This document shows, piece after piece, positions 1 through 64,000 of a DNA stretch of 64,000 nucleotides. Positions within the stretch are counted from its first letter, which is position 1; each line of letters opens with the position of its first letter. Below the pieces are notes generated by a model. The model ran no database searches. It saw only the letters and a list, made by a program, of their open reading frames with translations, and was not told the origin of the DNA. The DNA is taken from NCBI GenBank assembly GCA_905221345.1, contig CAJNCW010000002.1, positions 186,001 to 250,000 of the forward strand, given 5' to 3'. This stretch comes from a bacterium. Lineage in GTDB: Bacteria; Bacillota; Bacilli; Lactobacillales; Streptococcaceae. The position numbers were made by a program, and so were the translations under genes.

Positions 1-172
1 TGCTCGTTTTTGAGGGTTATTCTCTTTTTCCTCAAAAAAATATCTTTATACTTGAGGAATCAAGGCTTTTATTTACATTTTCTTTCATTTTTTCGTGAAA
101 ATTTGCTAGATTTCCTTTACTTAATTTATGGCAATCGTTTGACATATTTTTCTTTTTTTTAACATAAAAGAC
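1..172. other. AT-rich region upstream of scrB
   Basis: No gene is visible here. There is an inverted repeat at 29-35/52-58 (TCCTCAA and TTGAGGA). A half-palindromic motif at 130-144 (GGCAATCGTTTGACA) resembles LacI-family or cre half-sites. In related streptococci the sucrose PTS gene scrA is transcribed divergently from scrB, so this is probably the scrA control region with scrA just outside the window. That placement is inference. Confidence 0.4.
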
Positions 173-228
173 TTGCTTTTTTTGTCGAAAACGTTTACTA
201 TTAATAATAGAATAGAACTTATGGAGGA
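173..228 (+). promoter_or_regulatory. scrB promoter with overlapping cre/ScrR-type operator
   Basis: A -35 TTGCTT (173-178), a 17-bp spacer and a -10 TACTAT (196-201) precede scrB. A near-palindrome CGAAAACGTTTAC (186-198) overlaps the spacer and -10. It fits the CcpA cre consensus at 12 of 13 positions and also looks like a LacI-family operator, so ScrR and/or CcpA could block RNA polymerase here. The ribosome binding site GGAGGA is at 223-228, eight bases before the ATG. Confidence 0.65.
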
Positions 229-236
229 AAGATAAA

Positions 237-1691
237 ATGGAATGGACAACTGAGCGCCGTTATAGACGCTATGAAGACTGGTCTAATGATGAAATCAAAC
301 AAATCAAGGAAAAGATGGCTCAATCTCCTTGGCATACTCGTTACCATGTCGAGCCTAAAATGGGCCTTCTCAATGATCCAAATGGCTTTTCTTGTTTCGA
401 TGGCAAATGGATTCTCTTTTACCAGAACTTCCCCTTTGGTGCAGCCCATGGGTTGAAATCTTGGGTGCAGCTTGAAAGTGATGATTTAGTGCACTTTACA
501 GAAACTGGAGTCAAAGTTTTGCCAGATACTCCATTGGATAGTCACGGTGCCTACTCTGGTTCTGCCATGCAGTTTGGCGATCAGTTGTTCCTATTCTATA
601 CTGGAAATGTCCGTGATGAAAACTGGATCCGTCACCCCTACCAGATCGGGGCTCTTTTAGATAAGGATGGCAAGATTACAAAGATTGACAAGATCTTGAT
701 TGACCAGCCATCAGACTCTACTGACCACTTCCGCGACCCGCAAATTTTTAACTTTAAAGGTCAATATTATGCTATCGTCGGTGGACAGGACTTGGAGAAA
801 AAAGGCTTCGTCCGTCTCTATAAGGCTATAGATAATGACTACACCAACTGGCAAGAGGTTGGTGACCTTAACTTTGCTAACGACCGCACTGCCTACATGA
901 TGGAATGTCCAAATCTAGTCTTTGTAGGGGAGCAACCTGTCCTTCTCTACTGCCCACAAGGATTGGATAAGGCTGTTCTAGACTATGATAATATCTATCC
1001 AAACATGTACAAAATCGGGACTTCCTTTGCCCCTGAAAATGCCAAAATGGTAGATGTGTCTCCATTGCAAAATCTAGACTATGGTTTTGAAGCCTATGCA
1101 ACGCAAGCCTTCAATGCTCCAGATGGACGTGCACTAGCAGTAAGTTGGCTTGGGTTGCCAGATGTTTCTTACCCATCTGACCGTTTTGACCACCAAGGAA
1201 CCTTCTCATTGGTCAAAGAACTCACTATCAAAGATGGCAAACTCTACCAATACCCAGTCGCAGCTATCAAGGATCTTCGTGCTTCTGAAGAAGCCTTCTC
1301 AAATCGTACTCAAACCAATAACACCTATGAACTCGAGCTCAACTTGGAGGCCAATAGCCAAAGCGAGATTGTCTTGCTCGCTGATAAAGAAGGCAAGGGA
1401 CTTTCAATCAATTTTGACCTTGTCAATGGACAGGTTACTGTTGATCGTAGTCAGGCTGGTGAACAGTATGCCCAAGAATTTGGAAACACTCGTTCTTGCC
1501 CAATCGACAAGCAAGCTACTACTGCAACTATCTTCATCGACAAGTCAGTCTTTGAAATTTTCATCAATAAAGGAGAAAAAGTATTTTCTGGTCGTGTCTT
1601 CCCACATGCGGACCAAAATGGTATCCTCATCAAATCTGGAAACCCAACTGGAACTTACTATGAATTAGATTATGGTCGCAAAACTAACTGA
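237..1691 (+). CDS. scrB: Sucrose-6-phosphate hydrolase (GH32)
   Basis: Cytoplasmic enzyme that hydrolyses PTS-imported sucrose-6-phosphate to glucose-6-phosphate and fructose. The 484-aa length is normal for the family. The three GH32 signatures are present: NDPNG at residues 46-50 (nucleophile Asp47), FRDP with RDP at 166-168 (transition-state Asp), and MECPN with Glu223-Cys224 (acid/base Glu). The N-terminal five-blade propeller is followed by a C-terminal beta-sandwich from about residue 350. The ATG follows a strong GGAGGA. The last 20 bases overlap the start of scrR, so the two are co-transcribed and probably translationally coupled. An operator-like palindrome covers the promoter, consistent with sucrose induction and catabolite control. 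Confidence 0.96.
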   Translation: MEWTTERRYRRYEDWSNDEIKQIKEKMAQSPWHTRYHVEPKMGLLNDPNGFSCFDGKWILFYQNFPFGAAHGLKSWVQLESDDLVHFTETGVKVLPDTPLDSHGAYSGSAMQFGDQLFLFYTGNVRDENWIRHPYQIGALLDKDGKITKIDKILIDQPSDSTDHFRDPQIFNFKGQYYAIVGGQDLEKKGFVRLYKAIDNDYTNWQEVGDLNFANDRTAYMMECPNLVFVGEQPVLLYCPQGLDKAVLDYDNIYPNMYKIGTSFAPENAKMVDVSPLQNLDYGFEAYATQAFNAPDGRALAVSWLGLPDVSYPSDRFDHQGTFSLVKELTIKDGKLYQYPVAAIKDLRASEEAFSNRTQTNNTYELELNLEANSQSEIVLLADKEGKGLSINFDLVNGQVTVDRSQAGEQYAQEFGNTRSCPIDKQATTATIFIDKSVFEIFINKGEKVFSGRVFPHADQNGILIKSGNPTGTYYELDYGRKTN

Positions 1692-2637
1692 TGTCGCCAA
1701 ACTTGCAGGCGTCAGCCCTACTACCGTCTCACGGGTCATCAATAAAAAGGGTTATCTATCTGAGAAAACCATTCAAAAGGTTAATGAAGCCATGCGAGAG
1801 CTAGGCTACAAGCCCAACAATCTGGCTCGAAGTCTCCAAGGAAAATCTGCCAAGTTGATTGGACTTATTTTTCCAAACATCAGTCATGTCTTTTATGCGG
1901 AGTTGATTGACAAGTTGGAACACCAACTCTTCAAAAATGGCTACAAGACCATCATCTGTAACAGCGAGCATGACTCTGAAAAAGAACGAGAGTACATTGA
2001 AATGCTGGAGGCCAACCAGGTAGACGGTATCATTTCTGGAAGTCACAACTTGGGAATCGAAGACTACAATCGTGTGACGGCACCGATTATTTCCTTTGAC
2101 CGAAACTTGTCTCCAGACATCCCTGTCGTCTCCTCTGATAACTACGGTGGCGGAGTCCTCGCAGCTCAAACCTTGGTCAAGACAGGCGCCCAGTCTATCA
2201 TCATGATTACAGGAAATGACAACTCGAACTCACCGACTGGACTGCGCCACGCTGGTTTTGCCTCTGTTCTCCCAAAAGCGCCTATTATCAATGTTTCGAG
2301 CGACTTTTCTCCCGTCAGAAAAGAAATGGAAATCAAGAATATCTTGACCCATCAGAAACCAGATGCGATTTTTGCTTCGGATGATTTAACAGCTATTCTG
2401 GTGATCAAAATCGCTCAGGAGCTAGGTATCTCTGTTCCTGATGAGCTCAAGGTCATCGGCTATGATGGGACTTACTTTATCGAGAACTACTATCCTCACC
2501 TGACAACGATTAAGCAACCTATGAAAGAGATTGCCCACCTCACTGTCGATCTCCTCTTGCAGAAGATTGAAGGCAAGGAAGTCGCGACAACTGGTTACTT
2601 CTTACCAGTCACACTATTACCAGGAAAAAGTATTTAA
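1672..2637 (+). CDS. scrR: LacI-family sucrose operon repressor
   Basis: DNA-binding repressor of sucrose utilisation, 321 aa. The N-terminal helix-turn-helix is the typical LacI type (residues 4-25, DVAKLAGVSPTTVSRVIN), followed by the hinge helix region near residue 50 (NNLARSL) and a periplasmic-binding-protein-like effector domain from about residue 60. It begins inside the end of scrB (20-bp overlap). Location and family make ScrR the natural assignment. The probable operator is the palindrome over the scrB promoter. The effector is not deducible from sequence; for ScrR proteins fructose or sucrose-derived sugars are assumed. Confidence 0.92.
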   Translation: MVAKLTDVAKLAGVSPTTVSRVINKKGYLSEKTIQKVNEAMRELGYKPNNLARSLQGKSAKLIGLIFPNISHVFYAELIDKLEHQLFKNGYKTIICNSEHDSEKEREYIEMLEANQVDGIISGSHNLGIEDYNRVTAPIISFDRNLSPDIPVVSSDNYGGGVLAAQTLVKTGAQSIIMITGNDNSNSPTGLRHAGFASVLPKAPIINVSSDFSPVRKEMEIKNILTHQKPDAIFASDDLTAILVIKIAQELGISVPDELKVIGYDGTYFIENYYPHLTTIKQPMKEIAHLTVDLLLQKIEGKEVATTGYFLPVTLLPGKSI

Positions 2638-2641
2638 GTAC

Positions 2642-2674
2642 AAAAAACTCAGACGAATTCGTCTGAGTTTTTTT
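2642..2674. terminator. Bidirectional terminator between scrR and mvaA
   Basis: Perfect 26-bp palindrome (2645-2670, arms AAACTCAGACGAA/TTCGTCTGAGTTT) with T-runs on both strands. It serves the convergent scrR and mvaA transcripts; the mvaA stop codon lies within its edge. Confidence 0.9.
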
Positions 2675-3947
2675 ATGATCTTAAGTTTTCGAGATAGCGC
2701 TGGGCTGTCTCTAAGTTAAAGGTTTTATCTGCGATGAGGCGCTCAACGAGGGGAGCAACTTCAGACTCACTAGCACCTGCTAGGAGAGCTAGGGATTTGG
2801 CCTGCAATTTCATGTGGCCTTGCTGGATGCCCGTACTTACTAAGGCTTTGAGGGCCGCAAAGTTTTGAGCAAGACCGATGGACACGATAATCTGAGCTAA
2901 TTCCTTAGCTGAAGGATTTCCCAGTAGTTCATGACTGAGGGCTACACGTGGGTTGAGACCGATAGAGCCACCCTTGGTCGCTACGGGCATAGGTAAGGTC
3001 ATCTCACCGACCAATTCTTCTGAGTCCCTATCGAGACTCCATCGGCTGAGGCCTTGATAGCGTCCATCTCGACTGGCAAAGGCATGGGCTCCAGCTTCGA
3101 TGGCACGCCAGTCATTACCCGTGGCAATCAAAATGGCATCAATACCATTAAAAATCCCTTTATTATGGGTAGCCGCTCGGTAGGGATCAGCCTGCGCAAA
3201 CTGGCTAGCCAAAGCTATTTTCTCCGCAATTTCTCGTCCTTGGTCCCTTTGGGGACTCAAGTAGCGAAAGGCGATACGACAGCTTGCAGTCACCAGAGAA
3301 TCGGTCGCGTAATTGGACAGGATTCCCATGAGACTCTGCCCCTGACTGAGTTCTTCTAAGACCGGCTTCAAGGCTTCTAGCATGGTATTTAGCATATTAG
3401 CCCCCATGGCTTCCTGGGTATCGATATGGAGATAGACGACGAGAAAGTCTGTTTCACCTTTGATCTGTTCTACATGCAAATCACGCGCCCCGCCACCACG
3501 TTTGACGATAGAAGGATAGGCTTGATTGGCAAGTTCCAAGAGTTCCGCTTTCTTGCTGGCAATCTTCTCTTGCGCTTGTTCAGGTTCAGCAACATGATAA
3601 AGGGCTACCTGACCGATCATCTGGCGCTCATGTACTTGAGCAGTAAAGCCACCTGCTCGCTTTATGATTTTGCTGGCATAGCTAGCCGCAGCAACTACTG
3701 AGGGTTCTTCTGTCACATAGGGAACTGTGTAGTCCTGACCGTTCACCAAAAGTTCTGGAATGATCGAGTAAGGCAGAGAAAAAGTTCCTACCACATTCTC
3801 ACTCAGCTGGTCTGCAACTGCCAAGCTGACTTGCTCATTCTGCTCTAGACTCGTTTGCTTTTCAGGACTAAGGAGCGCCTGAGCTCGCAACAACTCAAGG
3901 CGCTCATGGTATGATTTTTTAGAAAATCCATTCCAACTTCTCTTCAT
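2673..3947 (-). CDS. mvaA: Hydroxymethylglutaryl-CoA reductase, class II
   Basis: Reduces HMG-CoA to mevalonate in the mevalonate route to isopentenyl diphosphate, which Gram-positive cocci use instead of the MEP pathway. At 424 aa it has bacterial class II size. Catalytic positions are visible: the TEEPSV segment (Glu80/Glu81), Lys263 in THNKGIFNG, Asp279 in NDWRAIEAG and His378 in QQGHMKL near the C-terminus. Its start codon overlaps the mvaS stop as TAATG, so the two genes form one operon with coupled translation. It ends in the bidirectional terminator shared with scrR. Confidence 0.95.
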   Translation of the reverse strand: MKRSWNGFSKKSYHERLELLRAQALLSPEKQTSLEQNEQVSLAVADQLSENVVGTFSLPYSIIPELLVNGQDYTVPYVTEEPSVVAAASYASKIIKRAGGFTAQVHERQMIGQVALYHVAEPEQAQEKIASKKAELLELANQAYPSIVKRGGGARDLHVEQIKGETDFLVVYLHIDTQEAMGANMLNTMLEALKPVLEELSQGQSLMGILSNYATDSLVTASCRIAFRYLSPQRDQGREIAEKIALASQFAQADPYRAATHNKGIFNGIDAILIATGNDWRAIEAGAHAFASRDGRYQGLSRWSLDRDSEELVGEMTLPMPVATKGGSIGLNPRVALSHELLGNPSAKELAQIIVSIGLAQNFAALKALVSTGIQQGHMKLQAKSLALLAGASESEVAPLVERLIADKTFNLETAQRYLENLRS

Positions 3948-5119
3948 TATTTTTCAACCTTGCTATAACGGCGTTGGTGGTCGAGAATTTCAACCAAGGC
4001 ATAGTCTTGATGTTCATAGCCCGCAAATTGGGCTGAACCAGACTCATCCAACTGCACCTCTTCGAAGAAGACTTTTTCATAGTCTGCAACTGACAATGCT
4101 GTACGTTGCTTGAGTTTGCTCAAGCGATCCTTATCAAGGTAAGCCTCATAGCCTTCGACCAGCTCTCCACTAAAGAACTCTGAAACAGCTCCACTTCCAT
4201 AACTGTAGAGGGCAATTTTATCTCCAGCCTTCAAAGTCTCTGCATTTTCCAAAAGAGAAAGGAGACCGAGAAAGAGGGAACCTGTGTAGATATTCCCAAT
4301 CATCTGACTGTAGAGAATGGACTTGTCAAAGTTTTCTTGCAAACTATCCTGTTTTTCCTGAGACAAAGTTTTGTCCATCATCTTGCGCAAGCCTTTTAAA
4401 GCCAGCTTAGGATAAGGCAAGTGGAAGCAGATAGCCGCAAAATCATTCATAGTCCAATCATAGCGTTTCTTGTATTCATCCCAAGTCGTCGTCAGGCAAT
4501 CAAGATACTGTTGAGTCGAGTACATGCCGTTTACATAAGGAGTGCTTGAATAGTTCGGACGCCAGAAATCCATGATGTCACGCGTTTGGGCAACGTTATC
4601 ATTGTTAAAGGCCATGATGCGTGGATTCTGAGTAATCAACATCGCCACACTTCCAGCACCTTGAGTTGGTTCACCAGGAGTTCCCACACCATACTTGGCA
4701 ATATCACTGGCAATGACCAAAACCTTAGACTCTGGAGAATTTTCCACATGCAATTTAGCATAATGAAGGGCAGCTGTCGCTCCATAGCAAGCTTCTTTGA
4801 TTTCAAAGCTACGGGCGAAAGGCTGAATGCCTAATAGGCCATGAACAAAGACCGCTGCTGCCTTACTCTGGTCAATCCCTGACTCGGTTGCCACGATGAC
4901 CATATCGATTTCTTCTTTTTCTTTGTCTGTCAAAATAGAGTTGCTTGCACTAGCTGCCAAGGTAACAATATCCTCAGTCAGTGGCGCAATACTAATTTCA
5001 TTTAACAAGAGTCCCTTGCTAAATTTTTCGGGGTCAACTCCCCTTGCTTCTGCTAAGTCTTGTAATTTCAAGACATATTGACTGGTTGCAAAACCAATCT
5101 TATCAATACCGATTGTCAT
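3947..5119 (-). CDS. mvaS: Hydroxymethylglutaryl-CoA synthase
   Basis: Condenses acetyl-CoA with acetoacetyl-CoA to HMG-CoA, the step before MvaA. I chose the ATG at 5119 (390 aa) rather than the ATG at 5161 (404 aa). The 5119 start follows AGAGG, and it places the catalytic residues at Glu79, Cys111 (EACYGATAAL) and His233 (CFHLPYP), the numbering known for the enterococcal enzyme. The longer start would also lie between the -10 box and the expected transcription start. The gene overlaps mvaA by one base. Confidence 0.94.
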   Translation of the reverse strand: MTIGIDKIGFATSQYVLKLQDLAEARGVDPEKFSKGLLLNEISIAPLTEDIVTLAASASNSILTDKEKEEIDMVIVATESGIDQSKAAAVFVHGLLGIQPFARSFEIKEACYGATAALHYAKLHVENSPESKVLVIASDIAKYGVGTPGEPTQGAGSVAMLITQNPRIMAFNNDNVAQTRDIMDFWRPNYSSTPYVNGMYSTQQYLDCLTTTWDEYKKRYDWTMNDFAAICFHLPYPKLALKGLRKMMDKTLSQEKQDSLQENFDKSILYSQMIGNIYTGSLFLGLLSLLENAETLKAGDKIALYSYGSGAVSEFFSGELVEGYEAYLDKDRLSKLKQRTALSVADYEKVFFEEVQLDESGSAQFAGYEHQDYALVEILDHQRRYSKVEK

Positions 5120-5164
5120 ATTTACCTCTGTTTTTTCATTCATTGTAAAAAATCGTTTCATTCT

Positions 5165-5173
5165 ATTTTATCA
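5165..5173 (-). promoter_or_regulatory. Extended -10 promoter of mvaS-mvaA
   Basis: On the minus strand TGATAAAAT (5173 to 5165) is an extended -10 element. No strong -35 is seen. Transcription would start near 5158, leaving a leader of about 40 nt before the ATG at 5119. Confidence 0.5.
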
Positions 5174-5191
5174 CAAATAGGGGCAAAAGAG

Positions 5192-5226
5192 AGAAAAAAG
5201 ACTTGATTCACCAAATCAAGTCTTTG
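5192..5226 (-). terminator. Terminator of the ThrE-type exporter pair
   Basis: Ten-bp perfect stem (5199-5208 with 5214-5223, AGACTTGATT/AATCAAGTCT) and a five-base loop. A run of six T follows on the minus strand, downstream of the gene ending at 5238. Confidence 0.85.
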
Positions 5227-5237
5227 TTTTGACTGCA

Positions 5238-5693
5238 TTAGGAAGAGATTCCTCTCTGCTTTCGGATATAGTGATAAAGCTTTAGAATTACCGTTCCACT
5301 TGCCATTCCAATAGAAATAACAAGGGCTAACATAACCACCAAAGTCGCACTGGCAATAGCATGGCTGTAATCGCCTGTCACAAAGAAAGCTGTCGTTCGA
5401 TAGGATAAATAACCAGGCACCAAGGGGGCAAGAATGGCCAAGACAAAAACCACCGCTGGTGTCTTATAGACAATACTTAAAATCTGGCTGATGCAAGAGC
5501 CAATTACTGCTGCAATAAAGGTCGCAATAATAACATTGGTTGGTTCTTTGAGCACGAGATAGAGGAGCCAAACGCCCATTCCCAAAATACCACCAGGTAG
5601 GAGCATGGAGCGTTGAACATTCAGTACGATTAGAAAGGTGATAATGGCGAGCAAACTCGCCACTGCTTGGAGCAAAATACTTGTTAGAGTCAT
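5238..5693 (-). CDS. Threonine/serine exporter family protein, small subunit (ThrE_2-like)
   Basis: A 151-aa protein made almost entirely of hydrophobic helices (about four to five membrane segments). It matches the general pattern of the C-terminal half of ThrE-type amino-acid exporters, which in Firmicutes is commonly encoded as a separate short gene (DUF3815 family). It follows the longer partner at 5695-6453 with one intervening base, so the two are almost certainly co-translated and form one membrane complex. Threonine/serine export is inferred from the family; substrate cannot be read from sequence. A strong terminator lies just downstream. Confidence 0.8.
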   Translation of the reverse strand: MTLTSILLQAVASLLAIITFLIVLNVQRSMLLPGGILGMGVWLLYLVLKEPTNVIIATFIAAVIGSCISQILSIVYKTPAVVFVLAILAPLVPGYLSYRTTAFFVTGDYSHAIASATLVVMLALVISIGMASGTVILKLYHYIRKQRGISS

Positions 5694-5694
5694 C

Positions 5695-6453
5695 TTATGT
5701 CATCAAAACCAGGGCGACAGAGGTGCCAGCCCCTAAAGCGAGGGTAATGAGCAAAGATTCAAACATCTTGCTCATACCAGAGTTGATATGGTTGGTCATG
5801 ATATCCCGTACCGCATTTGTCAGAGCAATCCCTGGAACAAAGGGCATGACCGCTCCTGCTATGATCAGGTCTGCCGTCGAAGGAAAGCCAGTATAGCGAG
5901 CCCAGAACTGGGCAATCAAGCCAAAAACAAAGGCACCCGCAAAAGCTGTTACAAAAGGAATTCGGATAAACTTCTCGACATAGAGAGAGAAAGCAAAACC
6001 AAACAAGGTCGCAACGCCTGCTCCAAAAGCATCATAGACATTACCGCCAAACATAATCGAGAAGAAAGGGGCGCTGAGGGTTGCTGCTACAGTCACTTGG
6101 AGCTTGCTATAAGGAAGAGCTTGATTTCTGATTTCCTTCAGCTTTTTAAAAGCTGTAGAAAGATCAATCTGGCCACCCACAAGTTCTCGTGATACTTGGT
6201 TGACATCACAGACTTTTTCGATGTTATAGGAGGATGACGTCACCCGTTTCATCCGAGAAATATTGGTGTTTTCAATCGAAAAGAAAATAGCTGCGGGCAT
6301 GGCAAGAACATTGCAATCCACTATTCCCTGTGAATGGGCAATGCGAATCATGGTGTCCTCAACCCGATGAATCTCCGAACCACTTTTCAAGAGAATGGTT
6401 CCAGCTAGCATAATCACATCAATGACAGCATTTAACTCTTTTGATTCGTCCAT
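5695..6453 (-). CDS. Threonine/serine exporter family protein, large subunit (ThrE/DUF1212)
   Basis: A 252-aa protein with a soluble N-terminal region of about 120 residues. That region carries the characteristic DUF1212 segment (residues 18-33, LLKSGSEIHRVEDTMI). It is followed by about five membrane helices from residue 120 onward. This is the usual N-terminal half of the ThrE exporter family; the second half is the next gene. It is first in the two-gene operon and lies about 90 bp downstream of stkP, separated from it by a strong terminator. The exported substrate is inferred, not shown. Confidence 0.8.
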   Translation of the reverse strand: MDESKELNAVIDVIMLAGTILLKSGSEIHRVEDTMIRIAHSQGIVDCNVLAMPAAIFFSIENTNISRMKRVTSSSYNIEKVCDVNQVSRELVGGQIDLSTAFKKLKEIRNQALPYSKLQVTVAATLSAPFFSIMFGGNVYDAFGAGVATLFGFAFSLYVEKFIRIPFVTAFAGAFVFGLIAQFWARYTGFPSTADLIIAGAVMPFVPGIALTNAVRDIMTNHINSGMSKMFESLLITLALGAGTSVALVLMT

Positions 6454-6499
6454 TTTCTACTCCTATTTTCTACTCCCTTTATTCTATCACAAAAGTTCA

Positions 6500-6537
6500 T
6501 GAAAAAAAATCTTTGTCATGAAATCATGACAAAGATT
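6500..6537 (-). terminator. Terminator downstream of stkP
   Basis: Perfect 14-bp stem (6508-6521 with 6524-6537) and a two-base loop, followed on the minus strand by a run of eight T. It closes the phpP-stkP transcript. Confidence 0.9.
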
Positions 6538-6540
6538 CGT

Positions 6541-8451
6541 TTAATCTCGAGAACTTTCACGGGTTCCTTCACTATTTGATTGGCTAGTTGAAGGAGTATT
6601 TCCTTGTTGGTTCCCCTGATTTGGAGTGGTTGTAGAACCCTGATTCCCTTGATTTGGTGTTGTTGTAGAACCTTGGTTCCCACGTTGAGTAGGGTTAGAG
6701 GATGAAGTTGACGGCGGTGTTTTCGGTTTATAAACTGAAATTTTGATACGTGTGTAAGTAAGGTCAACCTTTTCACCCGCTTTTGGTGTTTGATCTACAA
6801 CTGTACCTTCTGCTGTTCCTTCAGGAGCTGTCGATACTTCAACAACCTCAATATTAGCCTCTTTTACTCCGACAATCTGAATCAGATTAGTCTTAGTAAA
6901 TTCGAGACTTGAACCGATGTAACTAGGCATTCCCTTCTTAGCAACTGTTAAGGTAATCGTAGTGGCTTTTGAGAGATCATAAGTCGTACCTGCCGCAGGA
7001 CTTTGTCTGAGGACGGTTCCAGGTTCGCTTTCGCTGGATACTTCCTCTTCCATCTTGATTAGATTCTCAGGAACCTTCTTCTTCTTGAGTTCAGCTACGA
7101 CATCCGTATACTTGCGTCCAACATAGTTACTCAGTTGGAAGGATTGCTTACCTGAGGAAACAATCAGATTTACCTTGCTTCCTTCTTTCCGACCACTTCC
7201 AGCTTCAGGATCTGTTCGAATAACACGTCCTTCTGCTACTGTATCGCTGGCCTCTGACTTTTCTTCACCTACCTCAAAATTAGCTTTCTTCAGTGTTTCT
7301 TTAGCTTCAGCAACTGTCTGCCCTGCCACATTTGGGATGGCAATAGTCGCTGGAGTTCGAGAAAAGATCCAAATCAAAGAAGCCACAACTAGCAAGGCAC
7401 TGGCCAGTAAAATCATATAGCGAGCTTTAAATTTTCGTTTTTTCGTTGATTTTGATACTGGTGCCTCAGCTACAACCTGCTGATCTTGCTGTTTTGATTG
7501 AGGTCGTTCTGGCTGTGGATTAGCCTTCGGAATAGAAGTCAAAGTGCTTTGTGGAACCTTGGGCAGAGTCTTAGTATCAACCTTGCTTGCCTCATCAAAG
7601 ACTAGCTTTGGTTCTCTCCTACGATTTGGAGACAAACAGCTTGACAAGTCCACATACATCTCTGAAACAGATTGATAGCGATCCGATAGCTTCTTAGCAG
7701 TTGCCTTGATAACGACATTTTCCAAAGCTTGTGGTACTGCTGGATTCTCAGCAATAACAGATGGGAGTGGTTTTTGGAAATGCTGGAGGGCAATGGTCAC
7801 TGCACTATCACCATCGTAAGGGATATGTCCTGTCAACATCTCATAGAAAATAATCCCCATGGCATAGATGTCACTCTGTACAGTTGCCTTGGAACCACGC
7901 GCCTGCTCTGGCGAGAGATAGTGGACTGAACCCAGCATGGAGTTGGTCTGTGTCAGACTGGTCTCTGCAAAGGCCACGGCAATCCCAAAGTCTGTTACTT
8001 TGGCAGTTCCATCTGGTGTCAATAGGATATTTTGAGGTTTCAAATCTCGGTGGATAATCCCTCTCGTATGCGCCAGACGCATCGCCAAGAGAATCTGTCC
8101 CATAATACGGACGGCTTCTTCGTTTGAGAGAGGAGAGTGTTCTTTAATATAACGTTTGAGGTCCAGTCCTGCTACATACTCCATAGCCAGATACTGCTGA
8201 CCGTCTTCCTCACCAATATCTGTTATCCGAACGATATGAGGATGGTCCAAATCCGCCATGGCTCTCGCTTCACGTTGAAAACGTGCCACAGCAATCGGGT
8301 CCGTCTGGTAGTTGGTCCTCAGGACCTTGACTGCCACTTCTTCCCCATCTAGGATCAAATCCTTGGCCAAGTATACATCTGCCATGCCTCCTCGACCAAT
8401 CTGCTTGACAATCCGATACCGCCCGGCAAAAATTCTGCCGATCTGGATCAT
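6541..8451 (-). CDS. stkP: Membrane serine/threonine kinase with three PASTA domains and a low-complexity tail
   Basis: Eukaryotic-type kinase that senses peptidoglycan/muropeptides and coordinates cell division. The kinase domain spans residues 1-275: glycine loop IGRGGMADV, Lys42, HRDLKPQN with Asp136, and DFG at 154-156. A juxtamembrane linker leads to one transmembrane helix (about 345-364), then PASTA repeats at about 369-433, 437-505 and 506-575. Pneumococcal StkP has four PASTA units as I recall; here one middle unit is absent. Residues 577-636 are an extracellular Asn/Gln/Gly/Ser/Thr-rich tail with a tandem [11 protein letters not shown] repeat. The start overlaps the end of phpP by four bases (ATGA), so kinase and phosphatase are coupled. 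Confidence 0.95.
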
Positions 8452-9188
8452 TCTACTTCCTCCTCATTCATGTGAACAAGGGCAACCGTGATATTATCTA
8501 AGCCCCCTGCATTGTTTGCAAAACGAATGAGAGTTGCCGCCTTGTCTGCCAAGGAAATATCACTTGTTACGATATCGTAGATATCGCTTCCTGAAATCAT
8601 ATTGGTCAAGCCGTCACTATTGAGCAGGAGGTAGTCTCCTGGCTCTAGGCTGACCATGCCAAAATCTGGTTGAATTTCGTCTTTTTGCCCGATTGATTGG
8701 GTAATAATATTTTTCTGAGGATGACTTTCCGCCTCCTCTGGGGTTAGTTGACCAGCCTTTAGCAGAGCATTGACCAAGGAATGGTCACTCGTCAGCTGGC
8801 GATAATCTTCACCACGGATCAAACCGATACGAGAATCACCAATATGGGCATAAATAGCTTGATTGCCTATAATAGCGACAGCTTCTAGCGTCGTTCCCAT
8901 CCCCCTATAGGCTTCGTCTTGCCCCATCTGATGAATTTTTTGATTTTCAATTTCTAGGTAGTGGGCAAACCACTCACGAACTTCATTGACAGTGTCAATT
9001 TGGGTATCAACCCAAGCCACGCCTAGGTCTGTTACCGCCATCTCACTAGCGATGTTGCCTGCACGGTGTCCTCCCATCCCGTCAGCCAAGAGGATCATGG
9101 TGCGTCCTGCTCGGTTGACAAAGTGATTGACATAGTCTTGGTTATTTGTTCGTTTCTGACCAACATCTGTTAATAATGCTATTTCCAT
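8448..9188 (-). CDS. phpP: PP2C-type serine/threonine phosphatase
   Basis: Cytoplasmic metal-dependent phosphatase that reverses StkP phosphorylation. At 246 aa it has the usual bacterial PP2C length. The metal-binding and signature motifs are present: [12 protein letters not shown] near the start, [14 protein letters not shown] in the middle and [11 protein letters not shown] near the end, each with its conserved Asp. It lies 15 bases after rsmB and overlaps stkP by four bases. This is the standard arrangement, in which kinase and opposing phosphatase are produced together. Confidence 0.95.
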
Positions 9189-9203
9189 TGTGTCAGTTCC
9201 TTC

Positions 9204-10520
9204 CTAATCAGATATCTTGCGGAACTGGCTGATAAAGAATCCATCACTTCCGTACAATTCAGGAGTAATTAAGATACAGCCGTCCTTCAAAATATCCTTG
9301 CATTCATGTTCTAGTTTAACCTGCTCGAACTCGGGATGACTTTCTAAAAATGCCTCAACGACTTGAAAGTTCTCCTCAGAGACGATAGTGCAGGTACTAT
9401 ACGTTATTATACCACCTTTTCGTAGCGTTTGACAAACACTACCTAATATTTCCAACTGAATTTCCTGTAAGGATGTGAAATCTGCTGTTTCTTTATTGTA
9501 TTTGATATCTGGTTTGCGACGCAAGAGGCCAATCCCAGAACAAGGAGCATCTACTAAAATCTTGTCAAACGAGTTCTTCCCAAAAAACTCATGCACTTTT
9601 CTGGCATCTAATTTTTGCGTTTGCACTCGATCCGCCACACCCAGACGTTGGGCGTTTTCTTGGATCAAGTCCAACTTGTGGTCGTAAAGGTCCAAAGCTA
9701 TCACCTTACCAGATGTAAGGTAAGAGGCCATATGAGCTGTTTTTCCACCCGGAGCCGCACAGGCATCAAGCACCTGCTCATCACCTTGTAGATCAAGGGT
9801 CGGAGCAACCAATTGACTGGACTCGTCTTGAATGGTAATGGCACCTTCTGCGAACAAATCATGTCCTGCAAAGTGGCCTTGCTCCTTGACCAGACCAGTA
9901 GTTGCCAAGAGAGAATCAGTCGCCTCTAACAAAGCTTTGATTTCCTCTTTTCGACTCAAGTTGGTCACCCGGATACTAGCCTTGTTGCGCACCAAGAGAC
10001 TTTTAAAGATGGCTTGTGCTCTCTCTTCCCCGTATTCTTCCTTGAGCTTAGATACTAGCCAAACTGGGAGAGAATAGGCAATGGAATCACGCTTGTTTTT
10101 GCGTTTGATACTATCAATGTCTGGCCAGCCTTCTCGCAAAATACGACGAAGGACAGCGTTGACTAATTTTTCACTGCCTTTTTTACGAGCTTTAGCTAGT
10201 TCTACCGCTTCATTGACCACAGCGTGATTGGGAACCTTATCCAGATAGCGGAGTTGGTAGGTACTCATGAGAAGCAGGACATAGAGCCAGTTATCAAGCT
10301 TATCCCGGTCTTCGATAAAGTGGGACAGGTACCATTCCAGAGTCAGTTTTCGGGCTACCGTACCGTAGACAATCTCTGTCACCAAGCCCTTATCTGCTGC
10401 TGAGAGTTGACTGCCCTTGAGGTATTTGTTTAAGGCAATATTTGAGTATGCTTGGTTAACCAAAACATCCTCTAGTACTGCTAGAGCTAGACTTCTAGCC
10501 GTTTCTACTTTAGTCACCAA
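9204..10520 (-). CDS. rsmB: 16S rRNA (cytosine-C5-967) methyltransferase
   Basis: SAM-dependent enzyme (Sun/RsmB family) that methylates C967 of 16S rRNA. The first 140 residues form the NusB-like RNA-binding domain. The Rossmann methyltransferase domain follows, with [14 protein letters not shown] (SAM loop), [15 protein letters not shown] (motif IV, catalytic-pair Cys) and TYSTCTI (motif VI Cys). The 438-aa length is typical. It overlaps the fmt end by 11 bp and precedes phpP by 15 bp, in an operon running priA-fmt-rsmB-phpP-stkP. Confidence 0.94.
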
Positions 10521-11445
10521 ATCGTTCTCCTACAGTCAATGTCCGTCCCACTCCGTTGAGGAAGGAAGCGATATCCATCTTAGGTTTACCAGCTGGCTGC
10601 ACTTGCTTGAGGGATAGAGCCCCTTCTGCCGTTGCGACGATCAATTCTTTCTTGCCAATATACAGAATCTCACCTGGAGCTCCCTGACCTTCTACAGGTA
10701 GGGCTTCATAGATCTTAAAGCGGTCTCCCTTGAGAAAAGTGTGGGCAACAGGCCATGGATTCATCCCTCGGATTTGGTTAAAAAGTTGACGGTTAGTCTT
10801 ATTCCAGTCCAACTTTTCTTCCTCTGGCTTGATATTTGGCGAGAAAGTGACCTGACTTGGGTCCTGAGGCACAGGTTTGATCTCCCCAGCAATATAGCCA
10901 GGAAGGGTGTCCAAAAGCAAGTCACGACCAACAATCGCTAATTTCTCAAACAAGGTGCCGACATTGTCCTCATCTGTGATAGGAATACTGCGACGAGAAA
11001 TCATATCTCCTGCATCCATCTCCTTGACCATCTCCATAATGGTCACGCCAGCTTCCTCATCCCCCTGAATCAAGGCATAATGAATAGGGGCGCCACCACG
11101 ATGTTTTGGAAGGAGGGAAGCATGAACGTTGACTGCAAAATCCATGCTATCAAGAAGTTCACTTGGGAGAAACTGCCCAAAAGCAGCAGTGATAATCCCA
11201 TCCGCCCCTAGCTTCATAATGGCTTCCATCTCTGGGCTTCCAGATAATTTTTCAGGTTGGTAGATAGGAAGACCAGCTTCTTTGGCAGCCTGCTTGACTG
11301 GGGTTTCTTGGATTACTTTTTTACGGCCGACAGCGCGGTCTGGCTGGGTCACAGCAGCTAGAATCTCGTAACGATCATCTGATAACAACCCCTTCAAAAC
11401 TGTTGCTGAAAAATCGGGAGTCCCCATAAAGATTAGTTTTGTCAT
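10510..11445 (-). CDS. fmt: Methionyl-tRNA formyltransferase
   Basis: Formylates Met-tRNAfMet for translation initiation. The 311-aa protein starts with the Rossmann-like segment ([15 protein letters not shown]). It carries the formyl-transfer motif [17 protein letters not shown], with the catalytic Asn/His region around residues 105-125. A C-terminal tRNA-binding beta-barrel follows from about residue 205. The start is 12 bases downstream of the priA stop and the end overlaps rsmB by 11 bases, so it sits in the middle of a tight operon. Confidence 0.96.
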
Positions 11446-11457
11446 TTCTTCTCCTTC

Positions 11458-13854
11458 TTATAAAAATTGCTGCGGTTCATGGTCAATGCTGAGACGAAGC
11501 TCGCTATTTTCCCGTTCTTGAGTCAAGGCCAAAACCTGGTTAAGAGTCTGTCCCAGCTCATCTTCTAAACGGTATTTAATCAAAATCTGGTAATGATAAA
11601 GGTTGTGGGTACGGGCGATGGGTTTTGGCGTTGGTCCAAGGATTTTACTAGTTTCCGATAAACCTGAGCGCAAAATCCCCATGACTTCATAGGCACGTTT
11701 GACAACCTCTTCTTCGTTCTTGTGAGAGAGGGTAATTCCAATAGTAAAATAATAAGGCGGGTAACCAAGTTGGCGTCTGATGCCCATTTCATAAGCGTAA
11801 AAGCCTTCGTAGTCCTGTTCCTTGGCAAAACGAATGGCATAATGCTCAGGATTGTAAGACTGGATCAAGACCTGACCAGCCTTTTCCGCACGACCTGCAC
11901 GGCCTGCCACCTGAGTTAAGAGCTGGAAGGTTCTCTCAGAAGAACGAAAATCAGGCAAGTTTAGGGCCGTATCCGCATTGAGCACTCCGACTAGGGTCAC
12001 ATTTGGAAAATCCAAGCCCTTGGCAATCATCTGAGTTCCCAACAAGATATCTGCTTCCCCTCGCCCAAACTGGTCCAGTAAGGCTTGGTGACTGCCTTTC
12101 TTGCGGGTCGTATCCACATCCATCCGTAGAATGCGAGCCTGAGGAAAGAGTTCTGCTAGTTCATCGTAGGCTTTCTGAGTTCCTGTACCGTAGTAGCGAA
12201 TACTGCGGCTTTGACAATTTGGACAGACATGAGGAATTCCCTTCGAAAAGCCACAGTAATGGCAGTTCATGGTCTTGGTATCCATATGGAGAGTCAGAGA
12301 AATATCACAGTTGGGACAGCTATCTACCGTCCCACACTCCCGACACATAACAAAGCTAGAATAACCCCGACGGTTGAGCATGAGGACTACCTGCACTTTT
12401 TTATCCAAGCGGTCTTGGATAGCTTCTAGCAAAGGAGGGGTAAAGTTTGATGTCTCATTCTGCCCAATATAGTCCCGAAAGTCAATTACTTGAACCTCAG
12501 GAATCGTGGCTAAAGGATTGGCCCGTTGGGTTAGCCGCAAGTGTTGATAGACACCTTTTCCAGCCCGCGCACGGCTTTCCAGACTTGGTGTCGCTGAACC
12601 AAGAACCAGGGCTGCTTGATTGTACTGAGCCCGTAAAATGGCGACCTCTCTAGCATGATAACGGGGATTGCTGTCTTGTTTGTAGCTAGCTTCATGCTCT
12701 TCATCGATAATCATGACACCTAGATTTTTCAAAGGAGCAAAGATAGCTGATCGAGCGCCAACGACAACTTGAGCATCTCCACGCTCGACCTTGCGCCATT
12801 CATCGTACTTCTCACCATTGGACAGACCTGAGTGAAGAATGGCTACTTTCTCACCAAATCGAGCAATAAAACGCTCTGTCATTTGTGGCGTCAGAGAAAT
12901 CTCAGGAACCAGTAAAATAGCTGTCTTACCCTTGTCCAAGGCTCCTTGGATAATCTGTAAGTAAACCTCAGTTTTCCCACTTCCTGTAATCCCTTGAAGG
13001 AGGAATGGAGGCTGTTGACTACCAATAGCACTGACAACAGCATCACGCGCCTGTCTTTGTTCAGGATTCAATTCCAAAGGTTGGCTGGCTTCAATGCCTT
13101 CGAAATAAGCCGCTGATCGTTGCACTTCCTTTTGGACTATGGACACAGCACCTTGTTCCACAAAGAAGTTGACTTGCTCGCGTGAGTAGGATTCTAACAA
13201 GCTAGCCAGAGGAGCACTTTCAGGATGAGCTAGCAAATAGTCTCTCAGCTCTGCCTTTTTCTTGGCACGTGCAGAAATCTCAATCTTCTCTAGCTGAGTA
13301 GCATCAACCTCATACCAAGACTGGGTCTTGACCTTCTTTTGATCGACTGCCTGGTATTCTAAACGGAGCAAACCTTTTCTCGTCAAGCGCATTATTTCTG
13401 CCTGCTTGGCTAAATCTAGAGAAGAAAAGGCTAGCGAATCTTCTGAACCAAACAAGCGCTCTTTGTCTTGCCGACTCAGACCTTCCAGAGGATAGAGAAT
13501 CTTATCATAGCTAGAGTTTAAAAATCCTGGCAACATGGCTTTTAGGATGGAGATTTTGTAGGAAAAGACGGACTTGCGTAATTCCTCAGCCAACCAGAGT
13601 TGCTCTTGAGTCAAGACGGGGGAAAAGTCTAGCACTTCTGCAATCTCCTTCAAGTCCTGATCTTCCATCTCTTCTTCCGACTGGGACTCCAAACCAAGCA
13701 CAATTCCTTGAATCAAACGATTGCCTTTGCCAAAAGGAACATGGACCCGCATACCGACTTCCAGCATCTCTACAAATTCCTCTGGGACCTTATAACTATA
13801 GGGCTGGTCCGTCTGCATCAGGGGAACATCCACGATAATCTTTGCGATTGCCAT
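11458..13854 (-). CDS. priA: Primosomal replication restart helicase
   Basis: Superfamily 2 DNA helicase that reloads the replisome at stalled or repaired forks. At 798 aa it has the normal length. The N-terminal DNA-binding region leads to Walker A (GITGSGKTEVYL, near residue 290) and the DEEH box (IIDEEHEASYKQ). Two Cys4 zinc modules are visible (CRECGTVDSCPNC and CHYCGFSKGIPHVCPNC). A C-terminal helicase half follows with the QMIAKGLDFP and QVAGRAGR motifs. It follows rpoZ after about 65 bp containing a CTCC-type ribosome binding site. Confidence 0.96.
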   Translation of the reverse strand: MAIAKIIVDVPLMQTDQPYSYKVPEEFVEMLEVGMRVHVPFGKGNRLIQGIVLGLESQSEEEMEDQDLKEIAEVLDFSPVLTQEQLWLAEELRKSVFSYKISILKAMLPGFLNSSYDKILYPLEGLSRQDKERLFGSEDSLAFSSLDLAKQAEIMRLTRKGLLRLEYQAVDQKKVKTQSWYEVDATQLEKIEISARAKKKAELRDYLLAHPESAPLASLLESYSREQVNFFVEQGAVSIVQKEVQRSAAYFEGIEASQPLELNPEQRQARDAVVSAIGSQQPPFLLQGITGSGKTEVYLQIIQGALDKGKTAILLVPEISLTPQMTERFIARFGEKVAILHSGLSNGEKYDEWRKVERGDAQVVVGARSAIFAPLKNLGVMIIDEEHEASYKQDSNPRYHAREVAILRAQYNQAALVLGSATPSLESRARAGKGVYQHLRLTQRANPLATIPEVQVIDFRDYIGQNETSNFTPPLLEAIQDRLDKKVQVVLMLNRRGYSSFVMCRECGTVDSCPNCDISLTLHMDTKTMNCHYCGFSKGIPHVCPNCQSRSIRYYGTGTQKAYDELAELFPQARILRMDVDTTRKKGSHQALLDQFGRGEADILLGTQMIAKGLDFPNVTLVGVLNADTALNLPDFRSSERTFQLLTQVAGRAGRAEKAGQVLIQSYNPEHYAIRFAKEQDYEGFYAYEMGIRRQLGYPPYYFTIGITLSHKNEEEVVKRAYEVMGILRSGLSETSKILGPTPKPIARTHNLYHYQILIKYRLEDELGQTLNQVLALTQERENSELRLSIDHEPQQFL

Positions 13855-13919
13855 TTTCTCACCTCCTCCTTGTCAGTAAATTCTTGCAATAGAAAAAATA
13901 AGATTGAGTCCCCCCAACC

Positions 13920-14234
13920 TTAAATTTTTTCACCATCTTCTTTTTCTTTAGCGATTTGCTCTTTGATTTTCTTTTCTTCTTCCTCTTTGCGGCGTTTTTC
14001 TTCTTCGATACGGAGACGAACCGCTTCACGTTTTCCTTCTGGATCTGGGTGAATGGTTACATTTCCAGACTCGATTTCTTCCAAAGCACGAAGAGTTGAT
14101 TTTTCAGACTTAAACTCTTGAGTTGCTGGCGCACCTGCTTCTAGTTCGTGGGCACGTTTTGCTTCCAAGATTACGAGTGAATATTTTGATGGCACCTTGT
14201 CTAGCAAGGTATCAATAGAGGGTTTTAACATCAT
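13920..14234 (-). CDS. rpoZ: DNA-directed RNA polymerase omega subunit
   Basis: Small polymerase assembly subunit, 104 aa. The N-terminal [19 protein letters not shown] and the AKRAHEL helix are characteristic of omega. The C-terminal 35 residues are a highly charged Lys/Glu/Arg helix typical of streptococcal omega. Two adjacent ATG codons begin the gene (14234 and 14231) and either may be used. It lies 24 bases after gmk, the conserved gmk-rpoZ-priA order of Firmicutes. Confidence 0.94.
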
Positions 14235-14258
14235 TTGCTTGTACCTGTTTCCTATAGT

Positions 14259-14951
<693 letters not shown>

Positions 14952-15019
14952 TTATTCTTCTACAGTCTTTCTATCTAGTGTAACAAAAAAGCAGTAATTT
15001 TTCAACTGCTCTTTCTTAT

Positions 15020-16633
15020 TTATTTAGCATAATCTACTGCACGAAGTTCGCGAATCACGGTTACCTTGATATTTCCTGGGTAATCGAGATTGTTTTCAAT
15101 TTTCTCACGAACTTTGTGAGCCAAGATTGTGACTTTGTCGTCCTTGATTTGTCCTGGATTAACCATGATACGGATTTCACGTCCTGCTTGAAGGGCAAAG
15201 CTATTTTGCACTCCTTCAAAGCCATTGGCGATTTCTTCCAAATCATGGAGACGCTTGATATAACTTTCAAGAGATTCACTACGAGCACCTGGACGCGCTG
15301 CACTCAAGGCATCTGCTGCAGCAACAATCACTGCAATGACGCTTTCGGCTTCGACATCGCCGTGGTGGCTAGCAATAGTATTCACCACAACTGGGTGTTC
15401 CTTGTACTTACGTGCCAATTCCGTACCAATCTCAACGTGGCTACCTTCAACCTCGCGGTCAATAGCTTTCCCGATGTCATGAAGGAATCCAGCACGACGG
15501 GCAAGAGCTGCATTTTCACCAAGCTCACTGGCGATGATACCAGATAACTTAGCAACCTCAATCGAATGACGCAAGACATTTTGTCCATATGAAGTACGGA
15601 ACTGCAAACGTCCCATGATCTTCATCAAGTCTGGATGGAGGTTTGGCGCACCAATCTCATAGGCAGCAGCCTCACCGTATTCACGGATCTTATTGTCAAT
15701 CTCTTGACGGTTTTTCTCCACCAACTCCTCGATACGAGCTGGGTGGATACGGCCATCCTTGAGCAACATTTCCATGGTCATACGAGCAATTTCACGACGA
15801 ATCGGATCAAATCCTGACAAGGTTACCACTTCCGGTGTATCATCAATGATGACATCAACCCCTGTCAAACTTTCAAAGGTACGAATATTACGCCCTTCAC
15901 GACCGATAATGCGCCCCTTCATGGTATCATCTGGTAGGTGAACTGTCGAGTTTGTTGACTCTGCCACATAGTCACCAGCGATACGCTGCATAGCCTGAAC
16001 CAAGATATCTTTCGCAATCTTGTCTGAACGTTCCTTGACTTCTTGCTCTGCCTCACGAATGCGGCTAGCAATTTCCTTGGTTAAGTTTTCCTCTGTCTGA
16101 GCCAAGATAATATCTCGAGCCTCAGTTTGAGAAAGGGAACCGATACGTTCAAGTTCAGCTTCTTTTTGTCTTTCGACTTCCTCTAATTGCTCTTCACGTG
16201 CATCAAGGTTTTTTGCTCTATCAGAAATACTTTGTTCTTTTTGTTCAAGTGTTTTTTCTTTGTTCGTCAAATTGTCGTCCTTACGGTCAAGGCTCGCAGC
16301 TCTCTCCGTCAAACGACTTTCAATTTGCTTGAGCTCCTGACGTTCTGACTTAAATTCAGCGTCCACTTCTTCACGGTATTTTCTGGCTTCCTCTTTGGCC
16401 TCCAATAGTGCTTCTTTTTTAAGAGACTTGCTTTCGCTCTTAGCTTCATTTAGCAATAAATCCGCTTCGCGCTCAGCTTGTCCTCGTAAATTAGTTGCTT
16501 CTTGTTCAGCATTTAGAAGCATCAACTCTGCAGCTTCTTGAGATGATTTCATCTTAGCTGAGATGCTGACATATCCAATGACTAAACCAATGATGACGGC
16601 AAAAACAACAATCGCAATGGTCATGATTTCCAT
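15020..16633 (-). CDS. rny: Ribonuclease Y
   Basis: Membrane-anchored endoribonuclease that initiates mRNA decay. The 537-aa protein starts with one transmembrane helix (about residues 4-24). A long charged coiled coil (about 30-200) follows, then a KH RNA-binding domain ([15 protein letters not shown], about 240) and an HD metal-hydrolase domain with [10 protein letters not shown] near residue 370. The length is typical. It follows GAGGTAAAAAC and an extended -10 promoter, and stands as a separate unit upstream of gmk. Confidence 0.96.
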
Positions 16634-16681
16634 GTTTTTACCTCATTAAATTTGTTTATCGAATGACATACATTCCTTAAT

Positions 16682-16690
16682 ATTCTATCA
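16682..16690 (-). promoter_or_regulatory. Extended -10 promoter of rny
   Basis: Minus-strand TGATAGAAT (16690 to 16682) is an extended -10 box about 50 bases upstream of the rny ATG. No convincing -35 accompanies it. Confidence 0.45.
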
Positions 16691-16812
16691 TAAAAAACCG
16701 ATTTTCACAAACCCAAATTGAAGAGTTTTGTGTGAATTTTTGAAGAAATTCCTTGGATTTCCAAGCAAGATTAAGAATCTTTAAAAATTTAAATTTCCAC
16801 GAAAAACGAGGC

Positions 16813-16840
16813 AAAAAGCCTACCTTGCAGTAGACTTAGT
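16813..16840 (-). terminator. Terminator of yefM-yoeB (copy 1 of a 28-bp duplicated sequence)
   Basis: On the minus strand AGTCTAC and GTAGGCT form a 7-bp stem (one G-T pair) around a six-base loop, followed by five T. The yoeB stop codon lies inside it. The same 28 bp, with one mismatch, recur at 17458-17485 around the tmcAL stop codon. Confidence 0.75.
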
Positions 16841-17090
16841 AATGATCTTTGAAGGACAAGAAAGCCACGCTATCCCCATCTATCATATAAATCAAGCGAT
16901 TTTCTGCATCAATGCGACGTGACCAAGTTCCTTGATAGTCATACTTGAGTGGTTCTGGTTTCCCCATTCCTACAAAAGGATCGCGTTGAATATCCTTGAT
17001 TAATTTATTGATTCTTTTTAATGTTTTCTTGTCCTGGTTTTGCCAATAGCAATAATCTGCCCAGGCATCTTCTGTAAACTTGAGTAGCAT
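16836..17090 (-). CDS. yoeB: Toxin mRNA interferase, YoeB/RelE family
   Basis: Ribosome-dependent mRNA endonuclease toxin of a type II toxin-antitoxin pair. The 84-aa protein shows the YoeB pattern: FTEDAWADYCYWQ at the start, IDAENRLIYMI in the middle and the C-terminal FLSFKDHY, where the terminal His-Tyr belongs to the active site of YoeB relatives. It follows the yefM antitoxin after three bases, as expected for co-translation. In pneumococcus a YefM-YoeB pair of nearly this sequence is functional; activity here is inferred. Confidence 0.92.
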   Translation of the reverse strand: MLLKFTEDAWADYCYWQNQDKKTLKRINKLIKDIQRDPFVGMGKPEPLKYDYQGTWSRRIDAENRLIYMIDGDSVAFLSFKDHY

Positions 17091-17093
17091 TTC

Positions 17094-17348
17094 TCACTCC
17101 TCAATCACATGCACCTGAGTGCTTCCAGCACGAACTTGAGCCATTCCTCGCAAGACCTTGTCAGAAAGTTCCTTATTTTGAGCGATTCTCAGGGTTTCCT
17201 GAATACTGTCCCATTCGCTCTTTGATAGGACTACAATATCCTCATCTGGATTTTTATTGACCACCGTCAAAGGCTCAAATTCATCGTTTACCTTTTTCAT
17301 GTAGTCTTTTAAATGATTTCGGAATGTTGAGTAAAGAACTGCTTCCAT
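17094..17348 (-). CDS. yefM: Antitoxin, YefM/Phd family
   Basis: Labile antitoxin that binds YoeB through its C-terminal tail and represses its own promoter through its N-terminal Phd fold. I choose the ATG at 17348 (84 aa, starting MEAVLYSTFRNHL). The ribosome binding site GAGG lies seven bases upstream, and earlier ATG codons at 17387 and 17354 have no proper spacing. The segment EDIVVLSKSEWDSIQETL is the Phd/YefM core. It is the first gene of the two-gene module. Confidence 0.92.
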   Translation of the reverse strand: MEAVLYSTFRNHLKDYMKKVNDEFEPLTVVNKNPDEDIVVLSKSEWDSIQETLRIAQNKELSDKVLRGMAQVRAGSTQVHVIEE

Positions 17349-17378
17349 AACCATACCTCGTTTTACCTCTTTTCCACT

Positions 17379-17407
17379 ATTATACACAAAAAGAAAGAAA
17401 TTGTCAG
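17379..17407 (-). promoter_or_regulatory. yefM-yoeB promoter
   Basis: Minus-strand -35 CTGACA (17407-17402), a 17-bp spacer and a consensus -10 TATAAT (17384-17379), about 30 bases before the yefM ATG. YefM would be expected to autorepress here. Confidence 0.8.
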
Positions 17408-17457
17408 GAACTTGTACAAGATTTTTCTTTTCTATCTATTTATTCGAAAATCTTCTA

Positions 17458-17485
17458 AAAAAGCCTACCTTTCAGTAGACTTAGT
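17458..17485 (-). terminator. Terminator of tmcAL (copy 2 of a 28-bp duplicated sequence)
   Basis: Same structure as the terminator at 16813-16840: AGTCTAC/GTAGGCT stem, six-base loop, then a T-run of six. The tmcAL stop codon TAA lies at the same position inside the repeat as the yoeB stop does in copy 1. Confidence 0.75.
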
Positions 17486-18578
17486 TTGTTTCTATTCTAA
17501 TCGGCACTCGGCCAAAATTCTGCTCTGCGATGCTTGGCTGTCCTAGTTGGTAGATCTGGTCTGCCTTTTGGGTCATGCTATCCCAAGGTTCTTTACCTAT
17601 GCGGCTGACTAGATGGACCTGCCCTTTCAGAGACCTGAGGTGTTGTCTGCCTTTTTCAGTAAATCCAAGGACATGAATGGCTTCTGGTAAGTCGCTTTCT
17701 CTGGCCTGCACCAATATATAGGTCAAGAGGCGTCTGACACGCGCCTTGGTATAACGCTTGGTCGCAACCGCCTCGACCAATTCGTCAACAGACTGGGCCG
17801 TCTTGATAGCTCCCTTGATGCGCACAGCCATTTCTTGATTGACCTGATAGATAGTGGTTAGGTCTGGATTTGACAAGATTTGATAGCGTAAGAGTTGAAA
17901 ATAATCTTCCCAACTCACCTTACTCGCCTGCTCAAATAGGGCAAGAGAAGGCATAAAACGGTCTAAGAAATCTTTGTCTGATTGGTGCTGACGGAGAGCT
18001 GTTGCTGAAGCAAAGTCCACATCCTTGTCTACAGAGTGATAGTCAGCCCCCTGACGCTGAAGCGGCTCAAGCTTGATGTTTCGTCCGACAACGGCTTTGG
18101 CGTAAGCAAGAGCTAGGACATGATTGGGGGTATTGCCAGAAAAATCAAGACCAGCAAATTCCTTCCACATGGCTTGGGTTTTCTGGGGATAAGAGAGGGA
18201 ATCAGGCAGATTATCCACAAATTTCTCCATCTCAGCACCATGCTCTGTGTATAAGTCAGCGATATTTTGATAATCTAAAACTTCTTCTGTCCCAAAAGCG
18301 AGGCTATCAATGCCCAACCGAGCCAAGGTATCCACAGCTCCTTGGCCGAAGAAGTCTGCTGCCTGAACACTGACTAGAAAGGGCAATTCCACTACCAGAT
18401 CCGCTCCATTTTCCAGCGCCATCTGGGCACGTGTCCACTTGTCCACAATAGCAGGCTCTCCTCGCTGCATGAAATTCCCAGACATGGCAACGATTTTCAG
18501 TCCCTCCGCCTGATCTAGCAGGTATTGGTGCCCATTATGAAAAGGATTGAACTCCGCGATAATACCTGTGATGGTCAT
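17481..18578 (-). CDS. tmcAL: tRNA(Met) cytidine acetate ligase
   Basis: TmcAL (YlbM) family nucleotidyltransferase-fold enzyme that installs N4-acetylcytidine at the wobble position of elongator tRNA-Met using acetate and ATP. The N-terminal motif [17 protein letters not shown] contains the HxGH-type nucleotide-binding site. The core includes [17 protein letters not shown]. The length of 365 aa is slightly below the roughly 400-aa Bacillus protein but usual for streptococci. It follows the methyltransferase gene by nine bases. Confidence 0.88.
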
Positions 18579-18587
18579 GATGTTCTC

Positions 18588-19328
18588 CTACTTCTGCGCG
18601 ACAAAAAACCAACGGGTACTTGTCTCTGTCGGCTCCTTGTCCTCAAAGTCCGCATAAAGTTTGAATGACTTAAATCCAGCCTGTTCCAATAAAATATCAT
18701 AGGTCAGAATCTCATAAGTCCGCTCCTCATGTACTTCATCGTGCCGACTAAAGGAACCGTCAGCCTCCTTGACAAAGAAAGTCAACTCATGCACGATGGA
18801 GTGAGGAGCTTCGTCCTCATAGGTGTCCCAAAGCATGGCAAAATCTTCCGCATTTTCATGGTAAGAATAGCCTGGAAATACTTCATCCGTCTGGTAGGTC
18901 GAATGTACATCAAAGATGAATACTCCGTCTTCATTGAGGGCATTATACACTTCCTTAAAGACGTCTCCTACCTCGACCTCATCCTGCATGTAGCAGATAG
19001 AGTCCGAATAACACGTGACAAAATCATATGTACCAACCTTGGATAAATCCAGCATATTGCCTTCAATAAAATCAATCTTTTGTTTGGCTGAAGCAGCTCT
19101 CTTTTCAGCAATCTTCAGCATATCCGCGCTCAAATCAAGTCCAGTCACATCAAAACCAGCCTGAGAAAAGCGGACAGACTGGATACCCGTCCCACAAGCC
19201 AATTCCAAGAGTTTCTTTCTCTCCTTGGTCTTAGGCAAATGGCGCAGCGAAAAATCCGTCCATTTATCGTATAAACTGTCATCCATGACCGCATCATAGA
19301 CCGCCGCAAAGGTTTCATAAGTCGCCAT
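18588..19328 (-). CDS. Class I SAM-dependent methyltransferase
   Basis: Methyltransferase of unknown substrate, 246 aa from the ATG at 19328 (MATYETFAAVYDAVM). A TTG at 19397 would add 23 hydrophobic residues without a ribosome binding site, so I reject it. Motif I LLELACGTGIQSVRF, the acidic loop DVTGLDLSADML and EGNMLDLSKVGTYDFVT define the SAM fold. The segment WFFVAQK closes the protein. It lies between rsfS and tmcAL in a run of RNA-modification and ribosome-assembly genes, which hints at an RNA or translation-related target. The family is broad. Confidence 0.82.
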   Translation of the reverse strand: MATYETFAAVYDAVMDDSLYDKWTDFSLRHLPKTKERKKLLELACGTGIQSVRFSQAGFDVTGLDLSADMLKIAEKRAASAKQKIDFIEGNMLDLSKVGTYDFVTCYSDSICYMQDEVEVGDVFKEVYNALNEDGVFIFDVHSTYQTDEVFPGYSYHENAEDFAMLWDTYEDEAPHSIVHELTFFVKEADGSFSRHDEVHEERTYEILTYDILLEQAGFKSFKLYADFEDKEPTETSTRWFFVAQK

Positions 19329-19500
19329 AATTAAGATACAAAGAGCGTTAAAAGCAAGGAGAAAATGGGAAGCTTTCTGCTGTATCGTCAGATACAAAGG
19401 AAGTTACTCTTTTTCTCGCAGCTTTTAGCTCGTGTTCAGTTTCGAGATGAACAAAACACGACGCTCTCACCTTTCTATCAATTTTTTCTAAAATAAGCAA

Positions 19501-19528
19501 ATAAAACCCAGTTGACTGCAACTGAGTT
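19501..19528 (-). terminator. Terminator downstream of rsfS
   Basis: Minus-strand hairpin AACTCAGTTG/CAACTGGGTT (19528-19519 with 19514-19505) with a four-base loop and a following TTTTATTT run. It separates rsfS from the methyltransferase gene. Confidence 0.75.
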
Positions 19529-19534
19529 CATCTA

Positions 19535-19888
<354 letters not shown>

Positions 19889-20482
19889 TTAGTCCTCTTT
19901 CAAATAGTGCACAAAGGCGTTATGGGTTTCAAGGGTTTGGGGATAGATGGGGAATCCCTGATGAGCTAGATGCTCCACGGTACGAGCTGTTTCGTAGGCC
20001 ACTGCCTTATTGAGCGATAGCTCAGCAATTTCACGCGCCTGATCCACGCCTGGGAAGGCACGATTGTGCTCAATGTAGTCTGCGACGTAGATAACCTTAT
20101 CAAGATCAGTCATCTGGTCAGCCCCGACTGTATGGATCTCAATGGCCCGCAGAATTTCTGAATCATGCAAATCCAAATCTTCTTGAATCTTGTAAATCCC
20201 AACCATCCCATGCCAGACATTATTGCCCCAGTTTTTGAGGTCAGGGTCTAATTGGTAACGGTCAATCAAGTCTAGAAATTCCTGATCTGACAACTTTTTA
20301 GCGTAGTCATGAAGGAGGCCTGCTAGACCTGCTTTCTCGGCATTGACTCCGAATCGCTGGGCAAGCTCTATAGCTGCACGCTCCACACCTAGACAATGAG
20401 CTAAACGTTTTTCAGGTAGAAGCTCTGCCATTTTTTCCAACAAAGCCTCACGGGAACAGTTGATATAGTCTTGGTATGCCAT
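19889..20482 (-). CDS. yqeK: HD-domain hydrolase YqeK (Ap4A hydrolase family)
   Basis: Metal-dependent HD phosphohydrolase, 197 aa. The motif [10 protein letters not shown] supplies the HD pair, with an upstream His in LAHCLGVE and downstream [10 protein letters not shown] and [24 protein letters not shown] in two conserved blocks. YqeK proteins split diadenosine tetraphosphate symmetrically to two ADP. It overlaps nadD by one base and abuts rsfS, the widely conserved nadD-yqeK-rsfS order. Confidence 0.93.
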
Positions 20483-21111
20483 CAGTAGAGCCCCTCCTTC
20501 TCGATGTAGTCTAGCACTGGCTGAGGTAGGAGAAAGTTGGGTTTCCGACCTTGGGCAATGAAGTCACGCACCATGCTGGAGGAGATGTCCATGAGAGGCA
20601 CATCCACCCAGATAACTGGATAGGAAGTCCCTGCCTTGTAACGTGGGCGCTGAACTCCAACAAACTGAACCATGTCGACCAGCTCATCAATTCGATACCA
20701 CTTAGGCAGATAGTCCACCATATCAGCCCCGATAATGAAGTAATAATCCGTATCTGGATGTTGCTCTGTCAAAATCTTCATGGTGTCGTAGGTGTAGGAA
20801 ATGCCCTTGCGCTCTAGCTCAATGGTTTCAATGGCTAGACCTTCAATCCCCTCAATCGCCAACTCAAGCATCTTAAGCCGATGGTGCTCGGGGATGGTTT
20901 CTTTTTTATCCACGTGAGGTGGTTGGTACTCAGGCATGAGCAGGACTTGGTCCAGTCCCAACTGTTGTCGTACTTGGTCCGCCACAACAAGATGGGCATT
21001 ATGAACAGGGTTAAAATTCCCTCCTAGAATCCCGACTTGTTTGCGCTTTTTCTCCTTGATTTCTGGCTCCAACTCTACCTTGGTAAAGGGAGTCAATAAT
21101 TCGATTGCCAT
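20482..21111 (-). CDS. nadD: Nicotinate-nucleotide adenylyltransferase
   Basis: Adenylates nicotinate mononucleotide to deamido-NAD in NAD synthesis. The 209-aa protein carries the nucleotidyltransferase motif [16 protein letters not shown] (HxGH-like site with His37/His40 region). It also carries the C-terminal [14 protein letters not shown] motif. About 20 residues precede the core domain, as in other streptococcal NadD. It overlaps yqeK by one base. Confidence 0.95.
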
Positions 21112-21162
21112 AGGCTCGTCTTCCTTTAATTCTCTGTAAAAACAGTTGTTTGGAGTAGGGTT

Positions 21163-21474
21163 TTAGATTTCTTTAACTTTCTTGGAAATCTTGCGATTTT
21201 CTTTCTTGCTGGATTGTTTAAATAAAATCAAGATGCGTCCGATTTTTTGGACTGTATCCACACCGATTTCTTCTTCCAAGATTTCAGCTACTTCGTGGAT
21301 GTTTTCATCTGTATTTTGCAAGAGTGTGACTTTAATCAATTCGCGGGCGTCAAGAGCCTGACGGACGCTGGTTTTGATTTGGTCGTTGAGTCCATTTTTT
21401 CCGATTTGGATAATGGGTTTGAGGGTGTGTGCCTGGCTGTTGAGGAAGGCACGTTGTTTTGATGTTAATGACAT
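21163..21474 (-). CDS. yhbY: YhbY-family RNA-binding (CRM domain) protein
   Basis: Small ribosome-assembly protein, 103 aa. It consists of a single CRM domain with the GxxG-type loop (IIQIGKNGLNDQIKTSV) and the strand ELIKVTLLQNTDENIHEVA. The C-terminal 15 residues are very basic (KKENRKISKKVKEI), fitting RNA contact. The yqeH-yhbY-nadD-yqeK-rsfS order is conserved in Firmicutes and points to a role in 50S assembly. A structured 214-bp spacer separates it from yqeH. Confidence 0.92.
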   Translation of the reverse strand: MSLTSKQRAFLNSQAHTLKPIIQIGKNGLNDQIKTSVRQALDARELIKVTLLQNTDENIHEVAEILEEEIGVDTVQKIGRILILFKQSSKKENRKISKKVKEI

Positions 21475-21499
21475 AATTTCTTTAAAAGAGTTTCTTTTT

Positions 21500-21635
21500 A
21501 TACTTTTCTGAAGTGGTGACGGACGTCAGCAAAGTCCTTCGGACTTTCATGACTAAAATTTGAGCCTAAGGTCTCAAATTTTCCGCAGTTGGTACAACTC
21601 CTTGTACCAACTGACACCACGGCGAAAAGTATTCG
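21500..21635. repeat. Multi-hairpin palindromic element between yqeH and yhbY
   Basis: Non-coding stretch with three consecutive hairpins: AAAGTCC-TTC-GGACTTT (21531-21547), AAAATTTGAG/CTCAAATTTT (21555-21582) and AGTTGGTACAA/TTGTACCAACT (21587-21612). They are enclosed by imperfect outer arms (TACTTTTCTGAAGTGGTG near 21501, and the complement of CACCACGGCGAAAAGTA near 21615). The nested layout resembles a cloverleaf and a mobile palindromic repeat unit. I cannot match it to BOX, RUP or SPRITE elements from memory. Confidence 0.6.
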
Positions 21636-21687
21636 TTATGGGCTCGCAAAGCTCGCCCTAATCCAGACAACCCTTTCCTTTCTGTGT

Positions 21688-22794
21688 TTAAATGATTGCT
21701 TTGCGTGTGACGACGGCGACGCCTTCTGATGCCCAGACAGCGACTTTGGCGGTGCCTGTTACGCGGATCCAGCCTAGTCCTGAGATGACTAGATCAGTCT
21801 TGTCCTTGATATTAAATACATGTTGGACAAGTTTTGGAAAATCTTCTTTTTCCTTGCTATTTGGTGGTGTCAGAAGGGTTCCAAGGTGCTTGTCATAGAA
21901 GGCACTAGCGCCTTCTAGCTTGGTACGATGGAGTTTGAGTTCATTATCAAAGAAAGCAGTAAAACCTTGCTTTTCTCCTGAAATGAAGTCAAATCGTCCT
22001 AAACCACCTAGAAACAGGGTTTGTTCAGGATTGAGCTGATAGGTTTTGGGCTTGATTTCCTTTTTAGGGCTGACATACTTGAGGTTTTTAGCCGTCAAGT
22101 AGTGAGCCATCTGGTGACGGTGGATAATCCCCGGCGTATCATAGATATAAGAACCATCATCAAGCGGAATCTCAATCTTGTCCAATGTTGTACCCGGGAA
22201 TCGAGACGTCGTGATGACATTCTGGTCACCCGTGATTTCCTGAATAATAGCGTTGATGAGAGTTGACTTTCCAACGTTGGTCACCCCAACTACATAGACA
22301 TCACGGCCCTTACGGTAGTGTTCAATCTTGTCAATGACTTCTTTAATGGCATGCTTGTTTTGAGCTGAAGTCAGGACGACATCAACAGGACGAAGTCCTT
22401 CTTCGTGGGCACGCTCCATGAGCCACTGGCTAATCTTTCCCGGTTTTACTGACTTGGGCAGGATATCTTTTTTATTTCCGACCAAGAGAACATCATTGCC
22501 CGATACAAAACGTGGCAGGCCTGGGATGACAGAACCATTAAAGTCAAAGATATCAATGACATTGACCACCAAGGCATCACTGTCTCCCACCTCGTGCAAG
22601 AGCTTGAGGAAATCATCGTCCGTCAACTGTACATCTGTGATTTCATTGTAATGACGGAGACGGAAACAACGTTGGCAATAGACTTCACCAGTCTCCAACC
22701 CTTTTTCAAGTGCTGACTGGGGGGTAAATCCAAGACCAGCCTTGTCTGTCGTCTGAATGGTTGCTCCACAACCAATACAGAGAATTTCTTCCAT
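21688..22794 (-). CDS. yqeH: Ribosome biogenesis GTPase YqeH
   Basis: Circularly permuted GTPase needed for 30S subunit assembly, 368 aa. The N-terminal zinc finger uses Cys6, Cys9, Cys40 and Cys43. The G-motifs appear in permuted order: GNKKD (G4) first, then the P-loop GVTNVGKSTLINAI (G1), and YDTPGI (G3). The C-terminal domain belongs to the NOA1/YqeH type. It lies two bases after yqeG, so both are co-translated, as in Bacillus. Confidence 0.95.
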   Translation of the reverse strand: MEEILCIGCGATIQTTDKAGLGFTPQSALEKGLETGEVYCQRCFRLRHYNEITDVQLTDDDFLKLLHEVGDSDALVVNVIDIFDFNGSVIPGLPRFVSGNDVLLVGNKKDILPKSVKPGKISQWLMERAHEEGLRPVDVVLTSAQNKHAIKEVIDKIEHYRKGRDVYVVGVTNVGKSTLINAIIQEITGDQNVITTSRFPGTTLDKIEIPLDDGSYIYDTPGIIHRHQMAHYLTAKNLKYVSPKKEIKPKTYQLNPEQTLFLGGLGRFDFISGEKQGFTAFFDNELKLHRTKLEGASAFYDKHLGTLLTPPNSKEKEDFPKLVQHVFNIKDKTDLVISGLGWIRVTGTAKVAVWASEGVAVVTRKAII

Positions 22795-22796
22795 AG

Positions 22797-23324
22797 TTAA
22801 ATTCCTTTTTTATATGTAATTGGTCCGTACTTTTCTGTAATTTTTCGCATGACACGGCGCTCGCGAGCTCGGTTAATATGCGTTTTGATGGAGTCGTGTT
22901 GGACCAAGGGTTTGACTAAGATCGAACGAATACCCGCACGATGCGCTGCCCGAATATCGGTCATGAGCTGATCGCCGACCATGACAACTTCATTTTTCTC
23001 GTAGTGAAATTCCTTCATGGCACGATCAATCCCAAATGTGAAAGGCTTCAAGGCCCAGTAGACGTAATCAATCCCAAATTTCTCAACTGCTCGTTGAACT
23101 CGTTTTTTGGTGTTGTTTGAGACTACGATGATGCGAATGCCCGCGTCCCGAAGGTCATGTAGCCATTGCTTCATCTCTGGCGTTCCATCAGGGTTATTCC
23201 AGGCAATGAGGGTATTGTCCAAATCGACCAAAACAGCCTTGATCCCCTGCGCCTGCAGGCTTGGGACTGTCAGATCATAAACTGCTTCCACAGCGAAATC
23301 TGGCATATAGTTTTCAATCGCCAT
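22797..23324 (-). CDS. yqeG: HAD-superfamily phosphatase YqeG
   Basis: Phosphatase of the HAD IIIA group, 175 aa. HAD motif I is VLVDLDNTLIAWN (two Asp). Motif II is IIVVSNN and the acidic motif is MVGDQLMTDI. The family is related to mitochondrial phosphatidylglycerophosphate phosphatase, so a lipid phosphate substrate is possible, but the bacterial substrate is not certain. It is the first gene of the yqeG-yqeH-yhbY-nadD-yqeK-rsfS group. Confidence 0.9.
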   Translation of the reverse strand: MAIENYMPDFAVEAVYDLTVPSLQAQGIKAVLVDLDNTLIAWNNPDGTPEMKQWLHDLRDAGIRIIVVSNNTKKRVQRAVEKFGIDYVYWALKPFTFGIDRAMKEFHYEKNEVVMVGDQLMTDIRAAHRAGIRSILVKPLVQHDSIKTHINRARERRVMRKITEKYGPITYKKGI

Positions 23325-23341
23325 TCTGGCTCCTTTTCTTT

Positions 23342-24250
23342 TTAATTTCTAGCAATTTTCTTTAGATACTGAGCTAGGATTCCCCACAATATTAAACTAG
23401 CTAATAAAATATAAATCCAAGCATTTGGTTCATCTGTAAACGGTAAGGGAACATTCATTCCGAAAAATCCTGTAATAACCGCAAGGATAGCTAGCAAGAC
23501 TGAGATAATTGTCAAAGTTGTCAAATTATCATTTAGATTATTATTTAGGATGTTGTTGTAAGAGGCTGAGAGTTGTTGCAAAACTTGGGAAATCAAGTCT
23601 GTCATCGAAACCAACTGATGGGCTTCAATCATGGCATCGTCAAACTGCTCTCTTTCTACCTCATCAAGATTGCGATAAAGAGCATGCCCTTGGATATGTT
23701 CCAAGAGGAGACGATTTTGTTTGGCAGCAGCTGTCAAGTAAACCATACCAGTTTCTAAGTCAGAAAGGGCAAAAAGATTTTTTTTAGTTGTTTTTTGACG
23801 AAGAAGTGCACTGATTTCATCCTTACTTTTATCCATCTCTTCAATAACTGGATAATAAGCATTACTAATAATCTCTAAACTGGCAAAAAGAAATTTGTAG
23901 ATGGAAATAATTTCATGGCTTTCAAGGTAGGTCTCCATACGTTCAATCACATAAGTATTCTTGTGATTGCTGATAGTGATCAACCGTTGTTTTTCAACGA
24001 TAAAGGTCATCGGAATCGCTTCATAATATTCTTTATCTTTTTCTAAATCAAGAACATTATAAATGAAGGTTACCGTCCCCGTTTCACGGTTATAATCCAT
24101 ATGAGCGCGTTCATTTCTATCTAGAGCATACTCAATGGTTTCCTTGTCCAATCCATAGACCTCAGAAAGATCTTCCATGTTTTTAATCTTGTCCACATCA
24201 AGGTCTATCCAGGTACAATCATGACCTAGTTTTTTCTCTACAAATAGCAT
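23342..24250 (-). CDS. corA: CorA-family magnesium/divalent cation transporter
   Basis: Pentameric metal channel, 302 aa. The large cytoplasmic N-terminal domain (about 240 residues) includes a long stalk helix. Two C-terminal membrane helices follow, with the selectivity motif FFGMNVPLP at the end of the first. The basic tail QYLKKIARN follows the second helix. Mg2+ is the likely substrate, though other divalent ions occur in the family. A 17-bp gap separates it from yqeG. Confidence 0.92.
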   Translation of the reverse strand: MLFVEKKLGHDCTWIDLDVDKIKNMEDLSEVYGLDKETIEYALDRNERAHMDYNRETGTVTFIYNVLDLEKDKEYYEAIPMTFIVEKQRLITISNHKNTYVIERMETYLESHEIISIYKFLFASLEIISNAYYPVIEEMDKSKDEISALLRQKTTKKNLFALSDLETGMVYLTAAAKQNRLLLEHIQGHALYRNLDEVEREQFDDAMIEAHQLVSMTDLISQVLQQLSASYNNILNNNLNDNLTTLTIISVLLAILAVITGFFGMNVPLPFTDEPNAWIYILLASLILWGILAQYLKKIARN

Positions 24251-24307
24251 ACTCTCTCCTTTACCAAACTCTTTCTATTGTACCACAAATCTGCTAAAAT
24301 AGTCGGA

Positions 24308-24868
24308 CTATTCAGTACGAGATAGATTGCTGACGACGGTGATATTGCGATTGGGAACAAAGTGAAGGGCTTGGTCGTCACTTCGAAGTTGGGTCGTACG
24401 GATTCCTACGCTGACAACCTTTCCAGATACGGTAATAGGACCATTTGTGAGGACCACCTCGTCACCCACATCGAACTGGCGTTCAAAGAGGATAAAGAAA
24501 CCATTGATAACATCAGACAGAAAACCTTGTGCGCCCATCCCGATGGCTACCCCAGCAATTCCTGCCCCAGCAAGGAGGCTGGAAACTGGCAATCCTAAAA
24601 TGGACAAGATACAGTAAATCAAAAAGAAATAAAGTGTGTAGTTAAAAATATTCTCAAGCAAACGAGAAATGGTCTTTTGTCTGCCTGCATCCCGATTTGA
24701 AAATTTAAGCGAGGGCTTGACAATCTTTCGTACAGTCGCATGAAGCATCTTTTTAGCTATATAAAACAACAGAAAGAGAATCAAAAGAGAGATCACCTTG
24801 GTCAAGAGATTCTCTAATACAGTTGTTACATCCAATTTATCAAGATAACGTTGAAAAAATTCTTGCAT
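24308..24868 (-). CDS. MscS-family mechanosensitive channel, short form
   Basis: Small-conductance mechanosensitive channel-like protein, 186 aa. Two or three membrane helices are followed by the pore-lining helix (GAGIAGVAIGMGAQGFLSD) and the beta domain (GDEVVLTNGPITVSGKVVSVG). It stops at NRNITVVSNLSRTE, just after the beta domain. MscS relatives of 260-290 aa continue with a C-terminal alpha/beta vestibule. The vestibule is missing here and no continuation is seen in the 57 bp before corA. It may be a natural short form or a truncation. Confidence 0.85.
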   Translation of the reverse strand: MQEFFQRYLDKLDVTTVLENLLTKVISLLILFLLFYIAKKMLHATVRKIVKPSLKFSNRDAGRQKTISRLLENIFNYTLYFFLIYCILSILGLPVSSLLAGAGIAGVAIGMGAQGFLSDVINGFFILFERQFDVGDEVVLTNGPITVSGKVVSVGIRTTQLRSDDQALHFVPNRNITVVSNLSRTE

Positions 24869-24956
24869 ACAAAACTCCTTTTTAGTATTATACCATAAAT
24901 TATCCAGCCATATTTTTCATAAATATACCGACATCCCCCAAAATTCAAAAAAGGAC

Positions 24957-25010
24957 TTGCCTCAACGACATATTTATACTATAATCATAAACAATACACT
25001 TTGAAGGAGA
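24957..25010 (+). promoter_or_regulatory. sstT promoter and ribosome binding site
   Basis: -35 TTGCCT (24957-24962), 17-bp spacer, consensus -10 TATAAT (24980-24985). GAAGGAGA at 25003-25010 lies six bases before the ATG. Confidence 0.85.
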
Positions 25011-25016
25011 CTATTT

Positions 25017-26222
25017 ATGAAAAAAATCATTCGTGCCTGGAACAAGGCCAGCCTCATCAAACGTATCCTAATCGGCATGCTTCTTGGAGCCTCCCTAGGC
25101 TTGCTTTTCCCTAGTTTGTCAGGTATTGGCATTCTCGGTGATCTGTTTGTTGGGGGATTAAAAGCCATCGCTCCTGTTTTGGTCTTTACCCTCGTTGCAA
25201 ATGCCCTTTCACAACATCAAAAAGGGCAAGATACCAATATGAAGACGGTTATTTTTCTCTATCTACTTGGTACCTTTGCTGCTGCCTTACTCGCTGTACT
25301 GGCTAGTTTTCTCTTTCCTGTCCAGATCACTCTTAGCAGTGCTAGTACAGAGATTGCCCCACCAGACGGCATCGGTCAAGTTCTCAGCAATCTTCTGCTA
25401 AATCTCGTAGATAATCCCCTAAACGCTATCGTCCAAGCTAATTATATCGGGATCCTATCCTGGGCTGTTGTCTTTGGACTTGCTATGAGAGAAGCTAGTA
25501 AAAACAGCAAGGAATTGCTCAAAACCATGGCAGGAGTAACTTCCAAGATTGTGGAGTGGATTATCAATTTGGCTCCTTTCGGAATTATGGGCTTGGTCTT
25601 CAAGACCATCTCTGATAAAGGAATTACCAGCCTTGCTAACTACGGAATTTTGCTAGGACTCTTGATTGCAACTATGGCTTTTGTGGCCCTTGTCATCAAT
25701 CCCCTCATTGCCTTTCTCTTTATGAGAAAAAATCCTTATCCCCTTGTTTTTAAATGTTTGCGTGTTAGTGGAATTACAGCTTTCTTTACTCGTAGTTCTG
25801 CTGCTAATATTCCTGTCAACATGAAACTCTGCCAAGATCTCGGACTCAATCCAGATACCTACTCTGTTTCTATTCCCCTTGGCTCCACTATCAACATGGC
25901 TGGTGCAGCCGTAACCATTAACATTCTCACTCTAGCTGCAGTCAATACTCTGGGAATCTCTGTCGACTTTGGTACAGCCTTTGTGCTCAGTGTCGTAGCT
26001 GCCATTTCTGCCTGCGGAGCCTCTGGAATCGCTGGTGGATCACTCCTCCTCATTCCCGTCGCTTGTAGTCTCTTTGGAATTTCAAACGATGTTGCTATGC
26101 AAGTAGTCGGAGTTGGTTTTGTCATCGGTGTCATCCAAGACTCCTGCGAAACTGCCCTGAACTCTTCTACCGACGTCCTCTTTACAGCAGTAGCTGAGTA
26201 CGCGTCGGCACGTAAAAAATAG
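25017..26222 (+). CDS. sstT: Serine/threonine:Na+ symporter
   Basis: Inner-membrane transporter of the dicarboxylate/amino acid:cation symporter family, 401 aa with about eight membrane spans and two re-entrant loops. The family-specific serine-rich loop [13 protein letters not shown] and the substrate-binding [17 protein letters not shown] are present. These favour SstT over glutamate transporters, which carry SSSS/NMDGT variants. Strong promoter and ribosome binding site; single-gene transcript ending at 26258. Na+-driven serine and threonine uptake is the family function. Confidence 0.92.
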
Positions 26223-26229
26223 ATTTTTT

Positions 26230-26258
26230 AAGACAAGTCTTCCAAGTCTTGTCTTTTA
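26230..26258 (+). terminator. Terminator downstream of sstT
   Basis: Stem AAGACAAG/CTTGTCTT (26230-26237 with 26248-26255) followed by a short T-rich stretch. It is a modest terminator between sstT and the next same-strand gene. Confidence 0.65.
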
Positions 26259-26289
26259 TACTCTCATTCTAGTATTTTAGGAAATTTTC

Positions 26290-27243
26290 ATGTCTATCAC
26301 CCAACGTACGACAAAACTGATCTTAGCGACCTGCCTTGCTTGTTTTCTAGCTTATTTTTTAGATTTATCATCAGCAGTTTCGGCTGGAATTATCGCCCTC
26401 TTAAGCCTATCTGACACGCGCAGAAGTACGCTGAAATTAGCCCGTAACCGCCTCTTTTCCATGCTCCTAGCACTCGCTATCGGTGTTCTAGCCTTTCAAC
26501 TGACAGGATTTCACATCTGGAGTCTCGGTCTCTATCTGGCTCTCTACGTGCCCCTAGCCTATAAAATGGGCTGGGAAATCGGCATCACCCCTAGCAGTGT
26601 CTTGGTCGGCCATCTCTTGGTACAGAAGTCTACCTCTCCAGACCTCTTGATCAATGAAGTGCTCCTCTTTCTCATCGGGACAAGCTTTGCTCTATTGGTC
26701 AACCTTTATATGCCCTCTCGTGAGAAAGCCATCCAAAGCTACCACCTTCAGGTCGAAGAAAAGTTAAAAAGCATCCTGCTTCGCTTTAAATACTATCTGT
26801 CAAGAGGAGACGGGCGCAACCAAGCCCAACTCGTTGATGAATTAGACGAACTCCTTGATGAGGCCCTCAAGCTAGTCTATTTGGATCACTCGGATCACCT
26901 CTTTCACCAGACGGACTACCATATCCACTACTTTGAGATGAGACAGCGGCAAAGTCGTATTCTGCGAAATATGGCCCAGCAGATCAATACTTGTCACCTA
27001 GCCGCAAGTGAAAGTTTGATTTTGGCTCAACTCTTTTCAAAGATAGCAGCCCAGCTAAGCCAGACCAATCCTGCTCACGACCTGCTTGATGACATTGAAC
27101 GTTATCTGCAAGTCTTCCGCAATAGGAGTCTTCCAAAAACGCGTGAAGAGTTTGAAACCCGTGCTACCCTCCTGCAACTATTACGCGAAGCCGAAACCTT
27201 TATTCAGGTCAAGGTCGATTTTTATCAGAAATATGGAAACTAG
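26290..27243 (+). CDS. Aromatic acid exporter (ArAE_1)-family membrane protein
   Basis: A 317-aa protein with about four to six N-terminal membrane helices (residues 1-145). A cytoplasmic, largely helical domain of about 170 residues follows, with the HxxxxxxIHYFEMRQRQSRIL-like core. This two-part layout matches the Firmicutes ArAE_1/DUF939 family, related to FUSC exporters. Transported substrate is unknown. It follows sstT by 67 bp across a weak terminator, so partial read-through from the sstT promoter is possible. No separate promoter is obvious. Confidence 0.75.
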   Translation: MSITQRTTKLILATCLACFLAYFLDLSSAVSAGIIALLSLSDTRRSTLKLARNRLFSMLLALAIGVLAFQLTGFHIWSLGLYLALYVPLAYKMGWEIGITPSSVLVGHLLVQKSTSPDLLINEVLLFLIGTSFALLVNLYMPSREKAIQSYHLQVEEKLKSILLRFKYYLSRGDGRNQAQLVDELDELLDEALKLVYLDHSDHLFHQTDYHIHYFEMRQRQSRILRNMAQQINTCHLAASESLILAQLFSKIAAQLSQTNPAHDLLDDIERYLQVFRNRSLPKTREEFETRATLLQLLREAETFIQVKVDFYQKYGN

Positions 27244-27248
27244 AACAC

Positions 27249-27296
27249 AAGAACCTCAGAGAATTCACAAAAGGTGAATACTTCTGAGGTTCTTTG
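27249..27296 (+). terminator. Strong terminator after the ArAE-family gene
   Basis: Long two-part hairpin: AAGAACCTCAGA/TCTGAGGTTCTT arms (27249-27260 with 27283-27294) around an inner GAATTCAC-AAAA-GGTGAAT stem, followed by TTTG. Confidence 0.85.
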
Positions 27297-27580
27297 ATTT
27301 ACAGTTCTCAACTTGAGCATACTTTTTGGAAAAAACTCCGCTCTAATATCTATCTCAAATTTTTCAGTACTGAGCTATGACACGGAGTTTGGCAAATCTA
27401 CTCTATTTGCCAAATGTAGTTAGTAAGACTGGTTGCTATTTAGCTTCCTTATCATTACGACGGTAAAGTCCATGAATCGAAATCATTCGCGGACTTTTTC
27501 TAGTAAAGCTTTTAGGTAAGGCGCCATAGCGGTTACCGTCAAATGACAGCAACTTTATGTTGCTAGTCATTTGTAACGAT
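27297..27580. other. Hairpin-rich spacer between ArAE gene and prfC
   Basis: No gene is seen in these 284 bp. Several inverted repeats are present: TTTGGCAAA/TTTGCCAAA (near 27395-27425), AAAGTCC...GGACTTTTT (near 27467-27500) and AAATGAC-AGCAAC/GTTGCT-AGTCATTT (27540-27572). The first two have no clear role; the last could act on the prfC transcript but lacks a T-run. The spacer sits where gene order changes relative to pneumococcus as I remember it. Confidence 0.5.
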
Positions 27581-29125
27581 TTACATCTTCTCTTCCAACT
27601 CTACATCTGGATACTTATCCGCAAACCAACGGAGAGCAAAGTCATTCTCAAAGAGGAAGACTGGTTGGTCAAAGCGGTCTTTGGCCAAGATATTGCGGCT
27701 TGAAGACATCCGTTCATCCAAGTCCTCAGGCTTGATCCAACGAACGGTCTTTTTACCCATTGGGCTCATGACCACTTCTGCATTGTACTCGCCTTCCATG
27801 CGGTGCTTAAAGACTTCAAACTGGAGTTGACCAACAGCGCCTAGCATGTACTCGCCTGTTTGGTAATTCTTATAAAGCTGAATAGCTCCTTCCTGCACCA
27901 ATTGTTCAATCCCCTTGTGGAAGGATTTTTGTTTCATGACGTTCTTGGCAGAAACTTTCATGAAAATCTCAGGAGTAAAGGTTGGCAGTGGTTCAAATTC
28001 AAACTTGTTTTTCCCAACAGTTAGCGTATCCCCAACTTGATAAGTACCTGTATCATAAACCCCGATAATATCACCTGCCACGGCATTTGTCACATTTTCA
28101 CGACTTTCCGCCATAAACTGGGTAACATTAGATAGTTTGGCACCCTTACCAGTACGAGGCAGATTGACACTCATACCACGCTCAAATTCACCCGATACGA
28201 TACGCACAAATGCAATACGGTCACGGTGACGAGGATCCATGTTAGCTTGGATTTTAAAGACAAATCCTGAAAAATCCTTGTCATAAGGATCCACAATTTC
28301 CCCGTCTGTTTTCTTGTGTCCATGTGGTTCTGGAGCAAACTTAAGGAAGGTCTCAAGGAAGGTCTGCACCCCAAAGTTTGTCAAGGCTGAGCCAAAGAAG
28401 ACCGGAGTTAACTCACCTTCAAGAATGGCTTCCTCTGAGAATTCATTTCCTGCTTCATTCAAAAGCTCAATATCATCTTTTACTTGTTCATAGAAGGGGT
28501 TGCTGCCAAAGAGCTTTTCCCCATCTTCCAAACTGGCAAAACGCTCATCCCCTTTATAGAGCTCCAAGCGTTGGTTATAGAGGTCATAGAGACCCTCAAA
28601 GGCTTTCCCCATCCCGATTGGCCAGTTCATTGGGTAGCTAGCAATACCTAGGACTTCTTCCAACTCCTGCAAGAGGTCCAGTGGCTCACGACCGTCACGG
28701 TCCAGCTTGTTCATAAAGGTGAAGACCGGAATGCCACGGTGTTTGACAACCTCAAACAATTTTTTAGTTTGGGCCTCGATACCCTTGGCAGAATCCACTA
28801 CCATGACAGCAGCATCCACCGCCATCAAGGTCCGATAGGTGTCTTCTGAGAAGTCCTCGTGCCCTGGTGTATCTAGGATATTGACGCGTTTGCCGTCGTA
28901 GTCAAACTGCATAACAGACGAAGTGACCGAAATCCCACGTTGTTTCTCGATATCCATCCAGTCAGACTTAGCAAAAGTCCCTGTTTTCTTTCCTTTTACG
29001 GTACCAGCCTCACGAATCTCGCCCCCAAAGTAGAGCAACTGCTCGGTGATGGTTGTTTTCCCGGCGTCCGGGTGGGAGATGATAGCAAAGGTACGGCGTT
29101 TCTTGATTTCTTCTTGAATAGTCAT
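27581..29125 (-). CDS. prfC: Peptide chain release factor 3
   Basis: Translational GTPase that recycles RF1/RF2 after termination. The 514-aa length is normal. The G-domain shows [12 protein letters not shown] (G1), the GISVTSS switch, [17 protein letters not shown] (G3) and [10 protein letters not shown] (G4). The rest is the EF-Tu-like domain II plus the RF3-specific C-terminal domain ([20 protein letters not shown] region). It forms a single-gene transcript. Confidence 0.96.
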
Positions 29126-29270
29126 AAGTTCTCTTTCTTTTCTTTTAGGATAATAGTGAATGCTAGAATTTATTTTTTAATTTTACATCGGAATATTTCA
29201 ATCCTTTCAACTCTTCATTATATCGGATTTTGGGGAGTTTTTCAATCGCTCATCCGATGAAAAAGGTAAA

Positions 29271-29963
29271 CTAGAGCACAGATTGCACCTGATTTCTCTT
29301 TTTCCACCGTTTCTTGAACAAGATATCAAAGAGAAGCAAAGCTAGAGAAAGAATAACCGACACAAGGAGGTACTTTATCCATAGAGGAGCATTTGAGATA
29401 AATGGTGTATCCCTTAAGAGGCCATAATTTCCACCAGTCACCTGATTAACCCCAACTAGAAAGAGATTGAGAACGAAAGTATAGACTACGATCATATACT
29501 TCTTAAGTAAGTTCTTGTCATAGTGATTCATCAAGTAAACCAAGGAATTCACCAAAAGGGCATAGTGCCCAATCAAAAATGAAAAACTGGTGATGTGTGG
29601 AAAATCATAGGGGTCAAAAACGGGGTAAACCAAGGCAAATACCGCTCCACTTGCTCCTAAGAGGGCAAAATATTGCTTGCTCCGCCATTTATCTGGTAAG
29701 AAAACTACCGCAAACATGGCTAAACGGCAATGATAAAAAGGGAGACTGTTTGAAAACGGAATCCCAAAGCCAACATACCAACTATATAGGGCAAGTAACT
29801 GGAGGATCTGAATCCCCTTAAACAAGCGGACAAATTTCGGATTTTTGTGATAAGCAAGTGCTCCATAAATACAAGGCACTAAAGTAAGCATCATAATCCC
29901 ATACCAAAAGAGCGGAATGGGAGGAGGTACGGTTTGAGTTCTAGTGATGAATTGATGGAACAT
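29271..29963 (-). CDS. TIGR02206-type integral membrane protein (YwaF-like)
   Basis: A 230-aa protein with about six to seven predicted membrane helices and little soluble sequence. It resembles the conserved TIGR02206 membrane family, seen by the proline-rich start (VPPPIPLFWYG), FGIPFSNSLPFYHCRLAMF and DPYDFPHITSFSFLIGHYALL. The conserved His and Asp residues in the membrane region suggest a catalytic or ligand-binding role, but no function is known to me. It stands alone between prfC and the divergent gatCAB operon. Confidence 0.75.
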   Translation of the reverse strand: MFHQFITRTQTVPPPIPLFWYGIMMLTLVPCIYGALAYHKNPKFVRLFKGIQILQLLALYSWYVGFGIPFSNSLPFYHCRLAMFAVVFLPDKWRSKQYFALLGASGAVFALVYPVFDPYDFPHITSFSFLIGHYALLVNSLVYLMNHYDKNLLKKYMIVVYTFVLNLFLVGVNQVTGGNYGLLRDTPFISNAPLWIKYLLVSVILSLALLLFDILFKKRWKKRNQVQSVL

Positions 29964-30080
29964 GTTTCTATCCTAACTCTTATTTTTTCTATTCTCTAGT
30001 TTAAACATTATAGCGAATTAAAAACGATTTTTCAATTTCTATTTCTTTTCGCTTTGCCTTAGCTTATTTATAGGAAAATA

Positions 30081-30089
30081 TGGTAAAAT
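30081..30089 (+). promoter_or_regulatory. Extended -10 promoter of gatCAB
   Basis: TGGTAAAAT forms an extended -10 element about 40 bases before the gatC ATG. The -35 region is weak. A GAAAGGATG ribosome binding site lies just before the start. Confidence 0.55.
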
Positions 30090-30129
30090 AGAACAGACTA
30101 AAAATCATCATTTCACGAAAGGATGCAAG

Positions 30130-30432
30130 ATGAAAATTACGCAAGAAGAGGTAACACACGTTGCCAATCTTTCAAAATTAAGATTCTCTGAAGAAGAAAC
30201 TGCTGCCTTTGCGACAACCTTGTCTAAAATTGTTGATATGGTTGAATTGCTAGGCGAAGTCGACACAACTGGTGTCGCACCTACTACGACCATGGCTGAC
30301 CGCAAGACCGTACTCCGCCCTGATGTAGCCGAAGAAGGAACAGACCGTGACCGCTTGTTTAAAAACGTACCTAAAAAAGACAACTACTATATCAAGGTAC
30401 CAGCTATCCTAGACGATGGAGGGGATGCCTAA
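30130..30432 (+). CDS. gatC: Asp-tRNA(Asn)/Glu-tRNA(Gln) amidotransferase subunit C
   Basis: Small subunit that wraps around and stabilises GatA-GatB, 100 aa, normal length. The family core [20 protein letters not shown] start (here [15 protein letters not shown]) and LRPDVAEEG are present. It is first of gatC-gatA-gatB, with a one-base overlap to gatA. The complex converts misacylated Glu-tRNA(Gln) to Gln-tRNA(Gln), needed because streptococci lack GlnRS. Confidence 0.95.
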
Positions 30433-31898
30433 TGACTTTTAACAATAAAACCATTGAAGACTTGCACAACCTCCTTGTCTCTAAGGAAATTTCTGCAACT
30501 GAATTAACCCAAGCAACGCTTGAAGATATCAAGTCTCGCGAGACAGCTATCAACGCTTTTGTCACTATCGCTGAAGAGCAAGCCCTTGCACAAGCTAAAG
30601 CTATTGATGAAGCTGGAATTGACGCGGACAATGTCCTTTCAGGAATTCCGCTGGCTGTCAAGGATAATATCTCTACAGACGGTATCCTCACGACTGCAGC
30701 CTCAAAAATGCTCTACAACTATGAGCCTATCTTTGATGCGACAGCCGTTGCCAATGCCAAAGCCAAGGGTATGATTGTTGTCGGAAAAACCAACATGGAT
30801 GAGTTTGCCATGGGTGGTTCTGGCGAGACTTCTCACTATGGTGCCACTAAAAATGCTTGGGACCACACCAAGGTTCCTGGTGGCTCATCAAGTGGTTCTG
30901 CGGCAGCCGTAGCTTCTGGACAAGTCCGCTTGTCACTTGGTTCTGATACAGGTGGATCCATCCGCCAACCTGCTGCATTCAACGGGATTGTTGGTCTCAA
31001 ACCAACCTACGGGACAGTTTCTCGCTTCGGCCTCATTGCCTTCGGTAGCTCATTAGACCAGATTGGACCTTTTGCTCCAACTGTCAAGGAAAATGCCCTC
31101 TTGCTCAACGCGATTGCCAGCGAAGATGCTAAAGACTCTACTTCTGCGCCTGTCCGTATTGCCGACTTTAGTTCAAAAATCGGTCAAGACATCAAGGGCA
31201 TGAAAATCGCTTTGCCTAAGGAATACCTTGGTGAAGGGATTGACCCAGAGGTTAAGGAAACTATCCTGAACGCTGCCAAACACTTTGAAAAACTCGGTGC
31301 TATCGTTGAAGAAGTCAGCCTTCCTCACTCTAAATACGGTGTTGCCGTTTACTACATTATCGCTTCATCAGAAGCATCCTCAAACTTGCAACGCTTTGAC
31401 GGTATCCGTTACGGCTACCGCGCAGAGGATGCGACTAATCTTGATGAAATCTATGTAAACAGCCGTAGCCAAGGTTTCGGTGAAGAGGTGAAACGTCGTA
31501 TCATGCTAGGTACTTTCAGCCTTTCATCAGGTTACTACGATGCCTACTACAAGAAAGCTGGTCAGGTCCGTACCCTCATCATTCAAGATTTCGAAAAAGT
31601 CTTTGCGGATTACGACTTGATTTTGGGACCAACTGCTCCAAGCGTTGCCTATGACTTGGATTCCCTCAACCACGACCCAGTTGCCATGTACTTGGCTGAC
31701 CTTTTGACCATCCCTGTCAACTTGGCTGGACTCCCAGGAATTTCAATTCCTGCTGGATTCTCTCAAGGCCTACCAGTCGGTCTGCAATTGATTGGTTCTA
31801 AGTACTCAGAAGAGACCATTTACCAAGCGGCAGCTGCCTTTGAAGCAACAACAGACTACCACAAACAACAACCCGTGATTTTTGGAGGTGACAACTAA
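30432..31898 (+). CDS. gatA: Asp-tRNA(Asn)/Glu-tRNA(Gln) amidotransferase subunit A
   Basis: Amidase subunit that releases ammonia from glutamine or asparagine, 488 aa. The amidase-signature catalytic triad is visible: the Lys in [12 protein letters not shown], cis-Ser in [14 protein letters not shown] and the nucleophile Ser in [14 protein letters not shown]. The first few codons overlap the gatC stop and the last base overlaps the gatB start. The ammonia is channelled to GatB. Confidence 0.97.
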
Positions 31899-33340
31899 TG
31901 AACTTTGAAACAGTCATTGGACTTGAAGTCCACGTAGAGCTCAACACCAATTCAAAAATCTTCTCACCTACTTCTGCCCACTTTGGAAATGACCAAAATG
32001 CCAATACAAACGTGATTGACTGGTCTTTCCCAGGAGTACTTCCGGTTCTCAATAAGGGTGTTGTTGATGCTGGTATCAAGGCTGCTCTTGCCCTCAACAT
32101 GGACATCCATAAAGAGATGCACTTTGACCGCAAGAACTACTTCTATCCTGATAATCCAAAAGCCTACCAAATTTCCCAGTTTGATGAACCAATCGGCTAC
32201 AACGGCTGGATTGAAGTCGAGCTAGAAGACGGTACGACCAAGAAAATCGGTATCGAACGCGCCCACTTGGAAGAAGATGCTGGTAAAAACACCCACGGTA
32301 CAGATGGCTACTCTTATGTAGACCTCAACCGCCAAGGGGTGCCTTTGATTGAGATTGTATCTGAAGCAGACATGCGTTCTCCTGAAGAAGCCTATGCTTA
32401 TCTGACTGCCCTCAAGGAAGTTATCCAGTACGCTGGTATTTCTGACGTTAAGATGGAAGAAGGTTCGATGCGTGTGGATGCCAACATTTCCCTTCGTCCT
32501 TATGGACAAGAAAAATTCGGTACCAAGACTGAGTTAAAAAACCTCAACTCCTTCTCAAATGTCCGCAAAGGTCTTGAGTACGAAGTCCAACGCCAAGCTG
32601 AAATCCTTCGCTCAGGTGGTCAAATCCGCCAAGAAACACGCCGTTACGATGAAGCTAACAAGGCAACCATCCTCATGCGTGTCAAAGAAGGTGCTGCAGA
32701 CTACCGCTACTTCCCAGAACCAGACCTACCACTCTTTGAAATCTCAGACGAGTGGATTGAGGAAATGCGCACTGAATTGCCAGAGTTTCCAAAAGAACGC
32801 CGTGCGCGCTACGTATCTGACCTTGGCTTGTCAGACTACGATGCTAGCCAGTTGACTGCAAACAAAGTCACTTCTGACTTCTTTGAAAAAGCTGTTGCCC
32901 TTGGTGGCGATGCCAAACAAGTCTCTAACTGGCTCCAGGGCGAAGTCGCTCAGTTCTTGAACGCTGAAGGTAAAACACTGGAACAAATCGAATTGACACC
33001 AGAAAACTTAGTAGAAATGATTGCCATCATTGAAGACGGCACTATCTCTTCTAAGATTGCCAAGAAAGTCTTTGTCCACCTGGCTAAAAATGGCGGTGGC
33101 GCGCGTGAATACGTGGAAAAAGCAGGCTTGGTGCAAATCTCAGATCCAGATGTTCTGATTCCAATCATCCACCAAGTCTTCGCAGATAATGAAGCAGCCG
33201 TTGCCGACTTCAAGTCAGGCAAACGCAACGCAGACAAGGCCTTCACAGGATTCCTTATGAAGGCAACTAAAGGCCAAGCCAACCCACAAGTTGCCCTTAA
33301 ACTACTCGCCCAGGAATTGGCGAAGTTGAAAGAAAACTAG
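31898..33340 (+). CDS. gatB: Asp-tRNA(Asn)/Glu-tRNA(Gln) amidotransferase subunit B
   Basis: Kinase/transamidase subunit that activates the misacylated tRNA, 480 aa. The cradle domain has the family marks [42 protein letters not shown] and [14 protein letters not shown]. The helical and YqeY-like tail (from about residue 400, ending [16 protein letters not shown]) binds tRNA. It is the last gene of the operon and is followed by a strong terminator. Confidence 0.97.
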
Positions 33341-33350
33341 ACAGAACAAA

Positions 33351-33373
33351 ACCAGCCCTAAGGTTGGTTTTTT
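33351..33373 (+). terminator. Terminator after gatB
   Basis: Stem ACCAGCC/GGTTGGT (33351-33357 with 33362-33368, one G-T pair), four-base loop, then TTTTTT. Confidence 0.8.
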
Positions 33374-33425
33374 CTTCTCTACCAACTCCCAATAACTATT
33401 TTGGCTTTATTTCCAGAGTATTTTA

Positions 33426-33434
33426 TGGTAAAAT
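33426..33434 (+). promoter_or_regulatory. Extended -10 promoter of efp
   Basis: TGGTAAAAT about 35 bases before the efp ATG; AAAGAGGTAAAAAC supplies the ribosome binding site. The -35 is weak. Confidence 0.5.
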
Positions 33435-33468
33435 GAAGAGTAATAATATTTATTAAAGAGGTAAAAAC

Positions 33469-34029
33469 ATGATTGAAGCAAGTAAATTAAAAGCTGGTAT
33501 GACCTTTGAAACAGCTGACGGAAAATTGATCCGCGTTTTGGAAGCTAGCCACCACAAACCAGGTAAAGGAAACACAATCATGCGTATGAAATTGCGTGAT
33601 GTCCGTACTGGTTCTACATTTGACACAAGCTATCGTCCAGAGGAAAAATTTGAACAAGCTATCATCGAGACTGTCCCAGCTCAATACTTGTACAAAATGG
33701 ATGACACAGCTTACTTCATGAATACAGAAACTTACGACCAATACGAAATCCCTGTAGTCAACGTAGAAAATGAATTGCTTTACATCCTTGAAAACTCAGA
33801 AGTGAAAATCCAATTCTACGGAACTGAAGTAATCGGTGTCACCGTTCCTACTACTGTTGAATTGACAGTTGCAGAAACTCAACCATCTATCAAAGGTGCT
33901 ACTGTTACAGGTTCTGGTAAGCCAGCAACGATGGAAACTGGACTTGTCGTAAACGTGCCAGACTTCATCGAAGCAGGACAAAAACTCGTTATCAACACTG
34001 CAGAAGGAACTTACGTTTCTCGTGCCTAA
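33469..34029 (+). CDS. efp: Elongation factor P
   Basis: Three-domain tRNA mimic that relieves ribosome stalling at polyproline, 186 aa. The tip loop [12 protein letters not shown] places Lys33 at the ribosomal active site. The loop is of the PGKG type found in Gram-positives rather than the E. coli type modified by EpmA. The conserved C-terminal [15 protein letters not shown] and [11 protein letters not shown] segments are present. It heads efp-asp23-nusB, with a 21-bp gap to the next gene. Confidence 0.96.
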
Positions 34030-34050
34030 TCTCTAGAAAGAGGTCATTCT

Positions 34051-34440
34051 ATGGGAATTGAAGAACAACTTGGCGAAATCGTTATCGCCCCACGTGTACT
34101 TGAAAAAATCATTGCTATTGCTACAGCAAAAGTAGAGGGTGTTCACTCTTTTTCAAACAAATCAGTGTCTGATACCCTTTCGAAACTTTCTATCGGCCGC
34201 GGTGTTTATCTTAAAAACGTAGACGAAGAACTCACAGCAGATATCTACCTCTACCTTGAGTATGGAGTAAAAGTTCCTAAAGTAGCCGTTGCTATCCAGA
34301 AAGCTGTCAAAGATGCAGTCCGCAATATGGCTGATGTAGAACTCGCTGCTATCAATATTCACGTTGCAGGTATCGTTCCAGATAAAACACCAAAACCTGA
34401 CTTGAAAGATCTATTTGACGAGGACTTCCTCAATGACTAG
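34051..34440 (+). CDS. Asp23/Gls24-family envelope stress protein (YqhY-like)
   Basis: A 129-aa Asp23-family (DUF322) protein of the YqhY subgroup. The opening GEIVIAPRVLEKIIAIATAK and KVEGVHSF region is diagnostic. The acidic tail (KDLFDEDFLND) is common in this group. Gene position between efp and nusB, close to the acc genes, is conserved in Firmicutes. In Bacillus YqhY influences lipid synthesis/acetyl-CoA carboxylase activity; the same role here is inference. Its stop overlaps the nusB start by eight bases. Confidence 0.88.
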   Translation: MGIEEQLGEIVIAPRVLEKIIAIATAKVEGVHSFSNKSVSDTLSKLSIGRGVYLKNVDEELTADIYLYLEYGVKVPKVAVAIQKAVKDAVRNMADVELAAINIHVAGIVPDKTPKPDLKDLFDEDFLND

Positions 34441-34855
34441 TCCACTATTAGAATCTAGACGTGAGCTCCGTAAATGCGCTTTTCAAGCTCTCATGAGCCT
34501 TGAATTCGATACGGATGTCGAAACTGCTTGTCGTTTCGCCTATACTCATGATCGTGAAGATACGGATGTGCAACTTCCAGCCTTTTTGACAGAGCTAGTT
34601 TCTGGTGTACAGGCTAAAAAGGAAGAACTAGACAAGCAAATCACACAGCATTTAAAAGCAGGTTGGACCATCGAGCGTTTAACACTCGTGGAGAGAAACC
34701 TCCTTCGCTTGGGAGTCTTTGAAATCACTTCATTTGACACCCCACAGTTGGTTGCTGTTAATGAAGCTATCGAGCTTGCAAAGGACTTCTCAGATCAAAA
34801 ATCTGCCCGTTTTATCAATGGACTGCTCAGCCAGTTTGTAACAGAAGAACAGTAA
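34433..34855 (+). CDS. nusB: Transcription antitermination factor NusB
   Basis: Binds boxA RNA with NusE/S10 in rRNA antitermination. I choose the ATG at 34433 (140 aa, MTSPLLESRRELRKC), the usual streptococcal start. The ATG at 34415 lies inside the preceding gene. The all-helical fold shows LRKCAFQALMSLEF, WTIERLTLVERNLLRLG and the conserved C-terminal AVNEAIELAKDFSDQKSA region. It is followed by a strong terminator. Confidence 0.95.
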   Translation: MTSPLLESRRELRKCAFQALMSLEFDTDVETACRFAYTHDREDTDVQLPAFLTELVSGVQAKKEELDKQITQHLKAGWTIERLTLVERNLLRLGVFEITSFDTPQLVAVNEAIELAKDFSDQKSARFINGLLSQFVTEEQ

Positions 34856-34859
34856 TTAG

Positions 34860-34892
34860 AAAAAGTGTTTGACAAATATCAAACACTTTTTT
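34860..34892 (+). terminator. Terminator after nusB
   Basis: Stem AAAAAGTGTTTGA/TCAAACACTTTTT (34860-34872 with 34879-34891), six-base loop, T-run. It also works on the minus strand for the adjacent remnant. Confidence 0.9.
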
Positions 34893-34894
34893 CT

Positions 34895-35158
34895 TTACTT
34901 CCTACTATCTAAAAAAACGATAATATATAAAATTATGAACAAATATCCATATGGACTTTGCATAAATGAAAAACTTGAAAGAACGATAGTAAAGGAGAGA
35001 ACGACAATAGCACAAAGAATCAAACTGATGAAAGCTCGGTTCGTTAACACCAAATGACTGAGCTCAAAGATTAGGGTTGGTAAGATGACATCTAAATAAT
35101 ACTTTGACTTAGGAAAGAAGGTGTTCATAAAATCCCCTCTAGCAATCGCCTCCTCCAA
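34895..35158 (-). pseudogene. CPBP-family intramembrane protease remnant
   Basis: An 87-codon reading frame with the CPBP/CAAX-protease glutamate motif near its start (EEAIARG, compare EExxxRG) and a following membrane helix ending ELSH, which fits the second metal-ligand motif. Full CPBP proteins run 200-300 aa with about four helices before EExxxR. Here a TGA lies in frame four codons before the TTG, giving stop-KQYILEEAIARG, so the N-terminal part is lost or out of frame. No ribosome binding site serves the TTG apart from the coding GGAGGAGG itself. I treat it as a decayed gene; a short expressed membrane peptide cannot be excluded. Confidence 0.6.
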
Positions 35159-35238
35159 AATGTACTGTTTTCATTTTCTTCCCACACTAGTCTAGACTAA
35201 AATAATTTCCGAAGTTCTAATTACACAATTAAAACTAC

Positions 35239-35265
35239 CAAAAAGACTAGAACAAATTGTTCTAG
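35239..35265 (-). terminator. Terminator after accA
   Basis: Perfect stem CTAGAACAA/TTGTTCTAG (35247-35255 with 35257-35265) followed on the minus strand by TCTTTTTGG. It closes the fatty-acid synthesis cluster. Confidence 0.85.
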
Positions 35266-35278
35266 CTTTTAAATTATC

Positions 35279-36046
35279 TTAGTATTTTCTAAAGCGTTGG
35301 TAACGTTCTTCAATAAGTTGGTCGAGTGGTAGTTCTTGCAACCTATCTAGTTCTGCACGCAATTCATTTTTAACACGAGCTTGTAGTTCTTTACTGGAGA
35401 GGCCTGCTTCTGAGATTACCTTATCTACGATTCCCATTTCTAGGAGTTCGTGTGAAGTGATTTTCATCAATTCCGCCGCTTCCATAGCACGACTTCCATC
35501 CTTCCAAAGGATAGAGGCAAAACCTTCAGGGCTAAGTACTGCATAGATTGAGTTCTCTAACATCCAGACACGGTCAGCTACGGCTAGTGCCAATGCACCT
35601 CCAGATCCTCCTTCACCGATAATAATCGCGATGATTGGAACCTTGAGGTCACTCATTTCCATCAGGTTTCGAGCGATTGCTTCCCCTTGCCCACGTTCCT
35701 CGGCTCCTACACCAGGGTAAGCACCCGCCGTATTGATAAAGGTCACAACTGGACGACCAAACTTTTCTGCCTGTTTCATCAGGCGAAGAGCCTTACGATA
35801 GCCTTCTGGATGTGGTTGGCCGAAATTCCGTTTGAGGTTGTCATGAAGACTCTTCCCCTTTTGGATACCGACGACAGTTACTGCTTGGTCACCTAACCAG
35901 CCAATTCCACCAATAACCGCACCATCATCGCGGAAAGAGCGGTCTCCATGCAATTCGATAAACTCGTCAAAGATTCCATTGGCAAAATCAAGTGCAGTCA
36001 AGCGACTCTGCTCGCGTGCCTCTCTGACTATTTTTGCAATATTCAT
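35279..36046 (-). CDS. accA: Acetyl-CoA carboxylase carboxyltransferase alpha subunit
   Basis: Carboxyltransferase half-subunit that passes CO2 from biotin to acetyl-CoA with AccD, 255 aa. The crotonase-fold core shows [34 protein letters not shown] [33 protein letters not shown] and [15 protein letters not shown]. It lacks the long N-terminal extension of the E. coli protein, as usual in streptococci. It overlaps accD by four bases and is the last gene of the cluster. Confidence 0.96.
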
Positions 36047-36909
36047 CCGCGACTTCCTCCATGCAATCTCACTAATTTAGCAATTGTTTCAGGCAATTCT
36101 CTCCGTTTGACAATTGCATCAACAAATCCATGTTCAAGCAGAAATTCTGCCTTTTGGAAATCATCCGGCAAGGTCTCACGAACTGTATTTTCGATAACAC
36201 GACGCCCAGCAAAACCGACCAAACTCTGTGGCTCCGCTAGGATAATATCACCTTCCATAGCAAAAGAAGCGGTTACCCCACCTGTTGTCGGATCGGTTAA
36301 AATAGTTAGGTAAAAAAGTCCTGCCTTGGAATGTCGTTGAACTGCTGCAGAAATTTTAGCCATCTGCATCAGGCTCATGATTCCTTCTTGCATACGGGCT
36401 CCACCAGAAGCTGTGAAGAGTACGACTGGCAAGTTTTCTACCGTTGCATACTCAAACAAATGCGTGATTTTTTCACCCACAACGGTTCCCATAGAAGCCA
36501 TGATAAAGTTAGAATCCATGATTCCAAGGGCAACTTTTTGTCCCTTGATGCTAGCTGTACCAGTCAGGACAGCTTCATCCAGACCTGTCTTTTCACGCAT
36601 ACTAGCTAGTTTTTTCTGATAGCCAGGAAAGTTTAATGGATCTTGAGTTTCAATCCCCGTAAACATCTCCACAAAGCTGTCAGAATCAATCGTCAAAGCC
36701 AAGCGTTCCTGAGCTGAAATACGGAAAGTATAGCTACAATGGGGACAAATTTGCTCACTTCCAAGATCCTTTTGGTAGATGATATGTTTACATCCAGGAC
36801 ACTTGGAGAAGAGTTCATCCGGAACCTCAGGCTTGGCTTGTGGTTTCTGCCTTACGGAACGATTAGGATTGATCCGAATATACTTATCCTTTTTACTAAA
36901 TAGAGCCAT
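36043..36909 (-). CDS. accD: Acetyl-CoA carboxylase carboxyltransferase beta subunit
   Basis: Partner of AccA, 288 aa. The N-terminal zinc ribbon uses two Cys pairs ([10 protein letters not shown] and [10 protein letters not shown]). The crotonase-type domain carries [21 protein letters not shown] and [18 protein letters not shown], the second being the acyl-CoA pocket. Four-base overlap with accA ensures equal production. A 35-bp gap precedes it after accC. Confidence 0.96.
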
Positions 36910-36944
36910 AACTCCCCCTTTTAGTTCTCATACTGTTTGAAAGT

Positions 36945-38312
36945 CTATTCTTTTTCTTGGTATTTTGGCAAGAAAGTTTCCATCAAGAAGGAAGTATCGT
37001 AGTCACCAGCGATAACTCGGCGGTCTGAAATCAGATCCAACTGGAAGTCTGCATTGGTTTGCACTCCTTCAATATCAAGTTCATAAAGTGCCCGTTGCAT
37101 CTTCATCAAGGCATCAAAACGATTCTCCCCATGAACAATGATTTTGGCAATCATACTATCATAGTATGGGGGAATGGTATAACCTGGATAAACTGCTGAG
37201 TCCACGCGCAAGCCAACTCCACCACTTGGTAGATAGAGATTGGTAATTTTCCCTGGGCTTGGAGCAAAGTTAAATGCTGGATTTTCTGCATTGATCCGGC
37301 ACTCGATAGCATGACCTCGTAGGACGATATCTTCTTGTTTGAAAGGTAAAGGTTGCCCGGCCGCAATGCGAATCTGTTCCTTCACAATATCGACACCTGA
37401 AACAAACTCTGTGACTGGGTGTTCAACTTGCACACGAGTATTCATTTCCATGAAGTAGAAATTGCCACTCGCTTCATCGAGAAGAAATTCAATCGTCCCT
37501 GCATTTTCATAGCCTACAGACTCTGCAGCTCGAACAGCCGCAGCACCAATTTCATTACGAAGGGTTTTGCCAATAGCAATGGATGGACTTTCTTCTAAGA
37601 CCTTTTGGTTATTCCGTTGGAGTGAACAATCCCGTTCACCAAGATGGACAACATGACCCTCTTGATCTGCAAGAATTTGAACTTCGATATGGCGAGCTGG
37701 ATAAATCACACGCTCAAGATACATAGCGCCATTTCCAAAATTGGCCTTGGCTTCACTGGATGCTGTCTCAAAAGCTGCGACCAAGTCTTCTGCCTTTTCA
37801 ACCTTACGAATCCCTTTTCCACCACCACCTGCCGATGCCTTTAGCATGACTGGGTAGCCAATCTTTTCTGCAACTGCAAGCGCCTCTTCAGCCGTATGAA
37901 CTTCACCATCAGATCCTGGGATAACTGGAACCCCAGCCTTGATCATTTGCTCACGCGCATTGATCTTATCTCCCATAGTATCCATTACAGCGCCAGAAGG
38001 ACCGATAAACTTAATCCCCACTTCATCACACATCGTAGCAAACTTGGAGTTTTCGCTAAGAAAACCAAAACCTGGGTGGATGGCTTCTGCTTCTGTCAAG
38101 ACTGCAGCAGACAAAATAGCGTTGATATTGAGATAAGATTCTGTCGCCTTACCGGGTCCGATACAGATAGCTTCATCTGCTAGGAGTGTGTGAAGGGCTT
38201 CCTTATCAGCAGTTGAATAAACTGCTACGGTCGCAATGCCCAATTCACGCGCAGCTCGAATAATGCGAACCGCAATCTCACCACGGTTGGCAATCAAAAT
38301 TTTACGAAACAT
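36945..38312 (-). CDS. accC: Biotin carboxylase
   Basis: ATP-dependent carboxylation of biotin on AccB, 455 aa. The ATP-grasp fold is clear: KILIANRGEIAVRIIRAARE at the start, glycine-rich loop KASAGGGGKGIRKV, EMNTRVQVEHPVTE and AGQPLPFKQEDI. The length is typical. It lies 11 bases after fabZ in the cluster. Confidence 0.97.
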   Translation of the reverse strand: MFRKILIANRGEIAVRIIRAARELGIATVAVYSTADKEALHTLLADEAICIGPGKATESYLNINAILSAAVLTEAEAIHPGFGFLSENSKFATMCDEVGIKFIGPSGAVMDTMGDKINAREQMIKAGVPVIPGSDGEVHTAEEALAVAEKIGYPVMLKASAGGGGKGIRKVEKAEDLVAAFETASSEAKANFGNGAMYLERVIYPARHIEVQILADQEGHVVHLGERDCSLQRNNQKVLEESPSIAIGKTLRNEIGAAAVRAAESVGYENAGTIEFLLDEASGNFYFMEMNTRVQVEHPVTEFVSGVDIVKEQIRIAAGQPLPFKQEDIVLRGHAIECRINAENPAFNFAPSPGKITNLYLPSGGVGLRVDSAVYPGYTIPPYYDSMIAKIIVHGENRFDALMKMQRALYELDIEGVQTNADFQLDLISDRRVIAGDYDTSFLMETFLPKYQEKE

Positions 38313-38323
38313 GGAGAACCTCC

Positions 38324-38746
38324 TTAGTTTCCAATTGCAAAGGTAAGAGTACCACTCGCTGCAAGCTTACCATCTACTTCAGCCTTTGCCTCAACCACAG
38401 CAATCGTACCACGACGTTTAACAAAAGTAGCCGTCATAACTAATTGGTCACCTGGTACAACTTGCTTCTTGAACTTAACCTTGTCCATGCCAGCGTAGAA
38501 GACCAGTTTCCCTTTATTTTCAGGTTTGGACAATTCCAAGACACCAGCAGTCTGAGCCAAGGCTTCCATGATAAGAACACCTGGCATAACTGGGTATTGT
38601 GGAAAATGACCATTGAAGAAAGGTTCGTTGATGGTCACATTTTTAATGGCAACAATGGTATCCTCGCTCACTTCCAAGACACGGTCCACTAGGAGCATGG
38701 GGTAGCGATGGGGTAGAGCTTCTTTGATTCCTTGAATATCGATCAT
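38324..38746 (-). CDS. fabZ: 3-hydroxyacyl-ACP dehydratase FabZ
   Basis: Hot-dog-fold dehydratase giving trans-2-enoyl-ACP, 140 aa. The catalytic His is in [13 protein letters not shown] and the Glu in [11 protein letters not shown], preceded by [13 protein letters not shown]. It overlaps accB by four bases. In this group of bacteria isomerisation to the cis-3 isomer is done by FabM rather than by a FabA-type dehydratase. Confidence 0.96.
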
Positions 38747-39231
38747 TTGATACGTACCAATCCTTTACCGAACTCAACCATTTCTTCATTTGAAACGAGA
38801 ATTTCTGTCACCACACCATCCTTAGGTGCAGGAATTTCATTCATGACCTTCATGGCTTCGATGATCACCAAAGTCTGACCTTTTTTAACACTATCTCCGA
38901 CTGTGACAAAGGCAGGTTTATCTGGTCCAGCAGCCAAGTAAGCCACCCCTACAAGTGGGCTCTCAACGACATCACCCTCTGGAGCAACAGTTGTATCAGC
39001 TGGTGCTGGAGCTTCTTCCACTGCACTCTCTACTGGAGTTGAAGGGGCAGAAACTACTGGACTTGCAGCTACTGCAGTTGGCGCTGGAACAACTTGAGCT
39101 GGCGCTTCAGAAGCCATTCTTGCTTCATTCTTACTGAACTGCAATTCGTCCGCTCCGTTTTTATAAGAAAATTCTCTCAAACTTGATTGGTCGAATTGAG
39201 CCATCAAGTCCTTGATCTCATTTAAATTCAT
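38743..39231 (-). CDS. accB: Biotin carboxyl carrier protein of acetyl-CoA carboxylase
   Basis: Carrier that shuttles carboxybiotin between AccC and AccA/D, 162 aa. The C-terminal biotinyl domain contains [11 protein letters not shown], with the biotinylated Lys in AMK. The usual EAMKMMNE has Val in place of one Met here, which is tolerated. An Ala/Pro-rich flexible linker spans about residues 40-85. It lies two bases after fabF and overlaps fabZ. Confidence 0.95.
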
Positions 39232-39233
39232 AA

Positions 39234-40469
39234 TTATTTATTCTCCCAACGTTTGAAAGCAAGAACCGCATTGTGTCCACCAAAACCAAAAGTATTTGAA
39301 ATAGCATAAGGGATTTCTTGCTCCAAGCCTTGTCCATAAACGACATTCGCTTCGATATAGTCTGACAACTCGCTTGTTCCAGCTGTTTTTGGCACGAAGT
39401 TATGACGCATAGCTTCGATTGTAGCGATGGCTTCTACTGCCCCTGCAGCCCCAAGCAAGTGTCCTGTAAATGACTTGGTTGAAGATACAGGTACTTCTTT
39501 ACCAAGAACAGCTACGATCGCACCACTTTCACCTTTTTCATTAGCAGGAGTTGAAGTTCCGTGGGCATTGACATAAGCCACTTGCTCTGGAGAAATTTCT
39601 GCTTCTTCCAAAGCCAGTTTAATCGCCTTAATCGCGCCTTGACCTTCTGGATGAGGTGAAGTCATATGGTAAGCATCACAAGTATTTCCATAACCAACCA
39701 CTTCAGCCAAGATAGTCGCCCCACGTTTTTCAGCATGTTCAAGACTCTCGAGAACCAGCATTCCAGAACCTTCTCCCATCACAAAACCATTACGATCTTT
39801 GTCAAATGGAATAGAAGCACGAGTTGGATCTTCTGTAGTTGATAGGGCAGTCAAAGCTTGGAAACCAGCAATGGCAAATGGAGTGATAGAAGCTTCTGAT
39901 CCACCAACTAACATAACATCTTGGAAACCAAACTTGATTGAACGGAAGGCATCCCCAATGGCATCGTTTGATGAGGCACAGGCTGTATTGATTGATTTAC
40001 AAATCCCGTTTGCTCCGAAGCGCATAGCAACATTTCCTGAAGCCATATTTGGCAAAGCTTTTGGAAGAGTCATTGGCTTAACGCGTTTTGGACCTTTTTC
40101 ATGCAAACGGATAACTTGATCTTCGATTTCCTTGATACCACCGATACCAGAAGCCACGATGACACCAAAGCGATCTTTATCGATTGCTTCTACATCAAGA
40201 TTTGCATTTGTCACCGCTTCTTGAGCCGCATACAAGGCATACAAAGAATAGTTGTCAAAACGGTTGGTATCTTTTTTGACAAAGTATTTATCAAATGGGA
40301 AATCTTGAACTTCTGCCGCATTGTGCACAGCAAAGTCGCTGTGGTCAAACTTAGTGATTTCTCCAATTCCAATTTTCCCAGTTTGCAAACTGTTCCAAAA
40401 TTCTTCTGGAGTATTTCCGATAGGAGAGGTCAATCCGTAACCTGTTACTACAACTCGATTTAGTTTCAT
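39234..40469 (-). CDS. fabF: 3-oxoacyl-ACP synthase II
   Basis: Elongating condensing enzyme, 411 aa. Thiolase-fold active-site residues appear: Cys in SINTACASSNDAIGDAF, the first His in VNAHGTSTPANEKGES and the second in KSFTGHLLGAAGAVE. There is no FabB, so FabF does all elongation, including of unsaturated intermediates. It follows fabG by 28 bp. Confidence 0.97.
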   Translation of the reverse strand: MKLNRVVVTGYGLTSPIGNTPEEFWNSLQTGKIGIGEITKFDHSDFAVHNAAEVQDFPFDKYFVKKDTNRFDNYSLYALYAAQEAVTNANLDVEAIDKDRFGVIVASGIGGIKEIEDQVIRLHEKGPKRVKPMTLPKALPNMASGNVAMRFGANGICKSINTACASSNDAIGDAFRSIKFGFQDVMLVGGSEASITPFAIAGFQALTALSTTEDPTRASIPFDKDRNGFVMGEGSGMLVLESLEHAEKRGATILAEVVGYGNTCDAYHMTSPHPEGQGAIKAIKLALEEAEISPEQVAYVNAHGTSTPANEKGESGAIVAVLGKEVPVSSTKSFTGHLLGAAGAVEAIATIEAMRHNFVPKTAGTSELSDYIEANVVYGQGLEQEIPYAISNTFGFGGHNAVLAFKRWENK

Positions 40470-40497
40470 CTGTCTTACCTATATCTTTCCTTATTTT

Positions 40498-41229
40498 TTA
40501 CATGCTAAGTCCGCCATCAACAGCGAGAACTTGTCCAGTCAAATAGTCCTGTCCAGCCAGGAACACTGTAGCATCTGCGATATGTTCTGCTTGACCAAAA
40601 TGTTTCATTGGGATTTGAGCCAATGTCGCTTCCTTGACCTTATCAGACAAAACAGCAGTCATATCTGACTCGATCATCCCTGGTGCAAGAGCATTTACGC
40701 GTACATTGCGATTGGCAACTTCACGTGCTACTGACTTGGTAAAACCAATCAAACCTGCTTTAGAAGCTGCATAGTTGGCTTGTCCGATATTTCCCATCAA
40801 ACCGACCACACTAGACATGTTGATGATCGCACCTTCACGTGCCTTGATCATCTGTTTCAAGACTGCTTGCGTCATGTTGAAGGCACCTGTCAAGTTGATC
40901 TTAATCACTTTTTCAAAGTCTTCTTCGGTCATCTTGAGCATAAGCGTATCTTGAGTGATCCCAGCATTGTTGACCAAAACATCAACAGAACCGAGTTCTG
41001 CAATCGCTTGATCTACCATACGCTTGGCATCTGCAAAGTCTGAAACATCACCTGAGATCGGTACTACTTTGACGCCGTAGTTTGAAAACTCAGCCAGCAA
41101 TTCTTCTGAGATTGCTCCGCGACTATTCAAAACTACATTAGCGCCTAGTTGGGCAAATTTGTGAGCAATGGCAAGTCCGATACCACGACTTGAACCTGTT
41201 ACAAAGACATTTTTGTTTGTAAGTTGCAT
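40498..41229 (-). CDS. fabG: 3-oxoacyl-ACP reductase
   Basis: NADPH-dependent short-chain dehydrogenase, 243 aa. The cofactor loop VTGSSRGIGLAIA, the NNAG motif and the catalytic Ser...YAASKAGLIGFTKS (Tyr-x-x-x-Lys) are all present. It ends with LTGQVLAVDGGLSM, the usual FabG close. A 45-bp gap separates it from fabD. Confidence 0.97.
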   Translation of the reverse strand: MQLTNKNVFVTGSSRGIGLAIAHKFAQLGANVVLNSRGAISEELLAEFSNYGVKVVPISGDVSDFADAKRMVDQAIAELGSVDVLVNNAGITQDTLMLKMTEEDFEKVIKINLTGAFNMTQAVLKQMIKAREGAIINMSSVVGLMGNIGQANYAASKAGLIGFTKSVAREVANRNVRVNALAPGMIESDMTAVLSDKVKEATLAQIPMKHFGQAEHIADATVFLAGQDYLTGQVLAVDGGLSM

Positions 41230-41274
41230 TCTATCTCTCCTGTTTCCTGTTGTATTTTGTGGGAGAAGGGATCA

Positions 41275-42195
41275 TTAGTTTCCTAACAAAGCATCCAAGC
41301 TTGCTTGGTCTTCAACGTTAGCTAGCTTAGCTGTTTTATCGATTTTTTTGACAAAGCCTGATAGGACCTTACCAGGACCAATTTCAATAAAGTTGGTTAC
41401 CCCAGCATCCTGCATCACAGCAATACTTTCATAAAAACGAACAGGTTCTTTGACCTGACGCGTCAAAAGCTCTTGGATTCGATCTTTTTCCATAACAGCA
41501 GCTTCCGTATTGCCAACTAGTGGGCAAGTAAAATCAGAGAAACTCACTCCCTCAAGAGCTCCAGCTAGTTGCTGACTGGCTGGCTCAAGAAGGGCTGTAT
41601 GGAAAGGACCAGATACATTTAAAGGAATCAATCGTTTTGCTCCTGCTTCCTGCAAGAGTTCAACTGCGCGGTCAACCGCAGCCACCTCACCACCGATAAC
41701 GATTTGGTTTGGGGTGTTGTAGTTGGCTGGAGTCACTACTCCAACTTTAGAGGCTGTTTCACAAGCTTCCTCAATCACTTCAACTGGAGTATTAAGAACA
41801 GCAACCATCTTTCCAGAGCCTGCAGGTGCAGCTTCTTCCATATAAGCACCACGCTTAGCAACCAAGGCAACTGCATCCTCAAAGTCCAAGGCACCACTTG
41901 CTACAAGAGCAGAATATTCCCCAAGAGACAATCCTGCTACCATATCTGGCTGGTAGCCCTTTTCTTTCAATAGTCGGTAAATAGCAACCGAAGTCGCTAA
42001 AATAGCTGGTTGCGTATAGCGAGTCTGGTTTAACTTTGTTTCTTCCTTATCAATCAAGTCACGAAGGTCATAGCCCAGTACTTGACTGGCTTGGTCAATT
42101 GTTTCCTTGACGATAGGGTAGCGATCATAGAGATCACGCCCCATTCCTAGATACTGAGCACCTTGACCTGCAAATAGAAAGGCTGTTTTAGTCAT
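41275..42195 (-). CDS. fabD: Malonyl-CoA:ACP transacylase
   Basis: Loads malonyl groups onto ACP, 306 aa. The start TAFLFAGQGAQYLGMG, the nucleophile elbow VAGLSLGEYSALVASG (Ser) and the catalytic His in VSGPFHTALLEPA are intact. It overlaps fabK by eight bases, so the two are coupled. Confidence 0.96.
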   Translation of the reverse strand: MTKTAFLFAGQGAQYLGMGRDLYDRYPIVKETIDQASQVLGYDLRDLIDKEETKLNQTRYTQPAILATSVAIYRLLKEKGYQPDMVAGLSLGEYSALVASGALDFEDAVALVAKRGAYMEEAAPAGSGKMVAVLNTPVEVIEEACETASKVGVVTPANYNTPNQIVIGGEVAAVDRAVELLQEAGAKRLIPLNVSGPFHTALLEPASQQLAGALEGVSFSDFTCPLVGNTEAAVMEKDRIQELLTRQVKEPVRFYESIAVMQDAGVTNFIEIGPGKVLSGFVKKIDKTAKLANVEDQASLDALLGN

Positions 42196-43162
42196 TTCTT
42201 ACAACTCCTGCCCAACGAGAGGCTTCTTCTTGAATTTTTTTGGCTGCGCCATAGTATAGATCTTTTAGGATTTCTTCGACAGTTTCCTCTTTAGAAACCA
42301 AACCAGCGATCTGACCTGCCATGACAGATCCACCTTCTACATCTCCATGAACAACAGCTTTAGCAAGAGCACCAGCTCCCATTTGTTCAAAGATTTCTAA
42401 ATCTGGATTTTCTTGTTTAAAGGCATCTTTTTCAGCCTGCTCAAAGTCACGTGTCAACTGGTTTTTAATGGCACGAACAGCATGTCCAAAGTGTTGAGCT
42501 GAAATAGTCGTATCGATATCACGCGCTTTTAAGATTTTTTCCTTGTATTTTGGATGAGCGTTAGATTCCTTAGCTACTACGAAACGCGTACCAACTTGAA
42601 CGGCCTCAGCACCAAGCATAAAGCCTGCAGCGACACCCTCACCGTCCGCAATTCCTCCAGCTGCAATAACTGGAATTGAAACAGCTGCAGCAACTTGGCG
42701 AACCAGGGTCATAGTTGTTAATTTACCAATGTGTCCACCGGCTTCCATTCCCTCTGCAATAACTGCATCTGCACCGATTTTTTCCATGCGTTTTGCCAAA
42801 GCAACACTAGGAACAACAGGAATAACTGTAATGCCTGCATCATGGAAACGAGCCATGTACTTGCTTGGATTGCCCGCACCAGTTGTAACCACCTTGACCC
42901 CTTCTTCAATCACGAGATCAACGATGTCTTCTACAAAAGGGGACAAGAGCATGATGTTGACACCAAAAGGTTTGTCCGTAAGTGATTTGATTTTATCGAT
43001 ATTAGCCTTTACGACCTCTTTAGGTGCATTCCCACCACCGATGATCCCTAGACCACCAGCTTTTGATACTGCACCAGCCAAGTCACCATCCGCAACCCAG
43101 GCCATTCCTCCTTGAAAAATAGGATAATCAATGTTCAATAATTCTGTAATACGTGTTTTCAT
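42188..43162 (-). CDS. fabK: Enoyl-ACP reductase II (FMN-dependent)
   Basis: Flavoprotein that performs the last step of each elongation cycle, 324 aa. The nitronate-monooxygenase-like TIM barrel shows PIFQGGMAWVADGDLAGAVS, AEGMEAGGHIG and IAAGGIADGEGVAAGFMLGA (FMN phosphate). FabK replaces FabI in this group and is why such species resist triclosan. A FabT-like site lies in the 117-bp gap upstream, and the gene overlaps fabD. Confidence 0.95.
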   Translation of the reverse strand: MKTRITELLNIDYPIFQGGMAWVADGDLAGAVSKAGGLGIIGGGNAPKEVVKANIDKIKSLTDKPFGVNIMLLSPFVEDIVDLVIEEGVKVVTTGAGNPSKYMARFHDAGITVIPVVPSVALAKRMEKIGADAVIAEGMEAGGHIGKLTTMTLVRQVAAAVSIPVIAAGGIADGEGVAAGFMLGAEAVQVGTRFVVAKESNAHPKYKEKILKARDIDTTISAQHFGHAVRAIKNQLTRDFEQAEKDAFKQENPDLEIFEQMGAGALAKAVVHGDVEGGSVMAGQIAGLVSKEETVEEILKDLYYGAAKKIQEEASRWAGVVRND

Positions 43163-43209
43163 AGTGCCTCCATCATTCCTTGCTTACGTAATAGTTCGAT
43201 GAGTTTATC

Positions 43210-43225
43210 ATTTGAGTCTCAAACT
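43210..43225 (-). promoter_or_regulatory. Probable FabT operator upstream of fabK
   Basis: ATTTGAGTCTCAAACT is a near-perfect palindrome (TTTGA-gtc-TCAAA) between acpP and fabK. It matches the ATTTGA-N3-TCAAAT-type site used by pneumococcal FabT, which is reported to bind in front of fabT and fabK. Confidence 0.7.
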
Positions 43226-43279
43226 ATTACCTAAACAAGAGGGAGCGGGTTTCCCCTACTCCTTCTAGTAATATGTTAA

Positions 43280-43504
43280 TTATTTTGTTTGCTCTTCAAC
43301 GTAGGCAACTAAGTCACCAACTGTTTTCAAGTTATCTTCTGCTTCGATTTGGATATCGAAAGCATCTTCGATTTCAGAGATTACTTGGAACAAGTCCAAT
43401 GAATCTGCATCCAAATCATCAAAAGTAGATTCAAGTGTTACTTCTGATGCGTCTTTCCCAAGTTCTTCAACGATAATTTCTTGTACTTTTTCAAATACTG
43501 CCAT
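43280..43504 (-). CDS. acpP: Acyl carrier protein
   Basis: Fatty-acid synthesis carrier, 74 aa. The phosphopantetheine Ser is in [19 protein letters not shown]. The common motif is DSLD followed by a Met/Leu-Val; Leu-Phe-Gln here is a streptococcal variant. The protein is very acidic, as expected. It lies between fabH (58 bp upstream) and fabK, with a good GGACTCC ribosome binding site complement (minus-strand AGGAGTCC). Confidence 0.95.
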
Positions 43505-43561
43505 GATAGGACTCCTTTAAAATATAAAAAATTTATAACTATGTGTTTACCACATGATTAC

Positions 43562-44536
43562 CTAGATTGTGAGAATGAGTGTGCCCCATGTCAAACCTCC
43601 GCCGAAGCCTGATAGGAGAATAGTCTGGCTACCATCTAAACGAATCTTGCCATTCTCCACACACTCTGAGAGCAAAATCGGGATGCTTGCAGCACTGGTA
43701 TTTCCATACTCCATCATATTGGCAGGAAGCTTGTCTCGGTCTACACCGATTTTCTTAGCCATCTTATCCAAAATGCGGATATTTGCCTGATGAAGCAAGA
43801 GATAATCCAGTTCCGATGCTGCGATTGGACCATTTTCAATAGTTTCTTTGATCGATCTAGCAACATCTCGATTTGCAAAATCAAAAACTGCTCGTCCATC
43901 CATCTTCAAAAAAGCAGGAACTGCCTCTTGATCTGAGAAAGGAGAAGCCAAAGCCGTTTGGCCATAGGTCAAACACTCGCTCCGAGAGCCATCCGTATAG
44001 AGACTTTCCACAAGGAAGTGCCGTGTTTCGCTCGTTTCCAAGAGAACCCCACCTGCACCATCTCCAAAGAGAACAGCTGTCGAACGATCTGACCAATCAA
44101 CTGCCTTGGATAAGGTCTCAGCCCCGATAACAATCCCTATTTTGAACTGTCCAGAGCTTAAAAACTTTTCAGCAGTTGAGAGAGCGAATACAAAGCCACT
44201 GCAAGCTGCCGTCAAATCAAAGGCGAAAGCTCCATGCGCCCCAATACTTGCCTGAACTCGAGCCGCCGTAGAAGGCATCATCGAGTCTGGAGTAATCGTC
44301 GCTACAATGATAAAATCAATCTGATCCGCTGTTAAGCTCCCTTTAGCTAGCAAACTCTTAGCAACTTCTGTCGCCAAATCACTCGTTGACTCCGTTTTTG
44401 AAATATGTCTCTGTTTAATTCCTGTCCGACTTGAAATCCACTCATCGCTTGTATCCATGATTTGGGCCAAGTCTTGATTAGTGACCACTTGCTCTGGAAC
44501 ATAATGAGCAACCTGGCTTATTTTTGCAAAAGCCAT
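43562..44536 (-). CDS. fabH: 3-oxoacyl-ACP synthase III
   Basis: Initiating condensing enzyme that joins acetyl-CoA with malonyl-ACP, 324 aa. The catalytic triad is visible: Cys in [14 protein letters not shown], His in LLHQANIRI and Asn in [10 protein letters not shown]. The FabH-specific start [21 protein letters not shown] is present in two conserved halves. The start overlaps the fabT stop by one base (TAATG). Confidence 0.96.
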
Positions 44537-44970
44537 TATTTCAAATCCTCCAAAAATTGATAAAGGTTAGTCAAGCCCCTGCCCATCACTTCTATTTCTT
44601 CAGAACTCATACCATCGATAATTTTCTCGACCATGGCCTTGTGGAAACGTTTATGAAGGCGGTGAACCAAACGACCTTTCTTTGTCAAATGCAGGTAGAC
44701 CACACGACGATCCTGATCAGAACGAATGCGCTCAACATAACCTTTTCTTTCGAGATTATTCAAGCTGGTCGTAACAGTTCCAAGAGTGACCATCAGTTCT
44801 TTAGAAACCTTACTTGGTGTCGCCTCTGGGAACTTGCCAATCACATCAATCGTGTGCATTTCTTTGATGGAGATGTCTTTGAAACGACTACCTCGTAAGC
44901 TAACCTCCTCAATCACAAGGACATTATTAAAAATAGATGTTAAATACTCATTCACTTGTTGGTAGTCCAA
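44536..44970 (-). CDS. fabT: MarR-family fatty-acid synthesis repressor FabT
   Basis: Represses the fab cluster when long-chain acyl-ACP accumulates, 144 aa. The winged helix shows [21 protein letters not shown] followed by the wing [16 protein letters not shown], both standard MarR features. It lies upstream of fabH and is expected to control itself. A TTGCAC-17-TATACT promoter with TTTGA-type repeats lies just upstream. Confidence 0.94.
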
Positions 44971-45011
44971 AGCATTCCCTCCTTCTCAAAAAAACTTTTG
45001 CATTCAAAACA

Positions 45012-45052
45012 TTTGACACAAAAAGTATATCAAACTTCAAAGAATTGTGCAA
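45012..45052 (-). promoter_or_regulatory. fabT promoter with candidate FabT site
   Basis: Minus-strand -35 TTGCAC (45052-45047), 17-bp spacer, -10 TATACT (45029-45024). TTTGA motifs overlap the spacer and -10, and an inverted TTTGA...TCAAA pair spans 45012-45034. This is consistent with autoregulation, but the dyad is looser than that at fabK. Confidence 0.65.
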
Positions 45053-45060
45053 GTATTTTT

Positions 45061-45846
45061 TTATTTTCCTGAAAATTTTGGTCGTCTTCTTTCAGAATGA
45101 GCTCGGACTCCTTCTTTAAAATCTTCAGTTAAAGATAAAGATTCTTGCAACTTTAATTCCAATTCAGCATAATTCTGCCAATCCTTAAATTGGCTTTCCC
45201 AAACCAACTTTTTAATGGCTGCGTATGAGTTTGCTGAGCCTCGTCTTAATTTCTTCAGAACTTGTTCTCTAGTTTTTTCTAATTTATCAGCTTCGCAGAC
45301 ACGGTATACCACGCCCCATTCCAGTGCTTTTTCCGCAGTCAAAGCTTCTCCCGTCATGGCAAGTTGCGCAGCCCGTGTTACCCCTATACTACGACTCAAG
45401 AGATGAATCCCACCAGCGTCCGGCGCCAATCCCACTCCAACAAAGGCTTGGATGAATTTTGCCTTATCAGTCGCCAAACAAAAATCGACTGCCACTGCCA
45501 TATTGGCTGCAGCGCCAGCAACTGCTCCATCTACCTCCATCAAAACAGGTTTAGGGATCTGCTTAATTTTATAGGAGATTGTATTGACTAATTCTGCAAT
45601 CTTATTCAAAGAAGGAATGTCATCCTCATCCACTGCACGCTTCATCTCAACCAAGTCTCCCCCAACTGAAAAGACCTTCCCATTAGCGTTAATCAAAATG
45701 AATTGAACAGCTTGATCCTGCTCTGCTAGGGTTAAAGCTTCTAAAATCTCCTCACACATTGGTATATGGAAACCATTTGCCACTTCGGGACGATTCAAAG
45801 TAATGATAGCAAGATCATCTACGATCTGATACAAGATATGATTCAT
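45061..45846 (-). CDS. fabM: trans-2-decenoyl-ACP isomerase (FabM)
   Basis: Crotonase-fold enzyme that converts trans-2- to cis-3-decenoyl-ACP and so directs carbon into unsaturated fatty acids, 261 aa. The oxyanion-hole segments are [17 protein letters not shown] and [17 protein letters not shown]. Its position next to fabT at the head of the fab cluster identifies FabM rather than a catabolic enoyl-CoA hydratase. No terminator separates it from the fabT promoter region. Confidence 0.9.
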
Positions 45847-45990
45847 AGCTTCTCCTTTTATAAGGTGATAAAATTATTTCATTGCCAAAGTATACCTTTT
45901 TTTAGATAAAGAGGCAAGAGAAAACCAATCGAAAGTGTCTCGGCTGATCAAAACGCTCACTTTATCCTAAAGACTATACTATTTTCTTCA

Positions 45991-46042
45991 TTGAAAAAAG
46001 CCCCTCTTTCTGCTATAATCGTATAAAATACTTACTTGAGGA
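45991..46042 (+). promoter_or_regulatory. lysC promoter
   Basis: -35 TTGAAA (45991-45996), 17-bp spacer, extended -10 TGCTATAAT with TATAAT at 46014-46019. A GAGGAG ribosome binding site follows near 46037. No lysine riboswitch is seen in the short leader. Confidence 0.85.
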
Positions 46043-46048
46043 GTCCCT

Positions 46049-47413
46049 ATGAAGGTTGTAAAATTTGGCGGAAGCTCTCTTGCCTCTGCTAGTCAGTTAG
46101 AAAAAGTTTTAAACATCGTTAAAAGCGATAAAGAGCGCCGTTTTGTGGTCGTTTCTGCACCCGGAAAACGCAATGCTGATGATACCAAGGTTACCGACGC
46201 TTTGATCAAATACTATCGTGACTATGTAGCGGGAAATGATATCAGCAAGAGCCAAAACTGGATCATCGATCGCTATGCGGCTATGGTGAGCGAACTAGGC
46301 TTAAAACCATCAGTTCTAGAAAAAATTTCTAAAAGCATCCGTGCCTTAGCGACTCTTCCTATTGAAGAAAATGACTTTCTCTATGACACCTTCCTAGCGG
46401 CTGGAGAAAACAACAATGCCAAACTTATCGCAGCTTACTTTAACCAAAACGGCATCGATGCGCGCTATGTTCATCCAAGAGAAGCGGGAATTATCGTAAC
46501 AAGCGAACCTGGAAATGCTCGCATCATTCCATCTAGCTATGACAAGATTGAAGGCTTGGCTGATAGCAACGAAGTCCTTGTTATTCCTGGTTTCTTTGGG
46601 GTCACTAAGGAAAATCAAATCTGTACCTTCTCCCGTGGTGGATCCGATATAACAGGTTCCATCATCGCTGCAGGTGTTAAGGCTGACCTTTATGAAAACT
46701 TTACAGATGTCGATGGTATCTTTGCTGCCCATCCAGGTATCATTCACCAGCCTCATTCTATCCCTGAATTGACCTACCGTGAAATGCGTGAGTTGGCTTA
46801 CGCTGGATTTTCAGTCCTTCATGATGAAGCCCTCCTTCCTGCCTACCGAGGAAAAATCCCTCTTGTCATCAAGAATACCAACAACCCTGACCATCCGGGT
46901 ACTCGTATCGTTCTGAAACACAGTAGTGATAAATTCCCCGTCGTTGGAATCGCTGGTGATTCTGGCTTTGTCAGCATCAACATGTCGAAATACCTCATGA
47001 ACCGTGAAGTTGGATTTGGTCGCAAGGTTCTGCAAATCCTTGAAGATCTTAACATCGGTTGGGAGCACATGCCAACTGGTATCGATGATCTTTCAATCAT
47101 CCTCCGTTCCCGCGAATTGACTCCTATCAAGGAAGAAGAAATTCTGCGTCAACTCGTTCAAAAGGCTGAAGTGGACCATGCTGAAATCGAACATGACCTT
47201 TCCATCATTATGATTGTCGGAGAAAAAATGAAGAGTCACATCGGTGTAACAGCTACAGCGACACGTGCTTTGTCTGAGAATAAAATCAACATCCAGATGA
47301 TGTCCCAAGGTTCAAGTGAAGTTTCCATCATGTTTGTTGTCAATAAAGACCAAGAAAAGGCAGCTATCAAGGCTCTCTACCATGCCTTTTTCGATGAAAG
47401 TAAGGAAGACTAA
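46049..47413 (+). CDS. lysC: Aspartate kinase
   Basis: First step of the aspartate family pathway (lysine, threonine, methionine), 454 aa. The kinase core begins KVVKFGGSSLASA and has the FSRGGSDITGS and FTDVDGIFAAHP motifs. Two C-terminal ACT domains (SIIMIVGEKMKSHIGVTATA and following) are sites for feedback control by amino acids. It is a monofunctional enzyme with no homoserine dehydrogenase domain. The next gene follows after two bases. Confidence 0.93.
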   Translation: MKVVKFGGSSLASASQLEKVLNIVKSDKERRFVVVSAPGKRNADDTKVTDALIKYYRDYVAGNDISKSQNWIIDRYAAMVSELGLKPSVLEKISKSIRALATLPIEENDFLYDTFLAAGENNNAKLIAAYFNQNGIDARYVHPREAGIIVTSEPGNARIIPSSYDKIEGLADSNEVLVIPGFFGVTKENQICTFSRGGSDITGSIIAAGVKADLYENFTDVDGIFAAHPGIIHQPHSIPELTYREMRELAYAGFSVLHDEALLPAYRGKIPLVIKNTNNPDHPGTRIVLKHSSDKFPVVGIAGDSGFVSINMSKYLMNREVGFGRKVLQILEDLNIGWEHMPTGIDDLSIILRSRELTPIKEEEILRQLVQKAEVDHAEIEHDLSIIMIVGEKMKSHIGVTATATRALSENKINIQMMSQGSSEVSIMFVVNKDQEKAAIKALYHAFFDESKED

Positions 47414-47415
47414 TC

Positions 47416-47787
47416 ATGGCCCAATCTCTCAATAAAGTCATTGACCTCCAAACCACTGGAACGTCTTACCTCTCTATCTCTGGAAAAGTTGGAAAATTTC
47501 TAGTCGGGGACCAAGCCTTGGAGTTTTATCCCGATGTCAATGTCGAACAATATATCCAGATTCCCTGGTCCAGCATTCAGCAAATCGGAGCCAACGTAAG
47601 TGGCCGCAAAATCAGCCGCCACTTTGAAGTCTTCACCGATCAAGGTAAATTTCTCTTTGCCTCAAAAGACTCTGGGGCTATCCTCAAAATCGCTCGGGAA
47701 AAATTAGGAAACGACAAGGTCGTGAAACTTCCGACTCTGCTCCAGACCATTGGACAAAAATTTAAAAATCTATTTGCAAAAAAGTAG
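47416..47787 (+). CDS. DUF956 (ManO-like) family protein
   Basis: A 123-aa protein of the DUF956 family, recognised by TGTSYLSISGKVGKFLVGD and the PWSSIQQIGANVSGRKISRHF core. DUF956 genes are usually found next to mannose-type PTS operons; here it instead follows lysC with a two-base gap. The function is unknown to me. The serS promoter -35 lies within its last codons. Confidence 0.75.
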   Translation: MAQSLNKVIDLQTTGTSYLSISGKVGKFLVGDQALEFYPDVNVEQYIQIPWSSIQQIGANVSGRKISRHFEVFTDQGKFLFASKDSGAILKIAREKLGNDKVVKLPTLLQTIGQKFKNLFAKK

Positions 47788-47802
47788 AAACTTTAGTATA
47801 AT
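47774..47802 (+). promoter_or_regulatory. serS leader promoter
   Basis: -35 TTGCAA (47774-47779) inside the end of the DUF956 gene, 17-bp spacer, consensus -10 TATAAT (47797-47802). Confidence 0.85.
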
Positions 47803-47804
47803 CA

Positions 47805-47986
47805 TAGCAACGGATAAGTAAGTTATCCTCTTCTTTCAGAAAGTCTGCGGGTGCTGCGAGCAGATAGAGGAGATAAGTGAAATTCTACCGTTATCAACAA
47901 TTAAATACAGAATCAAGTGCACACCTGTGAAGTTGGATGGAACCGTGGCCCTGCCACTCCAACGCTTTGTTAGGTGTGCTTTTTTC
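47805..47986 (+). promoter_or_regulatory. T-box leader of serS (tRNA-Ser responsive)
   Basis: About 180 nt of leader with T-box hallmarks. A long Stem I begins near 47808 and its 3' side ends GTGAAATTCTACCG, placing a UCU (Ser) triplet followed by A in the specifier loop. The antiterminator carries the T-box bulge TGGAACC between paired arms GTTGGA/TCCAAC and GTGG/CCAC (47931-47964). A terminator GCACACCT/AGGTGTGC (47919-47926 with 47972-47979) ends in six T. Uncharged tRNA-Ser should favour read-through into serS. Confidence 0.88.
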
Positions 47987-48000
47987 ATAAAGGAGTTCTT

Positions 48001-49275
48001 ATGTTAGATATCAAACGTATTCGTACAGACTTTGATGCTGTCGCTGAAAAACTAGCTACACGTGGTGTAGATGCTGCTATCCTTAACGAAATGAAAGAAA
48101 TCGACGCTAAACGTCGTGACATCTTGGTCAAGGTTGAAAATCTCAAGGCAGAACGTAACACAGTTTCTGCAGAGATTGCTCAAGCCAAGCGCAATAAAGA
48201 AAATGCTGATGACAAGATCGCTGCAATGCAAGCTCTCTCTGCTGAAGTAAAATCTCTCGATGCTGAATTGGCAGAAATCGATGCTAAATTGACAGAATTT
48301 ACCACTACTCTTCCAAACATCCCTGCCGACAGCGTTCCTGTTGGAGCTGATGAAGATGACAATGTGGAAGTCCGTCGTTGGGGGACTCCACGCGAGTTTG
48401 ACTTTGAACCAAAAGCTCACTGGGATCTTGGGGAAGACCTCGGTATCCTTGACTGGGAACGTGGTGGAAAAGTGACGGGTGCTCGTTTCCTCTTCTATAA
48501 AGGACTTGGGGCTCGTTTGGAACGTGCTATCTACAACTTCATGTTGGATGAGCATGGTAAAGAGGGCTATACGGAAGTTATCACACCTTACATGGTCAAC
48601 CATGATTCTATGTTTGGTACTGGTCAATATCCAAAATTCAAGGAAGATACCTTTGAATTGAGTGACACCAACTATGTCCTCATCCCTACAGCTGAAGTGC
48701 CTCTTACAAACTACTACCGTGATGAAATCCTTGACGGTAAAGACCTACCAATCTACTTCACAGCTATGAGCCCATCATTCCGTTCTGAAGCGGGTTCTGC
48801 TGGTCGCGATACTCGCGGCTTGATTCGTCTGCACCAATTCCACAAGGTTGAAATGGTCAAATTTGCCAAACCAGAAGAATCTTACGAAGAATTGGAAAAA
48901 ATGACAGCCAACGCTGAAAACATCCTTCAAAAACTCAACCTTCCATACCGTGTCGTTGCCCTCTCTACTGGGGACATGGGATTCTCAGCTGCTAAGACTT
49001 ATGACTTGGAAGTTTGGATTCCAGCCCAAAATACCTACCGTGAAATCTCAAGCTGTTCAAATACAGAAGATTTCCAAGCCCGTCGTGCTCAAATTCGTTA
49101 CCGTGATGAAGCAGACGGCAAGGTGAAATTACTTCACACTTTGAACGGTTCTGGACTTGCAGTTGGACGTACGGTGGCTGCTATTCTTGAAAACTACCAA
49201 AACGCTGATGGTTCTGTAACTATTCCAGAAGCACTTCGTCCATACATGGGTGGAGCTGAAGTTATCAAACCATAA
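48001..49275 (+). CDS. serS: Seryl-tRNA synthetase
   Basis: Class II synthetase charging tRNA-Ser, 424 aa from the ATG at 48001 ([16 protein letters not shown]), which follows AAAGGAG. An in-frame ATG at 47974 lies in the terminator arm of the T-box and is rejected. The N-terminal coiled-coil tRNA arm spans about 30-105. Motif 2 is [20 protein letters not shown] and motif 3 is [16 protein letters not shown]. Expression is controlled by the upstream T-box. Confidence 0.97.
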
Positions 49276-49280
49276 AAAAT

Positions 49281-49313
49281 AAGGCCTAGCTAGAAGATAG
49301 CTAGACCTTTTTT
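49281..49313. terminator. Bidirectional terminator between serS and the TDT gene
   Basis: Hairpin AAGGCCTAGCTA/TAGCTAGACCTT (one mismatch) with T-run on the plus strand. It lies between convergent genes and overlaps the end of the TDT coding region. Confidence 0.85.
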
Positions 49314-50200
49314 CGTAACCAAATCAGATAAGCACCCAATACAAAGAATAAAATACTTAAGCAAAGGAGGGTTTCCACAAACACTAGATAATCTAAGATA
49401 GGCAGTTTTACAATTCCTTGAGCCATTTTAAGCGATGTAGCTGTGATGATAGTTGGGAAGGTTAAGGCTGAGAAAGCTGGTTGAAAGCCTTGTTTTAAAA
49501 TATTGGGCAAGCGAGTTAAAACAAAGAAAAAGAAAGATTGAGACGCCAAAATCATGACGATTAAGAGCCATGTTGGCAAGCTTGCCCCTCCAACCCGAAC
49601 TAGTGAGGCCAAGAGTAGGGAAAAGGGAGCACAATAGATTCCTTCCTGTCCAAGCAAGGCTACTGGGAGTGGAGTTTTCTTTAAATCCCTATAAATAAGG
49701 GGATAAAGATAGAAGGTCAAGACAAAACCGAAACTCAAGGTCGCATAGGCAATTTCAACGATGCCTACCAGAGGATAGGTCAAGGCAGCTACTGCTATCC
49801 CCACATAGAGCACAGTCCAGCTAGGAGTCGCATTGACTCTCTTGCCTGGACAGGCAAATTTGATGGTAAAGTAAGTGATTAAAGCGAGGTCCAAGAGAAA
49901 GGAAAACCACCAGAGCCCTTGTGATATCAAAGGAAGATGAGGGAACAAACGAAAGACATAAGTCGATAAAATCATCCCAGCCATGGGAAAGGTAGCCATT
50001 CCAGATAAAAGAGGGGGCTTGGTCAATTCTTGCTTGGTTTCTTCCCAATTAAAAAGATGAACAACAAGAAAGAAAATCCACAACACTAGACCAGTCAGAC
50101 TCAATAAATGCGACAGAACAGGCAAAGTATCTGCAATCAGATTTCCTGCACCTGCTAAACCTAATAAACAGCCAGAAAATACTAAGGGGAGCTTTTTCAT
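49301..50200 (-). CDS. TDT-family transporter (tellurite-resistance/dicarboxylate type)
   Basis: A 299-aa membrane protein with about ten helices, resembling the TDT family (TehA, Mae1, SLAC1). I start at the ATG at 50200, eight bases after TTGGAGG; the upstream TTG at 50212 overlaps that ribosome binding site. Typical features are the glycine-rich first helix (FSGCLLGLAGAGNL) and paired helices with Phe/Leu pores. Substrate is unknown; C4-dicarboxylates or small anions are possible from family membership. It forms a single-gene transcript. Confidence 0.78.
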   Translation of the reverse strand: MKKLPLVFSGCLLGLAGAGNLIADTLPVLSHLLSLTGLVLWIFFLVVHLFNWEETKQELTKPPLLSGMATFPMAGMILSTYVFRLFPHLPLISQGLWWFSFLLDLALITYFTIKFACPGKRVNATPSWTVLYVGIAVAALTYPLVGIVEIAYATLSFGFVLTFYLYPLIYRDLKKTPLPVALLGQEGIYCAPFSLLLASLVRVGGASLPTWLLIVMILASQSFFFFVLTRLPNILKQGFQPAFSALTFPTIITATSLKMAQGIVKLPILDYLVFVETLLCLSILFFVLGAYLIWLRKKV

Positions 50201-50263
50201 CCGAGCCTCCAATAATCATGTTATTATTAGTATAGCATAAAAGCGCTTAAAATAGCATAGAAA

Positions 50264-50295
50264 AATGAAGACTGGATTGCTCAGTCTTCATTTTT
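50264..50295 (-). terminator. Terminator downstream of the AhpD-like gene
   Basis: Stem AATGAAGACTG/CAGTCTTCATT (50264-50274 with 50282-50292). T-runs flank it in both orientations. Confidence 0.85.
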
Positions 50296-50310
50296 TCTTT
50301 CTGATTCGAA

Positions 50311-50859
50311 CTAGGCATAAGGTTGCAATTCTGGATTAATTGGCGTATTGGCTAGGTTGTTGGCATAGTTGCAAAGACTGGCAAGACTAACACCGAGAAC
50401 CACATCCAAGGCATTTTGTTGCGTGTAGCCAGCTTCCAAAAATTCAGCCAAGGCTTCATCTCCTACACGCCCTTTGGTATTGATGACCGCCAAGGTAAAC
50501 TTAGCTAGAGTATCTAGTTTTGGGTCTGTCTCGATTGGAGTACGGTTGCGGAGAGCTTGGAGAAGATCATCATTCATCTGGATTTGTTTGATTGAAAAGG
50601 CTGTGTGACCTGCGACGCAGAAAGCACAACCATTGGTTACGGCAGCTGTGATTTGCACTACTTCGCGTTCCACTGGTGTCAGGCTATTGCGACGGTTGAT
50701 GGCTCCGACAGTTCGGTAGGCTTCAAGCGCGGTTGGGGCATTGGCCAAGAGACCGATTAGGTTGGGAATATAGCCGTTGTTGTCTTTTTGTACTGTTTCA
50801 AGAACTTCTTTTACTTCTGCTGGTGCTGATTCTACTGTGTGGATGGTAAATCTTGTCAT
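50311..50859 (-). CDS. Carboxymuconolactone decarboxylase/AhpD-like protein
   Basis: A 182-aa all-helical protein of the CMD/AhpD family. The redox motif NGCAFCVAGHTAF supplies the CxxC...H arrangement used by AhpD-type peroxidases. A second weaker CMD repeat follows (LDVVLGVSLASLCNYANNLA). A thiol-based peroxidase role is plausible, but no partner AhpC lies nearby. It stands alone between two terminators. Confidence 0.82.
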   Translation of the reverse strand: MTRFTIHTVESAPAEVKEVLETVQKDNNGYIPNLIGLLANAPTALEAYRTVGAINRRNSLTPVEREVVQITAAVTNGCAFCVAGHTAFSIKQIQMNDDLLQALRNRTPIETDPKLDTLAKFTLAVINTKGRVGDEALAEFLEAGYTQQNALDVVLGVSLASLCNYANNLANTPINPELQPYA

Positions 50860-50960
50860 AAGAAACCTCTTTTCATTTTATTGTCATTTAGTCTATCATA
50901 GAATTTTCCACTTGGATAATATATATTTTCAATCGCCATGATAGGAAATGTCTATGAAAT

Positions 50961-50987
50961 GAAAAAAATCACACTAAAAGTGTGATT
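50961..50987 (-). terminator. Terminator after the AGCS symporter gene
   Basis: Perfect stem AATCACACT/AGTGTGATT (50967-50975 with 50979-50987), three-base loop and minus-strand T-run of seven. Confidence 0.9.
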
Positions 50988-50990
50988 AGG

Positions 50991-52313
50991 TTAGTGTTTA
51001 AAATACTTTTTAGTCTCAGCAATGACGACTGGCGACAAGACTAAGAGGGCAATCAAGTTTGGTAAAGCCATCAGGGCATTGACGATGTCTGCGATAATCC
51101 AAACCATATCCAACTCGATAAATCCTCCCAACAAGACCATGACTACAAAGACTACACGATAAAGCCAAATAAAGCGAACGCCGAAGAGAAACTCGAAACA
51201 GCGTTCCCCGTAGTAATTCCAGCCGAGAATTGTCGTAAAGGCAAAGAGTACAAGGAAGATGGTCAAGAGGGCAGGTCCAAAGTGTGAAAAAACTGTTGAA
51301 AAGGCTGACTGGGTCAAGGCAACCCCATTTAAATCTCCGCTCCAAACCCCAGTTACCAAGATTGTTAGACCTGTCAGAGTACAGATAATCAAAGTATCAA
51401 TAAAGGTTCCTGTCATGGAAATCAAGCCTTGCTCGACAGGCTCATTTGTCTTAGCTGCAGCCGCTGCAATGGGAGCAGAACCAAGACCAGATTCGTTAGA
51501 GAAGACTCCTCGCGCCACACCATTTTGGATAGCCATCCGAATGCTGGCACCTGCAAAACCACCTACGGCAGCAGCTGGACTAAAGGCTGAAGTAAAGATC
51601 AGGGCAAGTGTGGCTGGGATTTTCTCGATATTAAAGAGTATAACTGTAAGAGTTCCTAAAATATAGACAATAGCCATAAAAGGAACGACTGCTGTCGAAA
51701 CCTTAGAAATGGATTTGAGGCCACCAAAGACGGCAATTCCTACAAAAATGGATAAAATAAGAGCCGTGATAGCTGGTTCCACTTGAGCCGTATTTTGAAT
51801 GGATTCTGTAATCGAATTGACTTGGGTAAAGGTACCAATCCCTAGAAGGGCTACCAATACACCAGCTAGGGCAAAGAAGATAGCAAGTGGTCGCCACTTT
51901 TCTCCCATTCCCAAAAGGATGTAGTGCATGGGGCCTCCAGCTACAGCTCCATTTGCATCCTTGCTACGGTATTTGATGGCCAGCAAGCCTTCGGCATACT
52001 TGGTTGTCATCCCAAAAAAGGCCGCCATCCACATCCAAAAGAGGGCCCCTGGCCCACCAACCTTGATGGCTGTCGCAACCCCGATGATATTTCCCGTACC
52101 AACGGTGGCTGCTAGAGCCGTACATAAGGCCGCAAAGCTCGACACATCGCCGTGCCCCTTGTCCTTGGTAAAGATCAACTGAAAGGCCTTAGGGAGACGA
52201 GCTACCTGCAAAAGACCTAGTCGGATGGTCAAATAGATACCCGTTCCGACCAATAAGATCAAGAGGGGAGGCCCCCAAACGAAAGCATCAAGCGCTTTTA
52301 GCAATTCTAACAT
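50991..52313 (-). CDS. Na+:alanine/glycine symporter (AGCS family)
   Basis: Membrane symporter, 440 aa with about ten or eleven helices. The AGCS signature appears as GTGNIIGVATAIKVGGPGALFWMW and GVARGVFSNESGLGSAPIAAAAA, in two conserved blocks. A glycine riboswitch in the leader indicates that glycine is a regulated and probably transported substrate. Transcription starts at a strong TTGACA-17-TAGAAT promoter 250 bp upstream. Confidence 0.92.
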   Translation of the reverse strand: MLELLKALDAFVWGPPLLILLVGTGIYLTIRLGLLQVARLPKAFQLIFTKDKGHGDVSSFAALCTALAATVGTGNIIGVATAIKVGGPGALFWMWMAAFFGMTTKYAEGLLAIKYRSKDANGAVAGGPMHYILLGMGEKWRPLAIFFALAGVLVALLGIGTFTQVNSITESIQNTAQVEPAITALILSIFVGIAVFGGLKSISKVSTAVVPFMAIVYILGTLTVILFNIEKIPATLALIFTSAFSPAAAVGGFAGASIRMAIQNGVARGVFSNESGLGSAPIAAAAAKTNEPVEQGLISMTGTFIDTLIICTLTGLTILVTGVWSGDLNGVALTQSAFSTVFSHFGPALLTIFLVLFAFTTILGWNYYGERCFEFLFGVRFIWLYRVVFVVMVLLGGFIELDMVWIIADIVNALMALPNLIALLVLSPVVIAETKKYFKH

Positions 52314-52345
52314 TTCCTTCTCCTATCTTTTCAACCCCAAAAGAA

Positions 52346-52494
52346 AGAGCACATGCAAGATACATGTACTCTGGAATGCTTAGATAAATGCTAAAAAGCG
52401 GTCTATCTTAGCTCTGTCCTTTTACCTGAGAGTTTGAGCAGTTGCCTGCCTTGCCCCTTCGGTGCCTTTACGGTCTCTCCAGAGTTCCGTCCAT
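52346..52494 (-). promoter_or_regulatory. Glycine riboswitch and terminator controlling the AGCS symporter
   Basis: On the minus strand one glycine aptamer spans about 52494-52412: GGACGGAACTCTGGAGAGACC, then GGCACCGAAGGGGCAAG, then ACTCTCAGGTAAAAGGAC, the three conserved blocks. A terminator follows (AGAGTACATG/CATGTGCTCT, 52372-52363 with 52355-52346, then TTTCTTTT). I see only one full aptamer, not the tandem pair common elsewhere. Whether glycine turns the gene on or off is not decided by sequence alone. Confidence 0.9.
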
Positions 52495-52567
52495 TTACAG
52501 TCATAGAAAACAAACCTTTCTCCATTTCTATTAAACTTCATTCGGTGTTGGTATTTTATTTTTTATT

Positions 52568-52596
52568 ATTCTACAAGAAAAGTTAGCCTTTGTCAA
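52568..52596 (-). promoter_or_regulatory. Promoter of the glycine-riboswitch leader
   Basis: Minus-strand consensus -35 TTGACA (52596-52591), 17-bp spacer, -10 TAGAAT (52573-52568). The leader before the coding region is about 250 nt. The remaining 52597-52660 shows no further feature. Confidence 0.85.
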
Positions 52597-52660
52597 TGTT
52601 TTCTATGAAAATTTTTAGTTTTCATTTCTTTTTTTCAGAAAGATTGACTCCTTCTTCTCT

Positions 52661-54997
52661 CTATCCTCTAAAGGTCACAATGGTGGCACCACTGCCTCCA
52701 GCATTTTGTGGAGCATAGCCAAAACTCTTGACATGCTTGTTTCTTTGCAGGTATTTGGTGACGCCCTCACGGATGACGCCTGTTCCGATACCATGGATGA
52801 TGTCAACTTGCGCCATGTTATTGAGCAGGGCTTGGTCGATAAAAGCGTCCAGCTCATTCATAGCCTCTTCGTACCGTTTGCCTCGGAGATCCAGTCTCGC
52901 TTGTGGGCCACGACCAGATGCACGTTTCACAACATTGACTTGTTTTTTCTTGACTGGGGCTTCTTGTTGGGCCTGAACAAGATCAAATTCTTTCTCTTCC
53001 AAGGTCATCTTGATCAAACCGACTTGGGCTTCCCAGCGACCGTCCTTGAGCTGATTGGTCAAGGTTCCACGTTGTCCATAACTGAGAACCACGATATCAT
53101 CCCCCACCTTTGGAGCTCGTTTTTTCTTGGCCTTTTGAAGGACCTTGTTTTTAGACAAGTCCACTTTTTCAGGAGCCAGTTTTTTCAGCTCTGCCTTGGC
53201 TTCAATGATTTCGTGGGGTTTGAGTTGAGACTTACTGTGGAGGTTCTTGAGAATCTGGTCACTCTCACTTAGCGCTAGTTCCACAATCTCGGCAGCCTGT
53301 TCACGAGCCTTATTGAGCTCAGTTTCCTTTTCACGATTAAGCTCGTTATAGAGTTTTTTGAGTACCCGGTTCATCTTGAGGTTTTCTTGCTCCACCTCAC
53401 GGATATTTTCCAAGCGTTTACGACTTTCAAGCGTTTGCTCTTCCAATTGCTCAATGATACGATTGACATCATTATCTTGGTTGACCTGCTGGCTGGCATC
53501 TCCTACGATGACATCTGACAAACCCAGACGTTTGGCAATTTCAAAGGCATTGCTTCGACCAGGAACTCCCTGCATAAAGCGATAGGTTGGACGCAGGCTG
53601 GCTGTATCAAACTCCATGCTGGCATTTTGCACAAAGGCTGTCTCAATACCATAAGCCTTGAGCTCTGGATAGTGGGTCGTCGCCATAGTCTTGACCTGAC
53701 GCAGACGAAGATCCTCCAGAATAGCCATAGCAAGGGCTGCACCTTCCTGTGGATCGGTACCAGCCCCGAGCTCATCTAGCAATAAGAGCGAATGTTGGTT
53801 GACCTTGCCAAGAATATCTACGATATTGGTCATGTGGCTGGAGAAGGTAGACAAGCTTTGCTCGATAGACTGCTCATCCCCGATATCTGCGAAAATCTCT
53901 TCGAAAATACCGACACGGCTTCCTTTATCAGCTAAAACGGGCAATCCAGATTGGGCCATGAGTTGGGTCAAACCCAAGGTTTTGAGCATGATGGTCTTCC
54001 CACCAGTATTGGGACCTGTAATGACAATGGCAGTTAATTCCTTGCCAAAGTGTACATCGTTTGCAACAGCATTTTTGACCAAAGGATGGCGAACATGAAG
54101 GAGCTGAATCTCTTGATTCTCTGAAAGTTGAGGAACGACTGCTTGTCTTTCTTGGATGAAACGCACTTTGGCACGAATCAAGTCTAAATGGCCGATAATC
54201 CAAGCGTCATTGGCAATCTCAGCAGCATGAGGGCGGACGCATTCTGAGAGCTCCTGCAGGATACGAATCATCTCATAGCGTTCGTCTGCTCGCAGACTAG
54301 CGATTTCTTCGCTCAGTTTCACAACCTCACGTGGCTCGATATAAACCGTATTCCCACTAGCAGAGATGTCATGGACAACACCTGCAATCTTATTGCGATA
54401 GGTGTTCTTGACTGGTAAGACTTGACGGCCATTTCTGCTAGCAATAATGCCTTCGGTCAACATCTGCGCTTTTTGTTTAAGTAAGTCTTGCAAGACATCT
54501 CGAACTTGACTCTCGCTATCATGGATTTTCCGACGGATACGTGCTAGCTCTTCGCTAGCAAAATTTTCGATAAATCCTGCATCATTTAGGGATTGAAGAC
54601 TCCCTTGCAAGTGTGGAAAATCATGTAGTTTTTCAAACCATCTCGCCAACTGCTCCAAGCGTACGTTTTCAAGATTGGCATAAAAATTTTGTAACTCTCT
54701 GCTAGCAAGTAAGACCCGTTTGAGGAGTAGGAACTCCTCAATACTGAGGTCCGCCCCCATCTCCAGACGCTTGCAGACAGCTGAAATCTCACGTGTCGCT
54801 AGGATGGTAAAGTGAGGTTGCTCCACAAAAAGCGCCTGCATTTCCTCCATCTCTGTAAAGGATTGTTTGATCTTATCCACCTTGGCAGTTGGAGCCAAGA
54901 CTTTTAACTCCTCTAGGCCTTGTTCTGTCAAGAGATGAGGTTCAAACAAGGCTTTGATTTTATTAAATTCTAAGGTTTCTAGTATTTTTGTATTCAT
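52661..54997 (-). CDS. mutS2: MutS2 ATPase/endonuclease
   Basis: MutS-family protein implicated in collided-ribosome rescue and in suppressing recombination, 778 aa. The ATPase core shows [18 protein letters not shown] (Walker A) and [19 protein letters not shown] (Walker B), then [12 protein letters not shown] coiled-coil and KOW-like region leads to the C-terminal Smr domain ([11 protein letters not shown] and [14 protein letters not shown]). It lacks the MutS mismatch-recognition domain, as expected. It follows the cvpA gene by about 100 bp. Confidence 0.95.
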
Positions 54998-55070
54998 ATT
55001 TTTTCCTTGTATGCTGGTTTACAAGATTATAGTAACTAGAGGTTTTGACCTAGCCGTCCAATCTGTAAAC

Positions 55071-55099
55071 AAAGGGCTAGGAAAAATCCCGCCCTTTTT
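55071..55099 (-). terminator. Terminator between cvpA and mutS2
   Basis: Hairpin AAAGGGC-GGA/TCC-GCCCTTT (55097-55071 on the minus strand) followed by TTTGTTT-like sequence. It may be only partly effective, as mutS2 follows on the same strand. Confidence 0.65.
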
Positions 55100-55646
55100 A
55101 TCCGATTAAATTTGTCACCCAGAGTTGTTTGATAAGGTTTGTCGTAAAAGGGATACTTTGGATGATGTGTTTAGCTACGATACTTTTTTCAAGTGAATTT
55201 TGAACGGCTGCCATAGATACAGTTGCAAGAATGGTCAAAGCCATTTGCAAGACAAATAAGGTTACCAATAGAGACAAAGCCCCCGCACTAACTCGGAACC
55301 ACTTACCACCTAGTGTTTTAACTGGAATCAAATGTAGAAACAAACCGATAAAACGTCCGATAGTGTAGCAAATTCCGAAAACTAGGAGGTAGGCCAGACC
55401 CGCATAAAAGACTTTATCTAGTTGAAAAAGCTGGTCTGAAGGGAAGAAAAAGGTTCCCTGCCCTTCCTGAGGATTAGCATAAGGGACAAGCAAGTGAAAT
55501 TGATCTCCCAGCGATTTATAAAACTGCCCAGCAACAAAGGCTGAAATCACTGCCACGAGGAAATAATAAACTTGTAGCACCAAACCTCTACGGTAGCCGA
55601 TGTAAAAACCCCAAGCTAGAACCAGTAAGAGAAGGATCGAAATCAT
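55098..55646 (-). CDS. CvpA-family membrane protein
   Basis: A 182-aa protein with four or five membrane helices, matching the CvpA family by its start LLLVLAWGFYIGYRRGLVLQ and the GRFIG region. E. coli CvpA is linked to colicin V and envelope stress; here the role is unknown. The conserved zapA-cvpA-mutS2 order suggests an envelope or division link. Its start overlaps the preceding zapA end by four bases. Confidence 0.85.
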   Translation of the reverse strand: MISILLLLVLAWGFYIGYRRGLVLQVYYFLVAVISAFVAGQFYKSLGDQFHLLVPYANPQEGQGTFFFPSDQLFQLDKVFYAGLAYLLVFGICYTIGRFIGLFLHLIPVKTLGGKWFRVSAGALSLLVTLFVLQMALTILATVSMAAVQNSLEKSIVAKHIIQSIPFTTNLIKQLWVTNLIG

Positions 55647-55945
55647 AGGGAATCCTCAATCTTGCTCTGCTCTTGCTTGACAGCCACTAACTTATTTCGA
55701 AGGTCTTTAAGCTCCTGCTCCTTATCGTCAAACTCAATCTCGCGACTGAGCTGCGTCGATAGGCTGTTAATCGCTAAAAGGAGGGCAATGGTTTCATCAT
55801 CCGCTCCAGGCATTTGTTCCTTAATTGCTTGGTATTTTTCAGTCGCAACCTTGGCAATTTCCTCCATAAAGAGGTTGTCATGCTCGGTTGTCAAGGTTAA
55901 TGTCTTTTTCCCGAATGTAAACTTATATCGATTTAGATTTGCCAT
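55643..55945 (-). CDS. zapA: Cell division protein ZapA-like
   Basis: FtsZ-ring-associated protein, 100 aa from the ATG at 55945 (MANLNRYKFTFGKKTLTL). A GTG three codons earlier lies inside the ribosome binding site GAGGTG and is rejected. The N-terminal beta segment is followed by a long C-terminal coiled coil (about residues 55-100), the ZapA layout. It overlaps cvpA by four bases, and its promoter faces that of rnhC. Confidence 0.82.
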   Translation of the reverse strand: MANLNRYKFTFGKKTLTLTTEHDNLFMEEIAKVATEKYQAIKEQMPGADDETIALLLAINSLSTQLSREIEFDDKEQELKDLRNKLVAVKQEQSKIEDSL

Positions 55946-55962
55946 AAAATTCACCTCACGAT

Positions 55963-55991
55963 ATTATACCAAATTTCGCTAATTTTGTCAG
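55963..55991 (-). promoter_or_regulatory. zapA-cvpA-mutS2 promoter
   Basis: Minus-strand -35 CTGACA (55991-55986), 17-bp spacer, consensus -10 TATAAT (55968-55963). The transcription start would be about 10 bases upstream of the GTG/ATG region, giving a short leader. Confidence 0.8.
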
Positions 55992-56015
55992 TTTTTACCA
56001 ATTCTCCTGCTTTTG

Positions 56016-56024
56016 TGGTACAAT
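56016..56024 (+). promoter_or_regulatory. rnhC promoter, nearly leaderless
   Basis: Extended -10 TGGTACAAT (56016-56024) with weak -35 TTACCA (55995-56000, 18-bp spacer). The ATG begins at 56032, only seven bases after the -10, and no ribosome binding site is visible. Confidence 0.6.
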
Positions 56025-56031
56025 AGAGACT

Positions 56032-56913
56032 ATGGCAAGTATCACACTCACACCAAGTGAACAGGAAATTCAGAGCTTTTTAAGTCAGTATCAGAAGGCT
56101 CTCAGTCCTAGTAAAAATCCTTATATTCGCTATTTTTTGCGACTGACTCAGGCAACCGTTTCTATCTACACTTCTGGAAAAGTCCTCCTGCAGGGCGAAA
56201 TGGCTGAGCAATACGCCAGTTTCTTTAGTTACCAAGTTCAACAAGAAAACAGTGGACAAGATTTTCCTATGATTGGGACTGATGAGGTGGGAAATGGTTC
56301 CTACTTTGGTGGGCTAGCTGTCGTGGCCTCCTTCGTGACACCTGACCAGCATGACTTCTTGCGAAAACTCGGTGTGGGGGATTCAAAGACCCTGACAGAT
56401 CAAAAGATTCGTCAGATTGCCCCTATCCTCAAGGAAAAAATCCAGCACCAAGCGCTCCTCCTTTCACCGAGCAAGTACAACGAAGTTATCGGAGAGCGTT
56501 ACAATGCTGTTTCTGTAAAAGTTGCCCTTCACAATCAGGCTATCTTTCTCCTTCTCCAAAAAGGAGTCCAGCCAGAAAAAATCGTCATTGATGCTTTTAC
56601 AAATCCTAAAAACTATGACAAGTACTTGGCGCAAGAAGCCAACCGTTTTCCAAACAAGGTTAGTTTGGAAGAAAAAGCCGAGGGGAAATATCTGGCTGTT
56701 GCTGTTAGTTCCATCATCGCGCGGGATCTCTTCCTCGAAAGCTTGGAAAATCTTGGACGAGAACTAGGCTATCAACTGCCAAGTGGCGCTGGAACTGCAT
56801 CTGATAAGGTTGCTAGCAAAATCCTTCAAGCCTATGGCATGAAAGGGCTCAACTTCTGTGCCAAGCTTCATTTTAAAAATACTGAAAAAGCCAAAGCACT
56901 TCTGGAAAGGTAA
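56032..56913 (+). CDS. rnhC: Ribonuclease HIII
   Basis: Degrades RNA in RNA-DNA hybrids, 293 aa. The N-terminal substrate-binding TBP-like domain (about 1-75) distinguishes RNase HIII from HII. The catalytic domain begins [16 protein letters not shown] with Asp84-Glu85, followed by [12 protein letters not shown] and the ADEFTN-like VIDAFTNP, here with the third acidic Asp. The ATG is only eight bases past the -10 box, so the mRNA may be leaderless. lepB follows after three bases. Confidence 0.94.
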
Positions 56914-56916
56914 ATT

Positions 56917-57531
56917 ATGAATTATTTTAAAACATTTCTAAAAGAGTGGGGACTCACATTCCTCATCATTATACTAGTCGGTCTCAGTCGTCTCTTTCTA
57001 TGGACCAATGTCCGCGTGGAAGGACACTCTATGGATCCGACCCTAGCTGATGGAGAGATTCTCTTTGTCGTCAAACACCTCCCTATTAACCGCTTTGACA
57101 TTGTAGTTGCCCATGAAGATGATGGAAATAAAGACATCGTTAAACGCGTCATCGGCATGCCTGGTGATACTATTCGCTACGAAAACGACAAGCTCTTTAT
57201 CAACAATCAAGAAACTGACGAACCTTACCTAGCAGACTACCTCCAACAGTTTAAAAACGATAAACTACAAAGCGCCTATTCAGGGAAAGGCTTTGAAGGG
57301 GATAAGGGGGTCTATTTTAGAAGTCTAGCCCAGAAAGCTCAGGCCTTTACTGTCGATGTGAATTTCAACACCAGCTTCAGCTTTACCGTACCCGAGGGTG
57401 AGTACCTCCTCCTTGGAGATGACCGTTTGGTTTCTAGCGACAGTCGCCATGTTGGAACCTTTAAAGCCAGTCAAATCAAAGGAGAAGCCAAATTCCGTTT
57501 CTGGCCACTCAACCGTATCGGAATCTTTTAA
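56917..57531 (+). CDS. lepB: Signal peptidase I
   Basis: Membrane-anchored serine protease removing signal peptides from exported proteins, 204 aa. One N-terminal transmembrane helix (about 12-30) precedes VEGHSMDPTL with nucleophile Ser38 and KRVIGMPGD with general base Lys76; both positions match the pneumococcal enzyme as I recall. The LLGDDRLVSSDSRHVGTF box is also present. It is co-transcribed with rnhC. Confidence 0.96.
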   Translation: MNYFKTFLKEWGLTFLIIILVGLSRLFLWTNVRVEGHSMDPTLADGEILFVVKHLPINRFDIVVAHEDDGNKDIVKRVIGMPGDTIRYENDKLFINNQETDEPYLADYLQQFKNDKLQSAYSGKGFEGDKGVYFRSLAQKAQAFTVDVNFNTSFSFTVPEGEYLLLGDDRLVSSDSRHVGTFKASQIKGEAKFRFWPLNRIGIF

Positions 57532-57563
57532 AACCAGCAACCAGATGCTGTGATAGTCTTTTT

Positions 57564-57645
57564 GAGTTAGCTTTTAGGATTAGATTGCAACTTGGCAACA
57601 TCTTGTACCAAGTCCCAAATCCAAGAAAAACCTAACTGAAAGCTC
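57564..57645. repeat. Palindromic spacer element upstream of recD2
   Basis: In the 148 bp between lepB and recD2, outer arms GAGTTAGCTTTTAGG (57564-57578) and CCTAACTGAAAGCTC (57631-57645) are imperfectly complementary. They enclose CTTGGCAACATCTTGTACCAAG (a hairpin, 57591-57612, shown here as two arms with a spacer). The inner hairpin resembles the third hairpin of the element at 21500-21635. Confidence 0.4.
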
Positions 57646-57679
57646 TATCCCAGCTCTTTTTCTATCAAAAAGGAAACCT

Positions 57680-60046
57680 ATGGAAGTTTATTTTTCAGGC
57701 ACTATTGAACGCATTATTTTTGAAAATCCCAGTAATTTTTATCGCATCCTCCTCCTAGATATCGAAGATACCAATGCTGAGGACTTTGACGATTTTGAAA
57801 TCATCGTTACAGGAACTATGGCTGACGTGATTGAGGGCGAAGACTACACTTTTTGGGGACAAATCGTTCAGCACTCCAAGTATGGGGAACAGCTTCAGAT
57901 CAGCCGTTATGAGCGAGCAAAACCGACTCGAAAAGGGCTAGTTAAGTACTTTTCCAGTAGCCATTTCAAAGGAATCGGGCTCAAAACTGCTCAAAAAATC
58001 GTTGATAGCTATGGTGAAAATACCATAGACGAAATTCTGGAGCATCCTGAAAAGCTGGAAAACATTGCAGGACTCTCTGCCAAAAACCGTGAGGCTTTTG
58101 TTTCCACCCTCCGTCTTAACTATGGGACAGAGATGGTCTTGGCAAAACTTGCCAACTACGGCATTCCCAATAAACTAGCCTTTCAGATTCAAGACTTTTA
58201 CAAGGAAGAAACTCTCGATATTGTCGAAAATTATCCCTACCAGCTGGTCGAGGATATCAAAGGATTGGGTTTTACCATTGCAGACCAACTAGCGGAGGAA
58301 CTAGGCATCGAAAGTCAGGCTCCCGAGCGCTTTCGTGCTGGCCTTGTCCACAGTCTCTTTCAAGGCTGTATGGATACGGGCGATACCTACATGGAAGCCC
58401 GAGATTTGCTGGAACAGACCCTGACTCTCCTCGAGTCTTCCCGACCCGTGGAACTCGATCCCAGTCAAGTTGCTCAGGAATTATCTCATCTGATCGAAGA
58501 AGACAAGGTTCAGCAGATTGATACCAAAATCTTTGATAACAGCCTCTTTTTCGCCGAAGAAGGCATTCGCAGTCACTTGGTTCGTATCCTTGAAAAAGGA
58601 AAACAGAAAAATCAGGATTTAGAAACCATTCAAAATCATATCGCTACTGTCGAGGAGGAACTGGGTATTGAGTATGATAGCATCCAAAAACAGGCTATCT
58701 GTGACGCTATCCAGAACAAGGTCTTTATCCTAACAGGTGGACCTGGTACTGGTAAAACGACTGTTATCAATGGGATTATCGCTGTCTATGCACTTTTAGA
58801 AGGACTTGACCTCAGAAAAAAAAGCAACCTGCCTATCCTTCTAGCAGCTCCAACTGGTCGAGCGGCTCGACGCATGAATGAATTGACAGGTTTGCCTAGC
58901 GCGACTATTCACCGCCATTTGGGAATGACGGGTGACGATGACACCAGCCATCTAGAAGATTATCTGGATGCCGACTTTATCATCGTGGATGAATTTTCCA
59001 TGGTGGATACTTGGCTAGCCAACCAACTCTTCTCCAATATCTCCTCTAACAGTAAAATCCTCATCGTGGGTGATAGCGACCAGCTACCTTCTGTTAGTCC
59101 TGGACAAGTCCTGGCTGACCTGCTCCAGATACCCCTGATTCCGCAGACGCGCTTGGAACGGATTTACCGTCAGAGTGAAGAATCAACTATCGTCACCTTG
59201 GCTAGCCAGATTCGACAGGGAATCTTGCCAGCTGACTTTACCCAGAAAAAGGCCGATCGCTCCTACTTTGAAATCATGAGTAGCCATATCCCAGCTACGA
59301 TTGAGAAAATTCTTGGCGCTGCCCTCAGAAGTGGCATTCCAGCTCGCGATATTCAGGTGCTAGCACCCATGTATCGAGGAACTGCTGGTATTGATGCCAT
59401 CAACCAACTCATGCAAGACCTCCTTAATCCACCACAAAAAGACCAACTCAGTTTTGAAGCTCCCCAATGCCACTATCGAACAGGGGACAAGGTCATTCAC
59501 CTAGTCAACGACGCTGAAGTCAATGTCTTTAATGGAGACCTAGGCTACATCACAGACCTGATTCCTGGAAAATACACCGAGTCCAAACAAGACGAGATTG
59601 TCATTGATTTTGATGGCAATGAAGTCGTCTACCCACGTAACGAATGGTACAAGATTCGACTGGCCTATGCCATGAGTATTCATAAGTCTCAGGGAAGTGA
59701 GTTCCCCGTTGTTATCCTGCCCATCACCAGTGCTAGCAAGCGCATGCTGGAACGCAATCTCATCTATACAGCCATTACACGGGCCAAAAGCAAGCTCATC
59801 CTTCTTGGCGAATTACAGGCCTTTGACTATGCTGTCAAACATATCGGAACTGCCCGTAAGACCTATCTGATTGAACGCTTTCAGGATCTGGTCGATTCAG
59901 CTGACCAAACCAGCCCAGTCCCTACCGAAACGACAAATCAAGAGGATTCTCCTCTATCCTATATCCTCACCGAGGAAAACTGGTCTAGTATTCCCACTAT
60001 GATTGGGATTACAGACGCAGACCTTAAAGAGATTTTTGGAAAATAG
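57680..60046 (+). CDS. recD2: RecD2-type ATP-dependent DNA helicase
   Basis: 5'-3' superfamily 1B helicase that works without RecBC, 788 aa. The N-terminal OB-like and helix-hairpin-helix region (KTAQKIVDSYGENTID and later) marks RecD2. Walker A is LTGGPGTGKTTVINGI, Walker B FIIVDEFSMVDTWL, and later motifs are GDSDQLPSVSPGQ and YAMSIHKSQGSEFPVV. It lies 148 bp after lepB with AAAAGGAAACCT before the ATG. Its former terminator seems to be split by the following island. Confidence 0.95.
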   Translation: MEVYFSGTIERIIFENPSNFYRILLLDIEDTNAEDFDDFEIIVTGTMADVIEGEDYTFWGQIVQHSKYGEQLQISRYERAKPTRKGLVKYFSSSHFKGIGLKTAQKIVDSYGENTIDEILEHPEKLENIAGLSAKNREAFVSTLRLNYGTEMVLAKLANYGIPNKLAFQIQDFYKEETLDIVENYPYQLVEDIKGLGFTIADQLAEELGIESQAPERFRAGLVHSLFQGCMDTGDTYMEARDLLEQTLTLLESSRPVELDPSQVAQELSHLIEEDKVQQIDTKIFDNSLFFAEEGIRSHLVRILEKGKQKNQDLETIQNHIATVEEELGIEYDSIQKQAICDAIQNKVFILTGGPGTGKTTVINGIIAVYALLEGLDLRKKSNLPILLAAPTGRAARRMNELTGLPSATIHRHLGMTGDDDTSHLEDYLDADFIIVDEFSMVDTWLANQLFSNISSNSKILIVGDSDQLPSVSPGQVLADLLQIPLIPQTRLERIYRQSEESTIVTLASQIRQGILPADFTQKKADRSYFEIMSSHIPATIEKILGAALRSGIPARDIQVLAPMYRGTAGIDAINQLMQDLLNPPQKDQLSFEAPQCHYRTGDKVIHLVNDAEVNVFNGDLGYITDLIPGKYTESKQDEIVIDFDGNEVVYPRNEWYKIRLAYAMSIHKSQGSEFPVVILPITSASKRMLERNLIYTAITRAKSKLILLGELQAFDYAVKHIGTARKTYLIERFQDLVDSADQTSPVPTETTNQEDSPLSYILTEENWSSIPTMIGITDADLKEIFGK

Positions 60047-60054
60047 AGTATCAG

Positions 60055-60065
60055 AAAACCCACCT
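60055..60065 (+). terminator. Left half of a split recD2/tig terminator
   Basis: AAAACCCACCT lies nine bases after the recD2 stop. It pairs with AGGTGGGCTTTT at 63931-63942 (CCCACCT/AGGTGGG), 3.9 kb away, just before the tig end. The two look like arms of one bidirectional terminator interrupted by the mobile island. Confidence 0.65.
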
Positions 60066-60066
60066 A

Positions 60067-60404
60067 GGTACTGCACCCCCATACTGGAACAAGAGAAAAC
60101 CCCTCTTATTCGACCAGTTTTATGTACTATACAGGAGACTGGTCATTTAATTTCTGTTGAATTCTAGTTTCATTATAAAATATGATGTAATTTTTGACAA
60201 TATCTGTTATACTATCTTTTGTTAAGTTTCTCCACTTATGGGGATAGAAGGTTTCAGACTTGAGAACAGAATGAAACCATTCGATACAGGCTAACTTAGT
60301 TTCTACTGAATATGCTTTTTTGATCATAACAAAACACTCCTGTTTCTAGTTTACCAGATTTCAACAGGAGTGTTTTCTTGCGTCTCATTTTATTGGTGCA
60401 GTTC
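60067..60404 (-). mobile_element. Internally deleted IS3-family element (MITE-like), copy A
   Basis: About 338 bp with terminal inverted repeats GGTACTGCACCCCCATACTG (60067 onward) and AACTGCACCAATAAAATGAG (minus strand from 60403). Both ends match the 1-kb copy at 62907-63927, but the middle is gone. The deletion joint is a 12-bp sequence TTCGATACAGGC (60280-60291) that occurs twice in the longer copy. Confidence 0.75.
60127..60327 (-). pseudogene. Fused transposase remnant (orfA start joined to orfB end)
   Basis: A 66-aa reading frame. Residues 1-15 (MIKKAYSVETKLACI) match the start of OrfA of the longer IS copy, whose protein reads MVKKAYSVGTKLACI. Residues from 16 on (EWFHSVLKSETFY..., ...NYIIFYNETRIQQKLND) match the C-terminal end of its OrfB, including the region around the catalytic Glu. 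The join is made by loss of about 690 bp between 12-bp direct repeats. The product lacks the first two catalytic Asp residues and cannot be an active transposase. Confidence 0.75.
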
Positions 60405-60728
60405 ACAGAGGAGCATTACGAAAATACAATTCTCCATAGCGATCAAGGATGGCAATACCAACATGATTCTTATCATCGGTTTCTAGAGAGTAAGGGAATT
60501 CAGCCATCTATGTCACGCAAGGGCAACAGCCCAGACAACGGCATGATGGAGTCCTTCTTCGGCATTTTGAAGTCGGAAATGTTTTACGGATATGAGAAGA
60601 CATTTAAATCACTTAATCAATTGGAACAAGCTATTGTGGACTACATTGATTATTACAACAACAAACGAATCAAAGCCAAACTAAAAGGACTTAGCCCTGT
60701 GCAATACAGAACTAAATCCTTTCAATAA
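60405..60728 (+). pseudogene. IS3-family transposase OrfB, C-terminal fragment
   Basis: The last ~107 residues of an OrfB integrase-type transposase: the second catalytic Asp in TILHSDQGWQYQH, the catalytic Glu in NSPDNGMMESFFGILKSE, and the terminal YNNKRIKAKLKGLSPVQYR. The N-terminal two-thirds, including the first Asp, is missing. The open frame extends back to a TTG at 60378 only because it runs by chance into copy A. Not functional. Confidence 0.8.
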
Positions 60729-60758
60729 TTATTTGTCCAACTTTTGGGGATCAGTACA
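60405..60758 (+). mobile_element. 3' fragment of a second IS3-family (IS861-like) element
   Basis: The right end of a different IS3-family element, truncated on its left where copy A ends. It stops at an inverted-repeat end TGTACTGATCCCCAAAAGTT (minus strand from 60758), typical of the IS861/IS150 group. No left end is present. Confidence 0.7.
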
Positions 60759-60868
60759 CAATTCTGATGGTTTTTTATTAATTTTTATTCTTCTATTATT
60801 TGATGCTTCGTTTTTATTTTCTAGGGATATTACTTTAAACTACTTCTCTTACTGCCTTGAATTTAAAT

Positions 60869-61426
60869 TTATTTCTTATATTCATCTTTTAATAAGTCAT
60901 AAAGTGTTCGGTATTTATTTGGGATTTTTGATTTTTTAATACTATGCACTATCTTTATAGCATCTAGAAGTTTATCAACATCAGAAAAGTATTCTTTTAC
61001 AAAGTCATATGACTTCACGTTGCTAAGTTTTAATTTTTGCTTACAATAATCACTAGGCTTAGCAAGGCCTGATCTATTAAAATCTTCATTTTTTTCTTCA
61101 CTAACAATTATTAATAACTCGATTTCAGGAGGTGTAATTACATTTATAACTTCAATCTTTTCTTCAAAAATTTTTCTATACTTAGCACTTCTAAAATTAA
61201 AATTTTCTCTTTTTGAATCTAATATCCTGAACAAGGCAATCTTAGAACCATAATCTTTACCCATGTATTTATCACAAAATTCCTTTGCACCTCGAGTTTT
61301 TATTGGACCATTATTAATCAGGTAATCATCATTTTCAATAAAGATACAATGATTCTCTAATAATATTTCAATAATTGCCTCTTCAGCAGCCCCTTCACAA
61401 ATAATCGCACTATATTTTTTTGGCAT
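60869..61426 (-). CDS. 185-aa protein with RloB/TOPRIM-like features, partner of the AAA ATPase
   Basis: I cannot name this gene with certainty. Residues 6-20 (SAIICEGAAEEAIIE) give a beta-strand followed by Glu11-Gly12 and further acids, as at the start of RloB- and TOPRIM-type nucleases. FRILDSKRE carries Asp70, though without the second Asp of a DxD motif. PPEIELLIIVSEEKNE recalls the PxFExWLLLH block of RloB. The C-terminal third is Lys-rich. It begins 9 bp after the ATPase stop, so the two are co-translated. Such ATPase-plus-nuclease pairs are often anti-phage systems (OLD, PARIS, RloAB); that role is inference. An unrelated function is possible. Confidence 0.7.
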   Translation of the reverse strand: MPKKYSAIICEGAAEEAIIEILLENHCIFIENDDYLINNGPIKTRGAKEFCDKYMGKDYGSKIALFRILDSKRENFNFRSAKYRKIFEEKIEVINVITPPEIELLIIVSEEKNEDFNRSGLAKPSDYCKQKLKLSNVKSYDFVKEYFSDVDKLLDAIKIVHSIKKSKIPNKYRTLYDLLKDEYKK

Positions 61427-61435
61427 ATTTAAGAC

Positions 61436-62662
61436 CTACTTTTTTAAGAATCTTTCTTTAATAATATTTCTTAATGAATTTTCCGATGAATACTTTGGAG
61501 TAGAATTATCAATTATCCCTTTAATAAAGATATCACCTATACTTATATCATTTCTTTTAATAATGTTTGAAAATTTTTCAATGTCAATTTGTCTCTTTTT
61601 TCTTACAATATAGATTGAATCATTTCTGGGAATTATATCTAATAGTTCCGAATAATGAGTAGAATAAATCAGAACAGCTCCATTTGGATTCATTTTTCTA
61701 TCCAAAAAAAGATTAATGAAAGTAGAAACAATTTCTCTATTAAAATGATTTTCTAATTCATCAACGATTATCACTCCACCTGAACGTAACGTGAAGAACG
61801 CATCCATAAATAATCCAAGTCCTTTAACTGTACCTGATGATAAAATACCATGTAACTCGGATATAGAGTCAAGCTCAATTGAATTAACTTGATCTTTAAA
61901 CTTAAGTTTAACTCTTACAGTCTTATTTTCTTCATTTTTTAAGAATTTTAATTCCTCAATACTTGGATCCAAATAGGTAATTAATTCATGTGGAATATTA
62001 CCAAAACCGCTCAGAAGATTAAAATTTGTATAACTTAGTGTATCTCTATAATATAATTTCTCAATCTTTTTTAAATTAAAGAGAATATTTATTATGCTAA
62101 CATCAGAACTTAACCCTAAATGTGTTTTATCACCATTATTCCTTGTCATTATATGATCTTCCTTTATGGAAGTGAAATCAAATATTTCTTTTTTTGAGCG
62201 TACTGGTTTTGCCTTCTTTGCTGAGAAGGTTTCATCAACAAAAAAGTATTTATATTCCCCCTCATCCTCATCGTATCTTCTAGAAATGACTGATTCTAAC
62301 TTATTAATTGTTTGTTTCCCATTAGTTTCATCATAAAAGAATATAGTATATTTTACTTGTTTATTAATATCTAGATGTAAAACATTACTAGCGTCAGAAC
62401 TTTGCAAGATTACTCTTGGACTGTAGTTTATAGATTTAGCTTGGATAATATTTAACGCAACTATTATTGCATTTAATATTTGAGTTTTACCAGAAGCATT
62501 TAATCCAGTAAAAGTAAGAGTTCTATTAGCATAGAAATTATTAAATAGATGGATCAGTTCGTGTTTCTCATCTGAGCTAACTCGTGCTTCGGAGAAAAAG
62601 TCTATTTCAATTTTTTTATCAAATAAAGCGACGTCTTCAATTATTATTTTCAATAATTTCAT
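61436..62662 (-). CDS. AAA15/OLD-like ATPase (ABC-type ATPase fold)
   Basis: A 408-aa ATPase. Walker A GLNASGKT lies at residues 53-60, an ABC-like signature LSSGT at 274-278, Walker B VIIVDE at 297-302 (Asp301, Glu302) and the switch His336 in STHYS. The long insert between residues 70 and 270 would form the arm or dimer domain of SMC/Rad50-like and AAA15 proteins. There is no C-terminal TOPRIM domain here, unlike single-chain OLD; that function may be supplied by the next gene. Start: ATG after AGGAG with seven-base spacing, behind a TTGTTT-17-TAAAAT promoter. Codon use is AT-rich compared with the core genes. Confidence 0.8.
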   Translation of the reverse strand: MKLLKIIIEDVALFDKKIEIDFFSEARVSSDEKHELIHLFNNFYANRTLTFTGLNASGKTQILNAIIVALNIIQAKSINYSPRVILQSSDASNVLHLDINKQVKYTIFFYDETNGKQTINKLESVISRRYDEDEGEYKYFFVDETFSAKKAKPVRSKKEIFDFTSIKEDHIMTRNNGDKTHLGLSSDVSIINILFNLKKIEKLYYRDTLSYTNFNLLSGFGNIPHELITYLDPSIEELKFLKNEENKTVRVKLKFKDQVNSIELDSISELHGILSSGTVKGLGLFMDAFFTLRSGGVIIVDELENHFNREIVSTFINLFLDRKMNPNGAVLIYSTHYSELLDIIPRNDSIYIVRKKRQIDIEKFSNIIKRNDISIGDIFIKGIIDNSTPKYSSENSLRNIIKERFLKK

Positions 62663-62691
62663 TTCATTACTCCTAATTATGTTTTATAACT

Positions 62692-62720
62692 ATTTTATAT
62701 TAATTTCATAAATTAAACAA
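62692..62720 (-). promoter_or_regulatory. Promoter of the ATPase gene pair
   Basis: Minus-strand -35 TTGTTT (62720-62715), 17-bp spacer and -10 TAAAAT (62697-62692), about 30 bases before the ATG. The region is very AT-rich, so chance matches are possible. The remaining 62721-62906 holds nothing else I recognise. Confidence 0.5.
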
Positions 62721-62906
62721 CAGATAACTACTGATTTTTGTAATTATTTGTTATATTTTGCTAGAATATATTATTGCAGAGGGAGGATTAATTCATTTTT
62801 TATATATCCTGCCAGTTCTTAACCAGTTTTATTACTAATTAAAACACTAATTTTATCCATTTTTTTAAAATATTTAAAGTAAAGTGGCATAAAAAACTAA
62901 AAGCTC

Positions 62907-63927
62907 ATGGAACTACTCCCCAATAATGAGACAAGAGAAAAAACCTCTTATGTGACCAGTTTTCTATACTCTACAGGAGACAGGTCATTTAATTTCTGTT
63001 AAATTCTAGTTTCATTATAAAATATGATGTAATTTTTGACAATATCTGTTATACTATCTTTACTTAAGTTTCTCCACAGGTTTCAGACTTGAGAACAGAA
63101 TGGAATCATTCGATACAGGCACTATCCGCTGGTGTTCCTTTTCGGGACATGGAGCGGACGATGCCTTTTTCTATACAAGCCTGATAATATGCTTTTGAGG
63201 GGTAGACAGAACTCTGGTCGCTGTGTAAAAGTATCCCCTTGAAGTAGCTCAAGTTGATTAAGTATGTTGAGCACAAAGTCCGTATCTTGGCACTAGGAGA
63301 TGATATAAGCTACAATTTCACGATTATAGAGATCCATGATCGAAGATAGATAAAGTCTACAGTTTCCAAAGCAGAGGTAGGTGATGTCTGTGACAAGCTT
63401 CTCCATAGGCTTACCTGCCTGAAAATCACGATCCAGCTTATTGTCTGTTACATGGTAAGGATTCCCTAATTTAGGTCCCTTCTTGGGACGGACACGGCAA
63501 AGGCAGCACTTTTTCTTCATAATATGATAGACCTTCTTGCGATTAACGATGAGGTTATAAACTTTCTTGAACAAGCGAGTGATGGTTCGGTAGCCGTAAA
63601 TAAAGAAATTTTCCATACAGAGTTTTTCTATTTTATCTGCTATTTCATCCCTTTACCATAAGTATATTCTTTCCCCACAGGTTAGTGGAAACGGTACAAT
63701 TCATCATTCTGATACCATCGCCACCAGTTCTTAACCTGACTAGCATTTTTGATACTAAGGGTATCCATGATAACCTTATTTGATTTACCTCCCTTCTTCA
63801 TTTCGATACAGGCTAGCTTAGTTCCTACTGAATATGCTTTTTTGACCATAACAAAACACTCCTGTTTCTAGTTTATCAGATTTCAACAGGAGTGTTTTCT
63901 TGTGTCTCATTTTATGGGTGAAGTGCC
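62907..63927 (-). mobile_element. Degenerate IS3-family element, copy B
   Basis: About 1.0 kb with ends matching copy A: GGAACTACTCCCCAATAATG at 62907 and the complement GGCACTTCACCCATAAAATG at 63927. It contains orfA and orfB remnants on the minus strand, with stops and frame changes. It carries both copies of TTCGATACAGGC (63109-63120 and 63802-63813) that explain the deletion in copy A. Confidence 0.75.
62948..63849 (-). pseudogene. Transposase orfA/orfB pseudogene of copy B
   Basis: OrfA begins at the ATG at 63849 (MVKKAYSVGTKLACIEMKKG) and reads the HTH region to a stop at 63682, only 55 residues. OrfB is open from 63616 to 63293, with the first catalytic Asp in LVTDITYLCFGN. It then breaks, and the second Asp region (HSDQS) and Glu region (SACIEWFHSVLKS) appear in other frames down to a final stop at 62948. 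An in-frame TAA interrupts the last part. All IS3-family DDE blocks can be found, but no intact protein is encoded. Confidence 0.75.
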
Positions 63928-63930
63928 AGC

Positions 63931-63942
63931 AGGTGGGCTTTT
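63931..63942 (+). terminator. Right half of the split recD2/tig terminator
   Basis: AGGTGGGCTTTT, complementary to the half at 60055-60065. With a local GCCA/TGGC pairing it may still form a weak hairpin, but the original stem is broken by the island. Confidence 0.6.
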
Positions 63943-63953
63943 CTCTTTTAAGA

Positions 63954-64000
63954 TTATTTTACTGTTGCAGTGCTTGTGATCAATTCAACAGCTTTTTTGA
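63954..64000 (-). CDS. tig: Trigger factor, C-terminal end (partial)
   Basis: Only the last 14 codons and stop lie in the window, reading KKAVELITSTATVK on the minus strand. This is the C-terminal sequence of streptococcal trigger factor as I remember it, and tig next to recD2 is the expected order. Trigger factor is the ribosome-bound chaperone and prolyl isomerase. The rest of the gene lies beyond the window edge. Confidence 0.7.
   Translation of the reverse strand, partial: KKAVELITSTATVK

Follow-up and report, generated by a model that had tools for sequence, protein, structure and literature searches.

An IS-bounded ATPase gene and its small, probably TOPRIM-type partner: a mobile module likely related to, but distinct from, AbiL and PARIS

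Within the window, the 64,000 nt stretch of Streptococcaceae DNA analysed here, an insertion bounded by IS remnants carries two adjacent genes, one encoding an ABC-type ATPase and the other a small protein that, judging from its sequence profile, probably belongs to the OLD-like TOPRIM nucleases as a divergent member. The pair is probably an anti-phage or toxin-antitoxin module, related to AbiL and PARIS but distinct from both. The favoured reading, which is considered likely, is that of a mobile ABC-type ATPase with a separate TOPRIM effector, in which a nuclease held in check would be released by a phage trigger to arrest growth. The further proposition, that these genes constitute an undescribed and separately evolved anti-phage system, with a distinct ATPase clade and its own D-S-[R/K]-x-E TOPRIM family distributed over what are taken to be several phyla, on IS-bounded islands and in viral contigs, is judged to be evenly balanced.

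An IS-bounded insertion behind recD2

The relevant features, in window coordinates, are the following.

60059..60067, plus strand: left half of the stem-loop behind recD2, a presumed terminator, the other half being at 63931-63937
60068..63929, no strand: insertion carrying the pair, about 3.86 kb between the IS remnants, with ends uncertain by 1-4 bp
60067..60728, plus strand: left IS3-type remnants, including two repeats of right-side sequence, at 60067-60291 and 60280-60402
60378-60728, plus strand: ORF fragment to the left of the pair, matching IS3 transposase regions
60869..61426, minus strand: small partner gene, an intact ORF of 185 aa with a putative divergent OLD-like TOPRIM domain, presumed to be the nuclease effector
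61427..61435, minus strand: intergenic gap of 9 bp between the ATPase gene and the small gene
61436..62662, minus strand: ATPase gene, first of the pair, an intact ORF of 408 aa of the ABC/AAA15 (AAA_21) type
62909..63924, minus strand: right IS3-type remnants, including two direct repeats of left-side sequence, at 62909-63120 and 63802-63924

The initial annotation had described an AT-rich, IS-flanked, two-gene unit with its own promoter, and most of this description held. Both reading frames are present and intact on the same strand, and the short gap between them is consistent with a single transcript. The 500-bp windows over the pair have a GC content of 26-29%, as against 40-49% for those between 54000 and 59999, and the IS3-type remnants on the two sides are direct repeats of one another (85% over 225 bp and 94% over 123 bp). 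The promoter did not survive scrutiny, as the 19 promoter-like sites found compare with 17.2 +/- 3.6 in shuffled sequences, which is the level expected by chance. An Rfam search returned two matches, both far under their gathering scores.

The genes to the left of the pair are taken to be mutS2, rnhC, lepB and recD2, from recognition of their proteins; together with the closest named homologues, they indicate a Streptococcus chromosome. The recD2 segment is present in all 40 sampled genomes of the genus, of which the best six by the end of recD2 were compared with the window, and the insertion is absent behind recD2 in all six. In five of these (L183-L187), the sequence corresponding to 60064-60067 is followed directly by 63930, forming a clean empty site at which the stem-loop, whose halves are parted by the insertion in the window, is intact; the sixth (L188) also lacks the insertion, having about 130 bp of other sequence in between. 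The pair is a mobile module carried by an IS-bounded insertion.

Pairing and distribution of the two genes

The ATPase and the small protein form a real, conserved unit and are nearly always found together. Ninety loci were examined, comprising 80 kept from at least 212 relatives in species genomes and ten viral contigs. In 85, the two genes are adjacent on one strand with a gap of -25 to +17 nt, a range biased to small values by measurement from the start codon nearest the ATPase stop; some of the ATPases counted here are truncated at a contig end or broken (as in L037), and L002 resembles L003. The initial annotation had suggested a search for the pair in other genomes, and adjacency on this scale is beyond chance. 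Three further loci open at the small gene, where the contig starts. At another (L044), 1589 nt separate the genes and hold a 391-aa ORF (8376-9551) that by eye resembles an IS110-like transposase. The sole locus lacking an ATPase away from a contig start is L018 (small gene at 3191-3721), the neighbours of which resemble, by eye, a conjugative-element region.

Relatives of the small protein are encoded by the at least 212 stretches noted above, all from one species-genome collection, the record titles of which name Lachnospiraceae and other Bacillota, Oceanivirga, Sulfurovum, Spirochaetaceae and Psychromonas, many being metagenome bins; several phyla are presumably represented. In a sample of the phylum, the small protein was found in 3 of 348 genomes, and the three ATPase matches at E < 1e-40 among 249 sampled phylum genomes all fall in the same three, one of which (G624) has an ATPase with an internal stop and a partial small gene, both looking broken. 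Within the window's genus, a stop-containing fragment of the small protein is present in a single genome of 247. Nine of the ten strong ATPase matches in viral contigs have the partner, seven of these nine contigs being already among the ten of the 90-locus set, and the tenth (L149) stops at the contig end; the weak matches L159 and L160 are followed by other ORFs. Annotated phage records gave no match to the small protein (E<=0.01) or to the ATPase, and annotated plasmid records gave three to the small protein (E<=0.1) and five to the ATPase.

The neighbours of related loci are diverse, with no recurring third gene, although an integrase-like cluster, identified by eye, is present in 11 loci. 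The nearest ORFs include two matching AbiLi (best 2.5e-90), four PemK/MazF toxins, three phage integrases and a few methyltransferases and other defence models. PADLOC families numbered 143 among the 142 nearest ORFs versus 122 among 142 distant ORFs, taken from 177 found at least 6 kb away in the same loci; no defence-island enrichment was therefore drawn from these counts. Hence, of the mobile defence cassette originally proposed, the mobility stands and a defence-island setting is not shown.

A distinct clade of ABC-type ATPases

The ATPase possesses a Walker A motif (G53-LNASGK-T60), an LSSGT signature at 274-278, a Walker B motif (D301-E302) and a switch His (H336), as the initial annotation had read them, and all 38 aligned ATPases, the window's included, share G53, G58-K59-T60, L274 to T278, D301, E302 and H336. 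The fold is of the ABC type, with retron/Septu PtuA and GajA entries scoring 14.8-16.9. The best PADLOC match is AbiLi (3.9e-29, 99.7 bits), which is not discriminating, since the same model gives a PDC-M12A ATPase 127.7 bits; the AriA model matches at 9e-12. NCBIfam has no dedicated name for the family; its model for the MAD3 defence ATPase is matched by 9 of the 38 members (best 4e-6) and one for a cobalt transporter by 13. PDB sequence searches with the ATPase gave no matches.

A tree of 37 ATPases, the root of which is not known and which has eight long branches, places the 21 belonging to the window's family in one group with branch support of 100/97. Ten RloB-linked ATPases, nine assigned by Pfam and L160 by eye, lie on one side of another branch (92/64), and two PDC-M12A and three DUF4276-linked ATPases also fall outside the family group; L163, which has an internal stop, L084 and L095 were left out. 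The window's ATPase family is thereby separated, as a clade, from ATPases of the AbiLi, PDC-M12A and HEC-01A types.

A small protein with conserved but altered acidic residues

The closest named homologues of the small protein are from S. mutans, S. suis and Streptococcus sp.; 99 proteins match it at E<=1e-3 among 194 candidates, the window's own being counted, and a profile search gave, from 2570 candidates, 459 at E<=0.1. It has no name in the curated models of Pfam, NCBIfam, PADLOC or PHROGs: NCBIfam and PADLOC had no match at E<=10, the best PHROGs match was at 0.18, and Pfam OLD-like_TOPRIM (PF20469) matched at E 0.11 with 13.5 bits, under the cut-off of 23.2. Among 37 members of the family, PADLOC matched only Cas4 (0.0028), a CARF model (0.0044) and HEC-01B (0.0049), in one member each. 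Two homologues, H6 (NZ_CP089851.1) and P0020, are labelled 'N-6 DNA methylase', which is likely to be a misnaming, as no methylase family is matched by the window protein or the 37 members.

Conservation was counted first over 195 rows, made up of the query and 194 of 200 listed homologues (150-210 aa, six having been removed for length), in which the window protein is present twice, and again over 282 rows after the addition of ORFs from fetched loci. In the latter, E11, G12, E15 and D70 are conserved in every row, T98 and E101 in all 277 covering rows, E103 in all 278 and K138 in 278 of 281. The positions highlighted by the initial annotation, namely ICEG (E11, G12), the Asp of FRILDS (D70) and the PEIELLI block (P100-E103), are thus real and invariant or nearly so. 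TOPRIM nucleases are recognised by an invariant Glu and a DxD motif; E11 and D70 correspond to the Glu and the first Asp, and position 72, elsewhere the second Asp, is R in 219 rows and K in 49 (268 of 282 in all), E in three and D in only two, in agreement with the earlier remark that an obvious DxD is absent. Position 74 is E in 277 rows, D in four and A in one, so that 281 of 282 have an acid. As read from the alignment, the acidic residues are kept and the usual DxD is not, with D-S-[R/K]-x-E (E74) appearing in its place.

Comparison by hhalign of the small-protein profile with that of OLD TOPRIM domains scored 27.5 (E 8.5e-4), with none of 40 shuffles as high, and a second run scored 24.8, with none of 60. 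In calibration, RloB against OLD scored 27.8 and DUF4435 against OLD 34.7, each with 0/30 shuffles as high; as the small protein equals RloB in this respect and exceeds all its shuffles, it is a probable OLD-like TOPRIM. The alignment with OLD leaves the T-x-E block (T98-E103) unaligned. Against RloB, the blocks align (ICEG with VCEG, LDS with FDKD, TPPEIELLI with SNESFELWYIL), but the score was reached by 2/60 and 1/40 shuffles and is not clearly above chance. Eight DUF4435 regions gave a weak score of 16.9, reached by one of 30 shuffles. DUF4276 was rejected as the closest kin, a profile of four sequences, from which L144 had been removed, being at chance level (8/30 shuffles). The RloB or TOPRIM likeness first proposed is accordingly upheld for the OLD TOPRIM profile, but not for RloB (PF13707), the model of which is unmatched.

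Strands predicted in an AF2 model at 6-10, 63-69 and 91-97 directly precede E11, D70 and T98, and the order of the acids resembles that of E400/E404, D455 and T506/E508 in Bp OLD, as given in PMC6755086. The structural search recommended at the outset gave a mixed answer: the AF2 model and its comparison by VIA-align are suggestive of a TOPRIM, but Foldseek found nothing at E<=0.001 in PDB or BFVD, the highest probability among the BFVD matches listed being 0.57, for an RloB-like protein at a non-significant E of 0.088. The small protein and its profiles, searched against PDB sequences, returned sub-threshold or unrelated rows alone. The top structural match is 2p62 (PH0156), an uncharacterised Pyrococcus horikoshii protein, of which a term search found no mention in two OLD papers.

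Comparison with known systems

The ATPase with a separate TOPRIM candidate is the layout that the initial annotation had likened to OLD, PARIS and RloA-RloB, and this general resemblance persists, although the partner models of AbiL, PARIS and RloB are unmatched. PARIS likewise combines an ATPase (AriA) with a separate TOPRIM effector (AriB, DUF4435), but neither the window partner nor the 37 members match DUF4435 or AriB, and membership was rejected on this ground together with the weak DUF4435 profile score. OLD nucleases of classes 1 and 2 and Gabija GajA share the ABC-type ATPase fold and an OLD-like TOPRIM profile with E-x3-E and D; they differ in that the window system is split into two proteins, DxD is replaced and the small protein has only 185 aa. 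Membership of OLD classes 1-3 requires a single chain and was rejected, since the ATPase ORF stops at 408 aa and the TOPRIM candidate has an ORF to itself.

The NetFlax D29 pairs, in which an AAA protein adjoins a TOPRIM_OLD toxin, are similarly arranged; the AAA proteins neutralise the adjacent toxins, from C. algidicarnis (D44) and S. agalactiae (D60), in E. coli, the pairs are likened to AbiL, and D44 is called RloB-homologous (PMC10440598). S. agalactiae is absent from the names among the small-protein matches listed. HEC-01, with a DUF4276 partner, and PDC-M12, both PADLOC candidate systems, also join an AAA ATPase to a small protein with, by eye, a VEG/TOPRIM-type start, and the single HEC-01B match among the 37 members was noted above; by contrast, their ATPases fall in other tree groups and the DUF4276 profile is at chance.

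Proposed mechanism and alternative explanations

In the favoured reading, the small protein would be a TOPRIM nuclease using two metals, with D-S-[R/K]-x-E, through E74, substituting for DxD. The ATPase may oligomerise, hold its TOPRIM partner in an inactive state and sense a trigger from a phage or mobile element, upon which the nuclease would be freed or activated to cut an essential nucleic acid, stopping the cell before the phage cycle ends. With AriB and RNase M5 as analogues, the favoured target is RNA, whether tRNA or other, and DNA is possible. A precedent is provided by AriA, which sequesters the tRNase AriB ahead of infection (PMC12409363).

Alternatively, the pair could be AbiL itself, with an AbiLi ATPase and a very divergent AbiLii/RloB partner working in the same way. 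The AbiLi model gives the best PADLOC match, the ATPase gene is at once followed by a small TOPRIM-type gene, as in AbiL, and the three motif blocks occur in the same order as in RloB. However, that model does not discriminate, the RloB profile score is close to those of shuffles, and the family's ATPases lie behind the 100/97 branch, with RloB-linked ones elsewhere. Moreover, RloB has D-x-D in 8/9 aligned rows, in contrast to the altered motif of the window family, and neither AbiLii nor RloB (PF13707) matches the window protein at E<=10; nor does AbiLii match any of the 37 members at E<=1, or RloB any at E<=0.5, whereas the partner at a control locus (L082) matches AbiLii at 1.1e-29. Membership of AbiL was rejected on the partner searches and the tree, and that of RloA-RloB on the missing RloB match; the AbiL explanation is regarded as improbable.

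Somewhat more credible, though still unlikely, is a toxin-antitoxin or addiction module serving mainly to retain a mobile element rather than to resist phage. Such a role would suit the IS-bounded insertion, the presence of the pair in ten viral contigs, the lack of visible defence-island enrichment and the toxin-antitoxin behaviour of AAA-neutralised TOPRIM_OLD pairs in E. coli (PMC10440598). Yet the sporadic spread, with one fragment in the 247 genus genomes, and the kinship of the ATPase with those of phage defence suit defence too, and addiction and defence are not mutually exclusive. A simple toxin-antitoxin model is disfavoured because deletion of either PARIS gene is non-toxic and abolishes defence (PMC9122126), and the toxicity of F. 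nucleatum AbiLii is not relieved by its AbiLi (PMC3985639). Least probable of the alternatives is that the pair has no part in defence, being an ATPase-nuclease of DNA repair or element maintenance, or that the small protein is no nuclease; its patchiness, its mobility, its absence at the site in the six relatives and the PtuA and GajA scores of the ATPase all argue against this. As the OLD alignment misses T98-E103, this reading was weighted slightly higher, and the favoured held-nuclease reading slightly lower.

The initial suggestion of a candidate new defence system is supported in part. The layout resembles those of AbiL and PARIS, but the small protein lies outside the models of their partners. 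The ATPase plus TOPRIM kind is already known, and the pair adds a branch to that kind, which holds AbiL, PARIS, OLD and Gabija; neither this branch nor the set of acids is described in the literature searchable here, in which no description of the family was recognised, most subscription papers, preprints and supplements lying outside the reach of the search. As no curated model names the small protein, tools that detect defence systems with such models would overlook the pair or call its ATPase AbiLi. The conserved but altered acids pose the testable question of how a TOPRIM nuclease might work without DxD.

Other ATPase and TOPRIM-type pairs in the genus

The window's genus harbours further pairs of this general kind. 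L082:136-2076 is an AbiL pair by PADLOC (AbiLi 1.5e-84, AbiLii as given above), and L083:1468-3414 is a similar RloB pair with, by eye, a transposase-like ORF alongside. PADLOC assigns to L085:1321-3328 a PDC-M12-type ATPase, accompanied by a 279-aa partner bearing DxD, and L086 and L087 resemble it in combining an ATPase with a TOPRIM-type candidate.
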